A DNA stretch of 64,000 bases from Gammaproteobacteria bacterium (GTDB taxonomy: Bacteria; Pseudomonadota; Gammaproteobacteria; JAABTG01). The notes under the pieces are model-generated. The model saw only the letters and a program-made list of their open reading frames with translations, did no database searches and was not told where the DNA came from. Made by a program: the position numbers and the translations under genes. Below, piece after piece: positions 1 to 64,000 of this stretch. The stretch's first letter is position 1; each line of letters starts with the position of its first letter. Where the stretch lies: assembly GCA_034522055.1 (NCBI GenBank), contig JAXHLS010000006.1, positions 186,001 to 250,000 of the forward strand, given 5' to 3'.

Positions 1-57
1 ATCCGCATCGTCTCGATGGCCTCCGAGCCCCGCGACGGCAGGGAGGACGGCTCGTGA
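1..57 (+). CDS. nuoJ: NADH-quinone oxidoreductase subunit J, C-terminal end (partial)
   Basis: The window opens inside a reading frame whose last 18 codons end in TGA at 55-57. The TGA overlaps the GTG start of the next gene, giving the tight coupling usual for nuoJ-nuoK. Identity comes from position directly upstream of nuoK; the visible tail is hydrophilic and not diagnostic by itself. Confidence 0.75.
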
Positions 58-359
58 TACCCCTTTCCTATGTACTCATCCTGGCGGCCATCATGTTCTG
101 CCTGTCCATGGCCGGCATCTTCCTCAACCGCAAGAACGTGATCATCCTGCTCATGTCCATCGAACTCATGCTGTTGTCGGTGAACATGAACTTCATCGCC
201 TTCTCTCATTATCTCGGTGACAACGCGGGCCAGGTGTTCGTGTTCTTCATTCTCACGGTGGCGGCCGCCGAGTCCGCCATCGGTCTGGCGATCCTGGTGG
301 TGCTGTTCCGCAACCGCCAGACCATCAATGTCGCCGATCTGGATACCATGAAAGGTTAG
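54..359 (+). CDS. nuoK: NADH-quinone oxidoreductase subunit K
   Basis: Membrane subunit of respiratory complex I (NDH-1), part of the proton-translocating arm and homologous to MrpC/MnhC. The 101-residue length is typical. It has three predicted membrane helices, and the conserved acidic residues are visible: Glu in helix 2 ([10 protein letters not shown]) and helix 3 ([11 protein letters not shown]). The start is GTG at 54, overlapping the nuoJ stop by 4 nt, which implies translational coupling. Confidence 0.96.
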
Positions 360-363
360 GGCA

Positions 364-2331
364 GTGACCATGGACATGTTCGACATCTATCTGGCCATTC
401 CCCTGGCCCCCCTGGTGGGCGCCCTCATCGCCGGTCTGTTCGGCAAGGCCATCGGGCGCGCCGGGGCCCACTGGGTCACCATCATCGGCGTGGCGCTATC
501 CACCGTGCTCTCCTTCGTGGTCTATAACCACCACGTGCTGGAGGGCGGCGCCGCCTTCAACGGCGCCGTCTATACGTGGGGGCTGAGTGACGGCATCGCC
601 TTCCAGGTGGGCTTCCTCATCGATCAACTGTCCGCCACCATGATGGTGGTGGTGACCTTCGTGTCCCTCATGGTGCACATCTACACCATCGGCTACATGC
701 ACGACGATCCGGGTTACCAGCGCTTCTTCAGCTACATCTCCCTGTTCACCTTCTCCATGCTCATGCTGGTGATGTCCAACAACTTCCTGCAGCTGTTCTT
801 CGGCTGGGAGGCGGTGGGGCTGGTGTCCTACCTGCTCATCGGCTTCTGGTTCGACCGGGAATCGGCCATCTATGCCAACATGAAGGCCTTCCTGGTGAAC
901 CGGGCAGGGGATTTCGGCTTCCTGCTGGGGATCTCGGCGGTGCTGATGTACTTCGGTACCCTGGACTATGCCGAGGTGTTTGCCCGGGCGCCCGAGTTCG
1001 TGGGTACCACCATGGAGATCATCCCCGGTGCCGAGTGGTCCCTGTTCTCGGTCATCTGCATCCTGCTGTTCATCGGCGCCATGGGGAAATCCGCCCAATG
1101 GCCGCTGCACGTGTGGCTGCCCGATTCCATGGAAGGCCCGACGCCCATCTCGGCCCTCATCCATGCCGCCACCATGGTGACCGCCGGCATCTTCATGGTG
1201 AGCCGCATGTCGCCGCTGTTCGAGCTCTCGGAGACGGCCCTGTCCTTCGTCCTCATCATCGGCGCCATCACCGCCTTCTTCATGGGGCTGCTGGGGCTGG
1301 TGCAGAACGACATCAAGCGGGTGGTGGCTTACTCCACCTTGTCCCAACTGGGCTACATGACGGTGGGCCTGGGGGCCTCGGCCTATGCGGCGTCCATGTT
1401 CCATCTCGGCACCCACGCCTTCTTCAAGGCCCTGCTGTTCCTGGGGGCGGGGGCCGTGATCATCGCCATGCATCACGAGCAGGACATGCGCCGCATGGGC
1501 GGGTTGCGTAAATACATGCCCATCACCTATGCCACCGCCCTCATCGGCTCCCTGGCCCTCATCGGCTTTCCGGGCTTCTCGGGCTTCTTCTCCAAGGATG
1601 GCATCATCGAGGCGGTGCACCATTCGGAGCTGTGGGGAGCCGACATCGCCTATATGGCCGTGCTGTCGGGGGTGTTCGTCACCGCCCTGTATTCCTTCCG
1701 CATGTTCTTCATGACCTTCCACGGGCGCGAGCGCATGGACGACCATACCCGGGAGCACCTCCACGAGGCCCCATGGGTGGTCACCGGGCCGTTGATATTG
1801 CTGGCCATCCCGTCGGTGATCATCGGTTGGTGGTGGGCCGAGCCCATGCTGTTTGGCGGCTATTTCGGCGAGGCCATTTTCGTCGCCCCCGAGCACGATA
1901 CCCTGGCCCGCCTGGGGCAGGACTACCATGGGCTGGTGGCGTTCCTGCTCCACGGCATCATGGCGCCACCCTTCTGGCTGGCGGCGCTGGGGGTGCTCAC
2001 GGCCTGGTTCCTGTACATCAAACGCCCCGATCTGCCGGCGCAGATCGTGGCGCGCATACGGCCCCTTCATACTATTCTGGTGGAGAAGTATGGTCACGAC
2101 CGTTTCAACGACTGGTTCTTCGGCGGCGGCACCCGTGGCCTCGGTACCTTGTTGTGGCGGGTGGGGGATATGGGTCTCATCGACGGCCTGATGGTGAACG
2201 GATCGGCCCGGGTGGTGGGATGGTTCTCGGGGGTCTTCCGGCGCATCCAGACGGGGTACCTGTATACCTACGCCTTCGCCATGATCATCGGACTGCTGCT
2301 GTTGCTGCAGTTCGCCGTCGGCGGCCTGTGA
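364..2331 (+). CDS. nuoL: NADH-quinone oxidoreductase subunit L
   Basis: Large antiporter-like subunit at the distal end of the complex I membrane arm. It is 655 residues, within the usual range, and almost wholly membrane-spanning with the long C-terminal lateral helix region. Conserved stretches include FFGWEAVGLVSYLLIGFW (proton-pathway Glu), KSAQWPLHVWLPDSMEGPTP and KALLFLGAG. Translation could begin at GTG 364 or ATG 370. It sits 4 nt after nuoK and 15 nt before nuoM, in one operon. Confidence 0.96.
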   Translation: MTMDMFDIYLAIPLAPLVGALIAGLFGKAIGRAGAHWVTIIGVALSTVLSFVVYNHHVLEGGAAFNGAVYTWGLSDGIAFQVGFLIDQLSATMMVVVTFVSLMVHIYTIGYMHDDPGYQRFFSYISLFTFSMLMLVMSNNFLQLFFGWEAVGLVSYLLIGFWFDRESAIYANMKAFLVNRAGDFGFLLGISAVLMYFGTLDYAEVFARAPEFVGTTMEIIPGAEWSLFSVICILLFIGAMGKSAQWPLHVWLPDSMEGPTPISALIHAATMVTAGIFMVSRMSPLFELSETALSFVLIIGAITAFFMGLLGLVQNDIKRVVAYSTLSQLGYMTVGLGASAYAASMFHLGTHAFFKALLFLGAGAVIIAMHHEQDMRRMGGLRKYMPITYATALIGSLALIGFPGFSGFFSKDGIIEAVHHSELWGADIAYMAVLSGVFVTALYSFRMFFMTFHGRERMDDHTREHLHEAPWVVTGPLILLAIPSVIIGWWWAEPMLFGGYFGEAIFVAPEHDTLARLGQDYHGLVAFLLHGIMAPPFWLAALGVLTAWFLYIKRPDLPAQIVARIRPLHTILVEKYGHDRFNDWFFGGGTRGLGTLLWRVGDMGLIDGLMVNGSARVVGWFSGVFRRIQTGYLYTYAFAMIIGLLLLLQFAVGGL

Positions 2332-2346
2332 GAGGGATGAGTAGAG

Positions 2347-3864
2347 ATGCTGTTTGAAAAACTTCCCCTTCTGAGCCTGCTGGTGTGGCTGCCCATCCTG
2401 GGCGGGGCGTGGATCCTGGTCGCCGGCGAGAAGAATGCGGTGGGCGCACGGGTCATCGCCCTGCTGGTATCCCTCGCCACCTTGCTGCTGTCCATCCCCC
2501 TCTATACGGGCTTCGATACCACCACCCCGGCCATGCAGTTCGTGGAGAAGCTGCCCTGGATCGAGGCCTTCAGCATCAACTATCACCTGGGGGTGGATGG
2601 CTTTTCCATGCCCCTGATCCTGCTCACCGCCTTCACCACGGTGCTGGTGGTGATCTCGGCCTGGGAGGTGATCCAGTACAAGATCGGCCAGTATATGGCG
2701 GCCTTCCTCATCATGGAGGGCCTGATGATCGGCGTGTTCGCGGCCATGGACGCCATGCTGTTCTACGTGTTCTGGGAGGCCATGCTCATCCCCATGTTCC
2801 TGATCATCGGTATCTGGGGCGGGCCCAACCGCATCTACGCCACCATCAAGTTCTTCCTCTACACCTTCCTCGGCTCGGTGTTCATGCTGGTGGCGCTGCT
2901 CTATCTCTACGGCCAAGCCGGGAGCTTCGCCATCCATGATATGCACGCGGTCTCCATCGGCTTGTCGGCGCAGATTCTCATCTTCCTGGCCTTCCTCATC
3001 GCCTTCGCGGTGAAGGTGCCCATGTGGCCGGTGCATACCTGGCTGCCCGATGCCCACGTCGAGGCTCCCACCGGCGGCTCGGTGGTGCTGGCGGCCATCA
3101 TGCTGAAAATGGGTGGCTACGGCTTCCTGCGCTTCAGCCTGCCGATCACCCCCGATGCCAGCCGCGAGTTGGACTGGCTCATGATCGCCCTGTCCCTCCT
3201 CGCCGTGGTCTATATCGGCTTCGTGGCCATCGTCCAGAAGGACCTCAAGAAGCTGGTGGCCTACTCCAGCATCTCCCACATGGGCTTCGTCACCCTGGGC
3301 TTCTTCGTGGCCTTCGCCATCCTGGAAAACACCGGGGATATTCGGGGGGCGGCCCTGGGCATGGAAGGGGGCATGATGCAGATGATCTCCCATGGCTTTA
3401 TCTCCGGCGCCCTGTTCCTGTGCGTGGGGGTGCTCTACGACCGCATGCACACCCGCGAGATCGGGGCCTACGGCGGCGTAGCCAATCCCATGCCGGTATT
3501 CGCCGCCTTCATGATGCTGTTCATCATGGCCAACTCGGGCCTGCCGGGCACCTCGGGCTTCGTGGGCGAGTTCATGGTCATCCTGTCCAGTTTCCACGCC
3601 AGCTTCTGGTACGCCTTCCTCGCCGCCAGCACCCTGTTGCTCGGAGCCACCTACAACCTGTGGATGTACAAGCGCGTCATCTACGGCAAGGTGGCCAACG
3701 ACGAGGTGCGGGGGCTCGGTGACCTGAGCGCCCGCGAGTTCCTGATCCTCGCGGTCCTGGGGGTGGTGGTCATCCTCTTCGGCGTCTGGCCCCAGCCCCT
3801 CCTCGAGGTCATGCATCCCACGGTGGAGCATCTGATTGGGCATATGGTGGAGTCGAAGCTTTGA
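2347..3864 (+). CDS. nuoM: NADH-quinone oxidoreductase subunit M
   Basis: Second antiporter-like proton-pumping subunit of complex I, 505 residues, polytopic. Diagnostic segments are FYVFWEAMLIPMFLIIGIWG (essential Glu), KVPMWPVHTWLPDAHVEAPT (Lys channel) and KKLVAYSSISHMGFV. ATG at 2347 follows a purine-rich stretch. In most nuo operons nuoN follows directly; here about 520 nt carrying an unrelated gene and repeats intervene. Confidence 0.96.
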   Translation: MLFEKLPLLSLLVWLPILGGAWILVAGEKNAVGARVIALLVSLATLLLSIPLYTGFDTTTPAMQFVEKLPWIEAFSINYHLGVDGFSMPLILLTAFTTVLVVISAWEVIQYKIGQYMAAFLIMEGLMIGVFAAMDAMLFYVFWEAMLIPMFLIIGIWGGPNRIYATIKFFLYTFLGSVFMLVALLYLYGQAGSFAIHDMHAVSIGLSAQILIFLAFLIAFAVKVPMWPVHTWLPDAHVEAPTGGSVVLAAIMLKMGGYGFLRFSLPITPDASRELDWLMIALSLLAVVYIGFVAIVQKDLKKLVAYSSISHMGFVTLGFFVAFAILENTGDIRGAALGMEGGMMQMISHGFISGALFLCVGVLYDRMHTREIGAYGGVANPMPVFAAFMMLFIMANSGLPGTSGFVGEFMVILSSFHASFWYAFLAASTLLLGATYNLWMYKRVIYGKVANDEVRGLGDLSAREFLILAVLGVVVILFGVWPQPLLEVMHPTVEHLIGHMVESKL

Positions 3865-3886
3865 GGGGAATGGGGCAAGGGAATAG

Positions 3887-3929
3887 TTAATAGTGAATAG
3901 TGAATAGTGAATAGGGAATAGGGAATAGC
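3887..3929 (+). repeat. Short tandem repeat of 7-bp units (GTGAATA / GGGAATA)
   Basis: Downstream of nuoM lie about six consecutive 7-bp units, first GTGAATA-like then GGGAATA-like. The terminal GGGAATA units are the left arm of the inverted repeat described at 3913-4375. No coding function is visible. Confidence 0.8.
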
Positions 3930-4375
3930 GGGAAGCCAAGTGGGCATGGGTAAGGTGAAGCTCAGGGGAGACCGGAATGGATGCCGATGTGAAGTGGAGA
4001 CGCCACTATAGGCTTGAGGTATGGAAACAGGGGATCGTTCTCGTCAAGGCCGTTTACGACCTAACCCGACGGTTTCCCAATGATGAGCGATATGGTCTGT
4101 GCACGCAGCTTCGTAGGGCGGCCATATCGGTCCCGAGCAATATTGCGGAGGGTGTCGCGCGAACAAGCGACAAAGAGTTGTTGAGGTTCTTGGATATAGC
4201 AAGTGGCTCGCTCAGTGAAGTGGATACACAGCTTATCATTGCCAGCGAACTGGGATATCTGCGGAGAGATGATGAAATTTTTCAAAGAGTGGCCAATGAG
4301 TCCCGTCTCCTTGCTGGATTCATCAGGAGTGTCCAGGATGTCCGGAGACGTCCCTAAAGCTATTCCCTATTCCCT
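3913..4375. repeat. 17-bp perfect inverted repeat enclosing the four-helix-bundle gene
   Basis: The left arm at 3913-3929 (AGGGAATAGGGAATAGC) is the exact reverse complement of the right arm at 4359-4375. The right arm starts one base after the stop codon of the enclosed gene. The transcript could fold into a 17-bp stem holding the whole gene in its loop, as in the intervening sequences of some 23S rRNA genes. Seen directly in the sequence; the interpretation as an IVS-type unit is inference. Confidence 0.8.
3977..4357 (+). CDS. Four-helix-bundle protein, 23S-rRNA-intervening-sequence (IVP) family
   Basis: 126 residues, nearly all predicted helical. The family signature is visible: [20 protein letters not shown] near the N-terminus and [14 protein letters not shown] in the middle, followed by [19 protein letters not shown]. 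The family is known from ORFs within intervening sequences of 23S rRNA genes and as free-standing genes; its function is unsettled, with a pentameric bundle binding nucleic acid proposed. ATG at 3977 has an upstream GGGGAG. Here it interrupts the nuoM-nuoN junction and is framed by an inverted repeat. Codon use is less GC-rich than nuo, consistent with acquisition. Confidence 0.88.
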
Positions 4376-4385
4376 GCCTCCAGAA

Positions 4386-5819
4386 ATGACCGCCTTCGTC
4401 GCCATCACTCCCGAGCTGTTCCTCCTCACCATGGCCTGCGTGGTGCTCATCGTCGACGCCTTCCTGCCCGACGCCTATCGGGCGGTGACCTACCAGCTGG
4501 CCCTCATGACCCTGGTCATCACGGGGGGGCTTACGGTGGCCCTGTATCCCGACGAGCCCCAGGTGGTGTTCCATGGCGCGGCGGTGGTGGATGGTATGGG
4601 CTCGGTGCTGAAGGCCTTCATCGCCGGCATCGCCTTCTTCGCCTTCACCTATTCCAAGGACTACCTGCGGGAGCGCAACGTCTTCAAGGGCGAGTACTAC
4701 GTCCTCGGCCTGTTCGCGGTGCTCGGCATGATGATCATGGTGTCGGCCCACAGCCTGCTCACCGTCTACCTGGGCCTGGAACTGTTGTCCCTGTGCCTCT
4801 ACGCCATGGTGGCCATGCACCGGGATTCCGCGGATGCCTCCGAGGCGGCCATGAAGTACTTCGTGCTGGGGGCCCTGGCCTCGGGCATGCTGCTCTACGG
4901 TATTTCCATGATCTACGGCGGCACCGGCACCGTGGACCTCGGGGAAATCGCCCAGGTGGTGGCCAGTGGCGACATCGTGGATGACACGGTGCTGGTGTTC
5001 GGGCTGGTGTTTCTGGTGGTGGGTCTCGCCTTCAAGCTGGGCGCCGTGCCCTTCCACATGTGGTTGCCCGACGTCTACCACGGCGCCCCCACGGCCGTGA
5101 CCCTGTTCATCGGTTCGGCGCCCAAGATGGCGGCCTTCGCCATGGTGATGCGGGTGCTGGTGGACGGTCTCGAAGGCCTGCAGGCCGACTGGCAGGCCAT
5201 GCTGATCATCCTCGCCGTCCTGTCCATGGCGGTGGGCAATGTCATCGCCATCGCCCAGACCAACCTCAAACGCATGTTCGCCTATTCCACCATCGCTCAT
5301 GTGGGCTTTCTAATCCTCGGGATCCTTGCGGGTACCGAGGCGGGCTACGCCGCTTCAATGTTCTACGCCATCGTCTATTCCATCATGAGCCTCGGCGGTT
5401 TCGGCATGATCGTGTTGCTGTCCCGGAGCGGCTTCGAGGCCGACCGCCTGGAGGACTTCAAGGGCCTCAACGAGCGCAGCCCGTGGTTCGCCTTCATCAT
5501 GATGGTGTTCCTGTTCTCCATGGCCGGCGTGCCCCCCTTCGTGGGCTTCTGGGCCAAGTGGTCCGTGCTGCGGGAGGTAGTGGCGGCGGACATGGTGTGG
5601 CTCGCCGTGGTGGCCGTGGTGTTCTCCATCATCGGCGCCTTCTACTACCTGCGGATGGTCAAGCTGATGTACTTCGACAAGCCCGATGACGCCAGTCCCA
5701 TCACCGCCGGGGGTGACCTCCAGGCCGCCGTCAGCATCAACGGCCTCGCGGTGCTGGGCCTCGGCCTCTTCCCCGGGGCCCTGTTGGCGCTGTGCGTGTC
5801 CGCCATGGCGGCGGGCTAG
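4386..5819 (+). CDS. nuoN: NADH-quinone oxidoreductase subunit N
   Basis: Third antiporter-like membrane subunit of complex I, 477 residues from ATG 4386. The open frame extends upstream to 4203, but that part overlaps the inserted IVP gene and does not resemble NuoN; the sequence from [14 protein letters not shown] matches the family start. Conserved segments are [37 protein letters not shown] and [15 protein letters not shown]. The ribosome-binding site is weak, as expected if translation was once coupled to nuoM. Confidence 0.94.
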
Positions 5820-5887
5820 TCGGATGTGCTGTCAGCGACCCCTGTGCCGTTACGGGCGGGTTCTTCCCGGATCGCAGGCGGCTGAAG

Positions 5888-5909
5888 AGCCCCGCTCTTT
5901 GGCGGGGCT
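5888..5909 (+). terminator. GC-rich hairpin downstream of nuoN
   Basis: AGCCCCGC (5888-5895) pairs perfectly with GCGGGGCT (5902-5909) around a 6-nt loop, 69 nt after the nuoN stop. No T-run follows, so it may be an attenuating or Rho-assisted end rather than a classical intrinsic terminator. Confidence 0.55.
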
Positions 5910-6040
5910 CATGGCGCTGTCCTTCGTGGTTTCGCCTTTTCCGCCCTCCAGGGCACCCTTCCCTGTCCGCACGGCTTCGAACCCCTTTGTGATCTGCCCG
6001 GTTTGCGGGATAGTGGGCGCAGTTCACGCCTGTAGCCGAG

Positions 6041-6300
6041 GCGGCCGTGGAGCAGGCGCTGCGGGAGACCGAGCGCCGCGGCCTGCGCAGCATCGCCCTG
6101 GTGCCTCTGGACAACCGCCATGGCGACCCCGGCATCGGCGTGTTCCTGGACATCCCGGCCTGCCAGCCCTCGCGGCGGCTGGAGCCCGTGAGCCTGGAAC
6201 GCATCTGGCTTCCCATGCCGAACAGAGACGACCGTGCGAGGCCCTGCTCGAGGGATCAGGTTCCTAAGTTTCTTTGCTCTCAGGCCGCTAAACTGGGTCA
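6041..6300 (+). pseudogene. Unrecognised gene fragment
   Basis: An open stretch with coding-like composition encodes helical sequence (EQALRETERRGLRSIALVPL) and continues to about 6300 without a credible start or a recognisable domain. It is at the head of the frameshift-rich exopolysaccharide-like block and may be the remains of its first gene. Function unknown. Confidence 0.3.
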
Positions 6301-6311
6301 AGTAACCGACG

Positions 6312-8522
6312 ATGAAACAGGCGCTTGGAGTGACGGAGCTCGAGCAATTCTCGGGGAGAACCTCGTCGCCCTGGGGAGCGGCCTGCCGGGGTATACGCCG
6401 CGGTGCCCGCACGGGCGCGACGCTGGTCCCCTCGCCCTGGCGGTGACCGTGGCCGCCGCTCCCGCCGCCGATCGGGCGGGGGCCACGGCGGTGTTCCAGT
6501 TCGACGGCGATCTGCGTTTCGAGCCGGCGGCCGGCCCGCCGGCGGTGGCTGCCGAGATGCCCGAGGCCGAGGCCCTGTGGGGCCGCGTTGGCACTGTGGA
6601 GCGGAGGGTACGCGAGCTGCTGGCGGCAGGCCGGCGTGGCCCCGGTGGGGGACTTCTTCCGCCTCGACTGCGCGCCGGCCGATCCCGAGGCCGTGCTCGC
6701 CCGGAGCTATGAGACCGAGGCCCGGCGCCGCGCCGACGACCCCTCGCTGGCCCTGCGCCGGTGCGTACAACTACCGTGACGAGAAGGGCGGCGGCGGCAC
6801 CGCCTTCTTCGACGACGAGAGTTCCGACCAGGACGCCTACCTGGAGCTGTCCTGGGAACTCCTGGGCAACGGCCGGCGCCAGCGGGAGGTGGAGTCGGCG
6901 ATCTTCCCAGGACCGGGCTGCCGGTCGCCCGCATGTGTCCGCCGCGGAGCGCCGGCGCGAGCGCGATGCCCTGTGCCGGCGCCACGAGCTGCCGGCCTTG
7001 TTCCGGTCCGTGCGGGGCCGCCTGCTGCGGGACAAGCTGGCCCTGGTGGAGCCGCTGTACGCCGCCAACCGCGACGCCTATTTCGGGGGCGGCCGGCTGT
7101 TGGACGACGTGCTGGCGGTGGAATCGGAGCAGGCGGAGGTGGCGGCCCCCGCGCCGCCCTCCACCGCCTCGAAGGTGACGCCGTCGCGCCTGGACTGGAG
7201 CGGGCCACGCCACCCCTACATGGCCCTCGACCTGGACGCCGTGGCCGGCGCCCTGGCCGGGGACGGCGCCCTGCTCCAGACCAACCTGCTCCAGCGCCAG
7301 GTGGCCAAGCGGCAGTCCCGCATCGACGATCTCGATCGCCTGCGCCTGTTCTGCGCGCCGAGGCCGGGGACCTCCAGAGTACGCGGCCCTCGACATGGTG
7401 GCCGGGGTGCGCTTCACCGTGCCCCTGGACGCACCTGACGAGCCGTTGCTGAGGCTCAGGCTCCAGGAGATCGACGAGCGCACCCGGCTCGCCGCCTGGG
7501 AGCGCCGGCTGGATCTGGAGGAGGCCATGCCGCCTCAGGACCAGGCCGTGCGCGCGCGCAACGCCAGGATTATCGCGTGTTGCGGGCCCTGGAGCGGGTC
7601 CGGCGCTCCCTGGCCTAGCGCCGTCTCTACCCCGGCGAGGCGGACCTGTACACGGCGCTGACCCGGGCCATCGACCTGGTGGATGCGACCCTCGAGGCGG
7701 TGACCGCGCGGGAGGAGGTCTACCGGCGCGTCAACGAGGTGCTGCGCCAGGCCGGCCTGGCCTTCGAGCCCCGCTTCGTCAGCGTGGTCCGTTCCAAGGG
7801 CCCCGGCTACCGTGCCCGCACCGGCGAGCGCAGCCTCTACGCGTGGTCGCGGTCTTTCAACACCGTCCCCAACGCCGTTATCCACGAGCTGGCGGCGGCC
7901 AAGGGCCTGGACGAGCTGCTGGTGTCCGCCGGCCGCGCCGTCGACGGCGCCAAGCTGCGCCGGCTGCTGGAGTCCGCCCGCGAGCGCGGCACCCGGGTGT
8001 CGCTGGTGCTGGCCCACAACCCCTGGGCGCTGCCGGCCAACCATGCCGCCGCCGTCGCCCGGGCCCTGGAAACGGCGCGGCTGCATCCGGACATCCATCT
8101 CGACGTGGAGCCCCACACCCTGCCGGGCTTCGATGCCGAGCGCGAGCGCCATCTCCATGACTTCGTGGCCCTGGTGGGCAAGGTGCGCGCGGCCCTGCCG
8201 GACGGGACCCGCCTGAGCGTGGCGGTGCCGGTGTTCTGGGACGTGGCCTCGGCTGCCGCCCGCCTGCGCGGGGCCTGCGTGAACGGCGTCTACCTGATGG
8301 CCTTGCGGATCCCAGAGCCCGGCGCGTATCGTTCGCCGCATCGGGCCCGTTATCGATGCCGTGGGGACGGGGCCGCTGGTGGTGGTGTTGCGCACCGCGG
8401 ACTTCGCCGACGAAGCGGCCCTGGAGCGCGCCTTCGATCACGTCGCTGCCGCCACCGGCATCCGCCGCTTCGGCATTCACAAGCTCGCCGGCTACCTGGA
8501 GCTGGTGGAGTCCGGTCGGTGA
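6312..8522 (+). pseudogene. Exported coiled-coil protein with C-terminal barrel-like domain, multiply frameshifted
   Basis: Joining frames gives one protein of roughly 700 residues. It starts with a signal-peptide-like segment (LALAVTVAAAPAADRAGA, about 6430-6480), continues with Arg/Glu-rich helices resembling an outer-membrane-factor or coiled-coil region, and ends with a domain holding HLDVEPHTLPGF and RLSVAVPVFWDVASAAARL, reminiscent of a TIM-barrel glycosidase-like fold. At least six frame changes are needed, for example near 6640, 6770, 6930, 7375 and 8310. The stop TGA at 8520 overlaps the GTG of the next frame. Domain naming is tentative; membership of the secretion cluster is inferred from neighbours. 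Confidence 0.5.
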
Positions 8523-9477
8523 AGCTGCGCAACCGCAAGAGCCATGTCACCCGCCTGGCCGAGGGCGAGGCCCCGGCGAGCCGCGGCTCGTGGGCCACCA
8601 AGTGGTTCTACTACCTGCTGCTCATCGCTATCGCCGGCTATGCCGGCTGGCACCTGCTGCACTACATCCTGTACCTGGAGGTACGGGGCCAGATCGAGGT
8701 GGAGAAGACCCGCCTGGCCTCACCCCGCGGCGGCATCGTGGAGCGCATCGCGGTGCTCGAGGGGCAGCGGGTGGTGGCCGGCCAGGCGCTGGCGGTCATC
8801 GGCCCGGAGGAGGCCTGCCCGCCGCAGGCCCCACCGAAGCTCGACAGGCTGGAACTCGACCTCGCCATGGACCGCAGCCGCTGGCCCTGCTCGAGCGGGA
8901 GCTGGCCGAAAAGGGAAGCCGCCTCGCCGCCCTGGACCTGCGCCGGGCTTTGGAACTGGACGAGGAGCGCCGCCGCGAGGCCCACGACCTGCGTCGTGAG
9001 CTGGATGAACTCCGGGCCGACGCCCGGCTGCTGGAAAGCCAGATCGGTCTCAAGGCCGAGAATCTGCGGGCGGCCCGTGCCGAGGTGGTGGAAACTCCAC
9101 CGGAGTGCCTGGCTCTAACCGTCCGGGCGCCCTTTGCCGGCCGCGTCACGGCCGTGCTCCTGCGCCCGCACGAGTACCTGCGCCGCGGTCAGGCCCTGTT
9201 CATGCTCAGCCCGGATGAGGGCCCGGTGCGGGTGGAGGCCTACCCGGAGCAGGAGGACACCACACGCTGGTACGAGGGCGCGGTGGTCAGCGTGCTGCTG
9301 CCCGACGGCAGCCGCACCCTGGGTCGGGTGGCGGAGCTGCGCTCAGCGGCCTACGACGGCACACCGCGAGCGCGAGGACTACGTGCCGGTGGAATCCCGG
9401 CCGCGGGTGCACGTGCTGCCCCCCGACGACGGCACGGCGGAAGCTGGCGGGGTTTCGACCGCATGGAGTCCACGTGA
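8519..9477 (+). pseudogene. HlyD/Alg44-like membrane-fusion protein, frameshifted
   Basis: The order of parts is diagnostic of a periplasmic adaptor: short cytoplasmic N-terminus, one membrane helix (WFYYLLLIAIAGYAGWHLL), a lipoyl-like half (EKTRLASPRGGIVERIAVLE), a long coiled-coil hairpin rich in Leu/Arg/Glu, the second lipoyl half (LTVRAPFAGRVTAVLLRPHE) and a beta-domain (VSVLLPDGSRTLGRVAEL). Adaptors of this form accompany synthase-dependent polysaccharide export, as Alg44 does in alginate systems. Frame changes occur near 8870 and 9360. GTG at 8519 overlaps the upstream stop. Confidence 0.65.
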
Positions 9478-9486
9478 GGCAGAGCG

Positions 9487-10910
9487 ATGGAGGCATTCGG
9501 TATTCGTATCCGACAAGTCCCGGCTGGCGGCGCGGGGACATCCCCACCGTGGCCCACGACAAGCTGGGGACATCAACGGCGACGAGATCCGGTATTGGCT
9601 GGTGGACGGGCGTAACCCCGGGTCCGCCAGGAGACCCTGCGCGCCATCCGCAGAACCCGGCGCCCCACGTCTACCTCAAGCCCGTGGTGCTGCTGGTGGC
9701 AGACGGGACCCCGGACGACGCCTTCCTGGGCCAGGCCGATGCCTGGTTCCCCTTCGCCGACATAGGCGCGACCTCCCGCGGGACAAGGCCCGGGCGTTTC
9801 AGGACATTCGCCGCTACATGGCCGGCCTGCCCGGTGCCGAGAACGCCACCGATACCAACCTGGCCTTCAAGGTGCTGCGCTTCATGGCCAGCCGCGACCT
9901 GGATCTGGCCGCGCTCATGACCGCCGACCACCGCGCGGGTTTCGTCTATCCGCCGCTGGTGCCCTTCTTCGCCGCCGAGGACGATGCCACCCTGAGGGTG
10001 CTGGACTTCCTGGACGAGCAACGCCTGGTGCGCGGCGAGTTCCAGTCCAAGGCCCACTTCTGTCACCACTGCGGCAGCGCCTTCCTCAACTTCCTCGAGA
10101 CCTGCCCTCATTGTGGCTCCGCCGATCTGCTGGTGGACGAACTCATCCACCACTTCAAGTGCGCCCACACGGCGCCGTCCCGCGACTTCCGCCAGGGCGA
10201 GCAGCTGGTGTGCCCCAAGTGCACCCGGCGGCTGCGCCATATCGGCGTGGATTACGACAAGCCGTCCATCGTCTACACCTGCAACCAGTGCAGCCACGCC
10301 TTTCAGGACCCCGTGGTGGACACCGCCTGCTACCATTGCCAGCGCTCCGCCGCGCCGGAGCACCAGGTCCACCGCGAGATCAAGCGCTACACGGTCTCGG
10401 CCATCGGGAAGAACACCGCCATGTACGGACTGGATACCCTGTTTTCGAGCCTGCTGGAGTCTGAGTTGAACCTCCAGGGCTACGATACCCTCGGTGCTTG
10501 CTTCCGGGTGAAGCGGGCCCGCATGGCCGCTACCAGAAGTCCGCCAGCTCGCTGCTCATCGTATCCCTGGCCGACCTCGACCAGGTCTACCTGGAGGCCG
10601 GCGCCCGCGCCGAGGAGATCTTCGGCGAACTGGGCCAGCTGTTCCGGGCGGTGCTGCGGGACTCCGACGTGCTCACCGCCCGCAGCGAGTCGGTGTTCAT
10701 CATCCTGCTCACCGAGACCGATGTGGTGGCTGCCGAGCGGGCCCTGGAGCGCCTGCGGGAGCGGCTCACCGAACTGCTGGAGGTGAACCTGGGCCGTGAC
10801 CCCAACATAAAGGCCCAGATGCTCGCGGTGGCGGAGGACCTGGACCTCGACGACGCGGTGGAGCGCTTCTTGAAGACCCAGCTGTTCCTTGATGATGTCC
10901 GCTCGTTTCT
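9487..10910 (+). pseudogene. Zinc-ribbon (TackOD1-like) plus degenerate GGDEF protein, frameshifted
   Basis: The middle part carries paired CxxC zinc ribbons: CHHCGSAF with CPHCGSAD (about 10062-10125), then CPKC, CNQC and CYHC (about 10210-10340). This resembles the TackOD1 family found in exopolysaccharide clusters. After a frameshift near 10490 comes a GGDEF-like fold (SSLLIVSLADLDQVYLEAGA ... ARSESVFIILL) without a GGDEF motif, so it would be an enzymatically inactive or ligand-binding cyclase domain. Further frame changes lie near 9560-9780. The role in the cluster, c-di-GMP-responsive control of the synthase, is inference. Confidence 0.6.
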
Positions 10911-12205
10911 CGAGGATCTGACCTGGCTGGAGGCGCTCTACTACTTCTGGCCCTTCTTCCTCATCGACTTCTTCCGTTACATGCTGCTGGAGCTGGTGTT
11001 GGTGCCGGCCTTCCTGGTGGCGTCGGCGCAGCCGCCGCGAGCGCGCCCGGCGCCAGGCGGCGCGGGCCCGGCTTTTCGGTGACCGGCCGCTGGTGTCGGT
11101 GATCGCCCCGGGCAAGAACGAGGGCCCCCACCTGCCGCGGCTGCTGGACTCCCTGGCGCGCCAGACCTACCGCACGGTGGAGACCATCGTGGTGGACGAC
11201 GGCTCGGACGACGATACGCCCGCCATCTGCCGGCGCTACGAGCGTGCCGGCAGGCTGTCCCTGTTCATCAGGAACGAGGTGCGCGGCGGCAAGGCCTCGG
11301 CCGCCAACACGGCGCTCAAGTACGCCAAGGGGCGGTTCGTGATCCACGTGGACGCCGACTCGTGGCTTGCCCCCGATGCCCTGGAGAGGATCCTCATCCC
11401 CTTCTACCTCGACCCCGAGGTCGGGGCGGTGGGCGGCGATATCCGCGTCAGCAACGTGCATGCCACCTTCGCCACCCGGCTGCAGACCATCGAGTACATG
11501 AAGGCCCTGTCCACCGGGCGCACGGTGGCCACCATGCTCGGCATCCTGCGCATCATCGCCGGTGCTGACGGCGCCTGCCGTCGCGACACCCTGGAACCGG
11601 GTGGGGGGCTGGGACGTGGGTCCGGGGCTGGACGGCGACCTGGACGGTGAAGATCGGGAGATTGGGATCGCAAAGGTCCTGCACGAGCCCACCGCGGCCT
11701 GCTATACTCACGTGCCGGACTCGTTCCGCAAGCTGGCGCGCCAGCGCTACCGCCGGGACCGCTCCATGGTGCGCTTTCGGATGCGCAAGCACCGACGACA
11801 TCCTGCTGCCCTCGGCGAGCTTCCGGCTGCGCAACTTCGTATCGTCGGGGCGAGAAACATTTTCTTCAACGTCCTGATGAACCTGAAGTGGTGGGTCTAC
11901 ATCTTCCAGATCATGCTCTTCCACCCGACCCAACTGCCGGTCATCTTCTTCATCAACTACGTGCTCTACACCCTGGCCAACGTGGTCGAAGGTGGCCGCG
12001 GCGTTTCTGCTGTTCGGGCGCTGGCTGCGGCCGGTGGAGGGCCGCATGTCCCTGTTCGTACCCCTGGTGCCGTTGTATACCGGCATCTAGCTCCGCATGG
12101 TGCGCACCTTCGCCTGTGCTCATGGAGTTCGTTCACCGTGTCTCCTACCTCGACCGCTGGAACTTCCGTGGAAGGTGGGCGGGCGGACGCGCGCGAGCGG
12201 CTTTG
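10911..12205 (+). pseudogene. Family-2 polysaccharide synthase glycosyltransferase, frameshifted and 3'-truncated
   Basis: Two N-terminal membrane helices (ALYYFWPFFLIDFFRYM) lead into a GT2 domain: VSVIAPGKNEGPHLPRLL, IVVDDGSDDDTP, the DxD-type HVDADSW and an acceptor-site QRYRRDRSMVRF. C-terminal helices follow (WWVYIFQIMLFHPTQLPVIF). The organisation matches poly-beta-1,6-GlcNAc/cellulose-type processive synthases. Frame changes occur near 11040, 11575, 11640, 11790 and 11990, with an in-frame stop near 12090. The 3' end runs into an IS91-family remnant, which probably removed the rest of the operon. Confidence 0.75.
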
Positions 12206-12621
12206 ATGTGTCCCGCGTATTGGGCCTGCGCCAGCGTTTGACGAACGTCGCACAAGGTCGCCCTCTTGTACGTCTCCAGTGTCGCCTGTCGGGAGCCCTC
12301 GAAGGGGCACAACTGGGGCGCAATCCGCCGTGACGATCGCCTGCAGCCGCCCGCTGCGGCACGGCGGGCAGGGATAACTGGCGTCTTCGTGTTGTGCGGC
12401 GCCGTCGTTTTGCTCCGGTGAGATGGGGACGGCCAGCGCCTCACGGCGCTGTGCGAGCTGCTCCTTGCGGCCCCGGTTGGCCAGCAAGCCGAAGTGGCGG
12501 ATCCGCATCAGTGTCATCGTCGTCCCTTCTCGCAGTCAGACCCATATCGGGCCAACTGAGGGTGTTGACGACAGAAGAACCGCCGGCGTGTATGGAAGGG
12601 GAGCTACCGCGTAGTGGTTTA
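12206..12621 (-). mobile_element. IS91-family remnant (transposase C-terminus and one element end)
   Basis: The minus strand from about 12517 encodes LMRIRHFGLLANRGRKEQLA, the conserved C-terminal part of IS91-type Y2 (HUH) transposases. The end at 12530-12621 matches, in reverse orientation, the element ends at 26454 and 41943 (TAAACC-CTACGCGGTAGCTCC). It abuts GTTC at 12622-12625, which reads GAAC on the element strand, the target tetranucleotide described for IS91. It is a third, more diverged copy of the elements found in the cassette region. Confidence 0.75.
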
Positions 12622-12731
12622 GTTCAGCGAACCTTATGCAGATTTAATGCAGCCATTAGCGATTTAGTTTGAAATGGCAAAAAATCTAATAACTAAACCT
12701 GATCTTATATTCCCACCGCAAGGAGTGCGTT

Positions 12732-13793
12732 ATGAAGAGACTGAATGGTCCGCTTCCCTGCCGGTCCTCGGCGGGTTCCGCCAGGCGGAGACGGTGGAAG
12801 GCCGCATCGCCGCTATGTCTAACAAGGCCGGCACCCTCCAGATTAACGTCAAGGGCAAGGGCCAAGTGGTGGTACGCACGCGACGGCAACACCCGGTATG
12901 AGAACGCGGCCGGTTTCAAGGACCTCGGGCCCCCGATTTGGTGGAGGTGCAGCGGGAGGAGGGCAAGCCCGCCTCCAGCGTCGAGAAGATTCGGTCCTTG
13001 GCCTGCCCCCCGGTGTGGAGATTCACGTCAAAGAACTCCTGGGCATCATCACGGATGGGCAGCCCCATCAGTTGTCGACACCCGTCCCCACGTATCTCTT
13101 CGCAATGGCCCATATCCCGGGCGCCGGGTCCACCTCCCCCGAGGATGAGGACTTCCCTGGCAGGCTGCCCGCGGACAAGGATATGCTGCTGGTGTTCTAT
13201 GGCCGCGGTCCCACGTTTCCCGACACCGGCGGGCGGCGGTGGAGCAGGCCGAGGCCGCCGGCCACACCAACCTCAAGGGCTATCTTGACGGCCTGCCGGG
13301 CTGGAGCGAGACCAGGTTGCTGCTGCTTTCAGAGGCCTCCTGGCTGGCGATGCACTCGCACCCCCGGCACGTGGTGCTGGACGTGCGGCCTCAGGCCGCG
13401 AGCAGCCGTTCCCACATCGAGGGTGCCGTGGCCATGCCCCTGTCCGAGTTGCAGGCCATGAGTCGGCGCTTTATCGAGGGGCAGGAGTCGCCCCGGCTGC
13501 CGGGGCTGTCCGACAGGGGCGCGCCGGTCATCGTCTACGCCGACAACCACACTTCCCGGGAGGCCGTGCGGGCCTACCGAGCTGCTGCGCGAGTGGGGCT
13601 ACGACAGGGCCGCCGTGTTGAAGAACGGTTTCACGGGCTGGGCGGACCGCGGGTCTGCCCACGGTATCAGGCCCCGCCGCCACCCCGAATCGTCTATGAG
13701 AATAACCTGGCCCCGGCGCCATCCATCCCGAGGGAATCCGGGGCTGCCCATTCGCCCCCTCTGCCCGTGCGGGCCGTTGCTGGGTTACCATGA
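12732..13793 (+). pseudogene. Exported double-rhodanese-domain protein, frameshifted, catalytic cysteines absent
   Basis: ATG 12732 follows AAGGAG. After correcting a frame change inside the signal peptide, the mature protein begins ETVEGRIAAMSNKAG, a small N-terminal domain (about 60 residues), then two rhodanese folds. The first ends LVFYGRGPTFPDTG where active enzymes have a Cys loop. The second (HVVLDVRPQAASSRSHIEGA ... VIVYADNHTSREAVRAY) also lacks the Cys. It would therefore not be a sulfurtransferase by the usual mechanism. Frame changes lie near 12790, 12890, 13010, 13080, 13230 and 13580. Confidence 0.65.
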
Positions 13794-13916
13794 CCTTTCA
13801 TACTCAGTGTGGAGATGTGCCAGGGGCGATCGCGACCCTGATCATCGTCCTCTGACGCATCACCCTGGCGCCACAGAGCGGCGCGGGGCAGCCACGCAGA
13901 CGCCCGGTGTAGACCA

Positions 13917-15105
13917 ATGGCACAGACCTTTCAGTGGACAGAGCGTTTCGAAACCGGCCTGACGGAGGTGGATGATCAGCACCGTCACCTGGTGGATATC
14001 ATCAATGCCATCGGTGAGCGGGTGCGCGAGAACCTGGAGGTCCCGGTCGATGACATCGCCGCCCTCTACCGGGATCTGCGGGACTATGCCGTCTACCATT
14101 TTGCCGAGGAGGAGCGGTTGATGGTGCAGGAAGGGCTCGACGGCGGCCATGTGGAACAGCATCAGGCCCAGCACCGCTACTACCTGGCAGAGGTCGAACG
14201 TCTCTACGGCCGGTTGTCTGCCGAGGCAGTTGCCGAGATCCGTTCCATCCTGAAGTTCCTGACGTCGTGGCTGGTCTACCATATCCTGGGTACCGACCAG
14301 GCCATGGCCCGCCAGATGGAACGCATCCATGCCGGCATGACGCCGCGCCAGGCATTGCTTGCCGAGGCCGATGAACGACGGGATGCCACCGAGCCGCTGC
14401 TGGCCGCCCTAAATGGGCTGTTCGAGCAGGTGGCCGAGCGCAACCGGGAGTTGGAGGCGCTGAACGAAGATCTGGAACACCGCGTCGCCACGCGCACCGA
14501 GGAACTCGCTGGTCTGGTGGCGCGGCTGGAGGCGGAGAAGGTGGAGTCGCCAGCGCCTCGGGGCGGCCCTGGCCGAGGCCAACCGGCACCTGGAGGACGT
14601 GGCGAATACCGATGTCCTCACCGGCCTGCCCAACCGTCGTCATGCCATGGCACAGATGGAGCGCCTGTGGGGAGAAGCGGTTGCAGAAAATGGGCCTCTC
14701 GCCGTGATCATGATCGATGCCGATGATTTCAAACCCGTCAACGATACCTTCGGCCACGATGCCGGCGACGAGGTGTTGATAAGGGTCGCGAGGGAGTTGC
14801 GCCATGCCGTGCGCAGCGATGACTTGGTGTGCCGTATGGGTGGCGACGAGTTCCTCGTCATCTGTCCCCGTACCCCGCTGGAAGGCGCCGAGCAGGTGGC
14901 GGCCAACGCCTGGCGCCGCATCAGTGCCCTGCGCGTGCCGGTGGGCGATGGTGAGTGGCGGGGCAGTATCAGTGCCGGGGTCGCCGTGCGCCACGCCGGG
15001 ATGCGTGGTGTCGCCGATCTGATCAAGGATGCCGACGAGGCCGTCTATGCGGCCAAGGCCGCGGGCCGCAATTGTGTTCGTTCCAGTCCCGGGGAAGCGG
15101 TCTGA
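13917..15105 (+). pseudogene. Bacteriohemerythrin-GGDEF diguanylate cyclase, one frameshift
   Basis: ATG 13917. The N-terminal hemerythrin domain has the di-iron ligands in order: HRHLVD, HFAEEE, HVEQHQAQH and HILGTD, so it could sense O2 or NO. A coiled coil follows (NRELEALNEDLEHRVATRTE). The C-terminal GGDEF domain has IMIDADDFKPVNDTFGHDAG and MGGDEFL, with an RSDD inhibitory site five residues upstream of GGDEF. A single frame change near 14555 separates the halves; otherwise all catalytic residues are present, so the gene may be functional if the base is a sequencing error. Product would be c-di-GMP, fitting the adjacent polysaccharide cluster. Confidence 0.75.
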
Positions 15106-15199
15106 TGCCTGGAACGATTGGGCAAGGACTCGGTGCCCCCGGATGGATTTGAGGTCTCTCGAAGCGACTCCGGAGGCGCGTCCCTCGACGGTCTTCACG

Positions 15200-15904
15200 T
15201 TATCTGCACGGGTCTGTTTGGGCCAGTCCTTGTGGCGGAACCGCTCCAGCTTGTCCGGCTCTTGGATGATGATGGTGCTGTCCCTGGTTGGCTGATCCAG
15301 CCGTGGTTGCGAATTCGGAGATCACCGGCCGCGGGTCTCTACGGTGACGCCCACGGCGGCAGCCAGATCGGCTCGGCGCGCCGGGAGGCCGGTGATGGGC
15401 TGGAGGGGTTCCTCCGTGGAGTGACGTTGGAGCAGGTAGTCCGCCACCTGGGAGCGCGCGCCCTGGAGGGACATCTGCCGGATCTGCCCGATGAGGTAGT
15501 GGGACCGCCGGCTCAACTGGACAGCATGGTCCAAGTGAGTTCCGGGTGCTGGTGCAGATATCGGGTGAAGCCGAAGGCATCGATGCGCACCAGCAAGGCG
15601 TCACCACCGCCAGTGCCGACACCGGGTAACCCTGGCCGGAGAACATGGCGGCCTCGGCGAAGGATTCCGTAGGCGAGATGAATTCGATGATCTTCCGCTG
15701 GTCCCGGTTGTTGGTGACGAAGAGTTTGACCAGGCCGGAGACCACGATAAAAAAGGCGCCGCAAGGCGCTCCCTCATGGAAGATAAAATCGTCTTCCGCG
15801 TAATCGACCATCCGTGACATGCGAGCGATGGCCTCCCGGTGCGCGGGGTCGAAACTCGCCAGCAACGGTGTTTCTCCAAGTATCTTGTTCAGTTCTCCCG
15901 GCAT
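15200..15904 (-). pseudogene. Crp/Fnr-family transcriptional regulator, frameshifted
   Basis: Minus strand from ATG 15904: cyclic-nucleotide-binding-type beta barrel (FIFHEGAPCGAFFIVVSGLV, KIIEFISPTESFAEAAMFSG), dimer helix (SLQGARSQVADYLL) and winged helix (ARRADLAAAVGVTVETLCRV after frame correction). No N-terminal Cys cluster is seen, so it resembles Dnr-type NO/redox regulators rather than Fnr itself. Frame changes occur near 15600, 15520 and 15330. A TTGAT-N4-GTCAA box lies 80 bp upstream. Confidence 0.7.
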
Positions 15905-15983
15905 GGTCTAATCCTCGTATCTTCGGAGGGGCGCTATATACGGGGCCTCGAACACACATTGAATCGCAATTTGCTGATTCACG

Positions 15984-15997
15984 TTGATCCCGGTCAA
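15984..15997. promoter_or_regulatory. FNR/DNR-type box
   Basis: TTGATCCCGGTCAA matches the FNR/Anr/Dnr consensus TTGAT-N4-ATCAA with one mismatch. It lies 80 bp upstream of the Crp/Fnr gene start on the minus strand, which suggests autoregulation or control by another family member. Confidence 0.6.
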
Positions 15998-16020
15998 GGT
16001 TTTGTCCCCCAAATTAATTG

Positions 16021-16083
16021 GGCTCTTCAGGGAAATTTGGGTAAAAACGTAGGAGGAAATCCCTTAATCGAGTCTAGAAATTC
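16021..16083 (+). mobile_element. Solo left end of an ISL3-family element
   Basis: Begins GGCTCTTCAGGGAAATTT and continues GGGTAAAAACGTAG, then CCTTAATCGAGTCTAGAAAT. These blocks match the left inverted repeat and the start of the transposase frame of the complete ISL3 copy at 31287, with the intervening leader deleted. The rest of the element is absent. Confidence 0.65.
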
Positions 16084-16532
16084 GGCTCCTGCACTGGATT
16101 CGTGGGTGTGGCGAGAAGAATTTCCTCTCGCCAAGATCGCCAAGTACGCCAGGGGAGCGGCAATTCTTTTCCAGCCGATTGACGATGCGGGTGATGCCGT
16201 GCCTTTTGCGCGCTTCGCCGAATTTGAGTCTCGGTACTCGAATGGAATCGAGACTTGCCTTTCAACCTCTAAGCCTCCCACTGGCGTCTTCCGTCACGTT
16301 CCCAATCCCTTGGTGTTCTTGGCGAGAGCCTTCTTCTTTTGTGCTATTTCGTGTCTTTCGTGGTTACAGTTCTTCGCCTTAGATGGTCCGGTTCATGGCA
16401 GGCAGGACGAGTAACATGATGGTCGCCACCTTTCCAGTTCGGTGCCTGGAACGTGAGACGGCTTTCCGATGCCTCGTGTCGCGTCGTTTCCTGTGTTCGA
16501 CAAACGATTGAAATATATTGTTTTTTCATAGC
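16084..16532. other. Gene-free interval with low-copy repeats
   Basis: No credible coding frame. It contains a run of GCCAAG units (about 16128-16157) with an inverse near 16310-16328, and a block at 16345-16364 reading ATTTCGTGTCTTTCGTGGTT on the + strand, which is the inverse of the ACCACGAAAGACGCGAAA repeats at 25.16, 38.4 and 38.6 kb. The interval just before 16533 is AT-rich, as expected for an enhancer/IHF region of a sigma-54 promoter, but I cannot point to a specific activator site. Confidence 0.5.
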
Positions 16533-16548
16533 TGGCACTGCCCTTGCA
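16533..16548 (+). promoter_or_regulatory. Sigma-54 (-24/-12) promoter of the hydrogenase operon
   Basis: TGGCAC-TGCCC-TTGCA matches the RpoN consensus TGGCAC-N5-TTGCW exactly. It lies about 60 bp upstream of the hupS start codon. Uptake-hydrogenase promoters activated by the NtrC-family regulator HoxA are of this type, and a HoxA/HupR-like receiver fragment is present at 24401. The promoter survives although the genes behind it are deleted. Confidence 0.8.
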
Positions 16549-16607
16549 ACAGCCCCTCCACAACCAACGGGACGGCCGTGAGCCGTCCCTCTCAGGAGGG
16601 GTGGACG

Positions 16608-16710
16608 ATGACAGAGACCTTCAACGAGGTGACGCGCCGCCAGGGCATCACCCGGCGCAGTTTCCTCAAGTATTGCAGCCTGACGGCCGCGGCCCTGGGG
16701 CTGGGGTCGG
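16608..16710 (+). pseudogene. hupS: Uptake [NiFe]-hydrogenase small subunit, N-terminal remnant
   Basis: ATG 16608 with an AGGAGG ribosome site. The first 34 codons give [20 protein letters not shown] and a hydrophobic run ending LTAAALGLG, the twin-arginine (RRSFLK) leader of membrane-bound group 1 hydrogenase small subunits. All Fe-S-cluster-binding parts are missing: after LGLG the sequence jumps to a large-subunit fragment. Confidence 0.85.
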
Positions 16711-16716
16711 AATTCA

Positions 16717-16806
16717 CGGGGCGCCTGGGCCTTCGTGGAACGGATCTGCGGCGTCTGTACCGGCTGCCACGCCCTGGCCTCGGTGCGGGCAGTGGAGGAC
16801 GCTCCC
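16717..16806 (+). pseudogene. hupL: Uptake [NiFe]-hydrogenase large subunit, internal remnant
   Basis: About 30 codons encode [20 protein letters not shown] followed by VRAVEDA. RxCGxCxxxH is the N-terminal nickel-binding L1 motif of [NiFe]-hydrogenase large subunits. The flanking several hundred residues are absent on both sides. The reading frame differs from hupS upstream. Confidence 0.85.
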
Positions 16807-17085
16807 CGGGTGGTGGACATCAGCCACCTCCAAGAGGCCGATCGGGACCTCATGGACCAAGTGCTGGCCGTGGGGGAGGTGAGCGCGCCGCGCGACGGCA
16901 GCCCTCGGTGGCGGGCCCAGGATTCGGCGCCGGCCGGGTATGGCGGTGGAATACCTGGATGAAGGGAGCGGGTGGTGAGGGATACCGTGGGAATTGGGGC
17001 CATCCCCGGCCAGGTGAGGAGCCATACCTCTCGCCGCCGCGGCCCCCGCCGTGCCCCTGGACCCGGAAAAGGTGCCCGCCGGCGA
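16807..17085 (+). pseudogene. hupH: HupH/HyaF-type hydrogenase assembly protein remnant
   Basis: [20 protein letters not shown] followed by VGEVSA matches the HupH region that ends GEGEVSA, a family-specific motif. Farther on, [27 protein letters not shown] and [11 protein letters not shown] appear in three different frames. HupH acts in maturation of the hydrogenase small subunit. N-terminus lost and several indels, so not functional here. Confidence 0.6.
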
Positions 17086-17196
17086 CCCTACTGGCAGGTG
17101 CCCCCGGCACCCCCTTCGGCGGCCGTGCCGGATCACTGGACCTGCCCCAACTGCGACGGTGCCAAGGCCGACTTCATGGTGGTGGCCGGCTCATGA
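17086..17196 (+). pseudogene. hupI: HupI rubredoxin, C-terminal remnant
   Basis: YWQVPP and [19 protein letters not shown] correspond to the second half of a rubredoxin, including the second CxxC knuckle; the first CxxC knuckle is absent. HupI-type rubredoxins sit between hupH and hupJ in hup operons, matching the position here. The stop TGA overlaps the ATG of hupJ. Confidence 0.75.
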
Positions 17197-17711
17197 GCCG
17201 GGATTCGTCCATGGCGGCGGTCTACCTCGCCGCCGGCCTGGAGGCGGCTTTTCGGCGCATTCAGCGGGAGCGCATGGCGGGCCAGCCCTTCATCAACCCG
17301 GGGCTCACCGTGGAGGCGGTGGGCTTCCGGCCCTGGGATCGGTCCTGTCTGAGGGTGCTGGTGACGCCGTGGTCCATGAACCTCATGCTGTTGCCGGTGG
17401 AAGGGGAGCAGTGGGCGGATCGCCGCCCGGGGGAGCAGGGGCTGGTGCGATTCCCGTCGGGGACCCATGAGTTTATCCTGGGCGAGGAGGCGGGCATCGG
17501 CCGCTATCGCATGTGTTCCCTGTTCTCGCCGGTGCTGGAGTTTCCCCATCAGGCGGTGGCGGTGGCCACGGCCCGGGCGGCCCTGGAGCAGTTGCTGGCA
17601 CCGCCTGCCGAATCCCGTCAGGGGCGCCCGAGGCCCGCGCCTGGCGGCGCGCCTCGTGCGGCGCCGTTCCGGGTGAGTCGTCGCGAATTCCTGCGCGCCG
17701 CACTGAAGTGA
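17193..17711 (+). CDS. hupJ: [NiFe]-hydrogenase assembly chaperone, HybE/HupJ family
   Basis: 172 residues from ATG 17193, which overlaps the hupI stop (ATGA). Family features: an N-terminal helix ([16 protein letters not shown]), [16 protein letters not shown], the conserved [11 protein letters not shown] and [10 protein letters not shown]. HybE proteins bind the twin-arginine precursor of the small subunit during assembly. The frame is intact, unlike everything between 5.9 and 17.2 kb. The tail has an extra basic segment (about residues 135-172) that I cannot assign. Confidence 0.9.
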
Positions 17712-17727
17712 ACGCACGAGGAGCCCC

Positions 17728-18903
17728 GTGGGCATCGAAGGCCAGATCACCATCGCCCTGCGCACCGGCCATGGCCGCGTGGTGGGGGTGGATATCCGCT
17801 CCAGCCGGCCTCTCCACGCCCCCCGGATCTTCGTGGGACGCTCCCCGGCGGCGGTGCTGGAGACCCTGCCCATGATCTACAGCCTGTGCGCCACCGCCCA
17901 GGCCGCGGCCGCGCGCCAGGCCCTCGGCGCCGCCCTCGGGCGGGCCCCCGACGCGGCCGCCGCGGCCGGGCGCCTGCTGGTGGACGTGGAGACGGTGCGC
18001 GAGCACACCCTTGGAATACTCCTGGGCTGGGCGGAGTACCTGGGGGAGGGACCCGATCCGGCGGCGGCCACCATGGTGCGGCTGCTGCCGGCGGTGCGGG
18101 AAGCGATATTCGCCGAGGGCCGGGCCTTCGCCCTGGATGCCACCGTGGCGGTGGATCACCAGGCCCTGGACGCGGCCCTGGGAGAGATGATGGCGGTGCT
18201 GGAGGAGCGGGTCTTCGGCCTGCCGGTGGCGGCGTGGCATGGCCTCGCCACGCCGGGGGAACTGGCGGCGTGGGCGGGGCAGGGCACCACCGTCGCCGCC
18301 CGGGTGGTGGCCGCGGCCATGGACGACCCGGCGCCAGGGACTACGGCCGAGGGGGTGCCCCTGCTGCCGGACCTCGATGACGCCACCCTGGGGGCGCGCT
18401 TGCGCCCCGCCGGCGCCGATGCATTCATCGCCAGGCCCCGGTGGCAGGGCGCCCCGGCGGAGACCTCGTCTCTGTCCCGCCGCCGTGCCCACACCCTGGT
18501 GGCCTGCCTGCTCGAGAGCCACGGCGATGCTCTGGCCACGCGCCTGGTGGCCCGGCTGGCGGAGTTGTCCGCCCTCGCCATCGGCCTCGAGACCGCCCTG
18601 CCCGGGCTGGCGGATGCGCCGTCGGCGGCCGCTGGCGAGGGCCGTGTTAGGGGTGAGGGCATCGGCCAGGTGGAGGCGGCCCGGGGCCGGCTGGTGCATC
18701 GGGTCGAGCTGGCGGCGGGCGCCGTGACTCGTTACCAGGTATTGGCGCCCACGGAGTGGAATTTCCACCCGGAGGGGGCGGCCGCTCGGGCCCTCACGGG
18801 GCTCGCCTTCACGGACCAGGACGACCTGCGGCGGCGCGCCGCCCTGACCATCCGCGCCCTGGACCCCTGCGTCGGCTTCGAGCTGGTGGTCGATGGGGGG
18901 TAA
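17728..18903 (+). CDS. hupK: HupK hydrogenase maturation protein (large-subunit-like)
   Basis: 391 residues from GTG 17728. HupK proteins are degenerate homologues of the hydrogenase large subunit, proposed as scaffolds for NiFe(CN)2CO assembly in O2-exposed uptake hydrogenases. N-terminal GHGRVVGVDIRSSRP and a C-terminal LDPCVGFELVV, a remnant of the DPCxxC motif with one Cys, are typical. APTEWNFHPEGAAARAL parallels the TTWNFSPRD segment of true large subunits. It follows hupJ by 16 nt. Confidence 0.9.
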   Translation: MGIEGQITIALRTGHGRVVGVDIRSSRPLHAPRIFVGRSPAAVLETLPMIYSLCATAQAAAARQALGAALGRAPDAAAAAGRLLVDVETVREHTLGILLGWAEYLGEGPDPAAATMVRLLPAVREAIFAEGRAFALDATVAVDHQALDAALGEMMAVLEERVFGLPVAAWHGLATPGELAAWAGQGTTVAARVVAAAMDDPAPGTTAEGVPLLPDLDDATLGARLRPAGADAFIARPRWQGAPAETSSLSRRRAHTLVACLLESHGDALATRLVARLAELSALAIGLETALPGLADAPSAAAGEGRVRGEGIGQVEAARGRLVHRVELAAGAVTRYQVLAPTEWNFHPEGAAARALTGLAFTDQDDLRRRAALTIRALDPCVGFELVVDGG

Positions 18904-18984
18904 AGGCCCCGCTTTTGTTGCCGGTAATGGGATATGTTTGGATCTACAGTGAATATCCTACCCGCGACGGGTCCGGGAGTGGCC

Positions 18985-19326
18985 ATGCATGAGATGTCCC
19001 TGTGTGAAGGTGTGCTTCAGGTGATCGAGGACAATGCACGCCAGCAGAATTATGAGAAGGTAAGCGCCGTGTGGCTGGAGATAGGCGCCCTGGCCGGCGT
19101 AGAGGTGGAGGCCATGCGTTTCTGCTTCGACGCCGTGACCCGGGGCACCATCGCCGATGGCGCCCGCCTGGAGATCCTGGACACCCCGGGCACGGCCTGG
19201 TGCATGGGCTGCATGAAGGCCGTGACCGTCAGCGCCCGTTACGACCTCTGCCCTTCCTGCGGCGGGGCCCAACTGCATGTGACGGGCGGCGACGAGATGC
19301 GAATCAAAGAGCTGGAGGTGGTGTGA
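18985..19326 (+). CDS. hypA: Hydrogenase nickel-incorporation protein HypA
   Basis: 113 residues. ATG 18985 gives the invariant MHEMSLCEG start with the Ni-binding His2. The zinc site is present as two CxxC pairs (CMGC and CPSC). HypA delivers nickel with HypB to the large-subunit precursor. The frame is open upstream to 18934, but MHE is the conserved N-terminus. It overlaps hypB by one base (TGATG). Confidence 0.96.
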
Positions 19327-20231
19327 TGTGCAATGTATGCGGATGCGGCGAAGGCGAGGTGAAAGTGGAGGGCGAGGCCCATGGCCATGGGCACGACCAT
19401 GATCATCCTCACGACCACGGCCATCCCGGCCACGACCACGGTCATGATCATGACCACGACCACGTGCACCGCCACGACCATGTGCACGACTATGGCCAGG
19501 GCCCGGCCCATGCCCATGCTCCCGGCATGAGCCAGGGCCGCATGGTGCAGATCGAGCAGGACATCCTGGCCAAGAACAACGAGTATGCCGCCGCCAACCG
19601 GCGCTACTTCGCGGATCGCGGCGTGCTGGCTCTCAACCTGGTGTCCAGCCCGGGTTCGGGCAAGACCGCCCTGCTCACCCGCACCATCGCCGATGTGGGG
19701 GACGAGTTCGCCATGGCGGTCATCGAGGGCGACCAGCAGACCGCCAACGACGCCGACCGCATCCGCGCCACCGGCGTCAAGGCCATCCAGATCAACACCG
19801 GCAAGGGCTGTCACCTGGACGGCCACATGGTGGGCCACGCCCTGGAGCACCTGGCGCCGGAGGCGGGCTCCATGGTGTTCATCGAGAACGTCGGCAACCT
19901 GGTGTGTCCCGCGGCCTTCGACCTCGGGGAGGCCGCCAAGGTGGCCATCCTCTCCATCACCGAGGGGGAGGACAAGCCCATCAAGTATCCCGACATGTTC
20001 CATGCCTCGGACCTGGTGCTGCTGAACAAGATCGACCTGCTGCCCTACCTGCAGTTCGACGTCGAGGCCTGCATCGCCAATGCCCGGCGGGTCAATCCGC
20101 GGGTCAAGGTGCTCAAGGTGTCGGCCACCAGCGGCGAGGGCATGGAGGCCTGGTACCAGTGGCTGCGCGCCCACCGCCAGATCGCCCTGCTCGAGGCCGC
20201 CGCCCCGGCGGCCGCGGCGGCCACGGTCTGA
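19326..20231 (+). CDS. hypB: Hydrogenase nickel-incorporation GTPase HypB, His-rich form
   Basis: 301 residues. N-terminal [10 protein letters not shown] is the high-affinity Ni site. Residues about 19-65 are an extended His/Asp repeat likely to store nickel. The GTPase domain shows P-loop [11 protein letters not shown], switch segment [13 protein letters not shown] and NKIDLLPY. It works with HypA in nickel delivery. The long His tract distinguishes it from E. coli HypB and resembles rhizobial and phototroph forms. Confidence 0.97.
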
Positions 20232-20241
20232 GGGCGCCGTC

Positions 20242-20472
20242 ATGTGTCTGGCGATGCCGGCGGAGGTGGTGGAGATCGACCCGTCCGGGGCCGATGCGGT
20301 GGTCTCCCTGGGGGGGGTGCGCAAGGCGATCTCCCTGGCCCTGGTGGACGGGGTGGCGGTGGGGGATTTCGTGCTCATCCACGTGGGTTATGCCCTTAAC
20401 ACCGTGAGCCGTGAGGAGGCGGAGAAGACCCTGCAACTGTTCGCCGAGGCCGGGCTCACCGGCGCCCCATGA
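20242..20472 (+). CDS. hypC: Hydrogenase maturation chaperone HypC
   Basis: 76 residues starting MCLAMPAEVVEID. Cys2 is the conserved ligand through which HypC carries the Fe(CN)2CO moiety with HypD and hands it to the large subunit. C-terminal HVGYALNTVSREEAEKTL is typical. It lies 10 nt after hypB and 13 nt before hypD. Confidence 0.95.
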   Translation: MCLAMPAEVVEIDPSGADAVVSLGGVRKAISLALVDGVAVGDFVLIHVGYALNTVSREEAEKTLQLFAEAGLTGAP

Positions 20473-20485
20473 AGGTCATAGACCC

Positions 20486-21640
20486 ATGAAGTTTATAGAC
20501 GAGTTCCGCCAGGGGGACCTGGCCCGCACCCTGGCCGGCGCCATCGCCGCCGAGGCCGACCCCGCCCGCAGCTACCACATCATGGAGTTCTGCGGCGGCC
20601 ACACCCACGCCATTTTCCGTTACGGGCTGCAGGACCTGGTGCCGGACAACGTGCGCTTCGTCCACGGCCCCGGGTGCCCGGTGTGCGTGCTGCCCATCGG
20701 GCGCATCGACGGCGCCATGGCCCTGGCCGAGGCCCACGACGTCATCCTCTGCAGCTACGGCGACATGCTGCGGGTGCCCGCCAGCGGCCGGCGCAGCCTC
20801 ATGAAGGCCAAGGCCGAGGGCGCCGACATCCGCATGGTATATTCCACCCAGGACGCCCTGCGCATCGCCCGGGACAACCCCGGCCGGCAGGTGGTTTTCT
20901 TCGCCATCGGCTTCGAGACCACCACCCCGCCCACGGTGGTGGCCATCCGCCAGGCCCGGGCCGAGGGCCTGGCCAACTTCTCCGTCTACTGCAACCATGT
21001 CCTCACCCCGGCGGCCATCCAGAACATCCTCAGCTCCCCCGAGGTGCGGGACATGGGCACCGTGTCCATCGACGGCTTCCTCGGGCCTTCCCACGTCTCC
21101 GCCATCATCGGCAGCCAGCCTTACGAGTTTTTCGCCGAGGAGTTCCAGCGTCCGGTGGTGATCGCCGGCTTCGAGCCCCTGGACGTGATGCAGTCCGCCC
21201 TCATGGTCATCCGCCAGCTGAACGAGGGCCGTTACGAGGTGGAGAACGAGTACACCCGGGTGGTGACCCGGGAGGGCAACCCCAAGGCCAAGGCCCTGGT
21301 GGCCGAGGTGCTGGAGATGCGCCGCACCTTCGAGTGGCGCGGCCTTGGCCTGGTGCCCTACAGCGGCCTGCGCATCAAGGCGGACTATGCCGAGTTCGAC
21401 GCCGAGGCGCGTTTCACCATCCCCGAGCAGCGGGTGGACGACGTCAAGGGCTGCGAGTGCCCGGCCATCCTGCGGGGCGTCAAGCGGCCCACGGACTGCA
21501 AGCTGTTCGGCACCGTGTGCACCCCCGAGAACCCCATGGGGTCCTGCATGGTGTCCTCGGAGGGGGCCTGCGCCGCCTACTGGTCCTACGGCCGTTTCCG
21601 GGAAGCCGCCGCGGCCACGCCGGGCTACGCCGTCTCATGA
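20486..21640 (+). CDS. hypD: Hydrogenase maturation protein HypD
   Basis: 384 residues from ATG 20486. HypD is the [4Fe-4S] scaffold on which Fe(CN)2CO is built. Signature motifs: MEFCGGHTHAIFRYG, HGPGCPVCVLP and FFAIGFETTTPPTV. The C-terminal cluster cysteines are present (CECPAILRG, DCKLFGTVCTPENPMGSCMV). It overlaps hypE by 4 nt (ATGA). Confidence 0.97.
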   Translation: MKFIDEFRQGDLARTLAGAIAAEADPARSYHIMEFCGGHTHAIFRYGLQDLVPDNVRFVHGPGCPVCVLPIGRIDGAMALAEAHDVILCSYGDMLRVPASGRRSLMKAKAEGADIRMVYSTQDALRIARDNPGRQVVFFAIGFETTTPPTVVAIRQARAEGLANFSVYCNHVLTPAAIQNILSSPEVRDMGTVSIDGFLGPSHVSAIIGSQPYEFFAEEFQRPVVIAGFEPLDVMQSALMVIRQLNEGRYEVENEYTRVVTREGNPKAKALVAEVLEMRRTFEWRGLGLVPYSGLRIKADYAEFDAEARFTIPEQRVDDVKGCECPAILRGVKRPTDCKLFGTVCTPENPMGSCMVSSEGACAAYWSYGRFREAAAATPGYAVS

Positions 21641-22686
21641 CCGCCGACATCCGGCGTTTCCCCCTGCGCCTGGACATCCGCCGCGGCGCCGTGGACATGA
21701 GCCACGGCAGCGGCGGGCGGGCCATGGCCCAGCTCATCGAGGAGCTGTTTCACCGGCATCTGGGCAACGAGTTGCTGCTCGCCGCCAACGACCAGGCCGC
21801 CTTCGAGGTGCCTGCGGGGCGCCTGGTGATGAGCACCGACGGCCACGTCATCTCGCCGCTGTTCTTTCCCGGCGGTGACATCGGTTCCCTGGCGGTCCAC
21901 GGCACCGTCAACGACATCGCCATGGCCGGCGCCGTGCCCCTCTACCTGGCCGCCGGCTTCATCCTCGAAGAGGGTTTTCCCCTGGCGGATCTGGACCGCA
22001 TCGTGGCCAGCATGGCGGCGGCGGCCCAGGCGGCCGGGGTGGCCGTGGTCACGGGGGATACCAAGGTGGTGGAGCGGGGCAACGGCGATGGCGTGTTCAT
22101 CACCACCACCGGCGTCGGGCGGGTGCCCGCGGGCGTCAACATCGCCGGCGACCGCGCCCGGCCCGGGGACGCGGTGCTGGTGAGCGGTACCGTCGGGGAC
22201 CACGGCGTGGCCATCATGTCCAGCCGCGAGAACCTGGAGTTCGATACCGCCATCCGCTCCGACAGCGCGGCCCTCCACGGGCTGGTGGCGGCCATGGTGG
22301 CCGCGGTGCCGGACATCCACTGCCTGCGGGATCCCACCCGGGGCGGTCTGGCCAGCACCCTCAACGAGCTGGCCCACCAGTCCCGGGTGGGCATGCAGTT
22401 GCGGGAGGCGGCGGTGCCGGTGCGCGGCGAGGTGGCCGCCGCCTGCGAGCTGCTGGGGCTCGATCCCCTGTACGTGGCCAACGAGGGCAAGCTGGTGGCC
22501 ATCTGCGACGGCGCCGACGCCGAGGCCCTGCTGGCGGCCATGCGTGCCCATCCCCTGGGGGGCGACGCCGCCATCATCGGCGAGGTGGTGGCGGATGACC
22601 ATGCCCTGGTGCAGATGGAGACCGCCTTCGGCGGCCAGCGGGTGGTGGACTGGCTGGCCGGCGAGCAGCTCCCCAGGATCTGCTGA
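21637..22686 (+). CDS. hypE: Hydrogenase maturation protein HypE
   Basis: 349 residues. HypE dehydrates the thiocarbamate on its C-terminal Cys to thiocyanate, the cyanide donor. The C-terminus is LPRIC, with the reactive Cys last. The N-terminal DMSHGSGGRAMAQLIEELF and the ATP-binding DPTRGGLASTLNELA are typical of the AIR-synthase-like fold. The TGA overlaps the ATG of hypX. Confidence 0.97.
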   Translation: MTADIRRFPLRLDIRRGAVDMSHGSGGRAMAQLIEELFHRHLGNELLLAANDQAAFEVPAGRLVMSTDGHVISPLFFPGGDIGSLAVHGTVNDIAMAGAVPLYLAAGFILEEGFPLADLDRIVASMAAAAQAAGVAVVTGDTKVVERGNGDGVFITTTGVGRVPAGVNIAGDRARPGDAVLVSGTVGDHGVAIMSSRENLEFDTAIRSDSAALHGLVAAMVAAVPDIHCLRDPTRGGLASTLNELAHQSRVGMQLREAAVPVRGEVAAACELLGLDPLYVANEGKLVAICDGADAEALLAAMRAHPLGGDAAIIGEVVADDHALVQMETAFGGQRVVDWLAGEQLPRIC

Positions 22687-24398
22687 TGCGGGTGCTGTTC
22701 CTGTGTCATGCCTTCAACAGCCTGAGCCAGCGGCTGTTCATCGAGTTGCGCGCCATGGGCCACGAGGTGTCGGTGGAGCTGGACATCAACGATGCCGTGA
22801 CTGGGGAGGCGGTGGTCCTGTTCCGGCCCGACCTGGTGGTGGCCCCCTTCCTGAAACGAGCCATCCCCGAGGCGGTGTGGCGCGCCGTGCCGTGCTTCGT
22901 GGTCCATCCCGGGGTGCCCGGCGATCGCGGGCCGGCGGCCCTGGACTGGGCCATCATGGAGGATGCACCCACCTGGGGCGTCACCGTGCTCCAGGCCACT
23001 GCGGATATGGACGCCGGCCCCATCTGGGCCAGCGCCGCCTTTCCCATGCGCCCGGCCACCAAGTCCAGCCTCTACCGCAACGAGGTGACGGCGGCGGCGG
23101 TGGCCGCCGTGCGGCTCGCCGTGGAACGCTTCGAGGGCGGTGGCTTCACGCCCCTGGACCAGGACGACCCCGGGGCCCGGCTGGCGGGGCGCAGCCGCCC
23201 CGCCATGGGCCAGCAGGAGCGGGCCATCCACTGGGAACGGGACGACACCGCGACGGTGCTGAGGAAGATCCGCGCCGCCGATGGCATGCCCGGGGTGCGG
23301 GACCGCGTGGCCGGGCGGCTGGTGTACCTCCACGATGTCCGTGCCGAGGGCACCCTGGGGGGGCGCCCCGGCGAGCTGGTGGCACGCTCGGGGCCGGCGG
23401 TGTGCAGGGCCACCCGGGACGGCGCGGTGTGGCTCGGCCACCTGCGCGACCCCCAGGGGGAATTCTCCTTCAAGCTGCCGGCGATGCGGGTGCTGGGGGA
23501 TGCGGCGGCGGACCTGCCCGAGGTGGCACCCACGGCCCGCAGCGGCTATCGGGACATGTACTGCCGGCGGCGCGGGCCCGTGGCCTACCTGCACTGGGAT
23601 CTCTACAACGGCGCCATGGGGGTGGACGCCTGCGAGCGCCTGGGGCGGCTCTACGCCGAGGCCTGCCAGGGCGAGACCCGGGTGGTGGTGCTCATGGGCG
23701 GGGACGACTTCTGGTCCAACGGCATGGACCTCAACCTCATCGAGGCCGCCGCCAGCCCGCCCCAGGCCTCGTGGGACAACATCAACGCCATCAACGACCT
23801 CGCCCATGCCATCATCACCACCGGGGATACGCTCACCATTGCCGCCCTGGGGGCCAACGCCGGCGCCGGCGGGGTGTTCCTGTCGCGGGCCGCGGATCGC
23901 GTGTGGGCCCGTCACGGCGTGGTCCTCAACCCCCACTACAAGGACATGGGCAACCTCTACGGCTCGGAGTACTGGACCTACCTGCTGCCCCGCTACGCCG
24001 GTGCGGACAAGGCCCGGCGCATCAGCGCGGCGCGGCTGCCCATGGGGGTGGAGGAGGCGCGGGCCCTGGGACTGGTGGATCGGATGATGACCGGCGCCCC
24101 GGAGGACTTCCGGGCCGAGGTGGGCCGCCGGGCCCTCGAGCTGGCCAACGCCCCGGACTTCGAGGAGCGGCTTGAGGCCAAGGCGGCGCGGCGCCGGGCG
24201 GACGAGGCCGAGCGGCCCCTGGCGGACCATCGCCGGGACGAGCTGGCCCACATGCATCTCAACTTCTTCGGCTTCGACCCCAGCTACCACGTGGCGCGCT
24301 ACAATTTCGTCCACAAGGTGCCGAAGTCCCATACCCCCCTGACCATCGCCCGCCATCGCCGCCGCGACTGGCGGTTGCCGGCAGCGGAGCCGGCCTAG
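22686..24398 (+). CDS. hypX: HypX (HoxX): CO-ligand synthesis protein for [NiFe] hydrogenase
   Basis: 570 residues. The N-terminal half resembles formyl-THF transferases (FVVHPGVPGDRGPAALDWA with hydrolase-type context). The C-terminal half is an enoyl-CoA-hydratase/crotonase fold (MGGDDFWSNGMDLNLIEAAA, NAGAGGVFLSRAADRVWAR). HypX is known to make the active-site CO from formyl-THF via formyl-CoA and supports maturation under O2. ATG 22686 overlaps the hypE stop. Its presence indicates that this organism matures a hydrogenase in air, although none is intact here. Confidence 0.93.
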   Translation: MRVLFLCHAFNSLSQRLFIELRAMGHEVSVELDINDAVTGEAVVLFRPDLVVAPFLKRAIPEAVWRAVPCFVVHPGVPGDRGPAALDWAIMEDAPTWGVTVLQATADMDAGPIWASAAFPMRPATKSSLYRNEVTAAAVAAVRLAVERFEGGGFTPLDQDDPGARLAGRSRPAMGQQERAIHWERDDTATVLRKIRAADGMPGVRDRVAGRLVYLHDVRAEGTLGGRPGELVARSGPAVCRATRDGAVWLGHLRDPQGEFSFKLPAMRVLGDAAADLPEVAPTARSGYRDMYCRRRGPVAYLHWDLYNGAMGVDACERLGRLYAEACQGETRVVVLMGGDDFWSNGMDLNLIEAAASPPQASWDNINAINDLAHAIITTGDTLTIAALGANAGAGGVFLSRAADRVWARHGVVLNPHYKDMGNLYGSEYWTYLLPRYAGADKARRISAARLPMGVEEARALGLVDRMMTGAPEDFRAEVGRRALELANAPDFEERLEAKAARRRADEAERPLADHRRDELAHMHLNFFGFDPSYHVARYNFVHKVPKSHTPLTIARHRRRDWRLPAAEPA

Positions 24399-24400
24399 TC

Positions 24401-25015
24401 ATGGAGCCCCTGGTGCTGGTGGTGGACGACGAGGTGCGCAGCCTGGAGACCCTGGCGCGTATCCTCGACGAGGACTTCGAGGTGCGTACCGCCCCCGACG
24501 CCGACGTCCCTGATGGCTACACCTGGTGCAAGGCCCCGCGCCTCGGGGGGGCGGTGATGGAAGTGGGGGCCCTGGCGCGCCAGGCCGTGGACGGCCATCC
24601 CCTGATCCACGACCTCCTCGCCGGCGGCCAGAGCAACGTCAGGGCGCGGGTGGTGGCACGGCTGCTGGAGGTGGCCCGCACCATCCCGGCCATGGAGGCC
24701 TGGGCCCGCGCCCTGCGCCCCCGGGAGCCCTTCTGTGGCCACGGCCTCCTGGCGGAGGATGGCCGTGGCTACGGCGTCACCGAGGCGGCCCGGGGCAGCC
24801 TCGGCCACTGGTTACGGGTGGAAGGGGGGCGTATCGTCAACTACCAGATCATCGCCCCCACCACCTGGAACTTCTCGCCGCGGGACGCCGGCGGCACCCG
24901 GGGCGTGCTGGAACAGGCCCTCCTCGGCACCCGCGTCGATGACGGCAGGGACACCGTGGCGGTGCAGCACGTGGTGCGCTCCTTCGACCCGTGCATGGTG
25001 TGCACGGTCCATTGA
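24401..25015 (+). pseudogene. Fusion ORF: HoxA/HupR receiver N-terminus joined to HupV/HoxC C-terminus
   Basis: Residues 1-37 (VLVVDDEVRSLETLARILDE and a little more) are the start of an NtrC-type response regulator receiver, as in HoxA/HupR that drives hydrogenase promoters. From about codon 38 the protein becomes the last 167 residues of an H2-sensor large subunit: CKAPRLGG, EAARGSLGHWLRVEGG, APTTWNFSPRD and the end FDPCMVCTVH. Ending at the His without a cleavable tail is characteristic of the regulatory HupV/HoxC rather than catalytic HupL. The junction lies in GACGCCGACG-like microhomology shared with the copy at 37.86 kb. The open frame is unlikely to be functional. Confidence 0.8.
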
Positions 25016-25050
25016 CCACGGAGAAAAACCTTTTAACGTGAAAGTCGCGA
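24511..25050 (+). repeat. Direct repeat: hupV 3' part, copy A (copy B 37869-38408)
   Basis: The coding part 24511-25015 aligns base for base without indels to 37869-38373 (offset 13358), with scattered substitutions. Similarity continues into the downstream sequence. Weaker similarity also appears at 25190-25240 versus about 38425-38480 (GGGTGAT, TTGAGCCATC), so the duplicated block included flanking intergenic DNA. Confidence 0.85.
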
Positions 25051-25158
25051 AGCACGTTCTCCCCCTCTCCCTCTGGGAGAGGGATGGGGTGAGGGAACGA
25101 ACATGGCGATACGCGCTCCTCTTTCATCATCTTGGGCGGTGCGTATCGCCATGAGAGT

Positions 25159-25189
25159 TAACCACGAAATACGCGAAAGACGCGAAATG
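25159..25189 (+). repeat. Dispersed ACCACGAAA-type repeat
   Basis: TAACCACGAAATACGCGAAA followed by GACGCGAAATG. Related copies lie at 16345-16364 (inverse), 38393-38423 and 38543-38616. They are intergenic and AT-richer than the surroundings, with no coding potential. The 25016-25300 interval otherwise holds no gene that I can see. Confidence 0.65.
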
Positions 25190-25304
25190 TCATGGGTGAT
25201 CAGGGTGCCCCTGCCTTCGGGCACGCCTTGAGCCATCTGGGCCTCGTTCGTATGCCCTATGGTGTGATGGGCGACCAGGGCGTTTCCGGCGCTCATTATT
25301 TAAG

Positions 25305-25412
25305 GAATATGTTCACCTCATCCCGTATGTAGAAAGCGATGAGGAGGTATTTTTGAAAACAATCATTCCCAGCAGAAAATTTACCAAGCTATACCTTGGA
25401 GGTGAATCATGA
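25305..25412 (+). pseudogene. BrnT-family toxin, C-terminal remnant
   Basis: Last 36 or so codons ([20 protein letters not shown] and [15 protein letters not shown]) of the toxin whose full copy is at 40623-40901. The start is missing, so only its CopG partner remains intact at this copy. The TGA overlaps the ATG of the antitoxin. Confidence 0.8.
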
Positions 25413-25723
25413 CCAAAGGTAAGTTATCTAAAGAAGAGAAGGCTCTGCTTGATGCCGTCGAGACTGGAGAGTATGAATCAGTATTAACGGAATCTCGAAA
25501 AAAAGAATTAGAGGCAATTGCCAGCAACACGTTTAAAAAAGACAAAAGGATAAATATTCGAATCTCAAACAGAGATTTAACTGCTATCCAGTCAAGAGCA
25601 TCGGAAGAAGGTATTCCGTACCAAACTTTTGTGTCGAGCATTATTCACAAATACATTTCGGGCTCACTGCAAGATCTCACAGCTAACAAGCAAATGCAGC
25701 CGACGCAAAAAACGCGCGGCTGA
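25409..25723 (+). CDS. CopG/RHH-type antitoxin (partner of BrnT-like toxin), copy A
   Basis: 104 residues. Central DKRINIRISNRDLTAIQSRA and GIPYQTFVSSIIHKYISG form a ribbon-helix-helix DNA-binding domain as in COG5304 antitoxins. ATG 25409 has a GGAGGTGA ribosome site and overlaps the toxin stop. The C-terminal codons run into the attC site at 25681-25737, as is usual for cassette genes. An orphan antitoxin here could neutralise the toxin of copy B. Confidence 0.8.
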   Translation: MTKGKLSKEEKALLDAVETGEYESVLTESRKKELEAIASNTFKKDKRINIRISNRDLTAIQSRASEEGIPYQTFVSSIIHKYISGSLQDLTANKQMQPTQKTRG

Positions 25724-25737
25724 TTTGGGCGTTATGC
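25681..25737 (+). other. attC-like recombination site (57 bp)
   Basis: Inverse core AGCTAAC at 25681, core GTTATGC at 25731 (one departure from GTTRRRY), and imperfect complementary arms (GCAAATGCAGCCG / CGGCTGATTTGGGC) between them. It sits at the 3' end of the CopG gene. Confidence 0.65.
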
Positions 25738-25761
25738 GGTAACAAATCATCGAATGACACG

Positions 25762-25773
25762 CGTCACGTGACG
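25762..25773. promoter_or_regulatory. Perfect 12-bp palindrome upstream of higBA, probable operator
   Basis: CGTCACGTGACG lies 16 bp before the higB start codon. HigA-type antitoxins repress their own operon from short palindromes in this position. The same palindrome occurs in copy B at 41251-41262. Confidence 0.5.
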
Positions 25774-25788
25774 GACTACACATGACGC

Positions 25789-26070
25789 ATGTTCAAGATA
25801 TTTTCGGATCGACGTACCCAGGAACTGTACGCCACAGGCAAGGCCAAACGGTTTCCGGCAGATGTTGCCAAACGGGCTGCGCGCAAGTTGGAGTACGTCG
25901 ACTTGGCTACGCGGCTGGATGACCTGAAAGTTCCGCCTGGCAATCGCCTTCATGCACTGGAAGGTGACCGAAAGGGACAATACTCGATCTCGATCAATGA
26001 CCAGTGGCGCATCTGCTTCCGGTTTGTGGACGGCGACGCCTATGATGTCGAAGTTTGTGATTACCACTGA
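25789..26070 (+). CDS. higB: HigB-family toxin, copy A
   Basis: 93 residues from ATG 25789. RelE/HigB fold with RTQELYATGKAKRFP, LDDLKVPPGNRLHALEGDRK and QYSISINDQWRICFRF. These belong to ribosome-dependent mRNA interferases of the HigB/GraT type. The gene is first in a toxin-antitoxin operon, as is usual for HigBA. Copy B differs at residue 4 (Ile versus Thr). Confidence 0.9.
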   Translation: MFKIFSDRRTQELYATGKAKRFPADVAKRAARKLEYVDLATRLDDLKVPPGNRLHALEGDRKGQYSISINDQWRICFRFVDGDAYDVEVCDYH

Positions 26071-26084
26071 ACGAGGTGAGAAAG

Positions 26085-26399
26085 ATGAGCATTCCGAACA
26101 CAACCAGGAGCAAGCGACGGCCTACCCATCCGGGCGAGATGCTGCGTGAAGACTTTTTGCCGGATTATGGGCTGACTGTTTCCGGTTTGGCTGAAGCTGT
26201 GGGCGTCTCGCGACAGTCGATTAATGAGGTGCTGCGAGAGCGCCGGAGTGTCAGTCCGGAAATGGCTCTCCGGCTGGGACGGCTGTTCGGTAATTCTCCA
26301 GAATTCTGGCTGAACGCCCAACGGGCTGTGGATCTGTGGGATGCCGCGCAGGCAATTAAGAAAGATATGGCGCGTATCAAGCCGCTAAATGCCGCATAA
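26085..26399 (+). CDS. higA: HigA-family antitoxin, copy A
   Basis: 104 residues from ATG 26085, preceded by GAGGTGAG; an in-frame GTG at 26076 is a weaker alternative. RRPTHPGEMLREDFLPDYGL followed by the XRE helix-turn-helix (LAEAVGVSRQSINEVLRERR) is the HigA signature. It binds HigB and represses the operon. The stop lies inside the attC inverse core. Copy B differs by Ala to Asp in EM(A/D)LRLGRLFG. Confidence 0.92.
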   Translation: MSIPNTTRSKRRPTHPGEMLREDFLPDYGLTVSGLAEAVGVSRQSINEVLRERRSVSPEMALRLGRLFGNSPEFWLNAQRAVDLWDAAQAIKKDMARIKPLNAA

Positions 26400-26453
26400 C
26401 AAGCCCATCCAGCCGATGCCAAAAAACGGTGCGGCTGATGGGCGGCGTTGAAC
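26394..26453 (+). other. attC-like recombination site (60 bp)
   Basis: Inverse core GCATAAC (26394-26400), core GTTGAAC (26447-26453, fits GTTRRRY). Long complementary arms: GCCCATCCAGCCGATGCC against GGTGCGGCTGATGGGC. The folded bottom strand would form the hairpin recognised by integron integrases. Confidence 0.85.
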
Positions 26454-27340
26454 TAAACCGCTACGCGGTAGCTCCCCTTCGATAAACGCCGGCGGTTCTT
26501 CCGTCGCCAACACTCTCAGTTGACCCGATGTGGGTCTGACGGAGAGGAGAGACGACGATGACAGCCTTGCGTCAGCAGATGATTGATGCCATGCGCCAGC
26601 GTGGCTTTTGAGTGGGTGGTCTACACCAAACACTGTCTCGACCATACCGCCACCGTCGTCGACTACCTGGCCCGTTACACCCACCGCATCGCGATCACCC
26701 CAGCGCGGATCCTCGCGGTCGACGACGAACGGGTGACCATCCGGTACAAGGACTACCGCGACCGTGACCGACATAAGACATTGACCCTGGAGGGCGAAGA
26801 GTTCGTGCGCCGCTGCCTGATGCATGTCCTGCCGAAAGGGCTGATGCGCATTCGTCACTTCGGCTTCCTGGCCAACCGCGGCCGCCGGGAGAAGCTCGCC
26901 CGGATCCGTGAGGCACTGGCCGTCCCCGTCCCACCGGAGAAGGACGATGGCACCGCACACCACGACGGTGTCGACTATGCCTGCCCGCAGTGCCCGACCG
27001 GGCGGCTGTACGTAATCGCGCAGATTGCGCCCAGTCGAGCATCCTGAAGACCGCCCGACACGCGACACTGAGGCTGTAAAACAGGATAAAGGCCTGCGGT
27101 CTTAACCGAGGTGGGACGGCCCCGCAGCGGGGCCGCGGTTGCGCTCGTCCGGACATTGGATTTTGCCGAGAAATGGCGAGAGAATAACCACCCATCGCAC
27201 ATCGCAGGGACCGAAGACATGGACGAAGACGCCTCACCGGCCACGACCACCGCCCCAATCTGCGCCACCGCCGGCGCATCGCACCCACCCCGCGCCATAC
27301 ATTTCCCTATAGATCAGTCCGTGCCGGTCTGATGGGCGGC
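26454..27340 (+). mobile_element. Deleted IS91-family element, copy A
   Basis: Starts TAAACCGCTACGCGGTAGC immediately after GAAC of the attC core; GAAC is a described IS91 target. At 26558 begins MTALRQQMIDAMRQRGF, the start of the tyrosine-recombinase-like gene that accompanies some IS91 elements. After 17 codons the sequence jumps into the IS91 transposase C-terminus (YTKHCLDHTATVVDYLARYT, KGLMRIRHFGFLANRGRR). The catalytic Tyr region is lost, so the element is non-autonomous. It ends near 27340, just before the next attC. Confidence 0.8.
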
Positions 27341-27343
27341 TTA

Positions 27344-27399
27344 GTCCAACAGACATTTATTCGCCATGCTGCGCACGGCGGATAAATGCTTATAAGTTA
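27344..27399 (+). other. attC site split by group II intron I
   Basis: Inverse core GTCCAAC (27344-27350, fits RYYYAAC), arms CATTTATTCGCC and GGCGGATAAATG, then GTTA at 27396-27399. The intron begins next. Joining GTTA to the three bases after the intron (GGC, 29399-29401) restores a perfect GTTAGGC core. Confidence 0.85.
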
Positions 27400-29398
27400 T
27401 CGCGCCGAGCAAAGCTCGGCGTCTCTTGCGGGGTGGAAGTCCCCGTCGGGCAAGGGTTAGCCACCCACCCGTATCGAGTGTTGATCTCAATGAGGAGCGG
27501 GGCAACCCGCGAACGATAAGTGAGGTAAGCGTACACAGAGAATCCTGTAGGCCGTAGGGGTGGTCGCGCACCCTGAAGTGCTGGTACAGCTTCGAAATAA
27601 GCTTATTGCGGATGTCGACAGTTTTAACTTGCTGGAAGACAACACGAAGCGCCCGGAATGGCTTGGGTGTGGAGGTCCGCCGGAGTCCACAGGCCGTGGC
27701 ATGCAGGAAGAGAGGCGCCGTAGAACTCGGGAAGCCCCGCAAGCTCCTGAACGAGGTGAAGCCATGAAACCGACAGAGCTGGGACACGCAAGGGTGAAGA
27801 GCCTGGACACGGCGTATGCTCCGGTGGAGGGGCCGAACAGGGAACGGACAGGCAGGCCGGGAACGGCCGCATGCGAACGGGGTGTCTTATCGGGCATAGT
27901 AGTCGGAGGTTGGGAAAGCCAGCCACAAGGCGAAGGACCCGACGGGAGTACGCAGCCCGCAAAGGAAACTCGTGCCGGACACGTTGGATCGGATCAACAT
28001 GAGCCCACCTCACTGCGGGGAATAGCCAAACGGGCGAAAGCCTGTAAACACCATCGCTTTCGCGACCTTTACCGGGAAGTGAATGCCGAACTTCTGCTGC
28101 ATTGCTGGCAGGCACTGAACAAGGATGCTGCCAGCGGTGTGGATGGACTGACGGCGGCGGCCTATGGTGAGAACCTGATGGCCAATATTGCTGACCTGGC
28201 GGAGCGTGTGAAAGCTAAACGCTATCGAGCAAAGCTCGTACGGCGTGTTTACATCCCCAAGGAGAATGGAAAACAAAGGCCGCTGGGTATCCCGGCGCTG
28301 GAAGACAAGCTCGTGCAACTGGCCTGTGCCAAGCTGCTGACGGCGATCTACGAAAGCGACTTTCTGGATAGCAGTTACGGCTACCGGCCGGGTCGAAGCG
28401 CCAAGGAAGCAGTGTGTGACCTCACGTTTCGTCTGCAATTCGGGAGCTATGGCTACCTGGTCGAGGCGGACATACGGGGGTTTTTCGATCACATGGACCA
28501 CGACTGGCTTCTGGAGATGTTGTCGTTACGGATCGACGACCGCGCCTTTGTGCACTTGATCCGGAAATGGCTGAAAGCCGGGATACTGGAGACCGATGGA
28601 CAGGTACTCCATCCCGGAGCGGGCACCCCGCAAGGCGGGATCATCTCCCCGGTGCTTGCCAACCTCTACCTGCATCACGTGCTGGACCTCTGGTTCGAAC
28701 GTGTATTCAGGCCCCGTTGCCGGGGCGAGGTAATGCTGTGCCGATATGCCGATGATTTTGTCTGTGCGTTTCGTTATCAGGAAGATGCGGAGCGGTTCTT
28801 CGAGATGCTACCGCTACGGCTGGGAAAGTTCGGCCTGGAGGTGGCGCCGGAGAAGACGCGGATCGTGCGCTTTAGTCGATTTCATCTGAGCATGGAACGC
28901 CGGGTCACCTTTCTGGGTTTCGAACTGTACTGGTTCCGGGACCGCAAGGGTAAGCCGCGCGTCATGCGTCGAACCGCTCGCAAGAAGTTGCAAGGCGCGT
29001 GTCGTCGCATCAAGGTGTGGATTAAGGGCAACCGGCATCTGCCGGGCAGGGAGTTTGTACGGGGACTGAATCGTCGCCTGGTGGGGCATTACAACTACTA
29101 CGGTCTGCGGGGCAACTCGCGGTCGTTATGGCGGTTCTATCAATGGGCCATGGAGTGTGCATTCAAGTGGCTGAATCGGAGAGGCGGGAAGCGCAAGAGT
29201 TTCACCTGGCAGGCATTCGCCGGTGCCGTGGAAAAGCTCGGAATCGCCAAACCCCGCATTACCGAACGGCCCTCTGCACGGCGGGTGTTTGCATGAAGCC
29301 TATCGACCGCGCGAAAGCGAGTACAACCGAGGAACCGGATGCGGGAAAACCGCACGTCCGGGACTGTGCCGGGGGCGCCGGGTAACCGGCGTCCCTAC
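27400..29398 (+). mobile_element. Group II intron I, inserted in an attC core
   Basis: About 2.0 kb. Domain I-like sequence starts at 27400 (GCGCCGAGCAAAGCTCGGCG hairpin). It encodes a maturase/RT and ends with domain V (29331-29364, stem closed by a GAAA tetraloop) and a domain VI hairpin (GGCGCCGGGTAACCGGCGTC) finishing CCCTAC at 29398. Boundaries follow from comparison with the uninterrupted attC in copy B and from restoration of GTTAGGC. With this boundary the 5' end reads UCGCG, not the usual GUGYG. Confidence 0.85.
27764..29296 (+). CDS. ltrA: Group II intron reverse transcriptase/maturase
   Basis: 510 residues from ATG 27764 (GAGGTGA upstream). RT blocks: VYIPKENGKQRPLGIPALED, YGYRPGRSAKEAV, VEADIRGFFDHMDHDWL, GTPQGGIISPVLANLYLHHV, and the active site CRYADDFVC. 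A thumb/maturase X domain with RRLVGHYNYYGLRGNSRSL follows. There is no C-terminal HNH endonuclease motif, so mobility probably uses a nicking-independent or hairpin-targeting route. The frame is open upstream to 27560, but that part overlaps intron RNA structure. Confidence 0.93.
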   Translation: MKPTELGHARVKSLDTAYAPVEGPNRERTGRPGTAACERGVLSGIVVGGWESQPQGEGPDGSTQPAKETRAGHVGSDQHEPTSLRGIAKRAKACKHHRFRDLYREVNAELLLHCWQALNKDAASGVDGLTAAAYGENLMANIADLAERVKAKRYRAKLVRRVYIPKENGKQRPLGIPALEDKLVQLACAKLLTAIYESDFLDSSYGYRPGRSAKEAVCDLTFRLQFGSYGYLVEADIRGFFDHMDHDWLLEMLSLRIDDRAFVHLIRKWLKAGILETDGQVLHPGAGTPQGGIISPVLANLYLHHVLDLWFERVFRPRCRGEVMLCRYADDFVCAFRYQEDAERFFEMLPLRLGKFGLEVAPEKTRIVRFSRFHLSMERRVTFLGFELYWFRDRKGKPRVMRRTARKKLQGACRRIKVWIKGNRHLPGREFVRGLNRRLVGHYNYYGLRGNSRSLWRFYQWAMECAFKWLNRRGGKRKSFTWQAFAGAVEKLGIAKPRITERPSARRVFA

Positions 29399-29419
29399 GG
29401 CGGAGGCATTGGGGGGTGG

Positions 29420-30436
29420 ATGAGCCTAGTACAGTTTCCGAGTCGGTGCGACGAGAAGTCGGTCTTTGCATTTTGCTCCGAGGTCGAATCCCACTCTGGT
29501 AGAGAAATCGTCACCATAGATTTCTCGTCTATGGGACGGATTGAGCCATTCACGATGGTTTATATCGCGAACCGGATTCGGGACTTCAACAGGAGTAACC
29601 GGGGAACCAGAGTTAGGTGCCGCGGATTTCGCGAAAAAGACTACGCCGCGAACATGGCGTTCTTCCGAGCCTTCGGGTTAAAGCACGGGAGAGAGCCGAG
29701 CGAGGTCCCAGGCAATGATCGATTTGTTCCCTTCACCATCCTGAGAACAAAAACGATCGTTGACGAGGCATCCCGGGAGTGGGAGGTTCCTCAGGAAATT
29801 GTTGAGCGGCGTGCGGAGCACTTGGCGACGGTCCTGTCTCGGAACGAGTCGGAGAATCTTCTGGACGCCCTGACGTTCTCCATCCGGGAGATAATGAGAA
29901 ACGTAGTTGAGCACAGCAGATCAAAGGCCATCGAGTACTGCGCCCAGTACTGGCCAACGTACCACCGCGTTGAGATCGCGATACTAGACAACGGCATGGG
30001 CCTGAAGGAGTCGCTTTCTTCGAACCCCTACGTCGAGGTGGAATGCGACTCGGACGCAATCCAACAGGCACTGATGCCGGCCATCTCCAGTAAGAACTAC
30101 GCTGGCGCCAGAATCAACACAAAAGACCCTTGGCACAACTCGGGATTCGGCTTGTACATGAGTAACCGGATCTGCAGGTTAGGCGGAAGCTTCCTGATAT
30201 GCAGCGGCGACCACGCAATAAGACTGGATGAGAACGGCAAGGAACATATAGACCTCGGGCACCACTGCCAAGGGACCGCTGTAAGGATGGTTCTGAACAC
30301 AAGTAAGCTAGCCTCACTCAGCGGCATGTTGCAGCAGTTCCGCTCGGAAGGGTATGAAGTAGCTAGGCAGATAAAAGGCGTCGGTGTTTATGCGGCCTCG
30401 GCGGCATCCCAGATGCTATCACGAGACTTTCAGTAG
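29420..30436 (+). CDS. STAS-like/GHKL ATPase protein (cassette-borne, function unknown)
   Basis: 338 residues from ATG 29420, directly behind the intron. Residues about 1-95 look STAS-like (VTIDFSSMGRIEPFTMVYIA). Residues about 170-310 form a GHKL ATPase: N box REIMRNVVEHSRS, G1 ILDNGMGLKES, G2 NSGFGLYMSNRI and a late GT (CQGTAVRMVL). No histidine-phosphotransfer helix or receiver is present, so it is more like an anti-sigma/ATPase switch than a classic kinase. Cassette position suggests a self-contained function; I do not know which. Confidence 0.75.
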   Translation: MSLVQFPSRCDEKSVFAFCSEVESHSGREIVTIDFSSMGRIEPFTMVYIANRIRDFNRSNRGTRVRCRGFREKDYAANMAFFRAFGLKHGREPSEVPGNDRFVPFTILRTKTIVDEASREWEVPQEIVERRAEHLATVLSRNESENLLDALTFSIREIMRNVVEHSRSKAIEYCAQYWPTYHRVEIAILDNGMGLKESLSSNPYVEVECDSDAIQQALMPAISSKNYAGARINTKDPWHNSGFGLYMSNRICRLGGSFLICSGDHAIRLDENGKEHIDLGHHCQGTAVRMVLNTSKLASLSGMLQQFRSEGYEVARQIKGVGVYAASAASQMLSRDFQ

Positions 30437-30477
30437 TCACCCTTGTCTAGTTACTGGTGTCGCAGGCATGACTAATA

Positions 30478-30550
30478 GCCTAACCAAGCGGTCGAGCCGA
30501 CGCAGAAAGCGCTGTCGCGTTTTCTGCGCAGCTCACCGCTGCCGTTGGGC
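30478..30550 (+). other. attC recombination site (73 bp)
   Basis: Inverse core GCCTAAC (30478-30484) and core GTTGGGC (30544-30550) both fit the consensus exactly. Between them are complementary arms (AAGCGGT / ACCGCT and GACGCAGAAA / TTTTCTGCG). It closes the STAS/ATPase cassette. Confidence 0.9.
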
Positions 30551-31286
30551 TTATACCACTAACAGATACATTAAAAGACTAAATTAGGAGTACATCATGT
30601 CCATATTTGAAAATCTTAGCACAGTTCTTAATGTGTTATTTCTCATCATGGTGGGAGTGTGGGTGCCTTTATTCTTCTATTATTATTTTAAACGTCTTGA
30701 TCGTCGTAAGGAGCAACATCTTTTAAGAGAAATGGAAGAATTTAAGTACGATAGAGACAGAAAATACAGATATATGAGTAACAATGATGCTGATATTGAA
30801 AGGTATATTCCAAAACTCTTAGAGGAAATACCTTACAGAACATCAAAGGAAGTGTCTCAAGTAGTGTCTGAACAAATATATAAAATAATAAAAGATGGCC
30901 TCCAAGAACAATCATTACAGCTTACAAACAAGATTGATAGTTATCAAACCAATGAAAATAGCCATTTCACAAGTAATAAGCAGCTTATTCGGGAGATAGC
31001 TCATTCATTAAATACTCCACTTTCACAAATTGAAGCATCAGCTGAAATTCTTGCAACTTCATTCGATCTTGACAGTAAGAATTCCAAAACAATTAATTCA
31101 ATAAAATCAAGTGTCGATTTATGCAAGGCTTTTATTTCAGCATACCGTCAGATGATTTTAGTAACTGGTTATAGCGGAGGTTGGGAACCGAAATCTATAA
31201 AAGAATCTATATTGTCAGCTTGCGAAATTTATTCAGAATCAGTTAATGCAAACTTAGATATTAAGGTCGAAGTGCCTAATAAAATA

Positions 31287-32694
31287 GGCTCTTCAGGAAA
31301 ATTTGTGGGTAAAAACGTAGATAACTAGCACTCCAGGGATGCAAATTTAGATTTTATTAGGGGAAGCGCATCCTGCTCCCTAACTCTGAGATGATGGAAG
31401 TACGACCAACCGTCAATCAGAAAAAGGAGCGAGGATGCAAGTCAAGACTATCCTTAATCGAGTCCAGAAATTCAAATCTTTTGTGTACGGCGCCATCCGT
31501 TGGGTAGATGGCACGGAGGTGCCGACAATCGAGGCCGAACTCCACCCTCGCGGTAATGGGCGGCCGGAGTGCTCGAGGTGCGGCCGGCGCAGGCCGGGTT
31601 ACGACACATTGCCGGTTCGAAGATTTGAGTTTATTCCGGTGTGGGGTATTAAGGTGTTTTTTCTCTATGCGCCACGCCGCGTCGACTGTCCAAGCTGTGG
31701 CATCGTGGTGGAGCGGATGCCTTGGGCCGAAGGCAAACATCGCCTGACCGAGGCCTATGCCTGGTTTCTGGCGAGCTGGGCCAAACGCCTGAGCTGGAAG
31801 GAAGTCGCTGAAGCCTTTCGCACCAGTTGGGACCATGTGTTCTGCTCGGTCGAGATGGCTGTCACCTGGGGCCGGGAACATAGAGACCTGTCGGGCATTA
31901 AAGCTATTGGTATCGATGAGATCCAATGGCAGAGGGGCCACAAGTACCTCACGCTGGTTTACCAGATCGACGTTGGCTGTAAACGGTTGCTGTGGATCGG
32001 CAAGAAACGGAAGGTCAAAACTTTGTTGGGATTCTTCCGGTGGCTTGGCAAGGAACGAACCGCCGATTTGCGCTATATCTGCAGCGATATGTGGAAGCCC
32101 TACCTGAGGGTGATCGCCAAGAAGGCGGGAGGTGCACTCCACATCCTGGACCGGTTCCACATCATGGCGCACTTGAGTAAAGCGATCGATGAGGTGCGGG
32201 CCGGGGAGGCCAAGGAGCTGAAGAAAAGAGGCTACGATCCGGTACTGACGAAGACCCGCTGGCTGCTGCTCAAGCGTCCGGAGAATCTGACGGAGAAACA
32301 GGAGACCAAACTGGCGGATCTGCTGCAGTACAATTTGAAGTCGGTCAGAAGCTATCTGCTCAAAGAGGAGTTTCAGCTCTTCTGGTCGTATCAGTCGCCC
32401 TATTGGGCCGGTGAGTTCCTGGATAAGTGGTGTACGAAAACGATGCGTTCCAAGATTGAGCCGATGAAGAAGGTGGCCCGCATGCTGAGAAACCATCGGC
32501 CCCTGCTGCTGAACTGGTTCCGGGCAAAAAAGCAGTTTTCGAGCGGCATTGTCGAAGGTTTCAATAACAAAGCGAAACTGACCACCAGAAAAGCATATGG
32601 CTTCAGGACTTATCATGCGGCAGAAATCGCTTTATATCATGCGCTTGGAGCATTACCTGTCCCGGAAACCGCCCACGAATTTTTCTGACGAGGC
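31287..32694 (+). mobile_element. Complete ISL3-family insertion sequence with 8-bp target duplication
   Basis: 1408 bp. Inverted repeats: left GGCTCTTCAGGAAAATTTGT, right (reverse complement) GCCTCGTCAGAAAAATTCGT, imperfect. ATAAAATA flanks it on both sides (31279-31286 and 32695-32702), the 8-bp duplication size typical of ISL3. Intact transposase inside. Insertion appears recent because the duplication is perfect and the interrupted kinase frame is otherwise undamaged. Confidence 0.93.
31435..32688 (+). CDS. ISL3-family transposase
   Basis: 417 residues. N-terminal zinc-finger-like cysteines (CSRCGRRRPGYD, VDCPSCGIVVERMPW) and a DDE domain: IKAIGIDEIQWQRGHKYLT, CSDMWKPYLRVI and the C-terminal SGIVEGFNNKAKLTTRKAYG, the ISL3 signature. 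AAGGAGCGAGG precedes ATG 31435. Confidence 0.93.
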   Translation: MQVKTILNRVQKFKSFVYGAIRWVDGTEVPTIEAELHPRGNGRPECSRCGRRRPGYDTLPVRRFEFIPVWGIKVFFLYAPRRVDCPSCGIVVERMPWAEGKHRLTEAYAWFLASWAKRLSWKEVAEAFRTSWDHVFCSVEMAVTWGREHRDLSGIKAIGIDEIQWQRGHKYLTLVYQIDVGCKRLLWIGKKRKVKTLLGFFRWLGKERTADLRYICSDMWKPYLRVIAKKAGGALHILDRFHIMAHLSKAIDEVRAGEAKELKKRGYDPVLTKTRWLLLKRPENLTEKQETKLADLLQYNLKSVRSYLLKEEFQLFWSYQSPYWAGEFLDKWCTKTMRSKIEPMKKVARMLRNHRPLLLNWFRAKKQFSSGIVEGFNNKAKLTTRKAYGFRTYHAAEIALYHALGALPVPETAHEFF

Positions 32695-33025
32695 ATAAAA
32701 TAAAAGGTTATTCGAATAATTATATTGTAGCACTACTACTGCCATTGATAGAGAATGCCGCAGAGGCAGCAAAACCAGGTACAGAACTCGATATCAATTT
32801 TCATCAGAAGAACGGGTACAATGTTATTAGGGTAACTAACACAACAGAATTATTGCCCGGCGGCAAAGAAATATTTGACGCTGAATTTTCAACTAAAAAT
32901 GGACACCACGGCCTTGGTTTAAGCACTGTCAAGAGTCTTCTTGAAAGCATTGAGGGCGCTTTAATTGATTACACGATAAATGGAGATAAAATAACTTTCG
33001 AGCTTAAGCTAAGAGGTGCAGAATA

Positions 33026-34009
33026 ATGAGCATAGATATTCTTTTTGTTGATGATGACAAAAAAGCTGCTGAAACATTTGCTCAACTTGTCGAGGCGAAA
33101 ACCAATTTAAAGACTGAGTTCACCTCTGATCCTGAGGAGGCTCTTTCCTTATTAAAAGAATATCCTATTAAGGTTGTTGTTCTTGATCAAGAGATGCCGC
33201 TAAAAAAAGGAACAGAGCTTTATAAGCAGATGATAAATATTGATAACAATATTAAAGCAATAATGTTAACTGGTGAAGCCACAGCAAGTGAAGCTGGTGA
33301 GTCGCTAAAATTAGGTTATAATTGTTATCTTGAAAAGGGAAATATATCTGAACTGCCGAAGGAAGTTTTGAATCTTGTCGCGTTATATGAATTGCATCTA
33401 ATAGCAAAGCAACCAAGCCAAACTCGTAAACTAATATTCACGCAAAGAAAAGGAATATTTCTTAAAACGAGGATCGATTATTTTTTAATATCTTTCGAGG
33501 TCATTGATGCTAATTATATACAACCCGATTCATGGAAAACTGTAGTTACAATAAATGCCGGAGAAAAAATTCGTCACAAGGAAACAATAGAGGTGTGTCA
33601 CAAAATCACTATTGACAAAGAATCTGAGGCAAAGCTTAAAGGAACACTAGAACTCAGCCATGACGCTGTTGTGAAGTTAAAGTCAAAATTGGAGTCTTCT
33701 CTTTCTGAAAAATATAAATTCAGTGAATCCACAGAACAAAAAAAGCAGATTGAAATCGAGAAAGAATACAGTTTACCTCAGGAAGATTCCGATCCACAAA
33801 AACTTGCTGTTAAGTCAAGGCATTACCTTATTGCACCAGTGTATGTAAAATATAGGCTATTTCTCTTATTAAAATGTAAAGAATCCAATCTCTCACAGAT
33901 ATTTCCATTAGATATTACTAAAGAAACAAACAGGGTTGCTACAAAACAAATTGACTATTTAAGTGATGGCACAAAAACAGAATTGACCACCGGATTTATA
34001 AACAGCTAA
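33026..34009 (+). CDS. Response regulator with unclassified C-terminal output domain (cassette-borne)
   Basis: 327 residues. Residues 1-120 are a receiver: acidic DDD at about 9-11, phospho-acceptor Asp in KVVVLDQEMPL, Thr in AIMLTGEA and Lys in CYLEKG. Residues 121-327 contain no helix-turn-helix, GGDEF or ATPase motif that I recognise. They comprise a strand-rich part (GIFLKTRIDYFLISFEVID), a charged Lys/Glu helical stretch, and another strand-rich end. AT-rich like its kinase partner. Output could be protein-protein or membrane-directed; unknown. Confidence 0.85.
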   Translation: MSIDILFVDDDKKAAETFAQLVEAKTNLKTEFTSDPEEALSLLKEYPIKVVVLDQEMPLKKGTELYKQMINIDNNIKAIMLTGEATASEAGESLKLGYNCYLEKGNISELPKEVLNLVALYELHLIAKQPSQTRKLIFTQRKGIFLKTRIDYFLISFEVIDANYIQPDSWKTVVTINAGEKIRHKETIEVCHKITIDKESEAKLKGTLELSHDAVVKLKSKLESSLSEKYKFSESTEQKKQIEIEKEYSLPQEDSDPQKLAVKSRHYLIAPVYVKYRLFLLLKCKESNLSQIFPLDITKETNRVATKQIDYLSDGTKTELTTGFINS

Positions 34010-34018
34010 TTCGCGGTA

Positions 34019-34077
34019 GCCCAACCATTCACTGGTGCGGACGCAAAAAACCGCGCCGCACAGTTCAAGCGTTAGGC
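34019..34077 (+). other. attC recombination site (59 bp)
   Basis: GCCCAAC (34019-34025) and GTTAGGC (34071-34077) fit both consensus cores. Arms TGGTGCGGACGC and GCGCCGCACAG are complementary. It closes the two-component cassette ten bases after the regulator stop codon. Confidence 0.9.
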
Positions 34078-34130
34078 CGCAGGCCAAAGTCCGTCTACGA
34101 AGCAAACAATAGGGGACAGACCCCTTAGGC

Positions 34131-35398
34131 ATCCCCTCATTTTTAACTCAAATAATGCCGAAGGCATCGCGGAACACGCGTTGCTCGTGGAGGAGTTCAG
34201 TGAACTTCTCGAATAACGGGCGCAATCGCTCCTCAGGCCAGTTCGGAATATGTTCGTAGAGCATCAGTCCCTGGCGAAACAGCGAGTGGGTACGCCGCTT
34301 GACGGTATTTGCCTTCAGCCACCGATCGTAGCCCAACGCCTCCCCTGCGGCACCGAGCAGCGATAGCAAGGCGATGGCCAGTGCACTGAGCAGCAACAGC
34401 CGGTCGCGGCGCTCCGGGCGACTGATCCGCAGCGAAGACATCCCCATGCCGAAGCGCAGATCCTTGATGTCGCGGAAGCTCGTTTCAATCCCCCAGCGCT
34501 TGGCGTAGTAGCCGATGAGCGTCTTCGCCGTCGCCTCGCGGTCACTGGCAGCCAGGCACCACGGCTCCTTCATGTCCTTGGCCTGCACACAAACGACCGT
34601 GGCCACGGGCAGGGCCTGGGAGTCGGTCAACGTCGCATCGCGCAACGTGCGCGCCCGGCCATGGGTACCCACCCACTTCGCTGCTTTGCGCCGCTCGCCC
34701 TTGGCGTTGGTGATGTAATACTGGTTGCGCAACCGCACCACATAGCCGAAACCCAACTCCTCGCTCAGCAGCTTCAACAGCTTGCAGTCCGCAAAGCCCC
34801 GATCGGCCACGATCGTCACCGCCACCGCCGCGGGCAGCACCTCATAGAGCCGCCACAGCAACGCATCCTCGTAATCCGTCTGCCGCCCCTTGAGGGTGGC
34901 GGCCTCCACCGTCTGCCACAGCAGCGGTGTGGCACGCCCATGCCGGGTCAGCATCGACAACACCAGCGTCTCGTGCCCATCTTGGGCAAAGCTCGTCCAG
35001 TCCAGCGCCACCACCACCTCGGTACGTGCGCCGATGACATAGGGCACCCACCGCGCAAAGAACCCATCGAGTTTGATACCGCGGTTGCTCAACAACCGGT
35101 CCACCTGCTTCACACCATGCTTGCTCAGCGTTCCCTGGGCATGCGCCAGACCCTGACCGATGGCGTGCACTGCCAGCGAAGCGCTGGTCAGCACCCCCCA
35201 GGCCCCGTTCGCCAGCGACAGCACGCGCTTGGCGTGCAGGTCGCCGTCGAAAAGCGTATCAATGAACTCGACGATGTCATCCTGCCGAAGCGCCTGTGCT
35301 GCTTTCATCGCCGGTCCTCATGGTGATTGTGAGGACTCGAACAATGATCTTCAGATCAATAAGTTGCAAGTCATTTTTGAGCTTAAAAATGAGGGGAT
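34131..35398 (-). mobile_element. IS4-family insertion sequence
   Basis: ATCCCCTCATTTTTAA at 34131 and its inverse at 35383-35398 (ATGAGGGGAT end) form the inverted repeats. The transposase lies on the minus strand. I could not identify a convincing target duplication (left flank CTTAGGC, right flank CCCTGAGG). Confidence 0.8.
34148..35308 (-). CDS. IS4-family DDE transposase
   Basis: 386 residues on the minus strand. DDE motifs: VVVALDWTSFAQDGH (first Asp), TIVADRGFAD (second Asp) and the YREK-type YYAKRWGIETSFRDIKDLRF (Glu). Full length with no frame damage, so the element may be active. Confidence 0.92.
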   Translation of the reverse strand: MKAAQALRQDDIVEFIDTLFDGDLHAKRVLSLANGAWGVLTSASLAVHAIGQGLAHAQGTLSKHGVKQVDRLLSNRGIKLDGFFARWVPYVIGARTEVVVALDWTSFAQDGHETLVLSMLTRHGRATPLLWQTVEAATLKGRQTDYEDALLWRLYEVLPAAVAVTIVADRGFADCKLLKLLSEELGFGYVVRLRNQYYITNAKGERRKAAKWVGTHGRARTLRDATLTDSQALPVATVVCVQAKDMKEPWCLAASDREATAKTLIGYYAKRWGIETSFRDIKDLRFGMGMSSLRISRPERRDRLLLLSALAIALLSLLGAAGEALGYDRWLKANTVKRRTHSLFRQGLMLYEHIPNWPEERLRPLFEKFTELLHEQRVFRDAFGII

Positions 35399-35439
35399 CC
35401 CTGAGGACCGACCCCGGTTTTCACAGCAAGAAAACCGTG

Positions 35440-37440
35440 GTCTGTCCGTATGCCGTAACAGGCTGATTAACTAGCGGGTTAGAGTCCCGCCAAAGGAGTT
35501 GCTCGTACACCTTTGTAGTGTCGCGGAGCGGCGTCCGGGTAACCGGGGGTCGTAAGTTACGTAGATGCAAAACCGCAGGCCGCAGCGCAAGCGAACCGAG
35601 ATGTAGCCTCGTGAACAAAGTGAAGATGCCGACCCGGTGGACAGTCGGGGAAGGCCGCTGTTGGTGGGAGGAGACAACGAGAGCGTCCCACTGAGTCTTC
35701 CGGGGTAGTACGGGTGACATGTGGTGGAAGTTGATTGGTCCCAGTGCGGGAGGCCCGCGGCGGTGGCAGGTGAGAACTGCCGACGGTGGCGTATAAGGCC
35801 AGTCCGAAGTCGTCATCGACCGTCGTGGGAGTCGGAGGGGTTCATAGTACCGATTGAGGGTCTGGGACAACATAACCCGACCTGAGGGAAGGGACCCTAC
35901 TTTGTGCACGCAACCGAAACGCAGAGGGTCAGGAGATTGCGGCGATGTCGCTAACAACTCCGGAAAAGATCAGGACGCTGCAGAGGAAGCTCTACGTCAA
36001 GGCCAAGCAAGAGCCGGCGTTTCGCTTCTACGCCTTGTATGACGAGGTCTATCGGGCAGACACTCTCGGTCACGCCTATGATCGTGTCAGGTCCAATCGG
36101 GGCGCGCCAGGAATCGATGGTGTGACCTGTGAGGCCATCGAGGCGGGGGTCGGAAGAGACGCCTACTTGGCGGAATTGCAACGGGAACTGGAGCAGAAGA
36201 CGTACGGCGCGGACGGCGTGCGTCGGGTCTGGATACCCAAGCCGGATGGCAGTGAGCGCCCATTGGGGATCCCCACAATCCGGGATCGGATCGTACAGAT
36301 GGCGCTCAAGCTGGTGGTGGAGCCGATCTTCGAGGCTGATTTCTGCGAGCACTCCTATGGATTTCGCCCGCAGCGTTCGGCCCATGATGCGGTGAAGGCC
36401 GTCACCGACGGCCTGTTTCAGGGAAAGACCCAAATCATCGATGCGGATCTATCGAAGTATTTCGATACGATCCCGCACGCCAAGCTCATGGCCGTGGTTG
36501 CCGAGCGCCTTGCCGATGGGGGCGTCCTCGCCCTCATTCAGCAATGGCTCAAGGCCCCGGTCATCGAAGAGGATGGGCGAGGCAAGCAACGCCCGAGTGG
36601 CGGTAAAGGGAATCGGAAAGGGACGCCGCAAGGCGGGGTTGTTTCCCCGCTGCTGGCCAATCTTTATCTACATCTGCTGGACCGGATTTGGGAACGGCAC
36701 GACTTGGAACGACGGTTAGGGGCGCGCCTCGTGCGTTACGCTGACGATGCCGTGATTCTGTGTCGTGGGGACACCGCGCCGGCCATGGCGGTGCTTGAGA
36801 CGGTGCTGACACGCCTGGAGTTGACGCTCAACCGGGAGAAAACCCACGTGGTCGATGCCCGCCGACAGGCGTTCGACTTTCTTGGCTTCAGCATCAAATG
36901 GGCCCGCAGCCGACGAACCGGCAACGGCTACCCTCACGTTGAGCCGAGCCGCCGCGCCGAACGAAGGATCAAGGCGCGCATCAAGGAACTCACCGCGCGG
37001 CGCCGCACCCCGGTGCCGATGCCGCGTATGATCACGGAAGTGAACCAAGTGCTACGCGGCTGGTCGGGCTACTTCCACTACGGCAACTGCACCAAGGCTT
37101 TCGGACGCGTCTGGTGGTTCACTGAGGAACGCGTGCGTACCCAACTGCGGCGGCGTCACAAAGTGCGCACTCGCACGCGCGGTTACGAACGCTTTCCCTA
37201 CGCCCACCTCCACGACGCCCTTGGATTACCCAAGCTATCCCACAAAGCAGGCTGGCGCTCAGCGCATGCCTTGGCGTGAAGCACATCGGAAAGCCGTGTA
37301 CGGGAGAACCGTATGCACGGTTTGATGAGGGAGGGCTGGCCCTGGTGGCTAGGGCCCGGCTATTTAGGCACCGCCAAACGAAAGGGGCGGGAACCGCTAA
37401 GCCGGACCTACGGGCGTTAGGGCCTGCTCTCTACTCTACC
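35440..37440 (+). mobile_element. Group II intron II (approximate limits)
   Basis: 35400-35944 is gene-free and consists of GC-rich hairpins typical of a group II intron 5' half (for example CTAGCGGGTTAGAGTCCCGC). An RT/maturase follows. Domain V is clear at 37290-37323 (AAAGCCGTG ... CACGGTTT with a GAGA-type loop), then a domain VI-like GC hairpin (GGGCTGGCCC). The 3' end is uncertain: either about 37365 or the CTACTCTAC at 37432-37440, immediately before the hupV fragment. Confidence 0.7.
35945..37279 (+). CDS. ltrA: Group II intron reverse transcriptase/maturase (second type)
   Basis: 444 residues from ATG 35945. Begins with TPEKIRTLQRKLYVKAKQEP, then RVWIPKPDGSERPLGIPTIR, CEHSYGFRPQRSAHDA, IIDADLSKYFDTIPH, GTPQGGVVSPLLANLYLH and the active site LVRYADDAVILCR. 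The GIIM maturase domain (VNQVLRGWSGYFHYGNCTKA) is present and no HNH nuclease is seen. It is distinct from the RT of intron I, so these are two independent acquisitions. Confidence 0.93.
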   Translation: MSLTTPEKIRTLQRKLYVKAKQEPAFRFYALYDEVYRADTLGHAYDRVRSNRGAPGIDGVTCEAIEAGVGRDAYLAELQRELEQKTYGADGVRRVWIPKPDGSERPLGIPTIRDRIVQMALKLVVEPIFEADFCEHSYGFRPQRSAHDAVKAVTDGLFQGKTQIIDADLSKYFDTIPHAKLMAVVAERLADGGVLALIQQWLKAPVIEEDGRGKQRPSGGKGNRKGTPQGGVVSPLLANLYLHLLDRIWERHDLERRLGARLVRYADDAVILCRGDTAPAMAVLETVLTRLELTLNREKTHVVDARRQAFDFLGFSIKWARSRRTGNGYPHVEPSRRAERRIKARIKELTARRRTPVPMPRMITEVNQVLRGWSGYFHYGNCTKAFGRVWWFTEERVRTQLRRRHKVRTRTRGYERFPYAHLHDALGLPKLSHKAGWRSAHALA

Positions 37441-38373
37441 CTATTGTGTCTCGAGGTGGTACGCATCCTCGGCCTGCTCCATGGCTTCCGGCGTTTCCTC
37501 GAGGACACCCTGTTCGGCGACCGCCTGGAGGCGGTGGCCGCCCTGGACTCGGCGGCGGCCCTGGACTCGGCGGCGGCCCTGGACGAGTGGCGGGACGGGG
37601 CGGCGGGCCGTGGCGACATGGGCCGCTTCCTCGACGTGGCCGCTGCCCTGGGCCTTAAGGACCTGGGCACCGCGCCGGGGGCACTCCTGAGCTATGGGGC
37701 CTACCACGGCGACACCGGGCCTCTGTTCTCCCCGGGGGTGTGGCAAGGCGGGGCGGCGGCCCTGGACCTGGATGCCATCACCGAGGACGGCAGCCGCAGC
37801 TGGCTGGCCGGCGGGCCCTCCCCCGCCCATCCCTACGACGGCGCCACCGTGCCTGACGCCGATGCCCGTGATGGCTACACCTGGTGCAAGGCCCCGCGCC
37901 TCGGGGGGGTGGTGATGGAGGTGGGCGCCCTGGCGCGCCAGGCCGTGGACGGCCATCCCCTGATCCGTGACCTCCTGGCCGGCGGCCAGAGCAACGTCAG
38001 GGCGCGGGTGGTGGCACGGCTGCTGGAGGTGGCCCGTACCATCCCGGCCATGGAGACCTGGGCCCGCGCCCTGCGCCCCCGGGAGCCCTTCTGCGGCCAC
38101 GGCCGCCTGGCGGAGGATGGCCGCGGCCACGGCGTCACCGAGGCGGCCCGGGGCAGCCTCGGCCACTGGTTGCGGGTGGAGGGGGGCCGTATCGTCAACT
38201 ACCAGATCATCGCCCCCACCACCTGGAACTTCTCGCCGCGGGATGCCGGCGGCACCCGGGGCGTGCTGGAACAGGCCCTCCTCGGCACCCCCGTCGATGA
38301 CGGCAGGGACACCGTGGCGGTGCAACACGTGATGCGCTCCTTCGACCCGTGCATGGTGTGCACGGTCCATTGA
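37441..38373 (+). pseudogene. hupV: HupV/HoxC regulatory hydrogenase large subunit, C-terminal part (copy B)
   Basis: About 310 residues of an H2-sensor large subunit, beginning inside LEVVRILGLLHGFRRFLEDT right after the intron end. It continues through DGYTWCKAPRLGGVVMEVGA to the terminal FDPCMVCTVH without a C-terminal peptide. The N-terminal nickel-binding RxCGxC region is missing. An 18-bp tandem duplication (37541-37576) inserts LDSAAA-type residues. Both C-terminal nickel cysteines (CMVC) remain. It shares its last 168 codons with the fusion at 24401. Confidence 0.85.
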
Positions 38374-38392
38374 CCATGGAGAAAAACGTTTT

Positions 38393-38423
38393 TAACCACG
38401 AAAGACGCGAAAAACCACGAAAT
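38393..38423 (+). repeat. Dispersed ACCACGAAA-type repeat
   Basis: TTAACCACGAAAGACGCGAA then AAACCACGAAATG. Same family as 25159-25189 and again directly after hupV, so it was part of the duplicated block. Confidence 0.65.
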
Positions 38424-38542
38424 GTTGTGGGTGATGAGGGGGCTCGTGTTCCTTGCCATGCTTTGAGCCATCGGGGCCTTTTCTATATGTCGTATGGCAG
38501 GGAGGGTGATCAGGATACGGGCGGGTCGGGCCCTGATCTTTT

Positions 38543-38616
38543 TTCTTTCGTGATATTTCGCGTATTTCGTGGTCATCTTCTTTTGAACCACGAAAGACGC
38601 GAAAGGCGCGAAAGAG
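38543..38616. repeat. Inverted pair of ACCACGAAA-type repeats (long hairpin)
   Basis: CTTTCGTGATATTTCGCG with ATTTCGTGGT on the left and ACCACGAAAGACGCGAAAGG on the right face each other across 14 nt. The 38374-38700 interval holds no gene; these repeats are its only structure that I can see. Confidence 0.6.
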
Positions 38617-38700
38617 AAGAAGAATATTAGTTTCGCCTGAATGACCTTGCTGCCGTTTCCACTGATCTCTATCTCCGCGCTTTGACTCAACCAGACAGCT

Positions 38701-40080
38701 TCACTCCAGGTGCCAGGCGCAACCTGCCCAATGCTCTTCGTAGCGCTTCCCGAAGTCTTTCATCTCGCGAATGTTGGACAAAGGTTCACGGCAGGCCCGG
38801 GCGCAGGTAGAAACGATATCCCGGTAGAACTCCGGAGCGACAGCCCTGATACCGTCATAATTCATAAGCAAGTCCGGAAGGCGCTTCGTGATTTTTGCTC
38901 CACGGGGTGCCATCACAATGCTCGGGGGTTCACCGTATGTGTTGATCAAAACGTATCGCCAACTTGGGTCTGCGGCTCCCTGGCGAGGGACAATCTCACA
39001 CGGGTGTGCATCTCCACCGCCTGAAATGCCTTCATAGATTTCCTTGAGGGCCAGTGGTTTGTTGGCTACCAGGACACAAGGTCCGGCCCCTACATAACTG
39101 CCCATCCTTTCGTCGTATTCGATGCCGAGCAAGGTTTCCAGTTCAAAACGCGCATGCCGGTCAAGGGACGCCTTTCCCGAGGTGAACCACTGAAGTTCCC
39201 GCAGGGTGATGCCGGCACACCTGGCAATCTCTGCAGGCGGATTGGGCCAGCACGCCACGAGATGCTTGGCGATTTCGGCCGCGTTGTCATAGTCACTGTC
39301 GGCCCAGAAATCGTCATCCTCGACGATATCCTCCGGCGACTTTTCACCTGTCAGCAGCCAAGTACTGCCATCAAACCCATTGAGGTTGAAATATCGGGGC
39401 TGATCGGGCGGCAGGGAGGTCTCCCAGGATGACAGCCATGGACCGGGTTCCCAGTCGAGTCCACGAGTCGCTGTTGGCACCGGCGCTTGCGCCGGTAAGG
39501 CCAGCCACTGCTGGATTTTGAATTCAACCTCGCGGCTGTTAACGCCTCTGTGACCATCCCCTACACGAAAATCGTGGTCAACTTGAGCGTATCGGCAAAG
39601 GGCCTGGATGGATCCTGCAAGAGACCGGTCTTTTCCGTCGTGCTTCCTCGGCAGCCACCGGCTGGAGTCCTGGGCTGAGCGCAGGGAAGCTGGAAGGGAT
39701 TTCTCCTTGGCATCGGCGACCTCGACACGGACGCCGATTTTTGCCATTTCCCCTACCAGTCCAGGGCTGGCTGCCGCGAGGTGGCGGTTGATCCGCAGGA
39801 TGTCCGGTCGGCCACGCAAGCCCTCGGCGTTACGCCACGCTTCCAGAAGAACATCCCGGAACGGCCTGGGCTGGTCGACTGGAGTGAAGGTCATCCACCG
39901 AATGGGCAACCCGGCAACGGTCAATCCATAGAGTAAGAGCGGGCTGAGCCCGTATCGTTCTGCATCCTTGATCTTGATCGGGTCCCCCACCGACACAATG
40001 CCATGCTCCGGATGGTGGAAAAGGAACTTGGCTATCGCAACGTAGAAATGATGCTCTCTTGGTGATGGCTGCGTCTGCAT
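38701..40080 (-). CDS. Hypothetical protein with helix-turn-helix-like segment
   Basis: 459 residues on the minus strand, intact. The N-terminus (SPREHHFYVAIAKFLFHHPE) includes VSVGDPIKIKDAERYGLSPL. The middle has Trp/Pro-rich, strand-like sequence (GLDWEPGPWLSSWETSLPPD). Around residues 285-325, PPAEIARCAGITLRELQWFT followed by SGKASLDRHARFELETLLGI looks like an XRE-type helix-turn-helix. I do not recognise the family. It occurs only in the copy B context, between hupV and the cassettes, and could be an accessory regulator or defence-related gene; no function is claimed. Confidence 0.6.
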   Translation of the reverse strand: MQTQPSPREHHFYVAIAKFLFHHPEHGIVSVGDPIKIKDAERYGLSPLLLYGLTVAGLPIRWMTFTPVDQPRPFRDVLLEAWRNAEGLRGRPDILRINRHLAAASPGLVGEMAKIGVRVEVADAKEKSLPASLRSAQDSSRWLPRKHDGKDRSLAGSIQALCRYAQVDHDFRVGDGHRGVNSREVEFKIQQWLALPAQAPVPTATRGLDWEPGPWLSSWETSLPPDQPRYFNLNGFDGSTWLLTGEKSPEDIVEDDDFWADSDYDNAAEIAKHLVACWPNPPAEIARCAGITLRELQWFTSGKASLDRHARFELETLLGIEYDERMGSYVGAGPCVLVANKPLALKEIYEGISGGGDAHPCEIVPRQGAADPSWRYVLINTYGEPPSIVMAPRGAKITKRLPDLLMNYDGIRAVAPEFYRDIVSTCARACREPLSNIREMKDFGKRYEEHWAGCAWHLE

Positions 40081-40112
40081 TATTTATGCTCCCTCCAGGA
40101 GAGATGCGAACT

Positions 40113-40601
40113 TTACCCGAGAACTTTCAGCGGATCACCGACCGTGTCACCAATCACTGCTGCCTTTTGCGCTTCGGTGCCGTTACCGCCGTGGTTGCCC
40201 TTCTCGATGTACTTCTTGGCATTGTCCTAGGCGCCGCCGCTGTTCGAACTCGAAATGGCCAGCACGCCGCCGGAAACCAGCGAGCCAGCTAACAGCCCGG
40301 CGGTCGCCTCTATGCCGAACAGGAACTCGGTGACCAAGGGCGCCTCCATGATCAGAATGTTCGGCGGTACCATTTCCTTCAGTACGGCCTGGGTCGAGAT
40401 TGCCACGCACTGTTCATAGTTCGGATCCCCGGTGCCCCGAATGATGCCCGGAATCTCGCGGAACTGGCACCGCACTTCCTCGTTCATCCTGTAAGCCGCC
40501 GAGCCCACCGACTTCATCGTCATTGCAGAGAAGTGGGCGGGCAAGACCGTGCCGATGAACAGGGATGCGGAGAGCTGGCTGGATGATGACAAAGTGCACA
40601 C
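40113..40601 (-). pseudogene. hppA: Membrane-bound H+-translocating pyrophosphatase, C-terminal remnant
   Basis: Minus strand, two frames joined near 40230. [56 protein letters not shown] and [13 protein letters not shown] match the last third of HppA proton pumps. Several residues normally invariant have changed and the N-terminal two thirds are absent. It is a decayed fragment from another locus. Confidence 0.8.
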
Positions 40602-40622
40602 ATTTGTGCTACGTTTCGCTGA

Positions 40623-40901
40623 ATGAAAATCTATAATTGGAACGCTGATAAGAATCAGGATCTTATCGTCGGGCGGGGCGTTTCTTTTGAAGAGGCGGTC
40701 TTTTACATTGAGAATGGTGGCCTATTAGATGACATTACTCATCCAAACGCCTCTGATTACCCCAACCAACGGATTTTTGTTATTTGTATTAAAGAATATG
40801 TTCACCTCATCCCGTATGTGGAAAGCGATGATGAGGTATTTCTGAAAACAATCATTCCCAGCAGAAAATTTACCAAGCTATACCTTGGAGGTGAATCATG
40901 A
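40623..40901 (+). CDS. BrnT-like toxin (COG2929 type), complete copy
   Basis: 92 residues. [20 protein letters not shown] and [13 protein letters not shown], then [20 protein letters not shown] and [15 protein letters not shown] follow the BrnT/COG2929 RNase-like fold. It overlaps the CopG-type antitoxin gene by 4 nt (ATGA), toxin first. Truncated to its last 36 codons in copy A. Confidence 0.8.
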
Positions 40902-41212
40902 CCAAAGGTAAGTTATCTAAAGAAGAGAGAGCTCTGCTTGATGCCGTCGAGACTGGAGAGTATGAATCAGTATTAACGGAATCCCGCAAAAAGGAATTAG
41001 AGGCAATTGCCAGCAACACATTTAAAAAAGACAAAAGGATAAATATTCGAATCTCAAACAGAGATTTAACTGCTATCCAGTCAAGAGCATCGGAAGAAGG
41101 TATTCCGTACCAAACTTTTGTGTCGAGCATTATTCACAAATACATTTCGGGCTCACTGCAAGATCTCACAGCTAACAAGCAAATGCAGCCGACGCAAAAA
41201 ACGCGCGGCTGA
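40898..41212 (+). CDS. CopG/RHH-type antitoxin, copy B
   Basis: 104 residues, nearly identical to copy A at 25409 (one Lys to Arg change seen near residue 11). Ribbon-helix-helix in DKRINIRISNRDLTAIQSRA. Partner of the upstream toxin. The 3' end overlaps attC 41170-41226. Confidence 0.8.
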   Translation: MTKGKLSKEERALLDAVETGEYESVLTESRKKELEAIASNTFKKDKRINIRISNRDLTAIQSRASEEGIPYQTFVSSIIHKYISGSLQDLTANKQMQPTQKTRG

Positions 41213-41226
41213 TTTGGGCGTTATGC
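41170..41226 (+). other. attC-like recombination site (57 bp), copy B
   Basis: Same sequence as 25681-25737: AGCTAAC to GTTATGC with complementary arms, following the CopG gene. Confidence 0.65.
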
Positions 41227-41277
41227 GGTAACAAATCATCGAATGACACGCGTCACGTGACGGACTACACATGACGC

Positions 41278-41559
41278 ATGTTCAAGACATTTTCGGATCG
41301 ACGTACCCAGGAACTGTACGCCACAGGCAAGGCCAAACGGTTTCCGGCAGATGTTGCCAAACGGGCTGCGCGCAAGTTGGAGTACGTCGACTTGGCTACG
41401 CGGCTGGATGACCTGAAAGTTCCGCCTGGCAATCGCCTTCATGCACTGGAAGGTGACCGAAAGGGACAATACTCGATCTCGATCAATGACCAGTGGCGCA
41501 TCTGCTTCCGGTTTGTGGACGGCGACGCCTATGATGTCGAAGTTTGTGATTACCACTGA
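41278..41559 (+). CDS. higB: HigB-family toxin, copy B
   Basis: 93 residues, MFKTFSDRRTQELYATGKAK, differing from copy A by Ile to Thr at residue 4. It is preceded by the same 12-bp palindrome (41251-41262). Having two HigBA copies in one array should make loss of either one tolerable. Confidence 0.9.
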   Translation: MFKTFSDRRTQELYATGKAKRFPADVAKRAARKLEYVDLATRLDDLKVPPGNRLHALEGDRKGQYSISINDQWRICFRFVDGDAYDVEVCDYH

Positions 41560-41573
41560 ACGAGGTGAGAAAG

Positions 41574-41888
41574 ATGAGCATTCCGAACACAACCAGGAGC
41601 AAGCGACGGCCTACCCATCCGGGCGAGATGCTGCGTGAAGACTTTTTGCCGGATTATGGGCTGACTGTTTCCGGTTTGGCTGAAGCTGTGGGCGTCTCGC
41701 GACAGTCGATTAATGAGGTGCTGCGAGAGCGCCGGAGTGTCAGTCCGGAAATGGATCTCCGGCTGGGACGGCTGTTCGGTAATTCTCCAGAATTCTGGCT
41801 GAACGCCCAACGGGCTGTGGATCTGTGGGATGCCGCGCAGGCAATTAAGAAAGATATGGCGCGTATCAAGCCGCTAAATGCCGCATAA
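41574..41888 (+). CDS. higA: HigA-family antitoxin, copy B
   Basis: 104 residues from ATG 41574. Same XRE antitoxin as copy A with one Ala to Asp change (EMDLRLGRLFG) at the end of the DNA-binding domain. The stop lies in the attC inverse core. Confidence 0.92.
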   Translation: MSIPNTTRSKRRPTHPGEMLREDFLPDYGLTVSGLAEAVGVSRQSINEVLRERRSVSPEMDLRLGRLFGNSPEFWLNAQRAVDLWDAAQAIKKDMARIKPLNAA

Positions 41889-41942
41889 CAAGCCCATCCA
41901 GCCGATGCCAAAAAACGGTGCGGCTGATGGGCGGCGTTGAAC
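41883..41942 (+). other. attC-like recombination site (60 bp), copy B
   Basis: GCATAAC to GTTGAAC with GCCCATCCAGCCG / CGGCTGATGGGC arms, same as 26394-26453. The IS91-type element again starts directly after GAAC. Confidence 0.85.
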
Positions 41943-42829
41943 TAAACCGCTACGCGGTAGCTCCCCTTCGATAAACGCCGGCGGTTCTTCCGTCGCCAAC
42001 ACTCTCAGTTGACCCGATGTGGGTCTGACGGAGAGGAGAGACGACGATGACAGCCTTGCGTCAGCAGATGATTGATGCCATGCGCCAGCGTGGCTTTTGA
42101 GTGGGTGGTCTACACCAAACACTGTCTCGACCATACCGCCACCGTCGTCGACTACCTGGCCCGTTACACCCACCGCATCGCGATCACCCCAGCGCGGATC
42201 CTCGCGGTCGACGACGAACGGGTGACCATCCGGTACAAGGACTACCGCGACCGTGACCGACATAAGACATTGACCCTGGAGGGCGAAGAGTTCGTGCGCC
42301 GCTGCCTGATGCATGTCCTGCCGAAAGGGCTGATGCGCATTCGTCACTTCGGCTTCCTGGCCAACCGCGGCCGCCGGGAGAAGCTCGCCCGGATCCGTGA
42401 GGCACTGGCCGTCCCCGTCCCACCGGAGAAGGACGATGGCACCGCACACCACGACGGTGTCGACTATGCCTGCCCGCAGTGCCCGACCGGGCGGCTGTAC
42501 GTAATCGCGCAGATTGCGCCCAGTCGAGCATCCTGAAGACCGCCCGACACGCGACACTGAGGCTGTAAAACAGGATAAAGGCCTGCGGTCTTAACCGAGG
42601 TGGGACGGCCCCGCAGCGGGGCCGCGGTTGCGCTCGTCCGGACATTGGATTTTGCCGAGAAATGGCGAGAGAATAACCACCCATCGCACATCGCAGGGAC
42701 CGAAGACATGGACGAAGACGCCTCACCGGCCACGACCACCGCCCCGATCTGCGCCACCGCCGGCGCATCGCACCCACCCCGCGTAATACATTTCCCTATA
42801 GATCAGACCGCGCCGATCTGATGGGCGGT
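41943..42829 (+). mobile_element. Deleted IS91-family element, copy B
   Basis: Carries the same internal deletion as copy A: MTALRQQMIDAMRQRGF stop, then the transposase C-terminus at 42072-42536. The block was therefore duplicated after the deletion. Confidence 0.8.
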
Positions 42830-42850
42830 TTAGTCCAACAGACATTTATT

Positions 42851-43443
42851 GTCCATCAGAAGGTTAAAACCACCGGCTTTAGCCGGTCAGCTTTAGCTGA
42901 GAGAATGGGCCGCCATACGTAGAGTAGGCGGGATGGATTACAGATACGGCAGCCATACGGTTTACCAGATCGAGTACCACTTTGTGTGGGTGACGAAGTA
43001 CCGCTACCACGTTCTGAGGGGGGATGTGGCGGAGCGAGTGCGAGAGCTTGTTCGTCAGACGTGTGAGGCGTTTGAGATCCGCATTGTACGGGGGGTGGTG
43101 AGCAAGGACCACGTGCACATATTGGTGAGTGCGCCGCCGAATTTGGCGCCGAGCGAGATTATGCGTCGGATCAAGGGGCGGACATCGAGCTACCTGTTTG
43201 AGGAATTCCCGCACCTCAAGAAGAGGTACTGGGGTCGGCATTTCTGGGCACGAGGGTACTTCTGCGCGACGGTTGGGCAGATGACCGAGGAGATGATCAA
43301 GGAGTATCTGGAGCATCACTTTGAGCCCAATCCAAACGATAATTTCAGAATGGAGCCGGATTAGACGCGTCGTTTAGCCGACGCGTATCCGGACTTTCAG
43401 TCCGTTACTCAAACCCACCGGCTTTAGCCGGTGGTTGTTTAGT
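42851..43443 (+). mobile_element. IS200/IS605-family insertion sequence
   Basis: 593 bp, limits set by comparison with the empty site in copy A (one-base ambiguity). Subterminal hairpins typical of the family: ACCGGCT-TT-AGCCGGT at 42872-42887 and CCACCGGCTTTAGCCGGTGG at 43415-43434. There are no terminal inverted repeats or target duplication. It contains tnpA only. Confidence 0.92.
42933..43364 (+). CDS. tnpA: IS200/IS605 Y1 transposase TnpA
   Basis: 143 residues. HUH motif in DHVHILVSAPP. The conserved N-terminal YHFVWVTKYRYHVLRGD and the C-terminal helix with the nucleophilic Tyr (EMIKEYLEHHF) are present. Acts on single-stranded DNA by peel-and-paste transposition. Full length. Confidence 0.95.
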   Translation: MDYRYGSHTVYQIEYHFVWVTKYRYHVLRGDVAERVRELVRQTCEAFEIRIVRGVVSKDHVHILVSAPPNLAPSEIMRRIKGRTSSYLFEEFPHLKKRYWGRHFWARGYFCATVGQMTEEMIKEYLEHHFEPNPNDNFRMEPD

Positions 43444-43490
43444 CGCCATGCTGCGCACGGCGGATAAATGCTTATTAGTTAGCACTTCCT

Positions 43491-43847
43491 ATGAAACCGA
43501 ATAAGAACTGGATTGAAGATTGGCGTTATGGCGTAGATCCGAGACTTGAAAGGAGAGTGTCAGAGGACTTGCTTGAAATCTATAAAGACTTTTGGGTTTG
43601 GGCCGATCTCGACGCAAAAAGCAAGACTACGCAGCAACGATATTCTGCGGCGCTGCACGCGCTCGGCGGTTATATTGTCGAAAAAGCCGGTAATCAGGGC
43701 CGCGTTCCGGACACAAGTCAGGAATTCCTCCGAGAGCACATAGATTTCGGAGATGGACCCCTGATTCATCACGATAATGAAGCATGGCAGAGTGAACTCG
43801 ATGCAGTGTGCCGTAAGCTCTACAAGTATATCCAGGCGCAGTGCTAA
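43491..43847 (+). CDS. Hypothetical cassette protein
   Basis: 118 residues, acidic and helical, with Trp-rich stretches (NWIEDWRYGVD, DFWVWADLDAKSKTTQQRYS). Intact, no signal peptide or membrane helix; family not recognised. It starts 7 nt after the attC core remnant and ends in the next attC, the normal layout of a single-gene cassette. Confidence 0.7.
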   Translation: MKPNKNWIEDWRYGVDPRLERRVSEDLLEIYKDFWVWADLDAKSKTTQQRYSAALHALGGYIVEKAGNQGRVPDTSQEFLREHIDFGDGPLIHHDNEAWQSELDAVCRKLYKYIQAQC

Positions 43848-43940
43848 CAAGGGCGATGGAGTCCGACGCGTGACTGCTCCCGCCCTTCGCTGCCGCTCCG
43901 ATTGGTCGCCGTCAAGCGCGGCTCATCGCCGACGTTAGGT
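43842..43940 (+). other. attC recombination site (99 bp)
   Basis: Inverse core TGCTAAC and core GTTAGGT (43934-43940, fits consensus). Internal arms resemble those of the site at 44445 (both contain AGTCCGACGC and GTCAAGCGCGGCT), so the two cassettes share an attC lineage. Confidence 0.85.
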
Positions 43941-43978
43941 TGCGCTAGGCTCGTAACGGTCAGCCAACTGGGACAGCT

Positions 43979-44248
43979 ATGGACTTTGAATGGGATTCGA
44001 ACAAGGCTCGGAGGAACAAGGTCAAACACGGCGTCACCTTCGAGGAGGGTGCCGAAGTGTTTGGGGATCAGTACTCGTCAACGGTGGCCGATCCCGACCA
44101 TTCTCACGATGAGGAACGATTCCTTATATTCGGGAGAACGCGGCAGGGCCGGTACGTCGTCGTTGCCTTCACAGACAGAGGTGATAGAATTCGTTTAATA
44201 TCTGCGCGACAGATGGCACGCCGAGAGCGTGAAGCTTATGAGCAATAG
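43979..44248 (+). CDS. brnT: BrnT-family toxin
   Basis: 89 residues. FEWDSNKARRNKVKHGVTFE and EGAEVF, then HDEERFLIFGRTRQGRYVVV and LISARQMARREREAYEQ are the classic BrnT RNase signature. It precedes and overlaps its antitoxin gene. This is a second, unrelated-in-sequence BrnT lineage relative to 40623. Confidence 0.93.
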   Translation: MDFEWDSNKARRNKVKHGVTFEEGAEVFGDQYSSTVADPDHSHDEERFLIFGRTRQGRYVVVAFTDRGDRIRLISARQMARREREAYEQ

Positions 44249-44450
44249 CAAATCCGACGACTTACGCCCGGAATATCCGTCCGAACTGATCAAATCCGGG
44301 GTCCGGGGCAAGTATGCCAAGAGATACCGGGAAGAAGGAACAAACCTCGTATTAATCGACCCAGATCTCCACGAAATTTTCCCCGATTCGGAAGCCGTTA
44401 ACAAAGCCCTCCGCGAATATCTTGAGAAGGGACACGGTTCCGCAACCTAA
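44238..44450 (+). CDS. brnA: BrnA-like antitoxin
   Basis: 70 residues from ATG 44238, overlapping brnT by 11 nt. Ends LIDPDLHEIFPDSEAVNKAL and REYLEKG, as in BrnA-type antitoxins that follow brnT. The stop codon is inside the attC inverse core (ACCTAAC). Confidence 0.8.
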   Translation: MSNSKSDDLRPEYPSELIKSGVRGKYAKRYREEGTNLVLIDPDLHEIFPDSEAVNKALREYLEKGHGSAT

Positions 44451-44542
44451 CCAGGGGCTGCAGTCCGACGCTTGACAGCTTCCTCCTTTCGCTTCCGCTC
44501 CAGTCGGTCGCTGTCAAGCGCGGCTGAGCGCCAACGTTGAAC
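44445..44542 (+). other. attC recombination site (98 bp)
   Basis: ACCTAAC (44445-44451) and GTTGAAC (44536-44542) both fit consensus, with long partly complementary arms. 44543-44640 beyond it is AT-rich and shows no gene. Confidence 0.88.
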
Positions 44543-44640
44543 TAAAGAGTTTAAGCTTGGGATTCGGTCTAAATTTTGGTTTGTTTTTCATAATGCATGC
44601 GATACTGTCGCAAGGTGTGATCTTCACCTGATACACAAAT

Positions 44641-45879
44641 CTACGCCACGGCAGGCACTGCATATTGGCTGACCTTATCCCAGAATTGGCTCCAGCGGTT
44701 TTCGGTGAGGACCAGGGAGCGCAGGCTCAGCACGGCGCGGGCACCGCGGGTCTTCCAGCGCATGCCGGCCTGGCAGAGGCGCTGTTTGATGACGGTCTTG
44801 CAGGCCGCCTCGGTCACGCCGGAGCCGATGGACAGGTTCTCGGCCTGGTAACGGGCGTAGTCCATCTTGTCGTGGTGGTTGCGGAAGTAGGTGATGGACG
44901 ATTTCAGTCCCTTTCGGGCGTCGTCGTGCAGGGGCTGGTCCGTGAGGGTCTGCAATTCGGCGAGGAGCTGTCGGGCGGCACCCTCTTCATGCTTGAGCCG
45001 ATGGCATTGGGCCTCGGTCCATTCGCCGCGGCCCAGCGAGTCGGTGGGCCGGGCCGCGGCGGCGGCCTGGCCGACATAGCCGGCGGCATGGTAGAAGTCC
45101 AGGATGGTCTCGGAGACCTGCGCCTTCTCCTCCAGGAAGGACCAGTTGCCGTGGTCGCCGTCGGCGATGCCGACGTAGCGGGCCTCGGGGTAGGTTTCCC
45201 GGACGTGCGCGACCTCCCGCTCCAGGCTCCGGTAGAACGCCTCCTTGCCGTACTCCGGGGCGGCGCCCAGGTAGATGGTGTGCAGCCGCTTTCCCTGGGG
45301 GCTGTACAGGGAGACCGTGCCGGTCATGGCCTCCCGCCAGCCGTCCAGGCCCACCGCCACGTTGGCCACCGGTGCATCCAGCTCGGGGGTCTGGTAGGTC
45401 CAATCCTCCTCCTTTATCTGGGCCACCGCCGCCACCGTCTCCGCCACCCGGCTCAGGTACGAGCGGGCCACCTGGCGGCCGTGGTTGTCCGTCAAATGCG
45501 CCTGGACCTGGGCGGCCGGCCCGTTGGCGTACTTGTGGGCAATCATCCTGGCGAAGCGGGGCGTGGTGTCCCCCACCATGCGGGCATGGCCCTCCAGCGG
45601 GCAGTAAGTCTTGCCGCCGGCGGCCCGCTGGTAGACATAGCGGTCCACCGAGACCACCCCGTAGGGCGTCTGGTACTGCTTCGGTTGCTGCCCCTTGGGA
45701 TACCAGCGCTCACCGCCGATCACCTGCTTGGCGCCGTCCGTATCGAACCACTCCAGCGCCGCCGTCGTCACCAGGCTACCCGCCTGGTTCAACGACTCCA
45801 GAATGGCTTCCTCCGAGGCCCGCATCGAATCGGACAGATCCACCGTCATCTCCAGGGTCCCCCCCGTGGACAGAATCAC
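44641..45879 (-). CDS. ISKra4-family transposase
   Basis: 412 residues on the minus strand. GVVSVDRYVYQRAAGGKTYC, VGLDGWREAMTGTVSLYS, the catalytic-region GIADGDHGNWSFLEEKA and the end GSGVTEAACKTVIKQRLCQA are diagnostic of ISKra4. Appears intact. I could not define the element's terminal repeats. Its right side cuts into the ParE-like fragment at about 45884. Confidence 0.9.
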   Translation of the reverse strand: MILSTGGTLEMTVDLSDSMRASEEAILESLNQAGSLVTTAALEWFDTDGAKQVIGGERWYPKGQQPKQYQTPYGVVSVDRYVYQRAAGGKTYCPLEGHARMVGDTTPRFARMIAHKYANGPAAQVQAHLTDNHGRQVARSYLSRVAETVAAVAQIKEEDWTYQTPELDAPVANVAVGLDGWREAMTGTVSLYSPQGKRLHTIYLGAAPEYGKEAFYRSLEREVAHVRETYPEARYVGIADGDHGNWSFLEEKAQVSETILDFYHAAGYVGQAAAAARPTDSLGRGEWTEAQCHRLKHEEGAARQLLAELQTLTDQPLHDDARKGLKSSITYFRNHHDKMDYARYQAENLSIGSGVTEAACKTVIKQRLCQAGMRWKTRGARAVLSLRSLVLTENRWSQFWDKVSQYAVPAVA

Positions 45880-45883
45880 GAGA

Positions 45884-46076
45884 AAATTCCAACAGATTAG
45901 CGAGTTTCGATTGTCTGGTCGACGAGTGCCAGAGTATGAGCTTGATCAAATCAGGGAAGTGTTTTCCGGGCCATACCGAGCCATACAGATTCATCTATCA
46001 CGTTATGGCGGAGCAAATTGATGTGGTGGCCGTGATACATGGAGCAATGAATGTGCGACAACGCGAACAAGAATAG
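45884..46076 (+). pseudogene. ParE/RelE-family toxin, C-terminal remnant
   Basis: SGRRVPEYELDQIREVFSGP in one frame and YRFIYHVMAEQIDVVAVIHG in another (frame change near 45984) together form the C-terminal half of a ParE-type toxin, ending in the typical VVAVIHGAR-like strand. The N-terminus was removed by the adjacent ISKra4 element. Confidence 0.75.
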
Positions 46077-46081
46077 GAAAG

Positions 46082-46157
46082 GCCGAACAAAGCGCTCAAC
46101 TCGGACTGCCTCAGTCGCTGGCGCTCCTTCGGTATCCTGTTAGCGCTGGCGTTGGGC
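46082..46157 (+). other. attC-like recombination site (76 bp)
   Basis: GCCGAAC (46082-46088, one mismatch to RYYYAAC) and GTTGGGC (46151-46157). AAGCGCT and AGCGCTGG arms are complementary. It closes the broken ParE cassette. Confidence 0.75.
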
Positions 46158-46187
46158 GTCTATTCGCAGCTGAGATATGCTTACCCC

Positions 46188-46409
46188 ATGATTGACGCAG
46201 CACTCATCTCCAAGGTCAAGTCGCTGAGCCCGAAGGGCCGCCTGCAACTCATCGGGGCGATCTGGGAATCTCTCGACCAATCAGAGATTTCCGTCTCTGC
46301 TGCCGAGCGCGAGCTGCTTGACGCACGTCTGAAGGGTCTAGAGTAGAATCCTTCGTATGAAAGTCCCTGGCCCGAGGTCAAGGCTCGGCTGCGCAAGCTC
46401 GGCTCTTGA
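46188..46409 (+). pseudogene. Addiction-module antitoxin (RelB-like family) with in-frame TAG
   Basis: ATG 46188. IDAALISKVKSLSPKGRLQL and IGAIWESLDQ match the putative addiction-module component family. TAG at 46344-46346 stops translation after 52 residues. The same frame then continues NPSYESPWPEVKARLRKLGS to TGA 46407, giving the usual length of about 73. The module is thus inactivated by a single nonsense change. Confidence 0.8.
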
Positions 46410-46535
46410 GCTATCGGGTCCATGTACGCCGAGCTGCAGAGCTTGACGTTGCTGAAGCCCTGGAATGGTACGAATCGCAGCAGACATTGACCTAGTATCT
46501 GGATGAAGACCTTAGAAGTGTCTCCCGTGTCTGGC
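46406..46535 (+). pseudogene. RelE/ParE-family toxin, N-terminal remnant
   Basis: LSYRVHVRRAAELDVAEALE then WYESQQ, overlapping the antitoxin stop as usual for this module. An in-frame TAG at 46493 follows, and the frame continues YLDEDLRSVSRV into the first codons assigned to hypF. The rest of the toxin is gone, replaced by hypF. Confidence 0.75.
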
Positions 46536-48869
46536 CCCGGGGAGCCGGGGGGCGAGGAGATCCGGGTGCGGGGGATCGTCCAGGGGGTGGGGTTCCGGCC
46601 CACGGTGTGGCGGTTGGCCCATGAGATGGGGCTCGCGGGGGAGGTGCTGAACGATGGCGCCGGCGTGCTTATCCGCCTGTGGGGGGCGGCGGGGCGGCGG
46701 GATGCCTTCGTGGCGCGGCTGGCCGCCGAGGCGCCACCCCTGGCGCGCATCGATGCCGTGGAGCGGGCGTCGCTGGAGGGGCGCTGCGAGCATGATGACT
46801 TCCGCATCCTCGCCAGCGGCGGCGGCGCGGTGCAGACCCATGTGGCGCCGGACGCCGCCACCTGCCCGGCCTGTCGCCGCGAGACCCTGGATCCCGCCGA
46901 CCGCCGTTATCGCTATCCCTTCACCAACTGCACCCACTGCGGCCCGCGACTGTCCATCGTGCGGGCCATCCCCTATGACCGCGCCAACACCAGCATGGAC
47001 GCCTTCCCCCTGTGCCCCGCCTGCGGGGCGGAGTACGCCGATCCCGCGGACCGCCGTTTTCATGCCCAGCCCAACGCCTGTCCGGCATGCGGGCCGCGGG
47101 CGTGGCTCAGCGACGCCGAGGGCAAGGTGGTCACCGTGGAGGGCACGGCGGACGCGGTGGCGGGGGCGGCGCGGCTCATCGGGGAAGGACGGATCGTCGC
47201 CATCAAGGGCGTCGGCGGCTTCCATCTCGCCTGCGACGCGGCCAGCGAGGAGGCCGTCAATCTTCTGCGGGCACGCAAGCGGCGTTACGGCAAGGCCTTC
47301 GCCCTGATGGCCCGGGACGTGAGTGTGGTGCGCCGCTACGCCGTCCTCTCCGCCGTCGAGGAGGAGCTAATGGCCGGCCCGGCGGCCCCCATCGTGGTGC
47401 TGGACCAGGGCGGCGAGGCCCTGGCCACCGGCATCGCCCCGGGCCAGACGGGGCTGGGCTTCATGCTCCCCTATACGCCCCTGCACCACCTCTTCATGGC
47501 CGAGCTGGAGGCCCCCGTGGTGCTCACCTCGGGCAACCGCAGCGACGAGCCCCAGTGCACGGGCAACGCCGAGGCCCTGGAGCGCCTGGCGGGGATCGCC
47601 GACGCCTGGCTGCTCCACGATCGGGACATCGTCAACCGCCTGGATGACTCGGTGGCGCGGGTGGCGGCGGGGCGGCCCCGGCTGCTGCGCCGGGCCCGGG
47701 GCTATGTGCCGGCGCCCCTGACCCTGCCCGCCGGCCTCGCGGGCGGCCGGCCCATCCTCGCCATGGGCGGTGAGCTCAAGAACACCTTCTGTCTCAACCC
47801 CCAGGGCCGGGCGGTGGTGTCCCAGCACATGGGCGACCTGGAGGAGGCCACCACCCTGGCGGATTACCGCCGCAACCTGACTCTGTACCGGGAGCTGTTC
47901 CGCTTCACCCCGGAGGTGGTGGCGGTGGATGAGCACCCCGACTACCTGTCCACCCAGGAGGGGGTGGGGTTGGCGGCGGAGCTGGGCGCGGGTCTCACGC
48001 GGGTGCAGCACCACCACGCCCATTGCGCCGCGGTGATGGCGGAGGCGGGCCTGCCCGGGGAGGGCCCGGCGGTGCTGGGTGTAGCCCTCGACGGCCTCGG
48101 TTATGGCCGCGACGGCACCCTGTGGGGCGGGGAATTCCTGGTGTGCGACTACCGAGACTTCCGGCGCGTGGGGCGTTTCGCGCCCGTGGCCATGCCGGGG
48201 GGTACCCAGGCCATACGCGAGCCCTGGCGCAACACCTTCGCCCATCTCATGGCCGCCTTCGGGCCGCAGGCCCTGGCGGCGCGCTACGGCCATCTCGAGC
48301 CGGTGCGGGACCTCTACGCCCGCCCCGTGACCAATCTGCTGCGCATGGTGGAGCGGGGCCTCAACAGCCCGCGGGTCTCCTCGGCCGGGCGCCTGTGCGA
48401 CGCCGTGGCGGCGGCCCTGGGGATCCAGCGCGAGCGGGTCCACCACGAGGGCCAGGCGGCCATGGAGCTGGAGGCCCTGGCGGCACCCCATTTCCGCCGC
48501 GAGGCCGCCATGGCCTACCCCTTCACGGCGGCACGGACGGAGGGCTTGATCACTCTCCAGTGGGCGCCTCTGTGGGAGGCCCTGCTGGGGGATCTGGAGC
48601 GAGGCGTCGCCACGGGGATCGTGGCGGCGCGGTTTCACCAGGGGATGGTGGCGGCGGTGGCCACGGTGGCGGGCGAGCTGTGTGAACACCAGGGTCTGGA
48701 GACGGTGGTGTTGGGGGGCGGTGTGTTCCAGAACCGGCTGTTGCTGGAGGGGGTGCACGGGGCCCTGGAGGCGAAGGGCCTCCGGGTGTTGTCGCCCCAG
48801 GCTCTGCCGGCCAACGACGGGGGGCTCTCCTGCGGCCAGCTCGCCGTCGCCGTGGCCCGCGGCGACTGA
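46503..48869 (+). CDS. hypF: Carbamoyltransferase HypF (hydrogenase maturation)
   Basis: 788 residues. Acylphosphatase domain at the N-terminus (VRGIVQGVGFRPTVWRLA), two Cys4 zinc fingers (CPAC-x18-CTHC and CPAC-x18-CPAC type), YrdC-like domain (AIKGVGGFHLACDA, LTSGNRSDEPQ) and a Kae1-like domain (VQHHHAHCAAVMAE, GVALDGLGYGRDGTLWGGEF). HypF makes the thiocarbamate on HypE from carbamoyl phosphate. The first ATG lies within a relE remnant, so the first 15-20 residues may be non-native. It is about 22 kb from hypE because of the accessory DNA. Confidence 0.95.
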   Translation: MKTLEVSPVSGPGEPGGEEIRVRGIVQGVGFRPTVWRLAHEMGLAGEVLNDGAGVLIRLWGAAGRRDAFVARLAAEAPPLARIDAVERASLEGRCEHDDFRILASGGGAVQTHVAPDAATCPACRRETLDPADRRYRYPFTNCTHCGPRLSIVRAIPYDRANTSMDAFPLCPACGAEYADPADRRFHAQPNACPACGPRAWLSDAEGKVVTVEGTADAVAGAARLIGEGRIVAIKGVGGFHLACDAASEEAVNLLRARKRRYGKAFALMARDVSVVRRYAVLSAVEEELMAGPAAPIVVLDQGGEALATGIAPGQTGLGFMLPYTPLHHLFMAELEAPVVLTSGNRSDEPQCTGNAEALERLAGIADAWLLHDRDIVNRLDDSVARVAAGRPRLLRRARGYVPAPLTLPAGLAGGRPILAMGGELKNTFCLNPQGRAVVSQHMGDLEEATTLADYRRNLTLYRELFRFTPEVVAVDEHPDYLSTQEGVGLAAELGAGLTRVQHHHAHCAAVMAEAGLPGEGPAVLGVALDGLGYGRDGTLWGGEFLVCDYRDFRRVGRFAPVAMPGGTQAIREPWRNTFAHLMAAFGPQALAARYGHLEPVRDLYARPVTNLLRMVERGLNSPRVSSAGRLCDAVAAALGIQRERVHHEGQAAMELEALAAPHFRREAAMAYPFTAARTEGLITLQWAPLWEALLGDLERGVATGIVAARFHQGMVAAVATVAGELCEHQGLETVVLGGGVFQNRLLLEGVHGALEAKGLRVLSPQALPANDGGLSCGQLAVAVARGD

Positions 48870-48877
48870 AACCGGCT

Positions 48878-49771
48878 TTATGGCTTCTCGGTTCTGGCGT
48901 TGCCCCGGGGCAGCAGGCCGAGGCCCTGGCCCATGCGTACATGGGTCTCCGGGGCGAGTCCCTCTTCCCAGTCCACGCTACCGGGCCATAGCAGGATGAC
49001 CGTGGAGCCCATGTTGAAGCGGCCCATCTCGGCCCCCCGCTTGAGGGTCACCGCCTCGTCGCCGGTGTAGTCCCAGGCCTGCATCGCCTTGCCATAGAGC
49101 GGCGTCACCTTGCCGGCCCATACCGTCTCCATGCTGCCCACGAAGATGGCGCCCACCAGCACCAGGGCCATGGGGCCGTAGCGGGTGTCGAACAGGCACA
49201 CCAGGCGCTCGTTGCGGGCGAACAGGCCGGGGATGTTGCGGGTGGTGGCGGCGTTGACGCTGAACAGCCTGCCGGGGATGTATACCATGCGGCGCAGGGT
49301 GCCACGCACGGGCATGTGCACGCGGTGGTAGTCGCCGGGGGACAGGTACACCGTAGCGTAGGCGCCGTTGATGTAGGGCCGGGCCGCTTCCACGTCGCCC
49401 CCCAGCAGGGCGTGGAGCGTATAGCTGTGGCCCTTGGCCTGGACCAGGCGGGCGGCATGGGCGGTGCCCAGGGCGCTCAGGGTGCCGTCCGCCGGGCACA
49501 GCAGGCGGCTGTTGTGGGCCAGGGGGCGGGCCTCGGCCTTGAGGGCGCGGGTGAAGAAGGCGTTGAAGTCCGGGTGGCGGCGGGTGTCGGGCTCCGCCGC
49601 TTCTTCCATGTCCACCTCGAACAGGCGCCGGAAGAGGTCGATCTGCAGATTCCGGATGCGCGGCTCGCGGATGGCCATGAAACGGTGCATGACCAGGGAC
49701 AGACGGTGCTGCAGCAATAGGTACTGCAGCAGGGCAGCCAGGCGTTCCAGCCCGGCGACGAGGCGCTGCAT
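48878..49771 (-). CDS. psd: Phosphatidylserine decarboxylase proenzyme
   Basis: 297 residues on the minus strand. Converts phosphatidylserine to phosphatidylethanolamine at the inner membrane. FNAFFTRALKAEARP, LSPGDYHRVHMPVRGTLRRM and the self-cleavage site FNMGSTVILLWP are present; the site is MGST rather than the common LGST, with Ser supplying the pyruvoyl group. The start overlaps the stop of the SCO1 gene by one base, so the two are co-transcribed. Confidence 0.95.
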   Translation of the reverse strand: MQRLVAGLERLAALLQYLLLQHRLSLVMHRFMAIREPRIRNLQIDLFRRLFEVDMEEAAEPDTRRHPDFNAFFTRALKAEARPLAHNSRLLCPADGTLSALGTAHAARLVQAKGHSYTLHALLGGDVEAARPYINGAYATVYLSPGDYHRVHMPVRGTLRRMVYIPGRLFSVNAATTRNIPGLFARNERLVCLFDTRYGPMALVLVGAIFVGSMETVWAGKVTPLYGKAMQAWDYTGDEAVTLKRGAEMGRFNMGSTVILLWPGSVDWEEGLAPETHVRMGQGLGLLPRGNARTEKP

Positions 49772-50433
49772 CAGGATTGCTCGTCCAGAAAGCCGCGCAT
49801 GGCCTCGAAGCGGGCCGTCATGTCCTCGGCCCGGTGGGGGGCGGAGAACACCCCCACCAGCCGGCCCTGGGGATCCGTGAGCAGGACGGCGGCACTGTGG
49901 TCTACCAGATAATTACCGTCCTGATCGGCCTCGTGGAGGTCATAGATGATGCCCAGTTGGCGGGTCATGCTCATGAGTTCTTCCGTGGCACCGGTGGCTC
50001 CCACGAAGTCCGGATTGAAATACTCCACGTAATTCTTCAGGTGCTCGGGGCTGTCGCGGGCCGGGTCAACGCTCACGAAAACGACCTGGGTATCCGCCCC
50101 GGTCTGGCGTTCCTCCAGCTTGTCGGCCACCCGTTTGAGGGTATCCATGGTCATGGGACAGATGTCCGGGCAGTGGGTATAGCCGAAGAACATGAAGCTC
50201 CACCGTCCCTTGAGCCGGTCCAGGTCGAAGGCCTGGCCATGGTGGTCGGTAAGCTCGAAGGGCGCCACCTGCTTGGGATTAGGCCACAGCAGGCCCTGGA
50301 TGGCGGGGCCGTCGCGGTCCCGCACCAGGTCCAGAGACGTGGCCGTGGGTCTGAGGTAGAGGGCGGTGCCGGCCCCGACCACGGCGGCCATGAGGGCCAC
50401 GACGAGCAGGGAGAGATGCTTTCTTGAGTTCAT
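49771..50433 (-). CDS. SCO1/SenC-family copper chaperone
   Basis: 220 residues from ATG 50433 (minus). N-terminal signal/anchor helix, thioredoxin-like fold with the copper-binding FGYTHCPDICPMTMDTL (CxxxC) and the distant His in LVDHSAAVLL. Supplies copper to the CuA site of cytochrome oxidase. The frame is open far upstream, but MNSRKHLSLLVVALMAAVVG is the evident start. Confidence 0.94.
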   Translation of the reverse strand: MNSRKHLSLLVVALMAAVVGAGTALYLRPTATSLDLVRDRDGPAIQGLLWPNPKQVAPFELTDHHGQAFDLDRLKGRWSFMFFGYTHCPDICPMTMDTLKRVADKLEERQTGADTQVVFVSVDPARDSPEHLKNYVEYFNPDFVGATGATEELMSMTRQLGIIYDLHEADQDGNYLVDHSAAVLLTDPQGRLVGVFSAPHRAEDMTARFEAMRGFLDEQS

Positions 50434-50504
50434 AGGTGTACCGAGAGGAGGCCCGCCGGCGCCTGGCGGCGGCGGGCAAGGCATGATGGGCAGGGTGTAT
50501 CGCG

Positions 50505-50729
50505 TTATTTGCAGACGTATTCGAGGGTCAGCAGGTCCTGGCGCTCCAGATGGGCCTCGCCGCCGAAGCGACCGCAGTAGCGGTTGGCGTCCAGGGTCAG
50601 GCGCTCGATCTGACCGGGCCAGTGATAGTCGTAGATGATCCGCTCCGGCGAGCTGCGCTTGACGGATTCCGTGGGGCTGCAGGCCGTGACGGCCAGGGCG
50701 CACACGGCGATGAGAAAAGATCTGGTCAT
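50505..50729 (-). CDS. Small hypothetical lipoprotein
   Basis: 74 residues. Signal peptide MTRSFLIAVCALAVTAC with a lipobox-like VTAC, then a short soluble part (YDYHWPGQIERLTLDANRYC) with two further Cys. Upstream of the SCO1 gene on the same strand by 71 bp. Family not recognised. Confidence 0.65.
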   Translation of the reverse strand: MTRSFLIAVCALAVTACSPTESVKRSSPERIIYDYHWPGQIERLTLDANRYCGRFGGEAHLERQDLLTLEYVCK

Positions 50730-50798
50730 TTCATCTGTCCTCTTTTCATACGGACGGCGATGGTCGCCTGGGGCTGTGCCGCGCCTTCGATCGCGGTT

Positions 50799-50875
50799 TG
50801 GCGCCCTGAGCAGGATTCGAACCTGCGACCTGCCGCTTAGGAGGCGGCTGCTCTATCCTGCTGAGCTACCAGGGC
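50799..50875 (-). tRNA. tRNA-Arg (anticodon CCT)
   Basis: On the minus strand: acceptor GCCCTGG/TCAGGGC, D arm GCTC-AGCAGGATA-GAGC, anticodon stem GCCGC/GCGGC with loop CTCCTAA (anticodon CCT), T arm GCAGG-TTCGAAT-CCTGC, discriminator G and encoded CCA. All four stems pair. Confidence 0.97.
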
Positions 50876-51141
50876 CTGGATTACCCGTCTCCCGGACGGG
50901 CGTGCATTCTAACATCCCCGGCCGCTGGGGTTGCACTGGCCCCGAGCGGAGCATCTCGTCGCGGTAATCAAGGGCCCTGGCGGGGCAACTGGCGCGTGCT
51001 GATGAGGGCTACGGATGGTCAATGAGGGCCAATAATCGAGCATGTTTCGCAAATATGGAGTAACAACAGCAGATTCCGGTTTTTTGTCATGATGATTTCA
51101 ATTAAAGTTAGGTAATAGACAACGTTCAGGAAGAAAAAGTC

Positions 51142-51327
51142 ATGCTCATTCTTACCCGTCGCGTCGGCGAAACGCTGCGCATCAATGACGACATCACGGT
51201 CACCGTGCTGGGCGTCAAGGGCAACCAGGTCCGTATCGGCGTAGACGCTCCCCAGGAGGTGGCGGTGCATCGCGAGGAGATCTACGAGCGCATCCAGGCC
51301 GAGAAGAAGTCCACCTCCGCCGCTTGA
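51142..51327 (+). CDS. csrA: Carbon storage regulator CsrA
   Basis: 61 residues, [20 protein letters not shown] and onward with [12 protein letters not shown], the RNA-binding strands of CsrA/RsmA. It represses or stabilises mRNAs by binding GGA motifs. A GGA is present in its own leader (AGGAAGAAAAAGTC before the ATG), allowing autoregulation. The gene follows tRNA-Arg but on the other strand. The leader (50880-51141) shows no other gene. Confidence 0.97.
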
Positions 51328-51346
51328 TCGCTTGATCGAGTACTGA

Positions 51347-51373
51347 GGAGGCGCTGAACCATTCAGCGTCTCC
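51347..51373 (+). terminator. Hairpin downstream of csrA
   Basis: GGAGGCGCTGAA (51347-51358) pairs with TTCAGCGTCTCC (51362-51373) through a 3-nt loop, one G-U pair. No T-run follows. It lies between the convergent csrA and hydrolase genes and could serve both. Confidence 0.6.
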
Positions 51374-51447
51374 CGTGTTGCCACGGGCGGAGTTTTCCCC
51401 GTACCTCAGGCTTTGCGGTTCGAGGCACCAGCGAAAGGCCCCGGGGG

Positions 51448-52383
51448 TCAAGGCGGACCCGTCCCGGGGTTGGCCGTCGCGCGACCGACCAGGGAATGCA
51501 GTACGGTGGCGTAGGCCCGTGGCCTCTCCACCCATGGGAAATGCCCGCAATCGTCCAGGGTAACGTGGCGGGCCTGGGGCACCAGGCGCCGGTATTCCTC
51601 CCGGTTCTCGGGCATGAGCACATCTCCCCGACAATAGACCACGCCCGCCACCAGCGGCGCCAGGCGCGCCATGTCACCGTCCCCCAGGAGGCGGGCGCGA
51701 TACTCCTCCCAGACCCGGATATTCAACCCGGCGTTCGTGTCCCCCAGGCCGAAGCCCTGGGCATAGCGCCAGCCCTTCTCACCATCCACGAAATAGCTCG
51801 CCAGTTTGCGCCGCAGGGCCAGCCTGCGCTCCCTGGCGGTGCCTATGTCCGCTAGGGCTGGATAGGCCCCCGGCAAGGCGTGGGCGTAGCGTTTGGCCTC
51901 GATGTGCTCGAGGCTGGCCAGCCCTGGATCCACCGGGTTGCTGAGCACCAGCCCCTTCACGCGCCCGGGATGGCGGTGCGCGAACAGCAGGGCCTGCAGC
52001 GCCCCCCAGGATTGTCCCCACAGCACCACCGGTTCGCGGGGGAGAATGGCCGCCATATCCTCCAGCCAGGTCTCCAGCACGCCCTCGCCGGTTGCAATGG
52101 GCAGGCCGGCATTGTCACCGACGCCGCGCATATCCCAGCGGCAGGCGCGATACCGTTGCTCCAGCATGCGCTGGACGGGTTCCAGGTTCCAGGTTGTGAA
52201 GGCGGGACCGCCGCCGATGAGAAAGGCGGGTGTGCCCTCTCCCCGGCAATGCACCTCAAGCGTCATTTCCTGCGCAGGGGTCGCGCCGGCGCTCGCCCAC
52301 AACGCCGCGGCCAGAACGGTATGTCGCCTGATCGCGCCCGGGTGTAACGATGACCAAGCGTCGCGCTTGCGTTCCAGGCCCAT
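51448..52383 (-). CDS. Exported alpha/beta hydrolase (prolyl-aminopeptidase-like S33)
   Basis: 311 residues from ATG 52383 (minus), chosen because it yields a signal peptide ending ASAGATPAQ. Oxyanion-hole LIGGGPAFTTW, nucleophile VVLWGQSWGALQAL (GxSxG) and His in DDCGHFPWVERP. The fold resembles proline iminopeptidases and haloalkane-type hydrolases; substrate unknown. Periplasmic location inferred from the signal. Confidence 0.8.
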   Translation of the reverse strand: MGLERKRDAWSSLHPGAIRRHTVLAAALWASAGATPAQEMTLEVHCRGEGTPAFLIGGGPAFTTWNLEPVQRMLEQRYRACRWDMRGVGDNAGLPIATGEGVLETWLEDMAAILPREPVVLWGQSWGALQALLFAHRHPGRVKGLVLSNPVDPGLASLEHIEAKRYAHALPGAYPALADIGTARERRLALRRKLASYFVDGEKGWRYAQGFGLGDTNAGLNIRVWEEYRARLLGDGDMARLAPLVAGVVYCRGDVLMPENREEYRRLVPQARHVTLDDCGHFPWVERPRAYATVLHSLVGRATANPGTGPP

Positions 52384-52519
52384 GCCCTGCTGTGTGGCGG
52401 TGACAGGCAGTTGAAGATCCGGGGTTGAGTACCTCACACTGAGGGTGCCCGTAACCGGTTTGCCCGGGACGAGGGCACAAAGACGTTTAATGATTCCACT
52501 AGCAGAGGATGGCGATAAC

Positions 52520-53098
52520 ATGAACATGACGCGACTGAGTATTTTGTCTTGCCTGAGTATAGGCGTGTTGGTGTCTACCATGGCCGCGGCCCAACCCGGC
52601 CAAGGGGGATATGGCGGTGGTCCTTACGGTCAGGGGCCCGGCGGTTACGGTCCCGGCTATGGCGAGCCCCAGGGCTGGGGTGGTGGCCCGCCCATGAGTC
52701 AGGGTCAGGGGTGGGGCCAGCAACCCGGATACGGCGGGCCCCGGCCGGGTTATGGCCGCGCCCCCGGCCAGGGTGGCCCCGGTGGTTATCCCCCCGGCGG
52801 TTATGCCCCCGGTGGTTATCCCATGGGCCCGCAGGGTGACGGCCAGGGTCCGGGCGGTGGCAACTTCATGGACCGCATGACGCGCCCCATGCGCAACATG
52901 ATGGGCGGCTCGCAGGATGATGGCCCGGGCTATGGCCCCGGTCCCGGCTATGGCCCCGGCTCCGGCGGGGGCTACGGTCCCGGTTATGGCCCGGGGGGCG
53001 GTTATGGTCCGGGCTATGGTCCCGACCAGGGTCGGGGTGGCGGCTCGCCCATGGGCGGGATGATGAACCCCATGCGCAACATGATGGGCGGTAACTGA
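52520..53098 (+). CDS. Exported Gly/Pro/Tyr-rich low-complexity protein
   Basis: 192 residues from ATG 52520. A cleavable signal (LSCLSIGVLVSTMAAAQ) precedes GYGPGYG- and GGYPPGGY-type repeats. Two near-identical modules occur: MDRMTRPMRNMMGG and MGGMMNPMRNMMGG, one mid-protein, one at the C-terminus. Composition suggests an extracellular or periplasmic disordered or adhesive protein. No enzymatic motif. Confidence 0.75.
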   Translation: MNMTRLSILSCLSIGVLVSTMAAAQPGQGGYGGGPYGQGPGGYGPGYGEPQGWGGGPPMSQGQGWGQQPGYGGPRPGYGRAPGQGGPGGYPPGGYAPGGYPMGPQGDGQGPGGGNFMDRMTRPMRNMMGGSQDDGPGYGPGPGYGPGSGGGYGPGYGPGGGYGPGYGPDQGRGGGSPMGGMMNPMRNMMGGN

Positions 53099-53113
53099 GG
53101 GTAGTATCCCATC

Positions 53114-53147
53114 GGGCAGGCAGCGGCTGGTCTTGCGCTGCCTGCCC
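53114..53147 (+). terminator. Strong hairpin terminator
   Basis: GGGCAGGCAGCG (53114-53125) pairs perfectly with CGCTGCCTGCCC (53136-53147), loop 10 nt, 15 nt after the Gly-rich protein stop. Only a weak T-stretch (GTT) follows. Confidence 0.7.
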
Positions 53148-53270
53148 GTTCACCCGGGGCCGCAGGCCCCAGGAACAGGGTGTTTTAAAGACCGGACAGG
53201 ATGACTAAGGTTGAGACAGTCCCCGCGATGGGGGCATACCTGCAACCGTCGAACGACCGGGAGGTGACCC

Positions 53271-53654
53271 ATGAACTGGCGCCAACGTGAAACGGACGAG
53301 CCCTATACCGACGACGATATAGAGGCCCGACTGAAAGAGGAACTGCCCCACTGGTACCTGGAAAACGGCTGGATTCGGCGCAAGTACAAGACCAGCGGCT
53401 GGAAGTCCACCCTGATGGTGGTGAACACCGTGGGTCACTTGGCGGAGGCCGCCTTTCACCACCCCGACCTCACCGTGTCCTATGCCTTCGTCATCGTGAA
53501 GCTCATGAATCATGCGGCCAAGGGGGTGACGGAGAAGGACTTCGCCCTGGCGCACAAGATAGAAGAGGTGGTGACGTGGCAGCCGGGACGAGAGGAGGGG
53601 CCCCTGGACGGTACGCCTGACGACCCGCGTTTCAAGTACATCAAGTACGATTGA
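53271..53654 (+). CDS. phhB: Pterin-4a-carbinolamine dehydratase
   Basis: 127 residues. FHHPDLTVSYAFVIVKLMNH is the PCD active-site segment (HHP plus later His), with KDFALAHKIEEVVTWQP at the C-terminus. Recycles tetrahydropterin cofactor of aromatic hydroxylases, or acts as the standalone PCD-like form common in proteobacteria. No phenylalanine hydroxylase is in the window. ATG 53271 after GGGAGG. Confidence 0.9.
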   Translation: MNWRQRETDEPYTDDDIEARLKEELPHWYLENGWIRRKYKTSGWKSTLMVVNTVGHLAEAAFHHPDLTVSYAFVIVKLMNHAAKGVTEKDFALAHKIEEVVTWQPGREEGPLDGTPDDPRFKYIKYD

Positions 53655-53675
53655 ACGGCGAACCGCCGCAGGGAT

Positions 53676-53897
53676 TCAGCGCGCGTCAGGGTTGATGATG
53701 AAGCGCCGCAGGTAGTCCGGCAGTTGGTCCACGTCTACTTCAGCCTCCAGATCCACCTGAATGGCCTCGGCGGTGCGTATGCGAAACATACCGGTGGTTT
53801 CGCCCTCTCGGTGAACCCGGCTGTTGCCGGAGCGCTGCGGCCTGCCGGTGGTGAGGTCGAGGGTGACGGCCTCGTTTTCCTGGCTACGGTCGATCAT
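53676..53897 (-). CDS. Small hypothetical protein
   Basis: 73 residues on the minus strand, hydrophilic, ending VDVDQLPDYLRRFIINPDAR. No recognised family. Convergent with phhB and separated by 22 nt. The 53898-54041 stretch beyond holds nothing I can identify. Confidence 0.45.
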   Translation of the reverse strand: MIDRSQENEAVTLDLTTGRPQRSGNSRVHREGETTGMFRIRTAEAIQVDLEAEVDVDQLPDYLRRFIINPDAR

Positions 53898-54041
53898 GGT
53901 GGTTTTCCTGTTCGCTGCTGACGCCCACCTTGGGGCCTGTATCTATTTAGAACGTTTCCCCCCGCGCCGGTGCCACCTCCCGAATGGGAAAATCGTTACT
54001 GGCGCACAGCCGTGACGGGCAGGGTTCACAGGATGCGACCA

Positions 54042-56192
54042 TCACCGCGTGCCCGGCCCGACATAACTCGGTGCCTCCTCCTCTGGCGCGAAGGGGTTGG
54101 CCGCCAGGGGCGGCCGGTGGGGCAGTCGCAGGGGCACGGGGTCGGGTGACAGCTGGCGGGTGAAGGGCGGGTCCAGGGCCGCCATGCGCTCCTTGGCCAG
54201 GTTGGCGCCACCGCTCTCCTCGAACACCAGGCGCCCGTAGCCACCGTAGTGGGGGAGCTTGCGGGCCAGGGCGGCGATGGCCCCCGGGGACTCGGCGCCG
54301 ATGAAACCCATGCGATGGCGGTGGATATCCGGTGCCAGCAGCACCACGGCCTTCGCTCCGGCCAGGTGGCGGGTATTCACCGCGCGGGCAGCATCGGGCT
54401 CCAGTCCCTGATCGGCCCCGGCGAAGGCATCGCGCCGCCCCTCGAGGGCGCGATTCTGCCATCCCAGGATCCACACCGCGGCGTCTTCCGGGGGCGCCAG
54501 GTCCCCGGCGTCGGTCTTCACCACCACGTTGCCGTAACGGCGCTGCCAGTGGGCCGCCAGGCCCTGCCAGGCCTCGCGTGTGGTGGCATCGGCGTGCTCA
54601 GGGATCACCAGCCATTGGGCGGGGGAGCCGAACAACAGCCCCAGGGACGGCGGTCTCTCCCGTGGGTCCAGCAGGCGCATGACGTCGTAGGCGGGATCCA
54701 CGTCGAGCCGCGTTGGCCGTCGTTCCAGGGTCCAGGCCACGGTCGTCTCGCGGTCGGCGATGGGGACGTTGCGCAGCTCCGCGGCCCCATCGCCGTCGTA
54801 GCTCAGGGCCACGGGTAGCATGAATCCGAAGGGCGGCCCGTCCTGGGCCTGACGCACCGTGAGGGTCAACTCGAAGCCGTCCGGGGTTTCATCCAGAGTC
54901 ACTTCGCCGAGGGTCAGGACGGGCGCGCCGGTGCGTGTCAGCCAGGGGGAATAATCCCGCTGGCGGCCATCGCCGGCGAGCAGGGACAAGGCTTCCTCGA
55001 AGCCCGTGGGCCGGAAGCGGCGCTCCCGCCACAGCCGCCGCAGGCCGGTGGTGAAGGCCTCGTCCCCGAGGTCCCGGCGCACCATATGGAACACCATCAG
55101 GCCCTTGCCGTAGCCCACGGCCTGGGAGGCGTCGTCGTGGCGGGAGACGAAGCGGATGAGGGGAAAATCCCGTCCCGCGGCGGCAAAGTTAGCGTAACGT
55201 TCGAGGGCGGCCAGGCGGTGGCGGGCACCCTCGCCGCGGAACTCCTTCATCAGGTGGTCGGACAGGTAGGCCGTGAGACCTTCGCTCCAGTTGCCGGCGG
55301 CGTAATCCACCCACACCCCGTTGCCCCACCAGTTATGAAGGATCTCGTGGGGCAGGGAGGTGTAGGGGATGAAGGGCAGGCGCATCACCCGCGACCCCAG
55401 CAGGGTGAAGGAGGGCATACCGAAACCGGTCTCCCAGCGGTTCTCCACCACGGCGAATTTCGGGTAAGGGTAGGGCCCGATGAGTTCACTATAGATGTCG
55501 ATGTACCCACCCATCACCGCGAGATAACGGGCCGCCAGCCGCGGGTCGTCCTCCAGCAGCAGTACCTCCAGATCGATGTCGCCATGGGATTCGCGGTGGT
55601 GGTTAAAGGGACCGGCGATGAGATAGATGTCGTCCTGGGGCGTGGTGCTGTGCCACACGGAACGTCCGGCCTTGGCGTTCCGCCGGCCCTGGCTCACCGT
55701 TTGCCATCCGGCCGGCGCGTCTACCTCCAGGGTGAACGCCGTGATGGGGCCCTCGAAGCGCGGGTACCATGCCGACGAACCATCCAGATAGACCCCCTCC
55801 GGTTCCACCGTGGCTCGCGGCATGCCGCCCATGGTGCGCTCGGCGGCGACTCCGAGGCGGCCCTGGTAGCGGATCTCCACCTCGCGGGACGGCCGGTCGA
55901 AGGCGATGCGGTAATGGCGCAGCAGATCATCGCCGCTACGGCGCAGCTCGGTCACCCTGCCCCGGTTGGTGCGGGGACGGAAGGCCCGGTGCAGGGCGAA
56001 GGGCGGGGTCTTTCTGCTAAGGTTGCCGAGGGTGACCTGATCCACGACCGCGATGGAACCCGTAGCGGGATCGAGGGTCACTTGAAGGCGGTGGGCCACT
56101 TCAGGTGCGCTTTCCGCCGCCCCGACGGTGGCTGCCCACAGCAGCCAGCCTGCCAGCCACCAAACGCGGTGCGGTGTAGCCGCACCCCCCAT
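54042..56192 (-). CDS. Exported M1-like zinc metallopeptidase (gluzincin)
   Basis: 716 residues from ATG 56192 (minus), chosen to give a signal helix (VWWLAGWLLWAATVGAAE) and to avoid overlap with the divergent gene. Zinc site TSLPHEILHNWWGNGVWV (HExxH) with the downstream Glu in GNWSEGLTAYL. An N-terminal beta domain precedes and a C-terminal non-catalytic region of about 280 residues follows, ending LAANPFAPEEEAPS. Looks like a periplasmic or membrane-linked aminopeptidase; substrate unknown. Confidence 0.85.
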   Translation of the reverse strand: MGGAATPHRVWWLAGWLLWAATVGAAESAPEVAHRLQVTLDPATGSIAVVDQVTLGNLSRKTPPFALHRAFRPRTNRGRVTELRRSGDDLLRHYRIAFDRPSREVEIRYQGRLGVAAERTMGGMPRATVEPEGVYLDGSSAWYPRFEGPITAFTLEVDAPAGWQTVSQGRRNAKAGRSVWHSTTPQDDIYLIAGPFNHHRESHGDIDLEVLLLEDDPRLAARYLAVMGGYIDIYSELIGPYPYPKFAVVENRWETGFGMPSFTLLGSRVMRLPFIPYTSLPHEILHNWWGNGVWVDYAAGNWSEGLTAYLSDHLMKEFRGEGARHRLAALERYANFAAAGRDFPLIRFVSRHDDASQAVGYGKGLMVFHMVRRDLGDEAFTTGLRRLWRERRFRPTGFEEALSLLAGDGRQRDYSPWLTRTGAPVLTLGEVTLDETPDGFELTLTVRQAQDGPPFGFMLPVALSYDGDGAAELRNVPIADRETTVAWTLERRPTRLDVDPAYDVMRLLDPRERPPSLGLLFGSPAQWLVIPEHADATTREAWQGLAAHWQRRYGNVVVKTDAGDLAPPEDAAVWILGWQNRALEGRRDAFAGADQGLEPDAARAVNTRHLAGAKAVVLLAPDIHRHRMGFIGAESPGAIAALARKLPHYGGYGRLVFEESGGANLAKERMAALDPPFTRQLSPDPVPLRLPHRPPLAANPFAPEEEAPSYVGPGTR

Positions 56193-56214
56193 CCCGTTGG
56201 AGTCTCTTTTCCCC

Positions 56215-57372
56215 ATGTCCCGTCCCATCATCGTGATCCTGATGTGTGCCTTTGCCTGGAATACGGCCCTCACGGCCGCCACGGTTCAGATGGTCGATCC
56301 CCCCACGGTGGATCTCAAGGCCGCCGATTCCCTGTCTGCGGTGGTGGACTCCCTCGGCGACGACCGCGTGGTGTACGTGGGGGAGGTGCATACGGCCTAT
56401 GCGGACCACCTGGTGCAGCTTGCCGTATTGCGTCGCCTCCACGACCGGGACCCGAAGCTGGCCATCGGCGTGGAATGGTTCCAGCAACCCTATCAGGAGC
56501 ATCTGGATGCCTACATTCGGGGTGAAATCGGCGAGGGCGAGATGCTCGCCCGGACGGAGTACTTCTCCCGCTGGTCCTTCGACTATCGTCTTTATCGCCC
56601 CATTCTGCGCTTCGCCCGGGATCATGGCATACCGGTGGTGGCCCTCAACGCCCCGGCGGAGCTGACCCGGGCCGTGGGAGAGCTGGGACGGGCCGACGTG
56701 CCCGAGGAACTCCTGCACCACCTGCCCTCCGCCTACGGGCCCGTCGGCGCCGACTATCAGGAACGCTTGCGCGAGGTGTTCGACGCCCACCCCGAACGGG
56801 CAGATAATGGCGGTTTCGAGCGCTTCGTCGAGGTGCAGCTCACCTGGGACGAGAGCATGGCCGAGCGGGTAGCGGCCTATCTGGCCAGCCACCCCGTCCG
56901 GCGCATGGTGGTGTTCGCGGGTCGCGGCCACATCGGCCATGGCTCGGGGATCCCCAGCCGGGTGGCGCGGCGCAGCGGTATCGAGGGCAGGATCGTGCTG
57001 GTGGCCCATGGCGACGGCGAGGACCGCGAGGCGGCGGATTTCCTCGTGCTGGCGTCACCCCGGGAGTTGCCCGAGGCGGGCCTCATGGGGGTGATCCTGG
57101 ATACCGATGACGAGGAGGGCGTCAGGGTCAAGGCCCTGAGTCCCGCGGGCGCCGCCGCAGGGGCAGGGGTGGAGAAGGACGACATCCTGGTGGCCATCGA
57201 TGGCCGGCCGGTGCCATCCTATGCCGATGTCAAACTGGCCCTCCTGGACAAGGCGCCGGGCGAGCGCATCCGCCTGTCGGTCCGCCGCTCCGGCCTCATC
57301 ACCGACCGCGAGGAGATCCTCGAACTCGAGCTCAAGGGCCGCGGCGCCATGGGCATGGCGCACCACCCCTGA
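56215..57372 (+). CDS. ChaN-family protein with C-terminal PDZ domain
   Basis: 385 residues from ATG 56215 with a signal peptide (IVILMCAFAWNTALTA). The ChaN/heme-binding-type domain shows VVYVGEVHTAYADHLVQLAV, AIGVEWFQQPYQEHLDAYI and MVVFAGRGHIGHGSGIP. Residues about 295-375 form a PDZ domain (GVRVKALSPAGAAAGAGVEK, DDILVAIDGRPV). ChaN proteins bind haem and are linked to iron uptake. Divergently transcribed from the peptidase gene with a 22-bp gap, so promoters must overlap the coding starts. Confidence 0.88.
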   Translation: MSRPIIVILMCAFAWNTALTAATVQMVDPPTVDLKAADSLSAVVDSLGDDRVVYVGEVHTAYADHLVQLAVLRRLHDRDPKLAIGVEWFQQPYQEHLDAYIRGEIGEGEMLARTEYFSRWSFDYRLYRPILRFARDHGIPVVALNAPAELTRAVGELGRADVPEELLHHLPSAYGPVGADYQERLREVFDAHPERADNGGFERFVEVQLTWDESMAERVAAYLASHPVRRMVVFAGRGHIGHGSGIPSRVARRSGIEGRIVLVAHGDGEDREAADFLVLASPRELPEAGLMGVILDTDDEEGVRVKALSPAGAAAGAGVEKDDILVAIDGRPVPSYADVKLALLDKAPGERIRLSVRRSGLITDREEILELELKGRGAMGMAHHP

Positions 57373-57384
57373 GGCGGTGCGCTG

Positions 57385-59280
57385 ATGCTGAGCTTTCGCA
57401 ACGTCAATCTGCGCCGCGGTCCCCACCTGCTGTTCGAGAATGCCACCTTCACCCTCGCCGCGGGCTGGAAAGTGGGGGTGACGGGGGCCAACGGCAGCGG
57501 CAAGTCGAGTCTGTTCCAGCTGCTGCTCGGCACCCTGCACGCCGATGCCGGCGAGGTGGAGGTGCCGGCCGGAGCAGTCATTGCCCACGTGGCTCAGGAG
57601 ATGCCGGCCAGCGACCGCAGTGCCCTGGACTTCATCATGGATGGCGACGGCGAGCTGCGGCGCCTGGAGCAGGGGCTGGCGGCGGCCGAGGCGGTGGATG
57701 ACGGCCACGGCATCGCCGTGGCCCACGATCGTCTGGCCGCCGTCCACGGCTACGACGCCGCCCATCGCGCCGCGCGCCTGCTCCATGGCCTCGGCTTCGG
57801 CGATGACGACCACGACAGGCCTGTGGGCGAGTTCTCCGGAGGCTGGCGTATGCGCCTCAATCTGGGCCAGGCCCTGATGTGCCGCTCGGACATGCTGTTG
57901 CTGGACGAGCCCACCAATCATCTGGACCTGGACGCCGTGATCTGGCTCGAGCGCTGGCTCAGGGTCTACCCCGGCACGTTGTTGCTCATCTCCCATGACC
58001 GCGATTTCCTCGATGCCCTGGTGGACCACGTGGTCAACATCGAGCAGGGCGCGGTGCGCCTGTATACGGGCGACTATTCTCAGTTCGAGCACCAGCGGGC
58101 CGCGCGTCTGGCAGGCCAGCAGAGCGCCTACGAGAAGCAGCAGCGCGAGATGGCCCACATGCATCGCTTCGTGGAACGCTTCCGTGCCAAGGCCACCAAG
58201 GCCCGCCAGGCCCAGAGCCGCCTCAAGGCCCTGGCCCGCATGGAGACCATCGCCCCGGCCCACGTCGACGACCCCTTCAGCTTCAGCTTTCGCGCCCCCG
58301 AGCACCTGCCCCGGCCGTTGCTGGTGGCCCGGGACGTGGCCGTGGGTTACGACGGCGTGCCCCTGCTGGCGGGCATGGACTTCCAGTTGAGCAGTGGGGA
58401 CAAGGTGGCCCTGGTGGGTGCCAACGGTGCCGGCAAGTCCACCCTGGTGCGTTTCATCGCCGGTGACCTGAAGGCCCTGACGGGCGAGTGTGAGCGTTCC
58501 CCGCGCCTCAACATCGGCTATTTCACCCAGCATGCCATGGAACGGTTGCGGGACGATCAGAGTCCGGCCTGGCATCTGGCGGAGCTGGAGCCGGGGTTGA
58601 GCGACCAGGAGGTGCGGAACTACCTCGGGGGCTTCGGCTTCGCCGGCGAGCGGGTGTTCGAGCCGGTGGCGGGCTTCTCCGGCGGCGAGCGGGCGCGGCT
58701 CATCCTCGCCCTCATCATCATCGGGCGTCCGAATCTGCTGCTGCTGGACGAGCCCACCAACCACCTGGACCTGGACATGCGCCACGCCCTCAACGTGGCC
58801 CTCCAGGAGTTCGAGGGCTGTGTGGTGCTGGTTTCCCATGATCGCCACCTGTTGCGCACCATGGCGGACGAACTGTGGTGGGTGAAGGATGGCCGGGTGG
58901 CGCCGTTCCAGGGGGACCTCGACGATTATCAGCGCGCCGTGCTGGCGGGCGATGGGGCGACGACCTCCGAGCCGGCGGTGGAAGAGGCGTCCCAGGGCAA
59001 GGATCGGCGCCGCCGCAAGGCGGCGCAACGGGACCGCCTGCGGCCGTTGCGGGATACCCTGACCAGGGCGGAGGCCAGGGTGAGCCGCCTCAGCGGGGAA
59101 TTGACGGAACTGGAGGCGGTGCTGGGGGACGGCGGGCTCTATGAGCCGGAACGCAAGGACGAGTTGAAACGGCTGCTCGCCGAGCAGGGGCGCCTGCGGG
59201 GGGCCCTCGCCGAGGCCGAGGAGCAGTGGCTGGCGGCGGGAGAGGCCCTGGAGGGGGCCGAGGTTCATGACGACCCGTGA
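57385..59280 (+). CDS. ABC-F family ATPase (YheS-like)
   Basis: 631 residues, two ATPase cassettes without membrane domain: Walker A GANGSGKSSL and GANGAGKSTL, signatures GEFSGGWRMRLNLG and AGFSGGERARLILA, Walker B LLLDEPTNHLDLD in both. A linker with FVERFRAKATKARQAQSRLK and a C-terminal coiled coil (residues about 530-620) match YheS/Uup translation factors acting on ribosomes. Twelve nt after the ChaN-PDZ gene. Confidence 0.95.
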   Translation: MLSFRNVNLRRGPHLLFENATFTLAAGWKVGVTGANGSGKSSLFQLLLGTLHADAGEVEVPAGAVIAHVAQEMPASDRSALDFIMDGDGELRRLEQGLAAAEAVDDGHGIAVAHDRLAAVHGYDAAHRAARLLHGLGFGDDDHDRPVGEFSGGWRMRLNLGQALMCRSDMLLLDEPTNHLDLDAVIWLERWLRVYPGTLLLISHDRDFLDALVDHVVNIEQGAVRLYTGDYSQFEHQRAARLAGQQSAYEKQQREMAHMHRFVERFRAKATKARQAQSRLKALARMETIAPAHVDDPFSFSFRAPEHLPRPLLVARDVAVGYDGVPLLAGMDFQLSSGDKVALVGANGAGKSTLVRFIAGDLKALTGECERSPRLNIGYFTQHAMERLRDDQSPAWHLAELEPGLSDQEVRNYLGGFGFAGERVFEPVAGFSGGERARLILALIIIGRPNLLLLDEPTNHLDLDMRHALNVALQEFEGCVVLVSHDRHLLRTMADELWWVKDGRVAPFQGDLDDYQRAVLAGDGATTSEPAVEEASQGKDRRRRKAAQRDRLRPLRDTLTRAEARVSRLSGELTELEAVLGDGGLYEPERKDELKRLLAEQGRLRGALAEAEEQWLAAGEALEGAEVHDDP

Positions 59281-59526
59281 TGGCGCTACGGGCCCGGCGT
59301 GTCCTCGCGACCCGGAGTGGTCGCTGATCCAGCCGTAAGGTTCTGAAAATACCCTTACCGCCGGCCGCCGGCCATGGTCTATACTGACACCACTCGCAAG
59401 GCCCCGCCGCCGCGCCCCGACGGAAGCCATGGTCTCGAGACACGTTGCGAAAAATCAAATGACTGAAGCATCATCGTGGAATCGAAAAGGGTGGCCCGAC
59501 AAGGATGGTGCACTTGCTCTCGGTTG

Positions 59527-60180
59527 ATGGAAATGCAGGACACAGACTCAGAAAGCAATTGGGAAAAAACGATGATCATGGCGCCGCCGGCATCCTCCTC
59601 GGATGGCGGGCCGCCCAAGGCGCGGTTGCTGTGCCTGAATGACGCCGATCTGCCCGATGCCAGTTGCCGCATCATCCCCATCGCCGGCGATGGTCTCACC
59701 ATCGGTCGCGATGCGGCCAATACCTACAGCCTGCTGGCCCACGGTGTCTCCCGCAAGCATGCCAAGATATTCTCCGGTGGCGACATGTGGGGCATCAAGG
59801 ACGTGGGTAGCACCAACGGCGTCATCGTCAACGGCGCGCGCATCACCGAGACCTGGCTCAGGCACGGCGATACCGTGGAGATCGGCAACATCCGCTACAA
59901 GTACCTGGACGAGGGCAAGGAGATGCCCGAACCCAAGGTAACGGCGGATGAAGGCGACGATTCCGAGAAGACCGTGATGATGCCGTCGCCGGTGGCCCCG
60001 GTCTCCCCTGGCGCCGTGACCCAGGAGATGGCCCCGTCCGCTGCCGGCCGCAAGCGCGGACCGCCGCCACGCTCCACGCGGCCGCGGGCCGCGGAGGATT
60101 CGGGGTCCAACGTCTTTCTGTGGATCCTCGGTGCTCTGGCCCTCATCCTGCTGGTGGCGGCGGCCTCTTTTTTCATCTGA
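59527..60180 (+). CDS. FHA-domain protein with C-terminal membrane anchor
   Basis: 217 residues if started at ATG 59527; GTG 59476, ATG 59533 and ATG 59572 are alternatives. The FHA domain is clear: LTIGRDAANTYSLLAHGVSR, SRKHAKIF and DVGSTNGVIVNG, giving phosphothreonine binding. A Pro/Ser-rich linker leads to a terminal helix (VFLWILGALALILLVAAASF), so the FHA domain faces the cytoplasm as a tail-anchored protein. No Ser/Thr kinase lies nearby. Confidence 0.87.
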   Translation: MEMQDTDSESNWEKTMIMAPPASSSDGGPPKARLLCLNDADLPDASCRIIPIAGDGLTIGRDAANTYSLLAHGVSRKHAKIFSGGDMWGIKDVGSTNGVIVNGARITETWLRHGDTVEIGNIRYKYLDEGKEMPEPKVTADEGDDSEKTVMMPSPVAPVSPGAVTQEMAPSAAGRKRGPPPRSTRPRAAEDSGSNVFLWILGALALILLVAAASFFI

Positions 60181-60332
60181 CAGGCCGTCGCCGGTAGCGC
60201 CACCGGCGGCACGGGCGGGGCCGTTACCCTCGGTCCCGGCGCCCCTGAACTCCCAATCCGCGGCCTTTACCGGTTGAAATCCCCCAGACTTTACGGCCTA
60301 AATAAGGTTTCAGGCCATACAGACCCATAACC

Positions 60333-60722
60333 ATGCCCGAACGAAACCTCACCCTGGAGGATCGCGTCAATCTGTCACGCCTGCTCATGAGCGTGCTGGA
60401 GAAATGGGAAGTCGATGCCCGGCAGCAGCGCAGTCTGCTGGGTATGCCGGATTCCGCCAAGGGCTCGGACCTGCGCAAGCTGCAAGGGGGGAAACCCTTC
60501 CCCGAAGACGAACACATGCTGTCCCGCGCCGAGCATCTCCTGGCCATCGACGATTGCCTGCGTACCGCCTACCCCCGCAGTTCCCACATGGCCTCCTACT
60601 GGCTGCACCAGGCCAGCCGGCACTTCGGCCAACGCACGCCCCTGCGCGTGATGCTGGAGGGCGGTATGGACGGTCTGCGCCGGGTGCGTGGCCATCTGGA
60701 CTGCACCCAGGGTTGGGTCTGA
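60333..60722 (+). CDS. MbcA/ParS/Xre-type (DUF2384) antitoxin-like protein, solo
   Basis: 129 residues. N-terminal Xre-like helices (RVNLSRLLMSVLEKWEVDAR, LLGMPDSAKGSDLRKL) and a C-terminal toxin-binding domain (PRSSHMASYWLHQASRHFGQ, RTPLRVMLEGGMDGLRRV). Such antitoxins normally pair with a RES-domain toxin; none adjoins it, so this may be a domesticated regulator. Confidence 0.75.
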   Translation: MPERNLTLEDRVNLSRLLMSVLEKWEVDARQQRSLLGMPDSAKGSDLRKLQGGKPFPEDEHMLSRAEHLLAIDDCLRTAYPRSSHMASYWLHQASRHFGQRTPLRVMLEGGMDGLRRVRGHLDCTQGWV

Positions 60723-60821
60723 GCGCGATGGCATCGGAGGTCCGTGCGCCCGCATCAGGGGCGATGCCTCGGCCCGATCCGTCCTCGCGCTGGCCCGGCG
60801 CTGCGGTGCCCGAGTCGGGCC

Positions 60822-62834
60822 TCAATCGCCCGCACGCCTGGAAGATACGGTACCGAGACGGGGCGCCAGGTCCGCACAACGCCGGGCCAGGGCCTCTCGG
60901 GCCGTGGCTTCATCCCCGGTGCCGAAGCGCAACCGGTTATGCAACCGAACGACATCGCGCAACTCGCGGTAGGGCAGTGCCGTCCGCGGCTGGCGGCCCT
61001 CGGCCTGGCCCAACCACTGGATCAGGGTCTGACCCCTGGGGCGCGGTCCCAGATGCTCGGTGAGGGCGGGATACAGGGCCATCAGGGGGGTGTCGGGCAG
61101 CACGGCGGGGGCCTGTCCATGGTCGTCCCGCACCGCGGGCTCCCGGCGTACCCGGCGTTGCCTCGCCAGGCGCCACATCAGTAGGGCCACCAGGGGTGGC
61201 AGCAGCCACAATGTCCAGTTCTGGGTCCCGCTGTCCTCCCGCCACAGCCAGCGTTTGAACAGGAATTCCACCCGCGCCACGAGGTCGGCGGCCGGTTGCC
61301 ACCAGGGCGCCGTTTGCGCCTCCTCCAGTTCGGGCCACACGGGGGGCGTAAAGTCCAGATCGCGCCACGCGGTCCCGTCCCATGCCTGGGCCCACGCATG
61401 GGCATGGCGGTGCCGCACCACATGATGACCCACCAGGGGGTTGAACTCCTCGACCGCGTAGCCCGTAGCATAGCGGGCCGGTATCCCCGCTGCCCGTAAT
61501 AGCAGCACGGTGGCGGTGGCGAAGTATTCGCAGTGGCCGTGGCGCTCGGTGGTGAGGAATTTCACCAGGGGCGGGGCATCGGAACGCCTGCCCGACTGCC
61601 ACAGGCTGTAGCTGAATCCGTCCTCGAAGAATGCCTCCAGTCGCCGGGCGGTTCGGGCCACGTCCAGGGCCCGCAGCCCGAGGTCGTCGACGATGCCCGT
61701 CATCACCGCGCCATAGGGGGTGGCCACCTGGAGATCCCCGTCCTGGGGTGGACGGTCGCGGCGCGCCTCGCCGCTGTGCAGGGCCTCGAAGAAGATGAAG
61801 CCGGGACTGCCTTCGGTCTTGACGGTGCCGAGGGCATTCTGCAGCACCTGCTCCGCCGCCAGCCCATGCAACCTGAAGGTCCCCGGCGGCAGGGCCAGCA
61901 GGGCCCGGCCCTTGCGTGGCCTCGCGCTGATGCGGGTGGAGAGGCTCTCCCCCGCGGGTCGCGCCATGAGGCGCCAATCGGCGCCGCTGCCACCCACCTT
62001 CACGGCCTCGAAGGGTCGCTGGGGCGCGGTCCATACGCCGTAGGCATAGCGCTGGTAAGAGGCCTGGCGCAGTAGCAGGGTGGGGGCATCCGCCGGCCGC
62101 CCCGTGACATGGAGTACGATACCATCGGACAGCTTGAGCTGGCCGATGTGGCCGATGGCGCTGACGGTGCGGTAGGGGTCCCGGTTCTCCCGCATGCGGC
62201 CGCCGATCCAGGCCAGCACCAGCTCTTCCATTTCCGTCTGCAGGGCACGCATGCCCATCTGTCCCATCCATCCCAGGCCGGCCGCCACCAGCAGGGCGAC
62301 CACCCACACCAGGTGCCGCGAGCGGGGGGGGCGGATGCCCGCCAGGGTCCATACCGCCAGCATCAGCATCAGGGGATAGAAGTACGGGTCCCGCGGCACG
62401 CTCGCCGCCGCCGCCATGAGACACAGGGCCAGGTAGGGATAGCCGAGGTGGAGGGCCCGGGAGGCGCCGCTGCCGGGGCGCCGGCGCTGGCGCCTGAGGC
62501 TCAGAAACAGGGCGCCGGCGGGGATGGCGCCGCGGGCGCTGTAGGTCTGCACCAGCACCAGGGGAAACATCAGCATCGGCATCCAGCCCACCAGGGAGAA
62601 GATGCCATGGGCCCCGTCGCGGGAGAACAGGTAGACGGTGGCCACGATGAACAAGACGTTGGTGAGGTCCACGGTGCGATCGAAGTCCCAATCCCCGATC
62701 TGCCAGCGCCACCTGACCCAGCGCGCCGACTCCAATACGATGGCCAGACCGACGGCCACTACCGGCAGGGCGGCGTAGTAGCCCCATACCAACAGGTAGG
62801 CGGCGTAAAGCAGGGGCGGCGGGGTGCCGTTCAT
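60822..62834 (-). CDS. TgpA-like membrane transglutaminase-domain protein
   Basis: 670 residues from ATG 62834 (minus). Five or six N-terminal membrane helices, a periplasmic transglutaminase-like domain with catalytic Cys in RHGHCEYFATATVLLLRAAG, His in HRHAHAWAQAWDG and Asp in DLDFTP, another membrane helix (TLWLLPPLVALLMWRLA) and a C-terminal DUF4129-like segment. It overlaps the upstream DUF58 gene by 4 nt, the conserved MoxR/DUF58/TgpA arrangement. Confidence 0.92.
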   Translation of the reverse strand: MNGTPPPLLYAAYLLVWGYYAALPVVAVGLAIVLESARWVRWRWQIGDWDFDRTVDLTNVLFIVATVYLFSRDGAHGIFSLVGWMPMLMFPLVLVQTYSARGAIPAGALFLSLRRQRRRPGSGASRALHLGYPYLALCLMAAAASVPRDPYFYPLMLMLAVWTLAGIRPPRSRHLVWVVALLVAAGLGWMGQMGMRALQTEMEELVLAWIGGRMRENRDPYRTVSAIGHIGQLKLSDGIVLHVTGRPADAPTLLLRQASYQRYAYGVWTAPQRPFEAVKVGGSGADWRLMARPAGESLSTRISARPRKGRALLALPPGTFRLHGLAAEQVLQNALGTVKTEGSPGFIFFEALHSGEARRDRPPQDGDLQVATPYGAVMTGIVDDLGLRALDVARTARRLEAFFEDGFSYSLWQSGRRSDAPPLVKFLTTERHGHCEYFATATVLLLRAAGIPARYATGYAVEEFNPLVGHHVVRHRHAHAWAQAWDGTAWRDLDFTPPVWPELEEAQTAPWWQPAADLVARVEFLFKRWLWREDSGTQNWTLWLLPPLVALLMWRLARQRRVRREPAVRDDHGQAPAVLPDTPLMALYPALTEHLGPRPRGQTLIQWLGQAEGRQPRTALPYRELRDVVRLHNRLRFGTGDEATAREALARRCADLAPRLGTVSSRRAGD

Positions 62835-64000
62835 CCCGGGGCGGCCCCGGGCCCGCGGTCCAGGTCCTCCTGGATGCGGCCGGGTCGCAGATGCCACAGC
62901 CAGCGGGGGCCGTCCCCGTAGGGGCCGGCGTCGATGGACTTCTCGGGCGAGACCACGAACACCACGAGGTGGATGCCCACGGCCCGCAGCCGCTCCACGA
63001 GCCGGCGGCGCGGCGCGTCCCACTGCACCAACACCAGCACCATCCCCGTGACTCGGGACGCCTGACCGAGCAGCATGTCGGCCAGGGTCCGGAAACCGTC
63101 CTGCCCGGCGGGCCCGAGGCAGGCAAGGGCCTCCAGCAGGTGTTGTTCGCCACCCGTGCCGCGACCCGTGGTGAGGCGGTGGGGGCGATTGCCCACGAAC
63201 ACCAGATCCAGCAGGCTGTCGGTGCGGGGCAGGGTGACCACGTAGGAGGCGGCCAGGGAGATGGCCTCCTCGAAGGCGGGGGTGGCCGCGGCGCTGAAGG
63301 TATCGAGGGCCAGGGCATGGCGGACGAAGAACTCGTCCTGGTATTCCCGCACTACGGGGTGCCCCGTGCGTGCCCAGCCCCGCCAGTGGATGCGCCGGAC
63401 GGGATCCCCGGGCCGGTAGTCGCGGGTGGCCACGAATTCCTCGGATTCACCCACATGCCCCGAGTAGGTCACCCCCCCGGGTTGCTCCTGGCGGCTGCCG
63501 GGGAGGGCCAGGCGGGGTACGGCGTAGCGCCGGGGCAGCACCAGCAGGCGGTCCGGGGCGGCGGCATGATGCAGCGATCGGGCGAGGCCCAGGGCCTCCG
63601 GGCGCGCCAGCCGGGTACCCGTGAAGTAGATGAAGCCACGACGCAACGGGGTCGCGGTGATCCGCACCTCCACCTCGGCAACGGCGGGGCCCGCCGGCAA
63701 GGTCTGCTCGGGGATCGACGCCCCCATGCCTTGGTGCACCAGGGCCACGAAGCGGGGATAGCCCACCTTGCGGTCAAACCAGTTGTGATGTCCGTCTGCC
63801 ATCGCGTCGGCGCGGCGAAACGCGCGCGGGCTTGGATAGACGGTTTCCAGTTCCTCGACGACGCCATGGCCGCCCTCGAGAACCCCCGATTGCGCCCGCA
63901 GCTGCAGGCGGTAGGTGAAGGGTTGACCCATGGTGGCCAGGGGCGGCAGCTGGCGGGCGACGGTGTAGCGCCCGCGGTGCAGCACCAGAAGCAGGAAGGC
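62831..64000 (-). CDS. DUF58-domain protein (5' end beyond the window)
   Basis: At least 384 residues on the minus strand; the frame continues past base 64000, so the N-terminal membrane helices are outside. The DUF58 signature is RDYRPGDPVRRIHWRGWART followed by VVREYQDEF, then a von Willebrand-like fold (LALDTFSAAATPAFEEAISL). Usually encoded between a MoxR ATPase and a TgpA-type transglutaminase, consistent with the downstream neighbour. Confidence 0.9.
   Translation of the reverse strand, partial: AFLLLVLHRGRYTVARQLPPLATMGQPFTYRLQLRAQSGVLEGGHGVVEELETVYPSPRAFRRADAMADGHHNWFDRKVGYPRFVALVHQGMGASIPEQTLPAGPAVAEVEVRITATPLRRGFIYFTGTRLARPEALGLARSLHHAAAPDRLLVLPRRYAVPRLALPGSRQEQPGGVTYSGHVGESEEFVATRDYRPGDPVRRIHWRGWARTGHPVVREYQDEFFVRHALALDTFSAAATPAFEEAISLAASYVVTLPRTDSLLDLVFVGNRPHRLTTGRGTGGEQHLLEALACLGPAGQDGFRTLADMLLGQASRVTGMVLVLVQWDAPRRRLVERLRAVGIHLVVFVVSPEKSIDAGPYGDGPRWLWHLRPGRIQEDLDRGPGAAPG

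Follow-up and report, generated by a model that had tools for sequence, protein, structure and literature searches.

Introduction

Group II introns associated with integrons fall into more than one class. Those of the group IIC-attC type are characterized by a stem-loop upstream of IBS1, an EBS1-IBS1 pairing of 3-4 bp, a TTGT/T site in the bottom strand of attC and an orientation opposite to that of the cassettes. Group IIB introns are also known beside attC sites, one of them in cassette orientation (PMC7923331), and a bacterial class E intron has been reported in an integron of Shewanella saliphila JCM 32304 (PMC9229058). Regarding the catalytic core of group II introns, a contact between the first and the penultimate nucleotide is established, and the G of the domain V triad has been called invariant in a review, the exchange G359A having inactivated the intron of O. 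iheyensis (PMC3669008).

Here, we analyse a group II intron from a gammaproteobacterial genome of 5.14 Mb, located in a window of 64,000 nt (contig C6, positions 186001-250000) and described in a preliminary way as an insertion into an attC core. The sequence comparisons instead suggest, with a probability of about 85%, a mobile class E (IIB) intron without endonuclease which targets a hairpin followed by (C/A)GTTR, has hit two right ends of IS91-family elements and carries a remodelled core.

Results

Identity and boundaries of the intron

The preliminary description was right in recognizing a group II intron whose RT lacks an HNH endonuclease: a ribozyme of domains I-VI is combined with an RT/maturase ORF (RF02005, 115 bits; TIGR04416, 351 bits; Table 1), and profile searches of the RT returned the RT domain and a weak maturase (GIIM) match, but none to HNH. 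The RT is likely to start at the ATG at 27764, shortly 3' of a GAGGTG motif, which would give the 510 aa listed. The structure assignment covered EBS1 and D5-D6, the latter matching RF00029 with 23.7 bits, which is under the cut-off of 40.

Table 1. Features of the intron and its insertion site (positions of the window).
Feature	Position	Strand	Basis
Complete group II intron, 2005 nt, 5'-UCGCG...CGGCGGA-3'	27400-29404	+	EBS1-IBS1 pairing; D6 tail covariation; identity to C4 copy (2005/2005), first difference at 29405
Ribozyme domain I region	27436-27696	+	Rfam RF02005, 114.9 bits
EBS1 UAACUU	27625-27630	+	Alignment of 5' regions; covariation with IBS1
IBS1 AAGTTA (5' exon), including the IS-end flank GTTA	27394-27399	+	6/6 pairs with EBS1; C4 copy 5/6
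Intron-encoded RT/maturase, 510 aa, YADD, no HNH	27764-29296	+	TIGR04416, 351 bits; RVT_1, 122 bits
Domain V, triad A-A-C at 29333-29335	29332-29364	+	cmscan alignment; clade table
Domain VI, bulged (branch) A at 29397, tail CGGCGGA at 29398-29404, penultimate G	29365-29404	+	Covarying D6-tail pairing, 12 tail types
3' exon start GGC	29405-29407	+	First position unlike C4 copy
IS91-family internal-deletion derivative	26447-27396	+	Left 171 bp and right ~797 bp of full copies; NF033538 remnant, 137 bits
IS right-end segment previously read as attC: GTCCAAC at 27344-27350, hairpin with 12-bp stem at 27354-27365/27377-27388	27344-27388	+	13 copies; fold z = -2.6
Copy B: same upstream genes and IS91 derivative, intron-free, IS200/IS605-family element in hairpin, flank GTTAGCA	40789-43481	+	Genome comparison

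The ends of the intron deviate from the canonical 5' GUGYG and 3' RAY and read UCGCG and GGA, respectively, which we regard as a variant, because the combination of U1 with a penultimate G is a trait of the entire clade. For comparison, 80 relatives of the intron RT were collected from public genomes, while viral contigs yielded none. About 20 of these relatives show the 5' junction (C)GTTA/GTGCG and the closest ones GTTA/TCGCG, with one start of TAGCG in locus L060. Over the 32 loci with a readable EBS1 loop, EBS1 and IBS1 share a mean of 5.47 out of 6 pairs, compared to 4.89 after permutation (none of 2000 permutations was as high), and the covariation extends to sites other than GTTR, as in the combinations ATCTTG/CAAGAT and CTCGAC/GTCGAG. 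The aligned junctions and the covarying 6-bp pairing thus corroborate the previously proposed 5' end at 27400 together with its UCGCG start, which had rightly been flagged as needing attention and is genuine. A truncated 5' end was rejected, as the intron starts of the relatives (GTGCG) align to this position. The orientation parallel to the neighbouring genes, which had been flagged as well, is also correct, but does not represent an anomaly, because such an orientation has been reported for a IIB (CL1) intron associated with an integron (PMC7923331).

On the other hand, the 3' end had been set at 29398 and has to be moved by 6 nt, because these nucleotides form covarying pairs with domain VI and do not differ between the window and a second copy of the intron on contig C4. 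A tail of 7 nt follows the branch A of domain VI in 52 loci; its first four positions, which occur in 12 versions, form pairs with the 5' strand of this domain (3.94 of 4 pairs versus 3.59 after permutation), and its last three conform to RAY in the relatives outside the clade of the window intron. Together with the identity of the C4 copy exactly up to 29404, these features define the 3' end. The joining of the flanks to GTTAGGC, from which both boundaries had been deduced, is correct as a sequence, and is retained with the new end only because GGC recurs in the 3' exon; the joined flanks of the C4 copy read GTTATGC. Downstream, the ATG of a HATPase-like gene follows at 29420, 15 nt past the intron. 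Further downstream (30597-33026), a histidine kinase gene is split by a transposase-like ORF (31435-32688) and followed by a response regulator.

The intron lies at an IS91-family right end

The presumed attC site represents the right end of an element of the IS91 family, as the 56 bp flanking the intron on the left recur at many sites of the genome as the end of a 2.42-kb element, 13 copies of which continue into unrelated DNA. The first nucleotides beyond this end are GTTN in 11 of the 13 copies, corresponding to the subterminal hairpin and GTTC-like tetranucleotide of IS91 ori ends, where a flanking GTTN is expected. Full copies (~2.42 kb) encode a tyrosine recombinase, scoring 172-176 bits with TIGR02249 and thereby under its cut-off of 265, and an IS91-type HUH Y2 transposase (NF033538, 415 bits; cut-off 125). 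Among the IS91-family elements with attC-like right ends are those at ~49.8-52.2 kb of contig C6 (L042, 1778-4198) and ~3517.6-3520.0 kb of contig C2 (L047, 1588-4003); the best score of their tyrosine recombinase is that of integron integrase, below the cut-off, and one copy has the recombinase joined to the transposase in a single ORF of 661 aa.

It is very improbable that the intron resides in a genuine integron attC, either of a CALIN or of a cassette array. The motif GTCCAAC...GTTAGGC does fit the R''/R' consensus, the relatives L058 and L060 are located in real attC arrays, and the genome contains a C-terminal IntI fragment. However, a complete GTTRRRY occurs next to only one of the 13 IS ends, namely that of the window, the C4 insertion yields GTTATGC instead, and the IS ends occur singly, with no cassette array or integrase seen beside the site. 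The IntI fragment (C2:1575537-1575896, L009) matches a genuine integron integrase with 203 bits over profile positions 194-313 and represents the only strong IntI remnant of the genome.

The order of events might also have been reversed, with an IS91-family element inserting beside the 5' exon of a resident intron, considering that the right ends of IS91 adjoin GTTN and that IBS1 ends in GTTA. This would require two events at exactly the same position, and the A at position -5 of IBS1, which pairs with a U of EBS1, is contributed by the IS, whereas the attC-inserted relatives show a C-G pair there; we therefore give this sequence of events hardly any credit compared to entry of the intron into existing IS ends.

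The paralogous copy B is indeed free of the intron, as reported before, but its hairpin is not intact, being interrupted by an IS200/IS605-family element. In both units (25300-27396 and 40789-43481), a CopG-like antitoxin gene and HigBA precede the shared IS91 deletion derivative, and the right flanks differ, which fits a one-ended IS91 mobilisation of toxin-antitoxin genes.

Further intron copies in the genome

The intron copy on contig C4 (34784-36788) does not differ from that of the window at any of its 2005 positions, but the IS ends on the left share only 85% identity (239 of 281 columns) and the right flanks are unrelated, which identifies the two as independent insertions. The C4 IS end shows a compensatory change from A-T to C-G in its stem, and its target TAGTTA leaves one of the six EBS1-IBS1 positions unpaired. 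A third copy on contig C2 (3436415-3438861) is a relic in three pieces, located after GCGTTG and without an IS end, which has kept the EBS1 UAACUU. Copying by reverse splicing appears to be the best account of the three copies. No second genome was found to carry the window intron at an IS91 end.

The window also harbours a second group II intron (35481-37439) with an RT of 444 aa, which lies close to a partial hydrogenase-like ORF (37276-38373) resembling another one at 24401-25015. In total, the 5.1-Mb genome shows 41 RVT_1 matches, many of them in identical families; this unusually heavy load probably consists mostly of group II introns.

Target choice

Many relatives are inserted after CGTTA, some of them in true attC sites. 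The earlier assumption of attC targeting therefore applies to the lineage, as L058 and L060 occupy attC sites of cassette arrays with further copies nearby, but not to the present locus, where an IS91-family end was hit. The 90 nt upstream of introns at GTTR sites fold more stably than control windows (median z of -1.27 versus -0.4, p = 1.6e-4), with a hairpin of z < -2 at only 10 of the 25 sites. Four relatives from Bacillota (L064, L091, L120, and L133) follow GTTR and appear to lie inside a tnpB-like open frame, not after an attC.

The EBS1 of most attC-inserted relatives is UAACG. Since the nearest relative L057 possesses a UAACGU fitting CGTTG/A, and the window intron a UAACUU fitting AAGTTA, the intron may have been retargeted from attC to IS91 ends. 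L059 from another genome, located at an AGTTA hairpin, also shows UAACUU. The C2 relic, which combines UAACUU with a GCGTTG exon, fits poorly with such a retargeting.

Lineage and class

In the RT tree, the window intron falls into a clade (99/93) with L083, which is the protein of S. saliphila JCM 32304. Together with the missing HNH endonuclease, this affiliation points to the bacterial class E (IIB) lineage, a label taken from L083 as the single published anchor. The IIC proteins GsI-IIC and that of E. rectale are found across a 97/99 branch, their exact place being unsure because of long branches. The affiliation with group IIC suggested in the preliminary description can therefore be rejected, since the RT does not group with the IIC proteins, the EBS1 pairing comprises 6 nt and the triad is neither CGC nor AGC. 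A stem-loop upstream of IBS1, as typical for IIC-attC introns, is present in the form of the IS-end hairpin.

An AAC triad in the catalytic core

Domain V of the window intron contains the triad AAC instead of AGC or CGC, and the facing A is replaced by G wherever domain V is readable within the clade. This pattern, GAACC...GG(A/T)C, is shared by the C4 copy, the C2 relic, L057-L061, L067, and L124, as well as L103 as judged by eye, whereas AGC is present in all remaining relatives whose domain V is readable, with a facing A in nearly all cases. The AAC group is monophyletic in the RT tree (97/88), with L062, lacking an identifiable domain V, inside it; L124 was not part of the tree. Within this clade, U1 is combined with a penultimate G wherever both ends are known (seven loci), and L061 retains G1 with A, the combination found in the relatives outside the clade. 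Each of these covariations counts only once, as they correspond to single events on the tree. A search of 398 genomes of the same phylum retrieved the AAC pattern from this genome only, with its three copies. In the literature on AGC triads and on IS91 elements with introns, as far as covered, we found no report of an AAC triad or an intron at an IS91 end.

These sequence data are also compatible with AAC copies which are dead and passively copied by DNA recombination, especially as the exchange of the triad G by A was inactivating in O. iheyensis (PMC3669008) and a relic is found among the three copies of this genome. We consider this unlikely, given that AAC is common to a clade whose members come from several phyla, have intact RTs in several cases and show a matching change of the facing base, and that two identical copies are joined to unrelated right flanks. 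The AAC clade rather looks recently mobile, and the recent copying suggests that its core is capable of splicing.

Discussion

The proposed intron would recognise a DNA hairpin together with the (C/A)GTTR motif behind it and reverse-splice after the latter, probably into transiently single-stranded DNA. In this genome, it would have entered two different IS91-family copies at their right (ori) ends, where the terminal hairpin and the GTTA flank may mimic the R' half of an attC. The EBS1 UAACUU in place of UAACG would serve this purpose, as it fits (A/T)AGTTA of the IS end. Splicing and branching would proceed with a remodelled core, in which U1 is combined with a penultimate G and the AAC of domain V faces a G. 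We lean, by a small margin, towards a naturally active lineage in which the facing purine compensates for the AAC triad, U1 is coupled to the penultimate G, and hopping occurs between attC and IS91 ori ends via hairpin and GTTR.

Because it combines a compensating opposite base with a coupled change at both splice sites, the AAC clade offers a natural test of the active-site needs of group II introns and of the AGC of spliceosomal U6, and the AAC core is the part most worth experiments. Moreover, the targeting of attC-like hairpins reaches beyond IIC introns and integrons and includes the ends of IS91-family elements, and introns could either travel with these gene-mobilising elements or block them.

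Among known systems, the class E (IIB) introns in or near integrons of S. saliphila JCM 32304 (PMC9229058) and Halorhodospira halochloris (H.ha.F1/F2; PMC7923331) share the upstream hairpin or attC with the window intron, the RT of which also lacks an endonuclease and belongs to the same clade as that of S. saliphila. It differs from them by its IS91-family site, the UCGCG start with a penultimate G, the AAC triad and an EBS1 fitting AGTTA rather than CGTTA. In common with the IIC-attC introns of the S.ma.I2 type, it is endonuclease-less and located beside an attC-like hairpin, but it belongs to another RT clade, shows a 6-bp EBS1 pairing, follows the orientation of the neighbouring genes, is not inserted at TTGT/T and contains AAC instead of CGC. 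The intron UHB.I2 from a hypersaline integron (CL1/IIB1, UUGCG..GU; PMC7923331) likewise combines U1 with a penultimate G, lies after an attC and shows the same orientation; however, it is reported with a normal AGC triad and belongs to a different RT class. The triad partner, a G replacing A in the AAC clade, is a U in the intron of O. iheyensis (PMC3669008). Finally, the insertion site resembles IS91-family elements with an accessory tyrosine recombinase in its Y2 transposase, terminal hairpin and GTTN beside the right end, differing from the full elements in that the window copy is an internal deletion with an intron at its right end.
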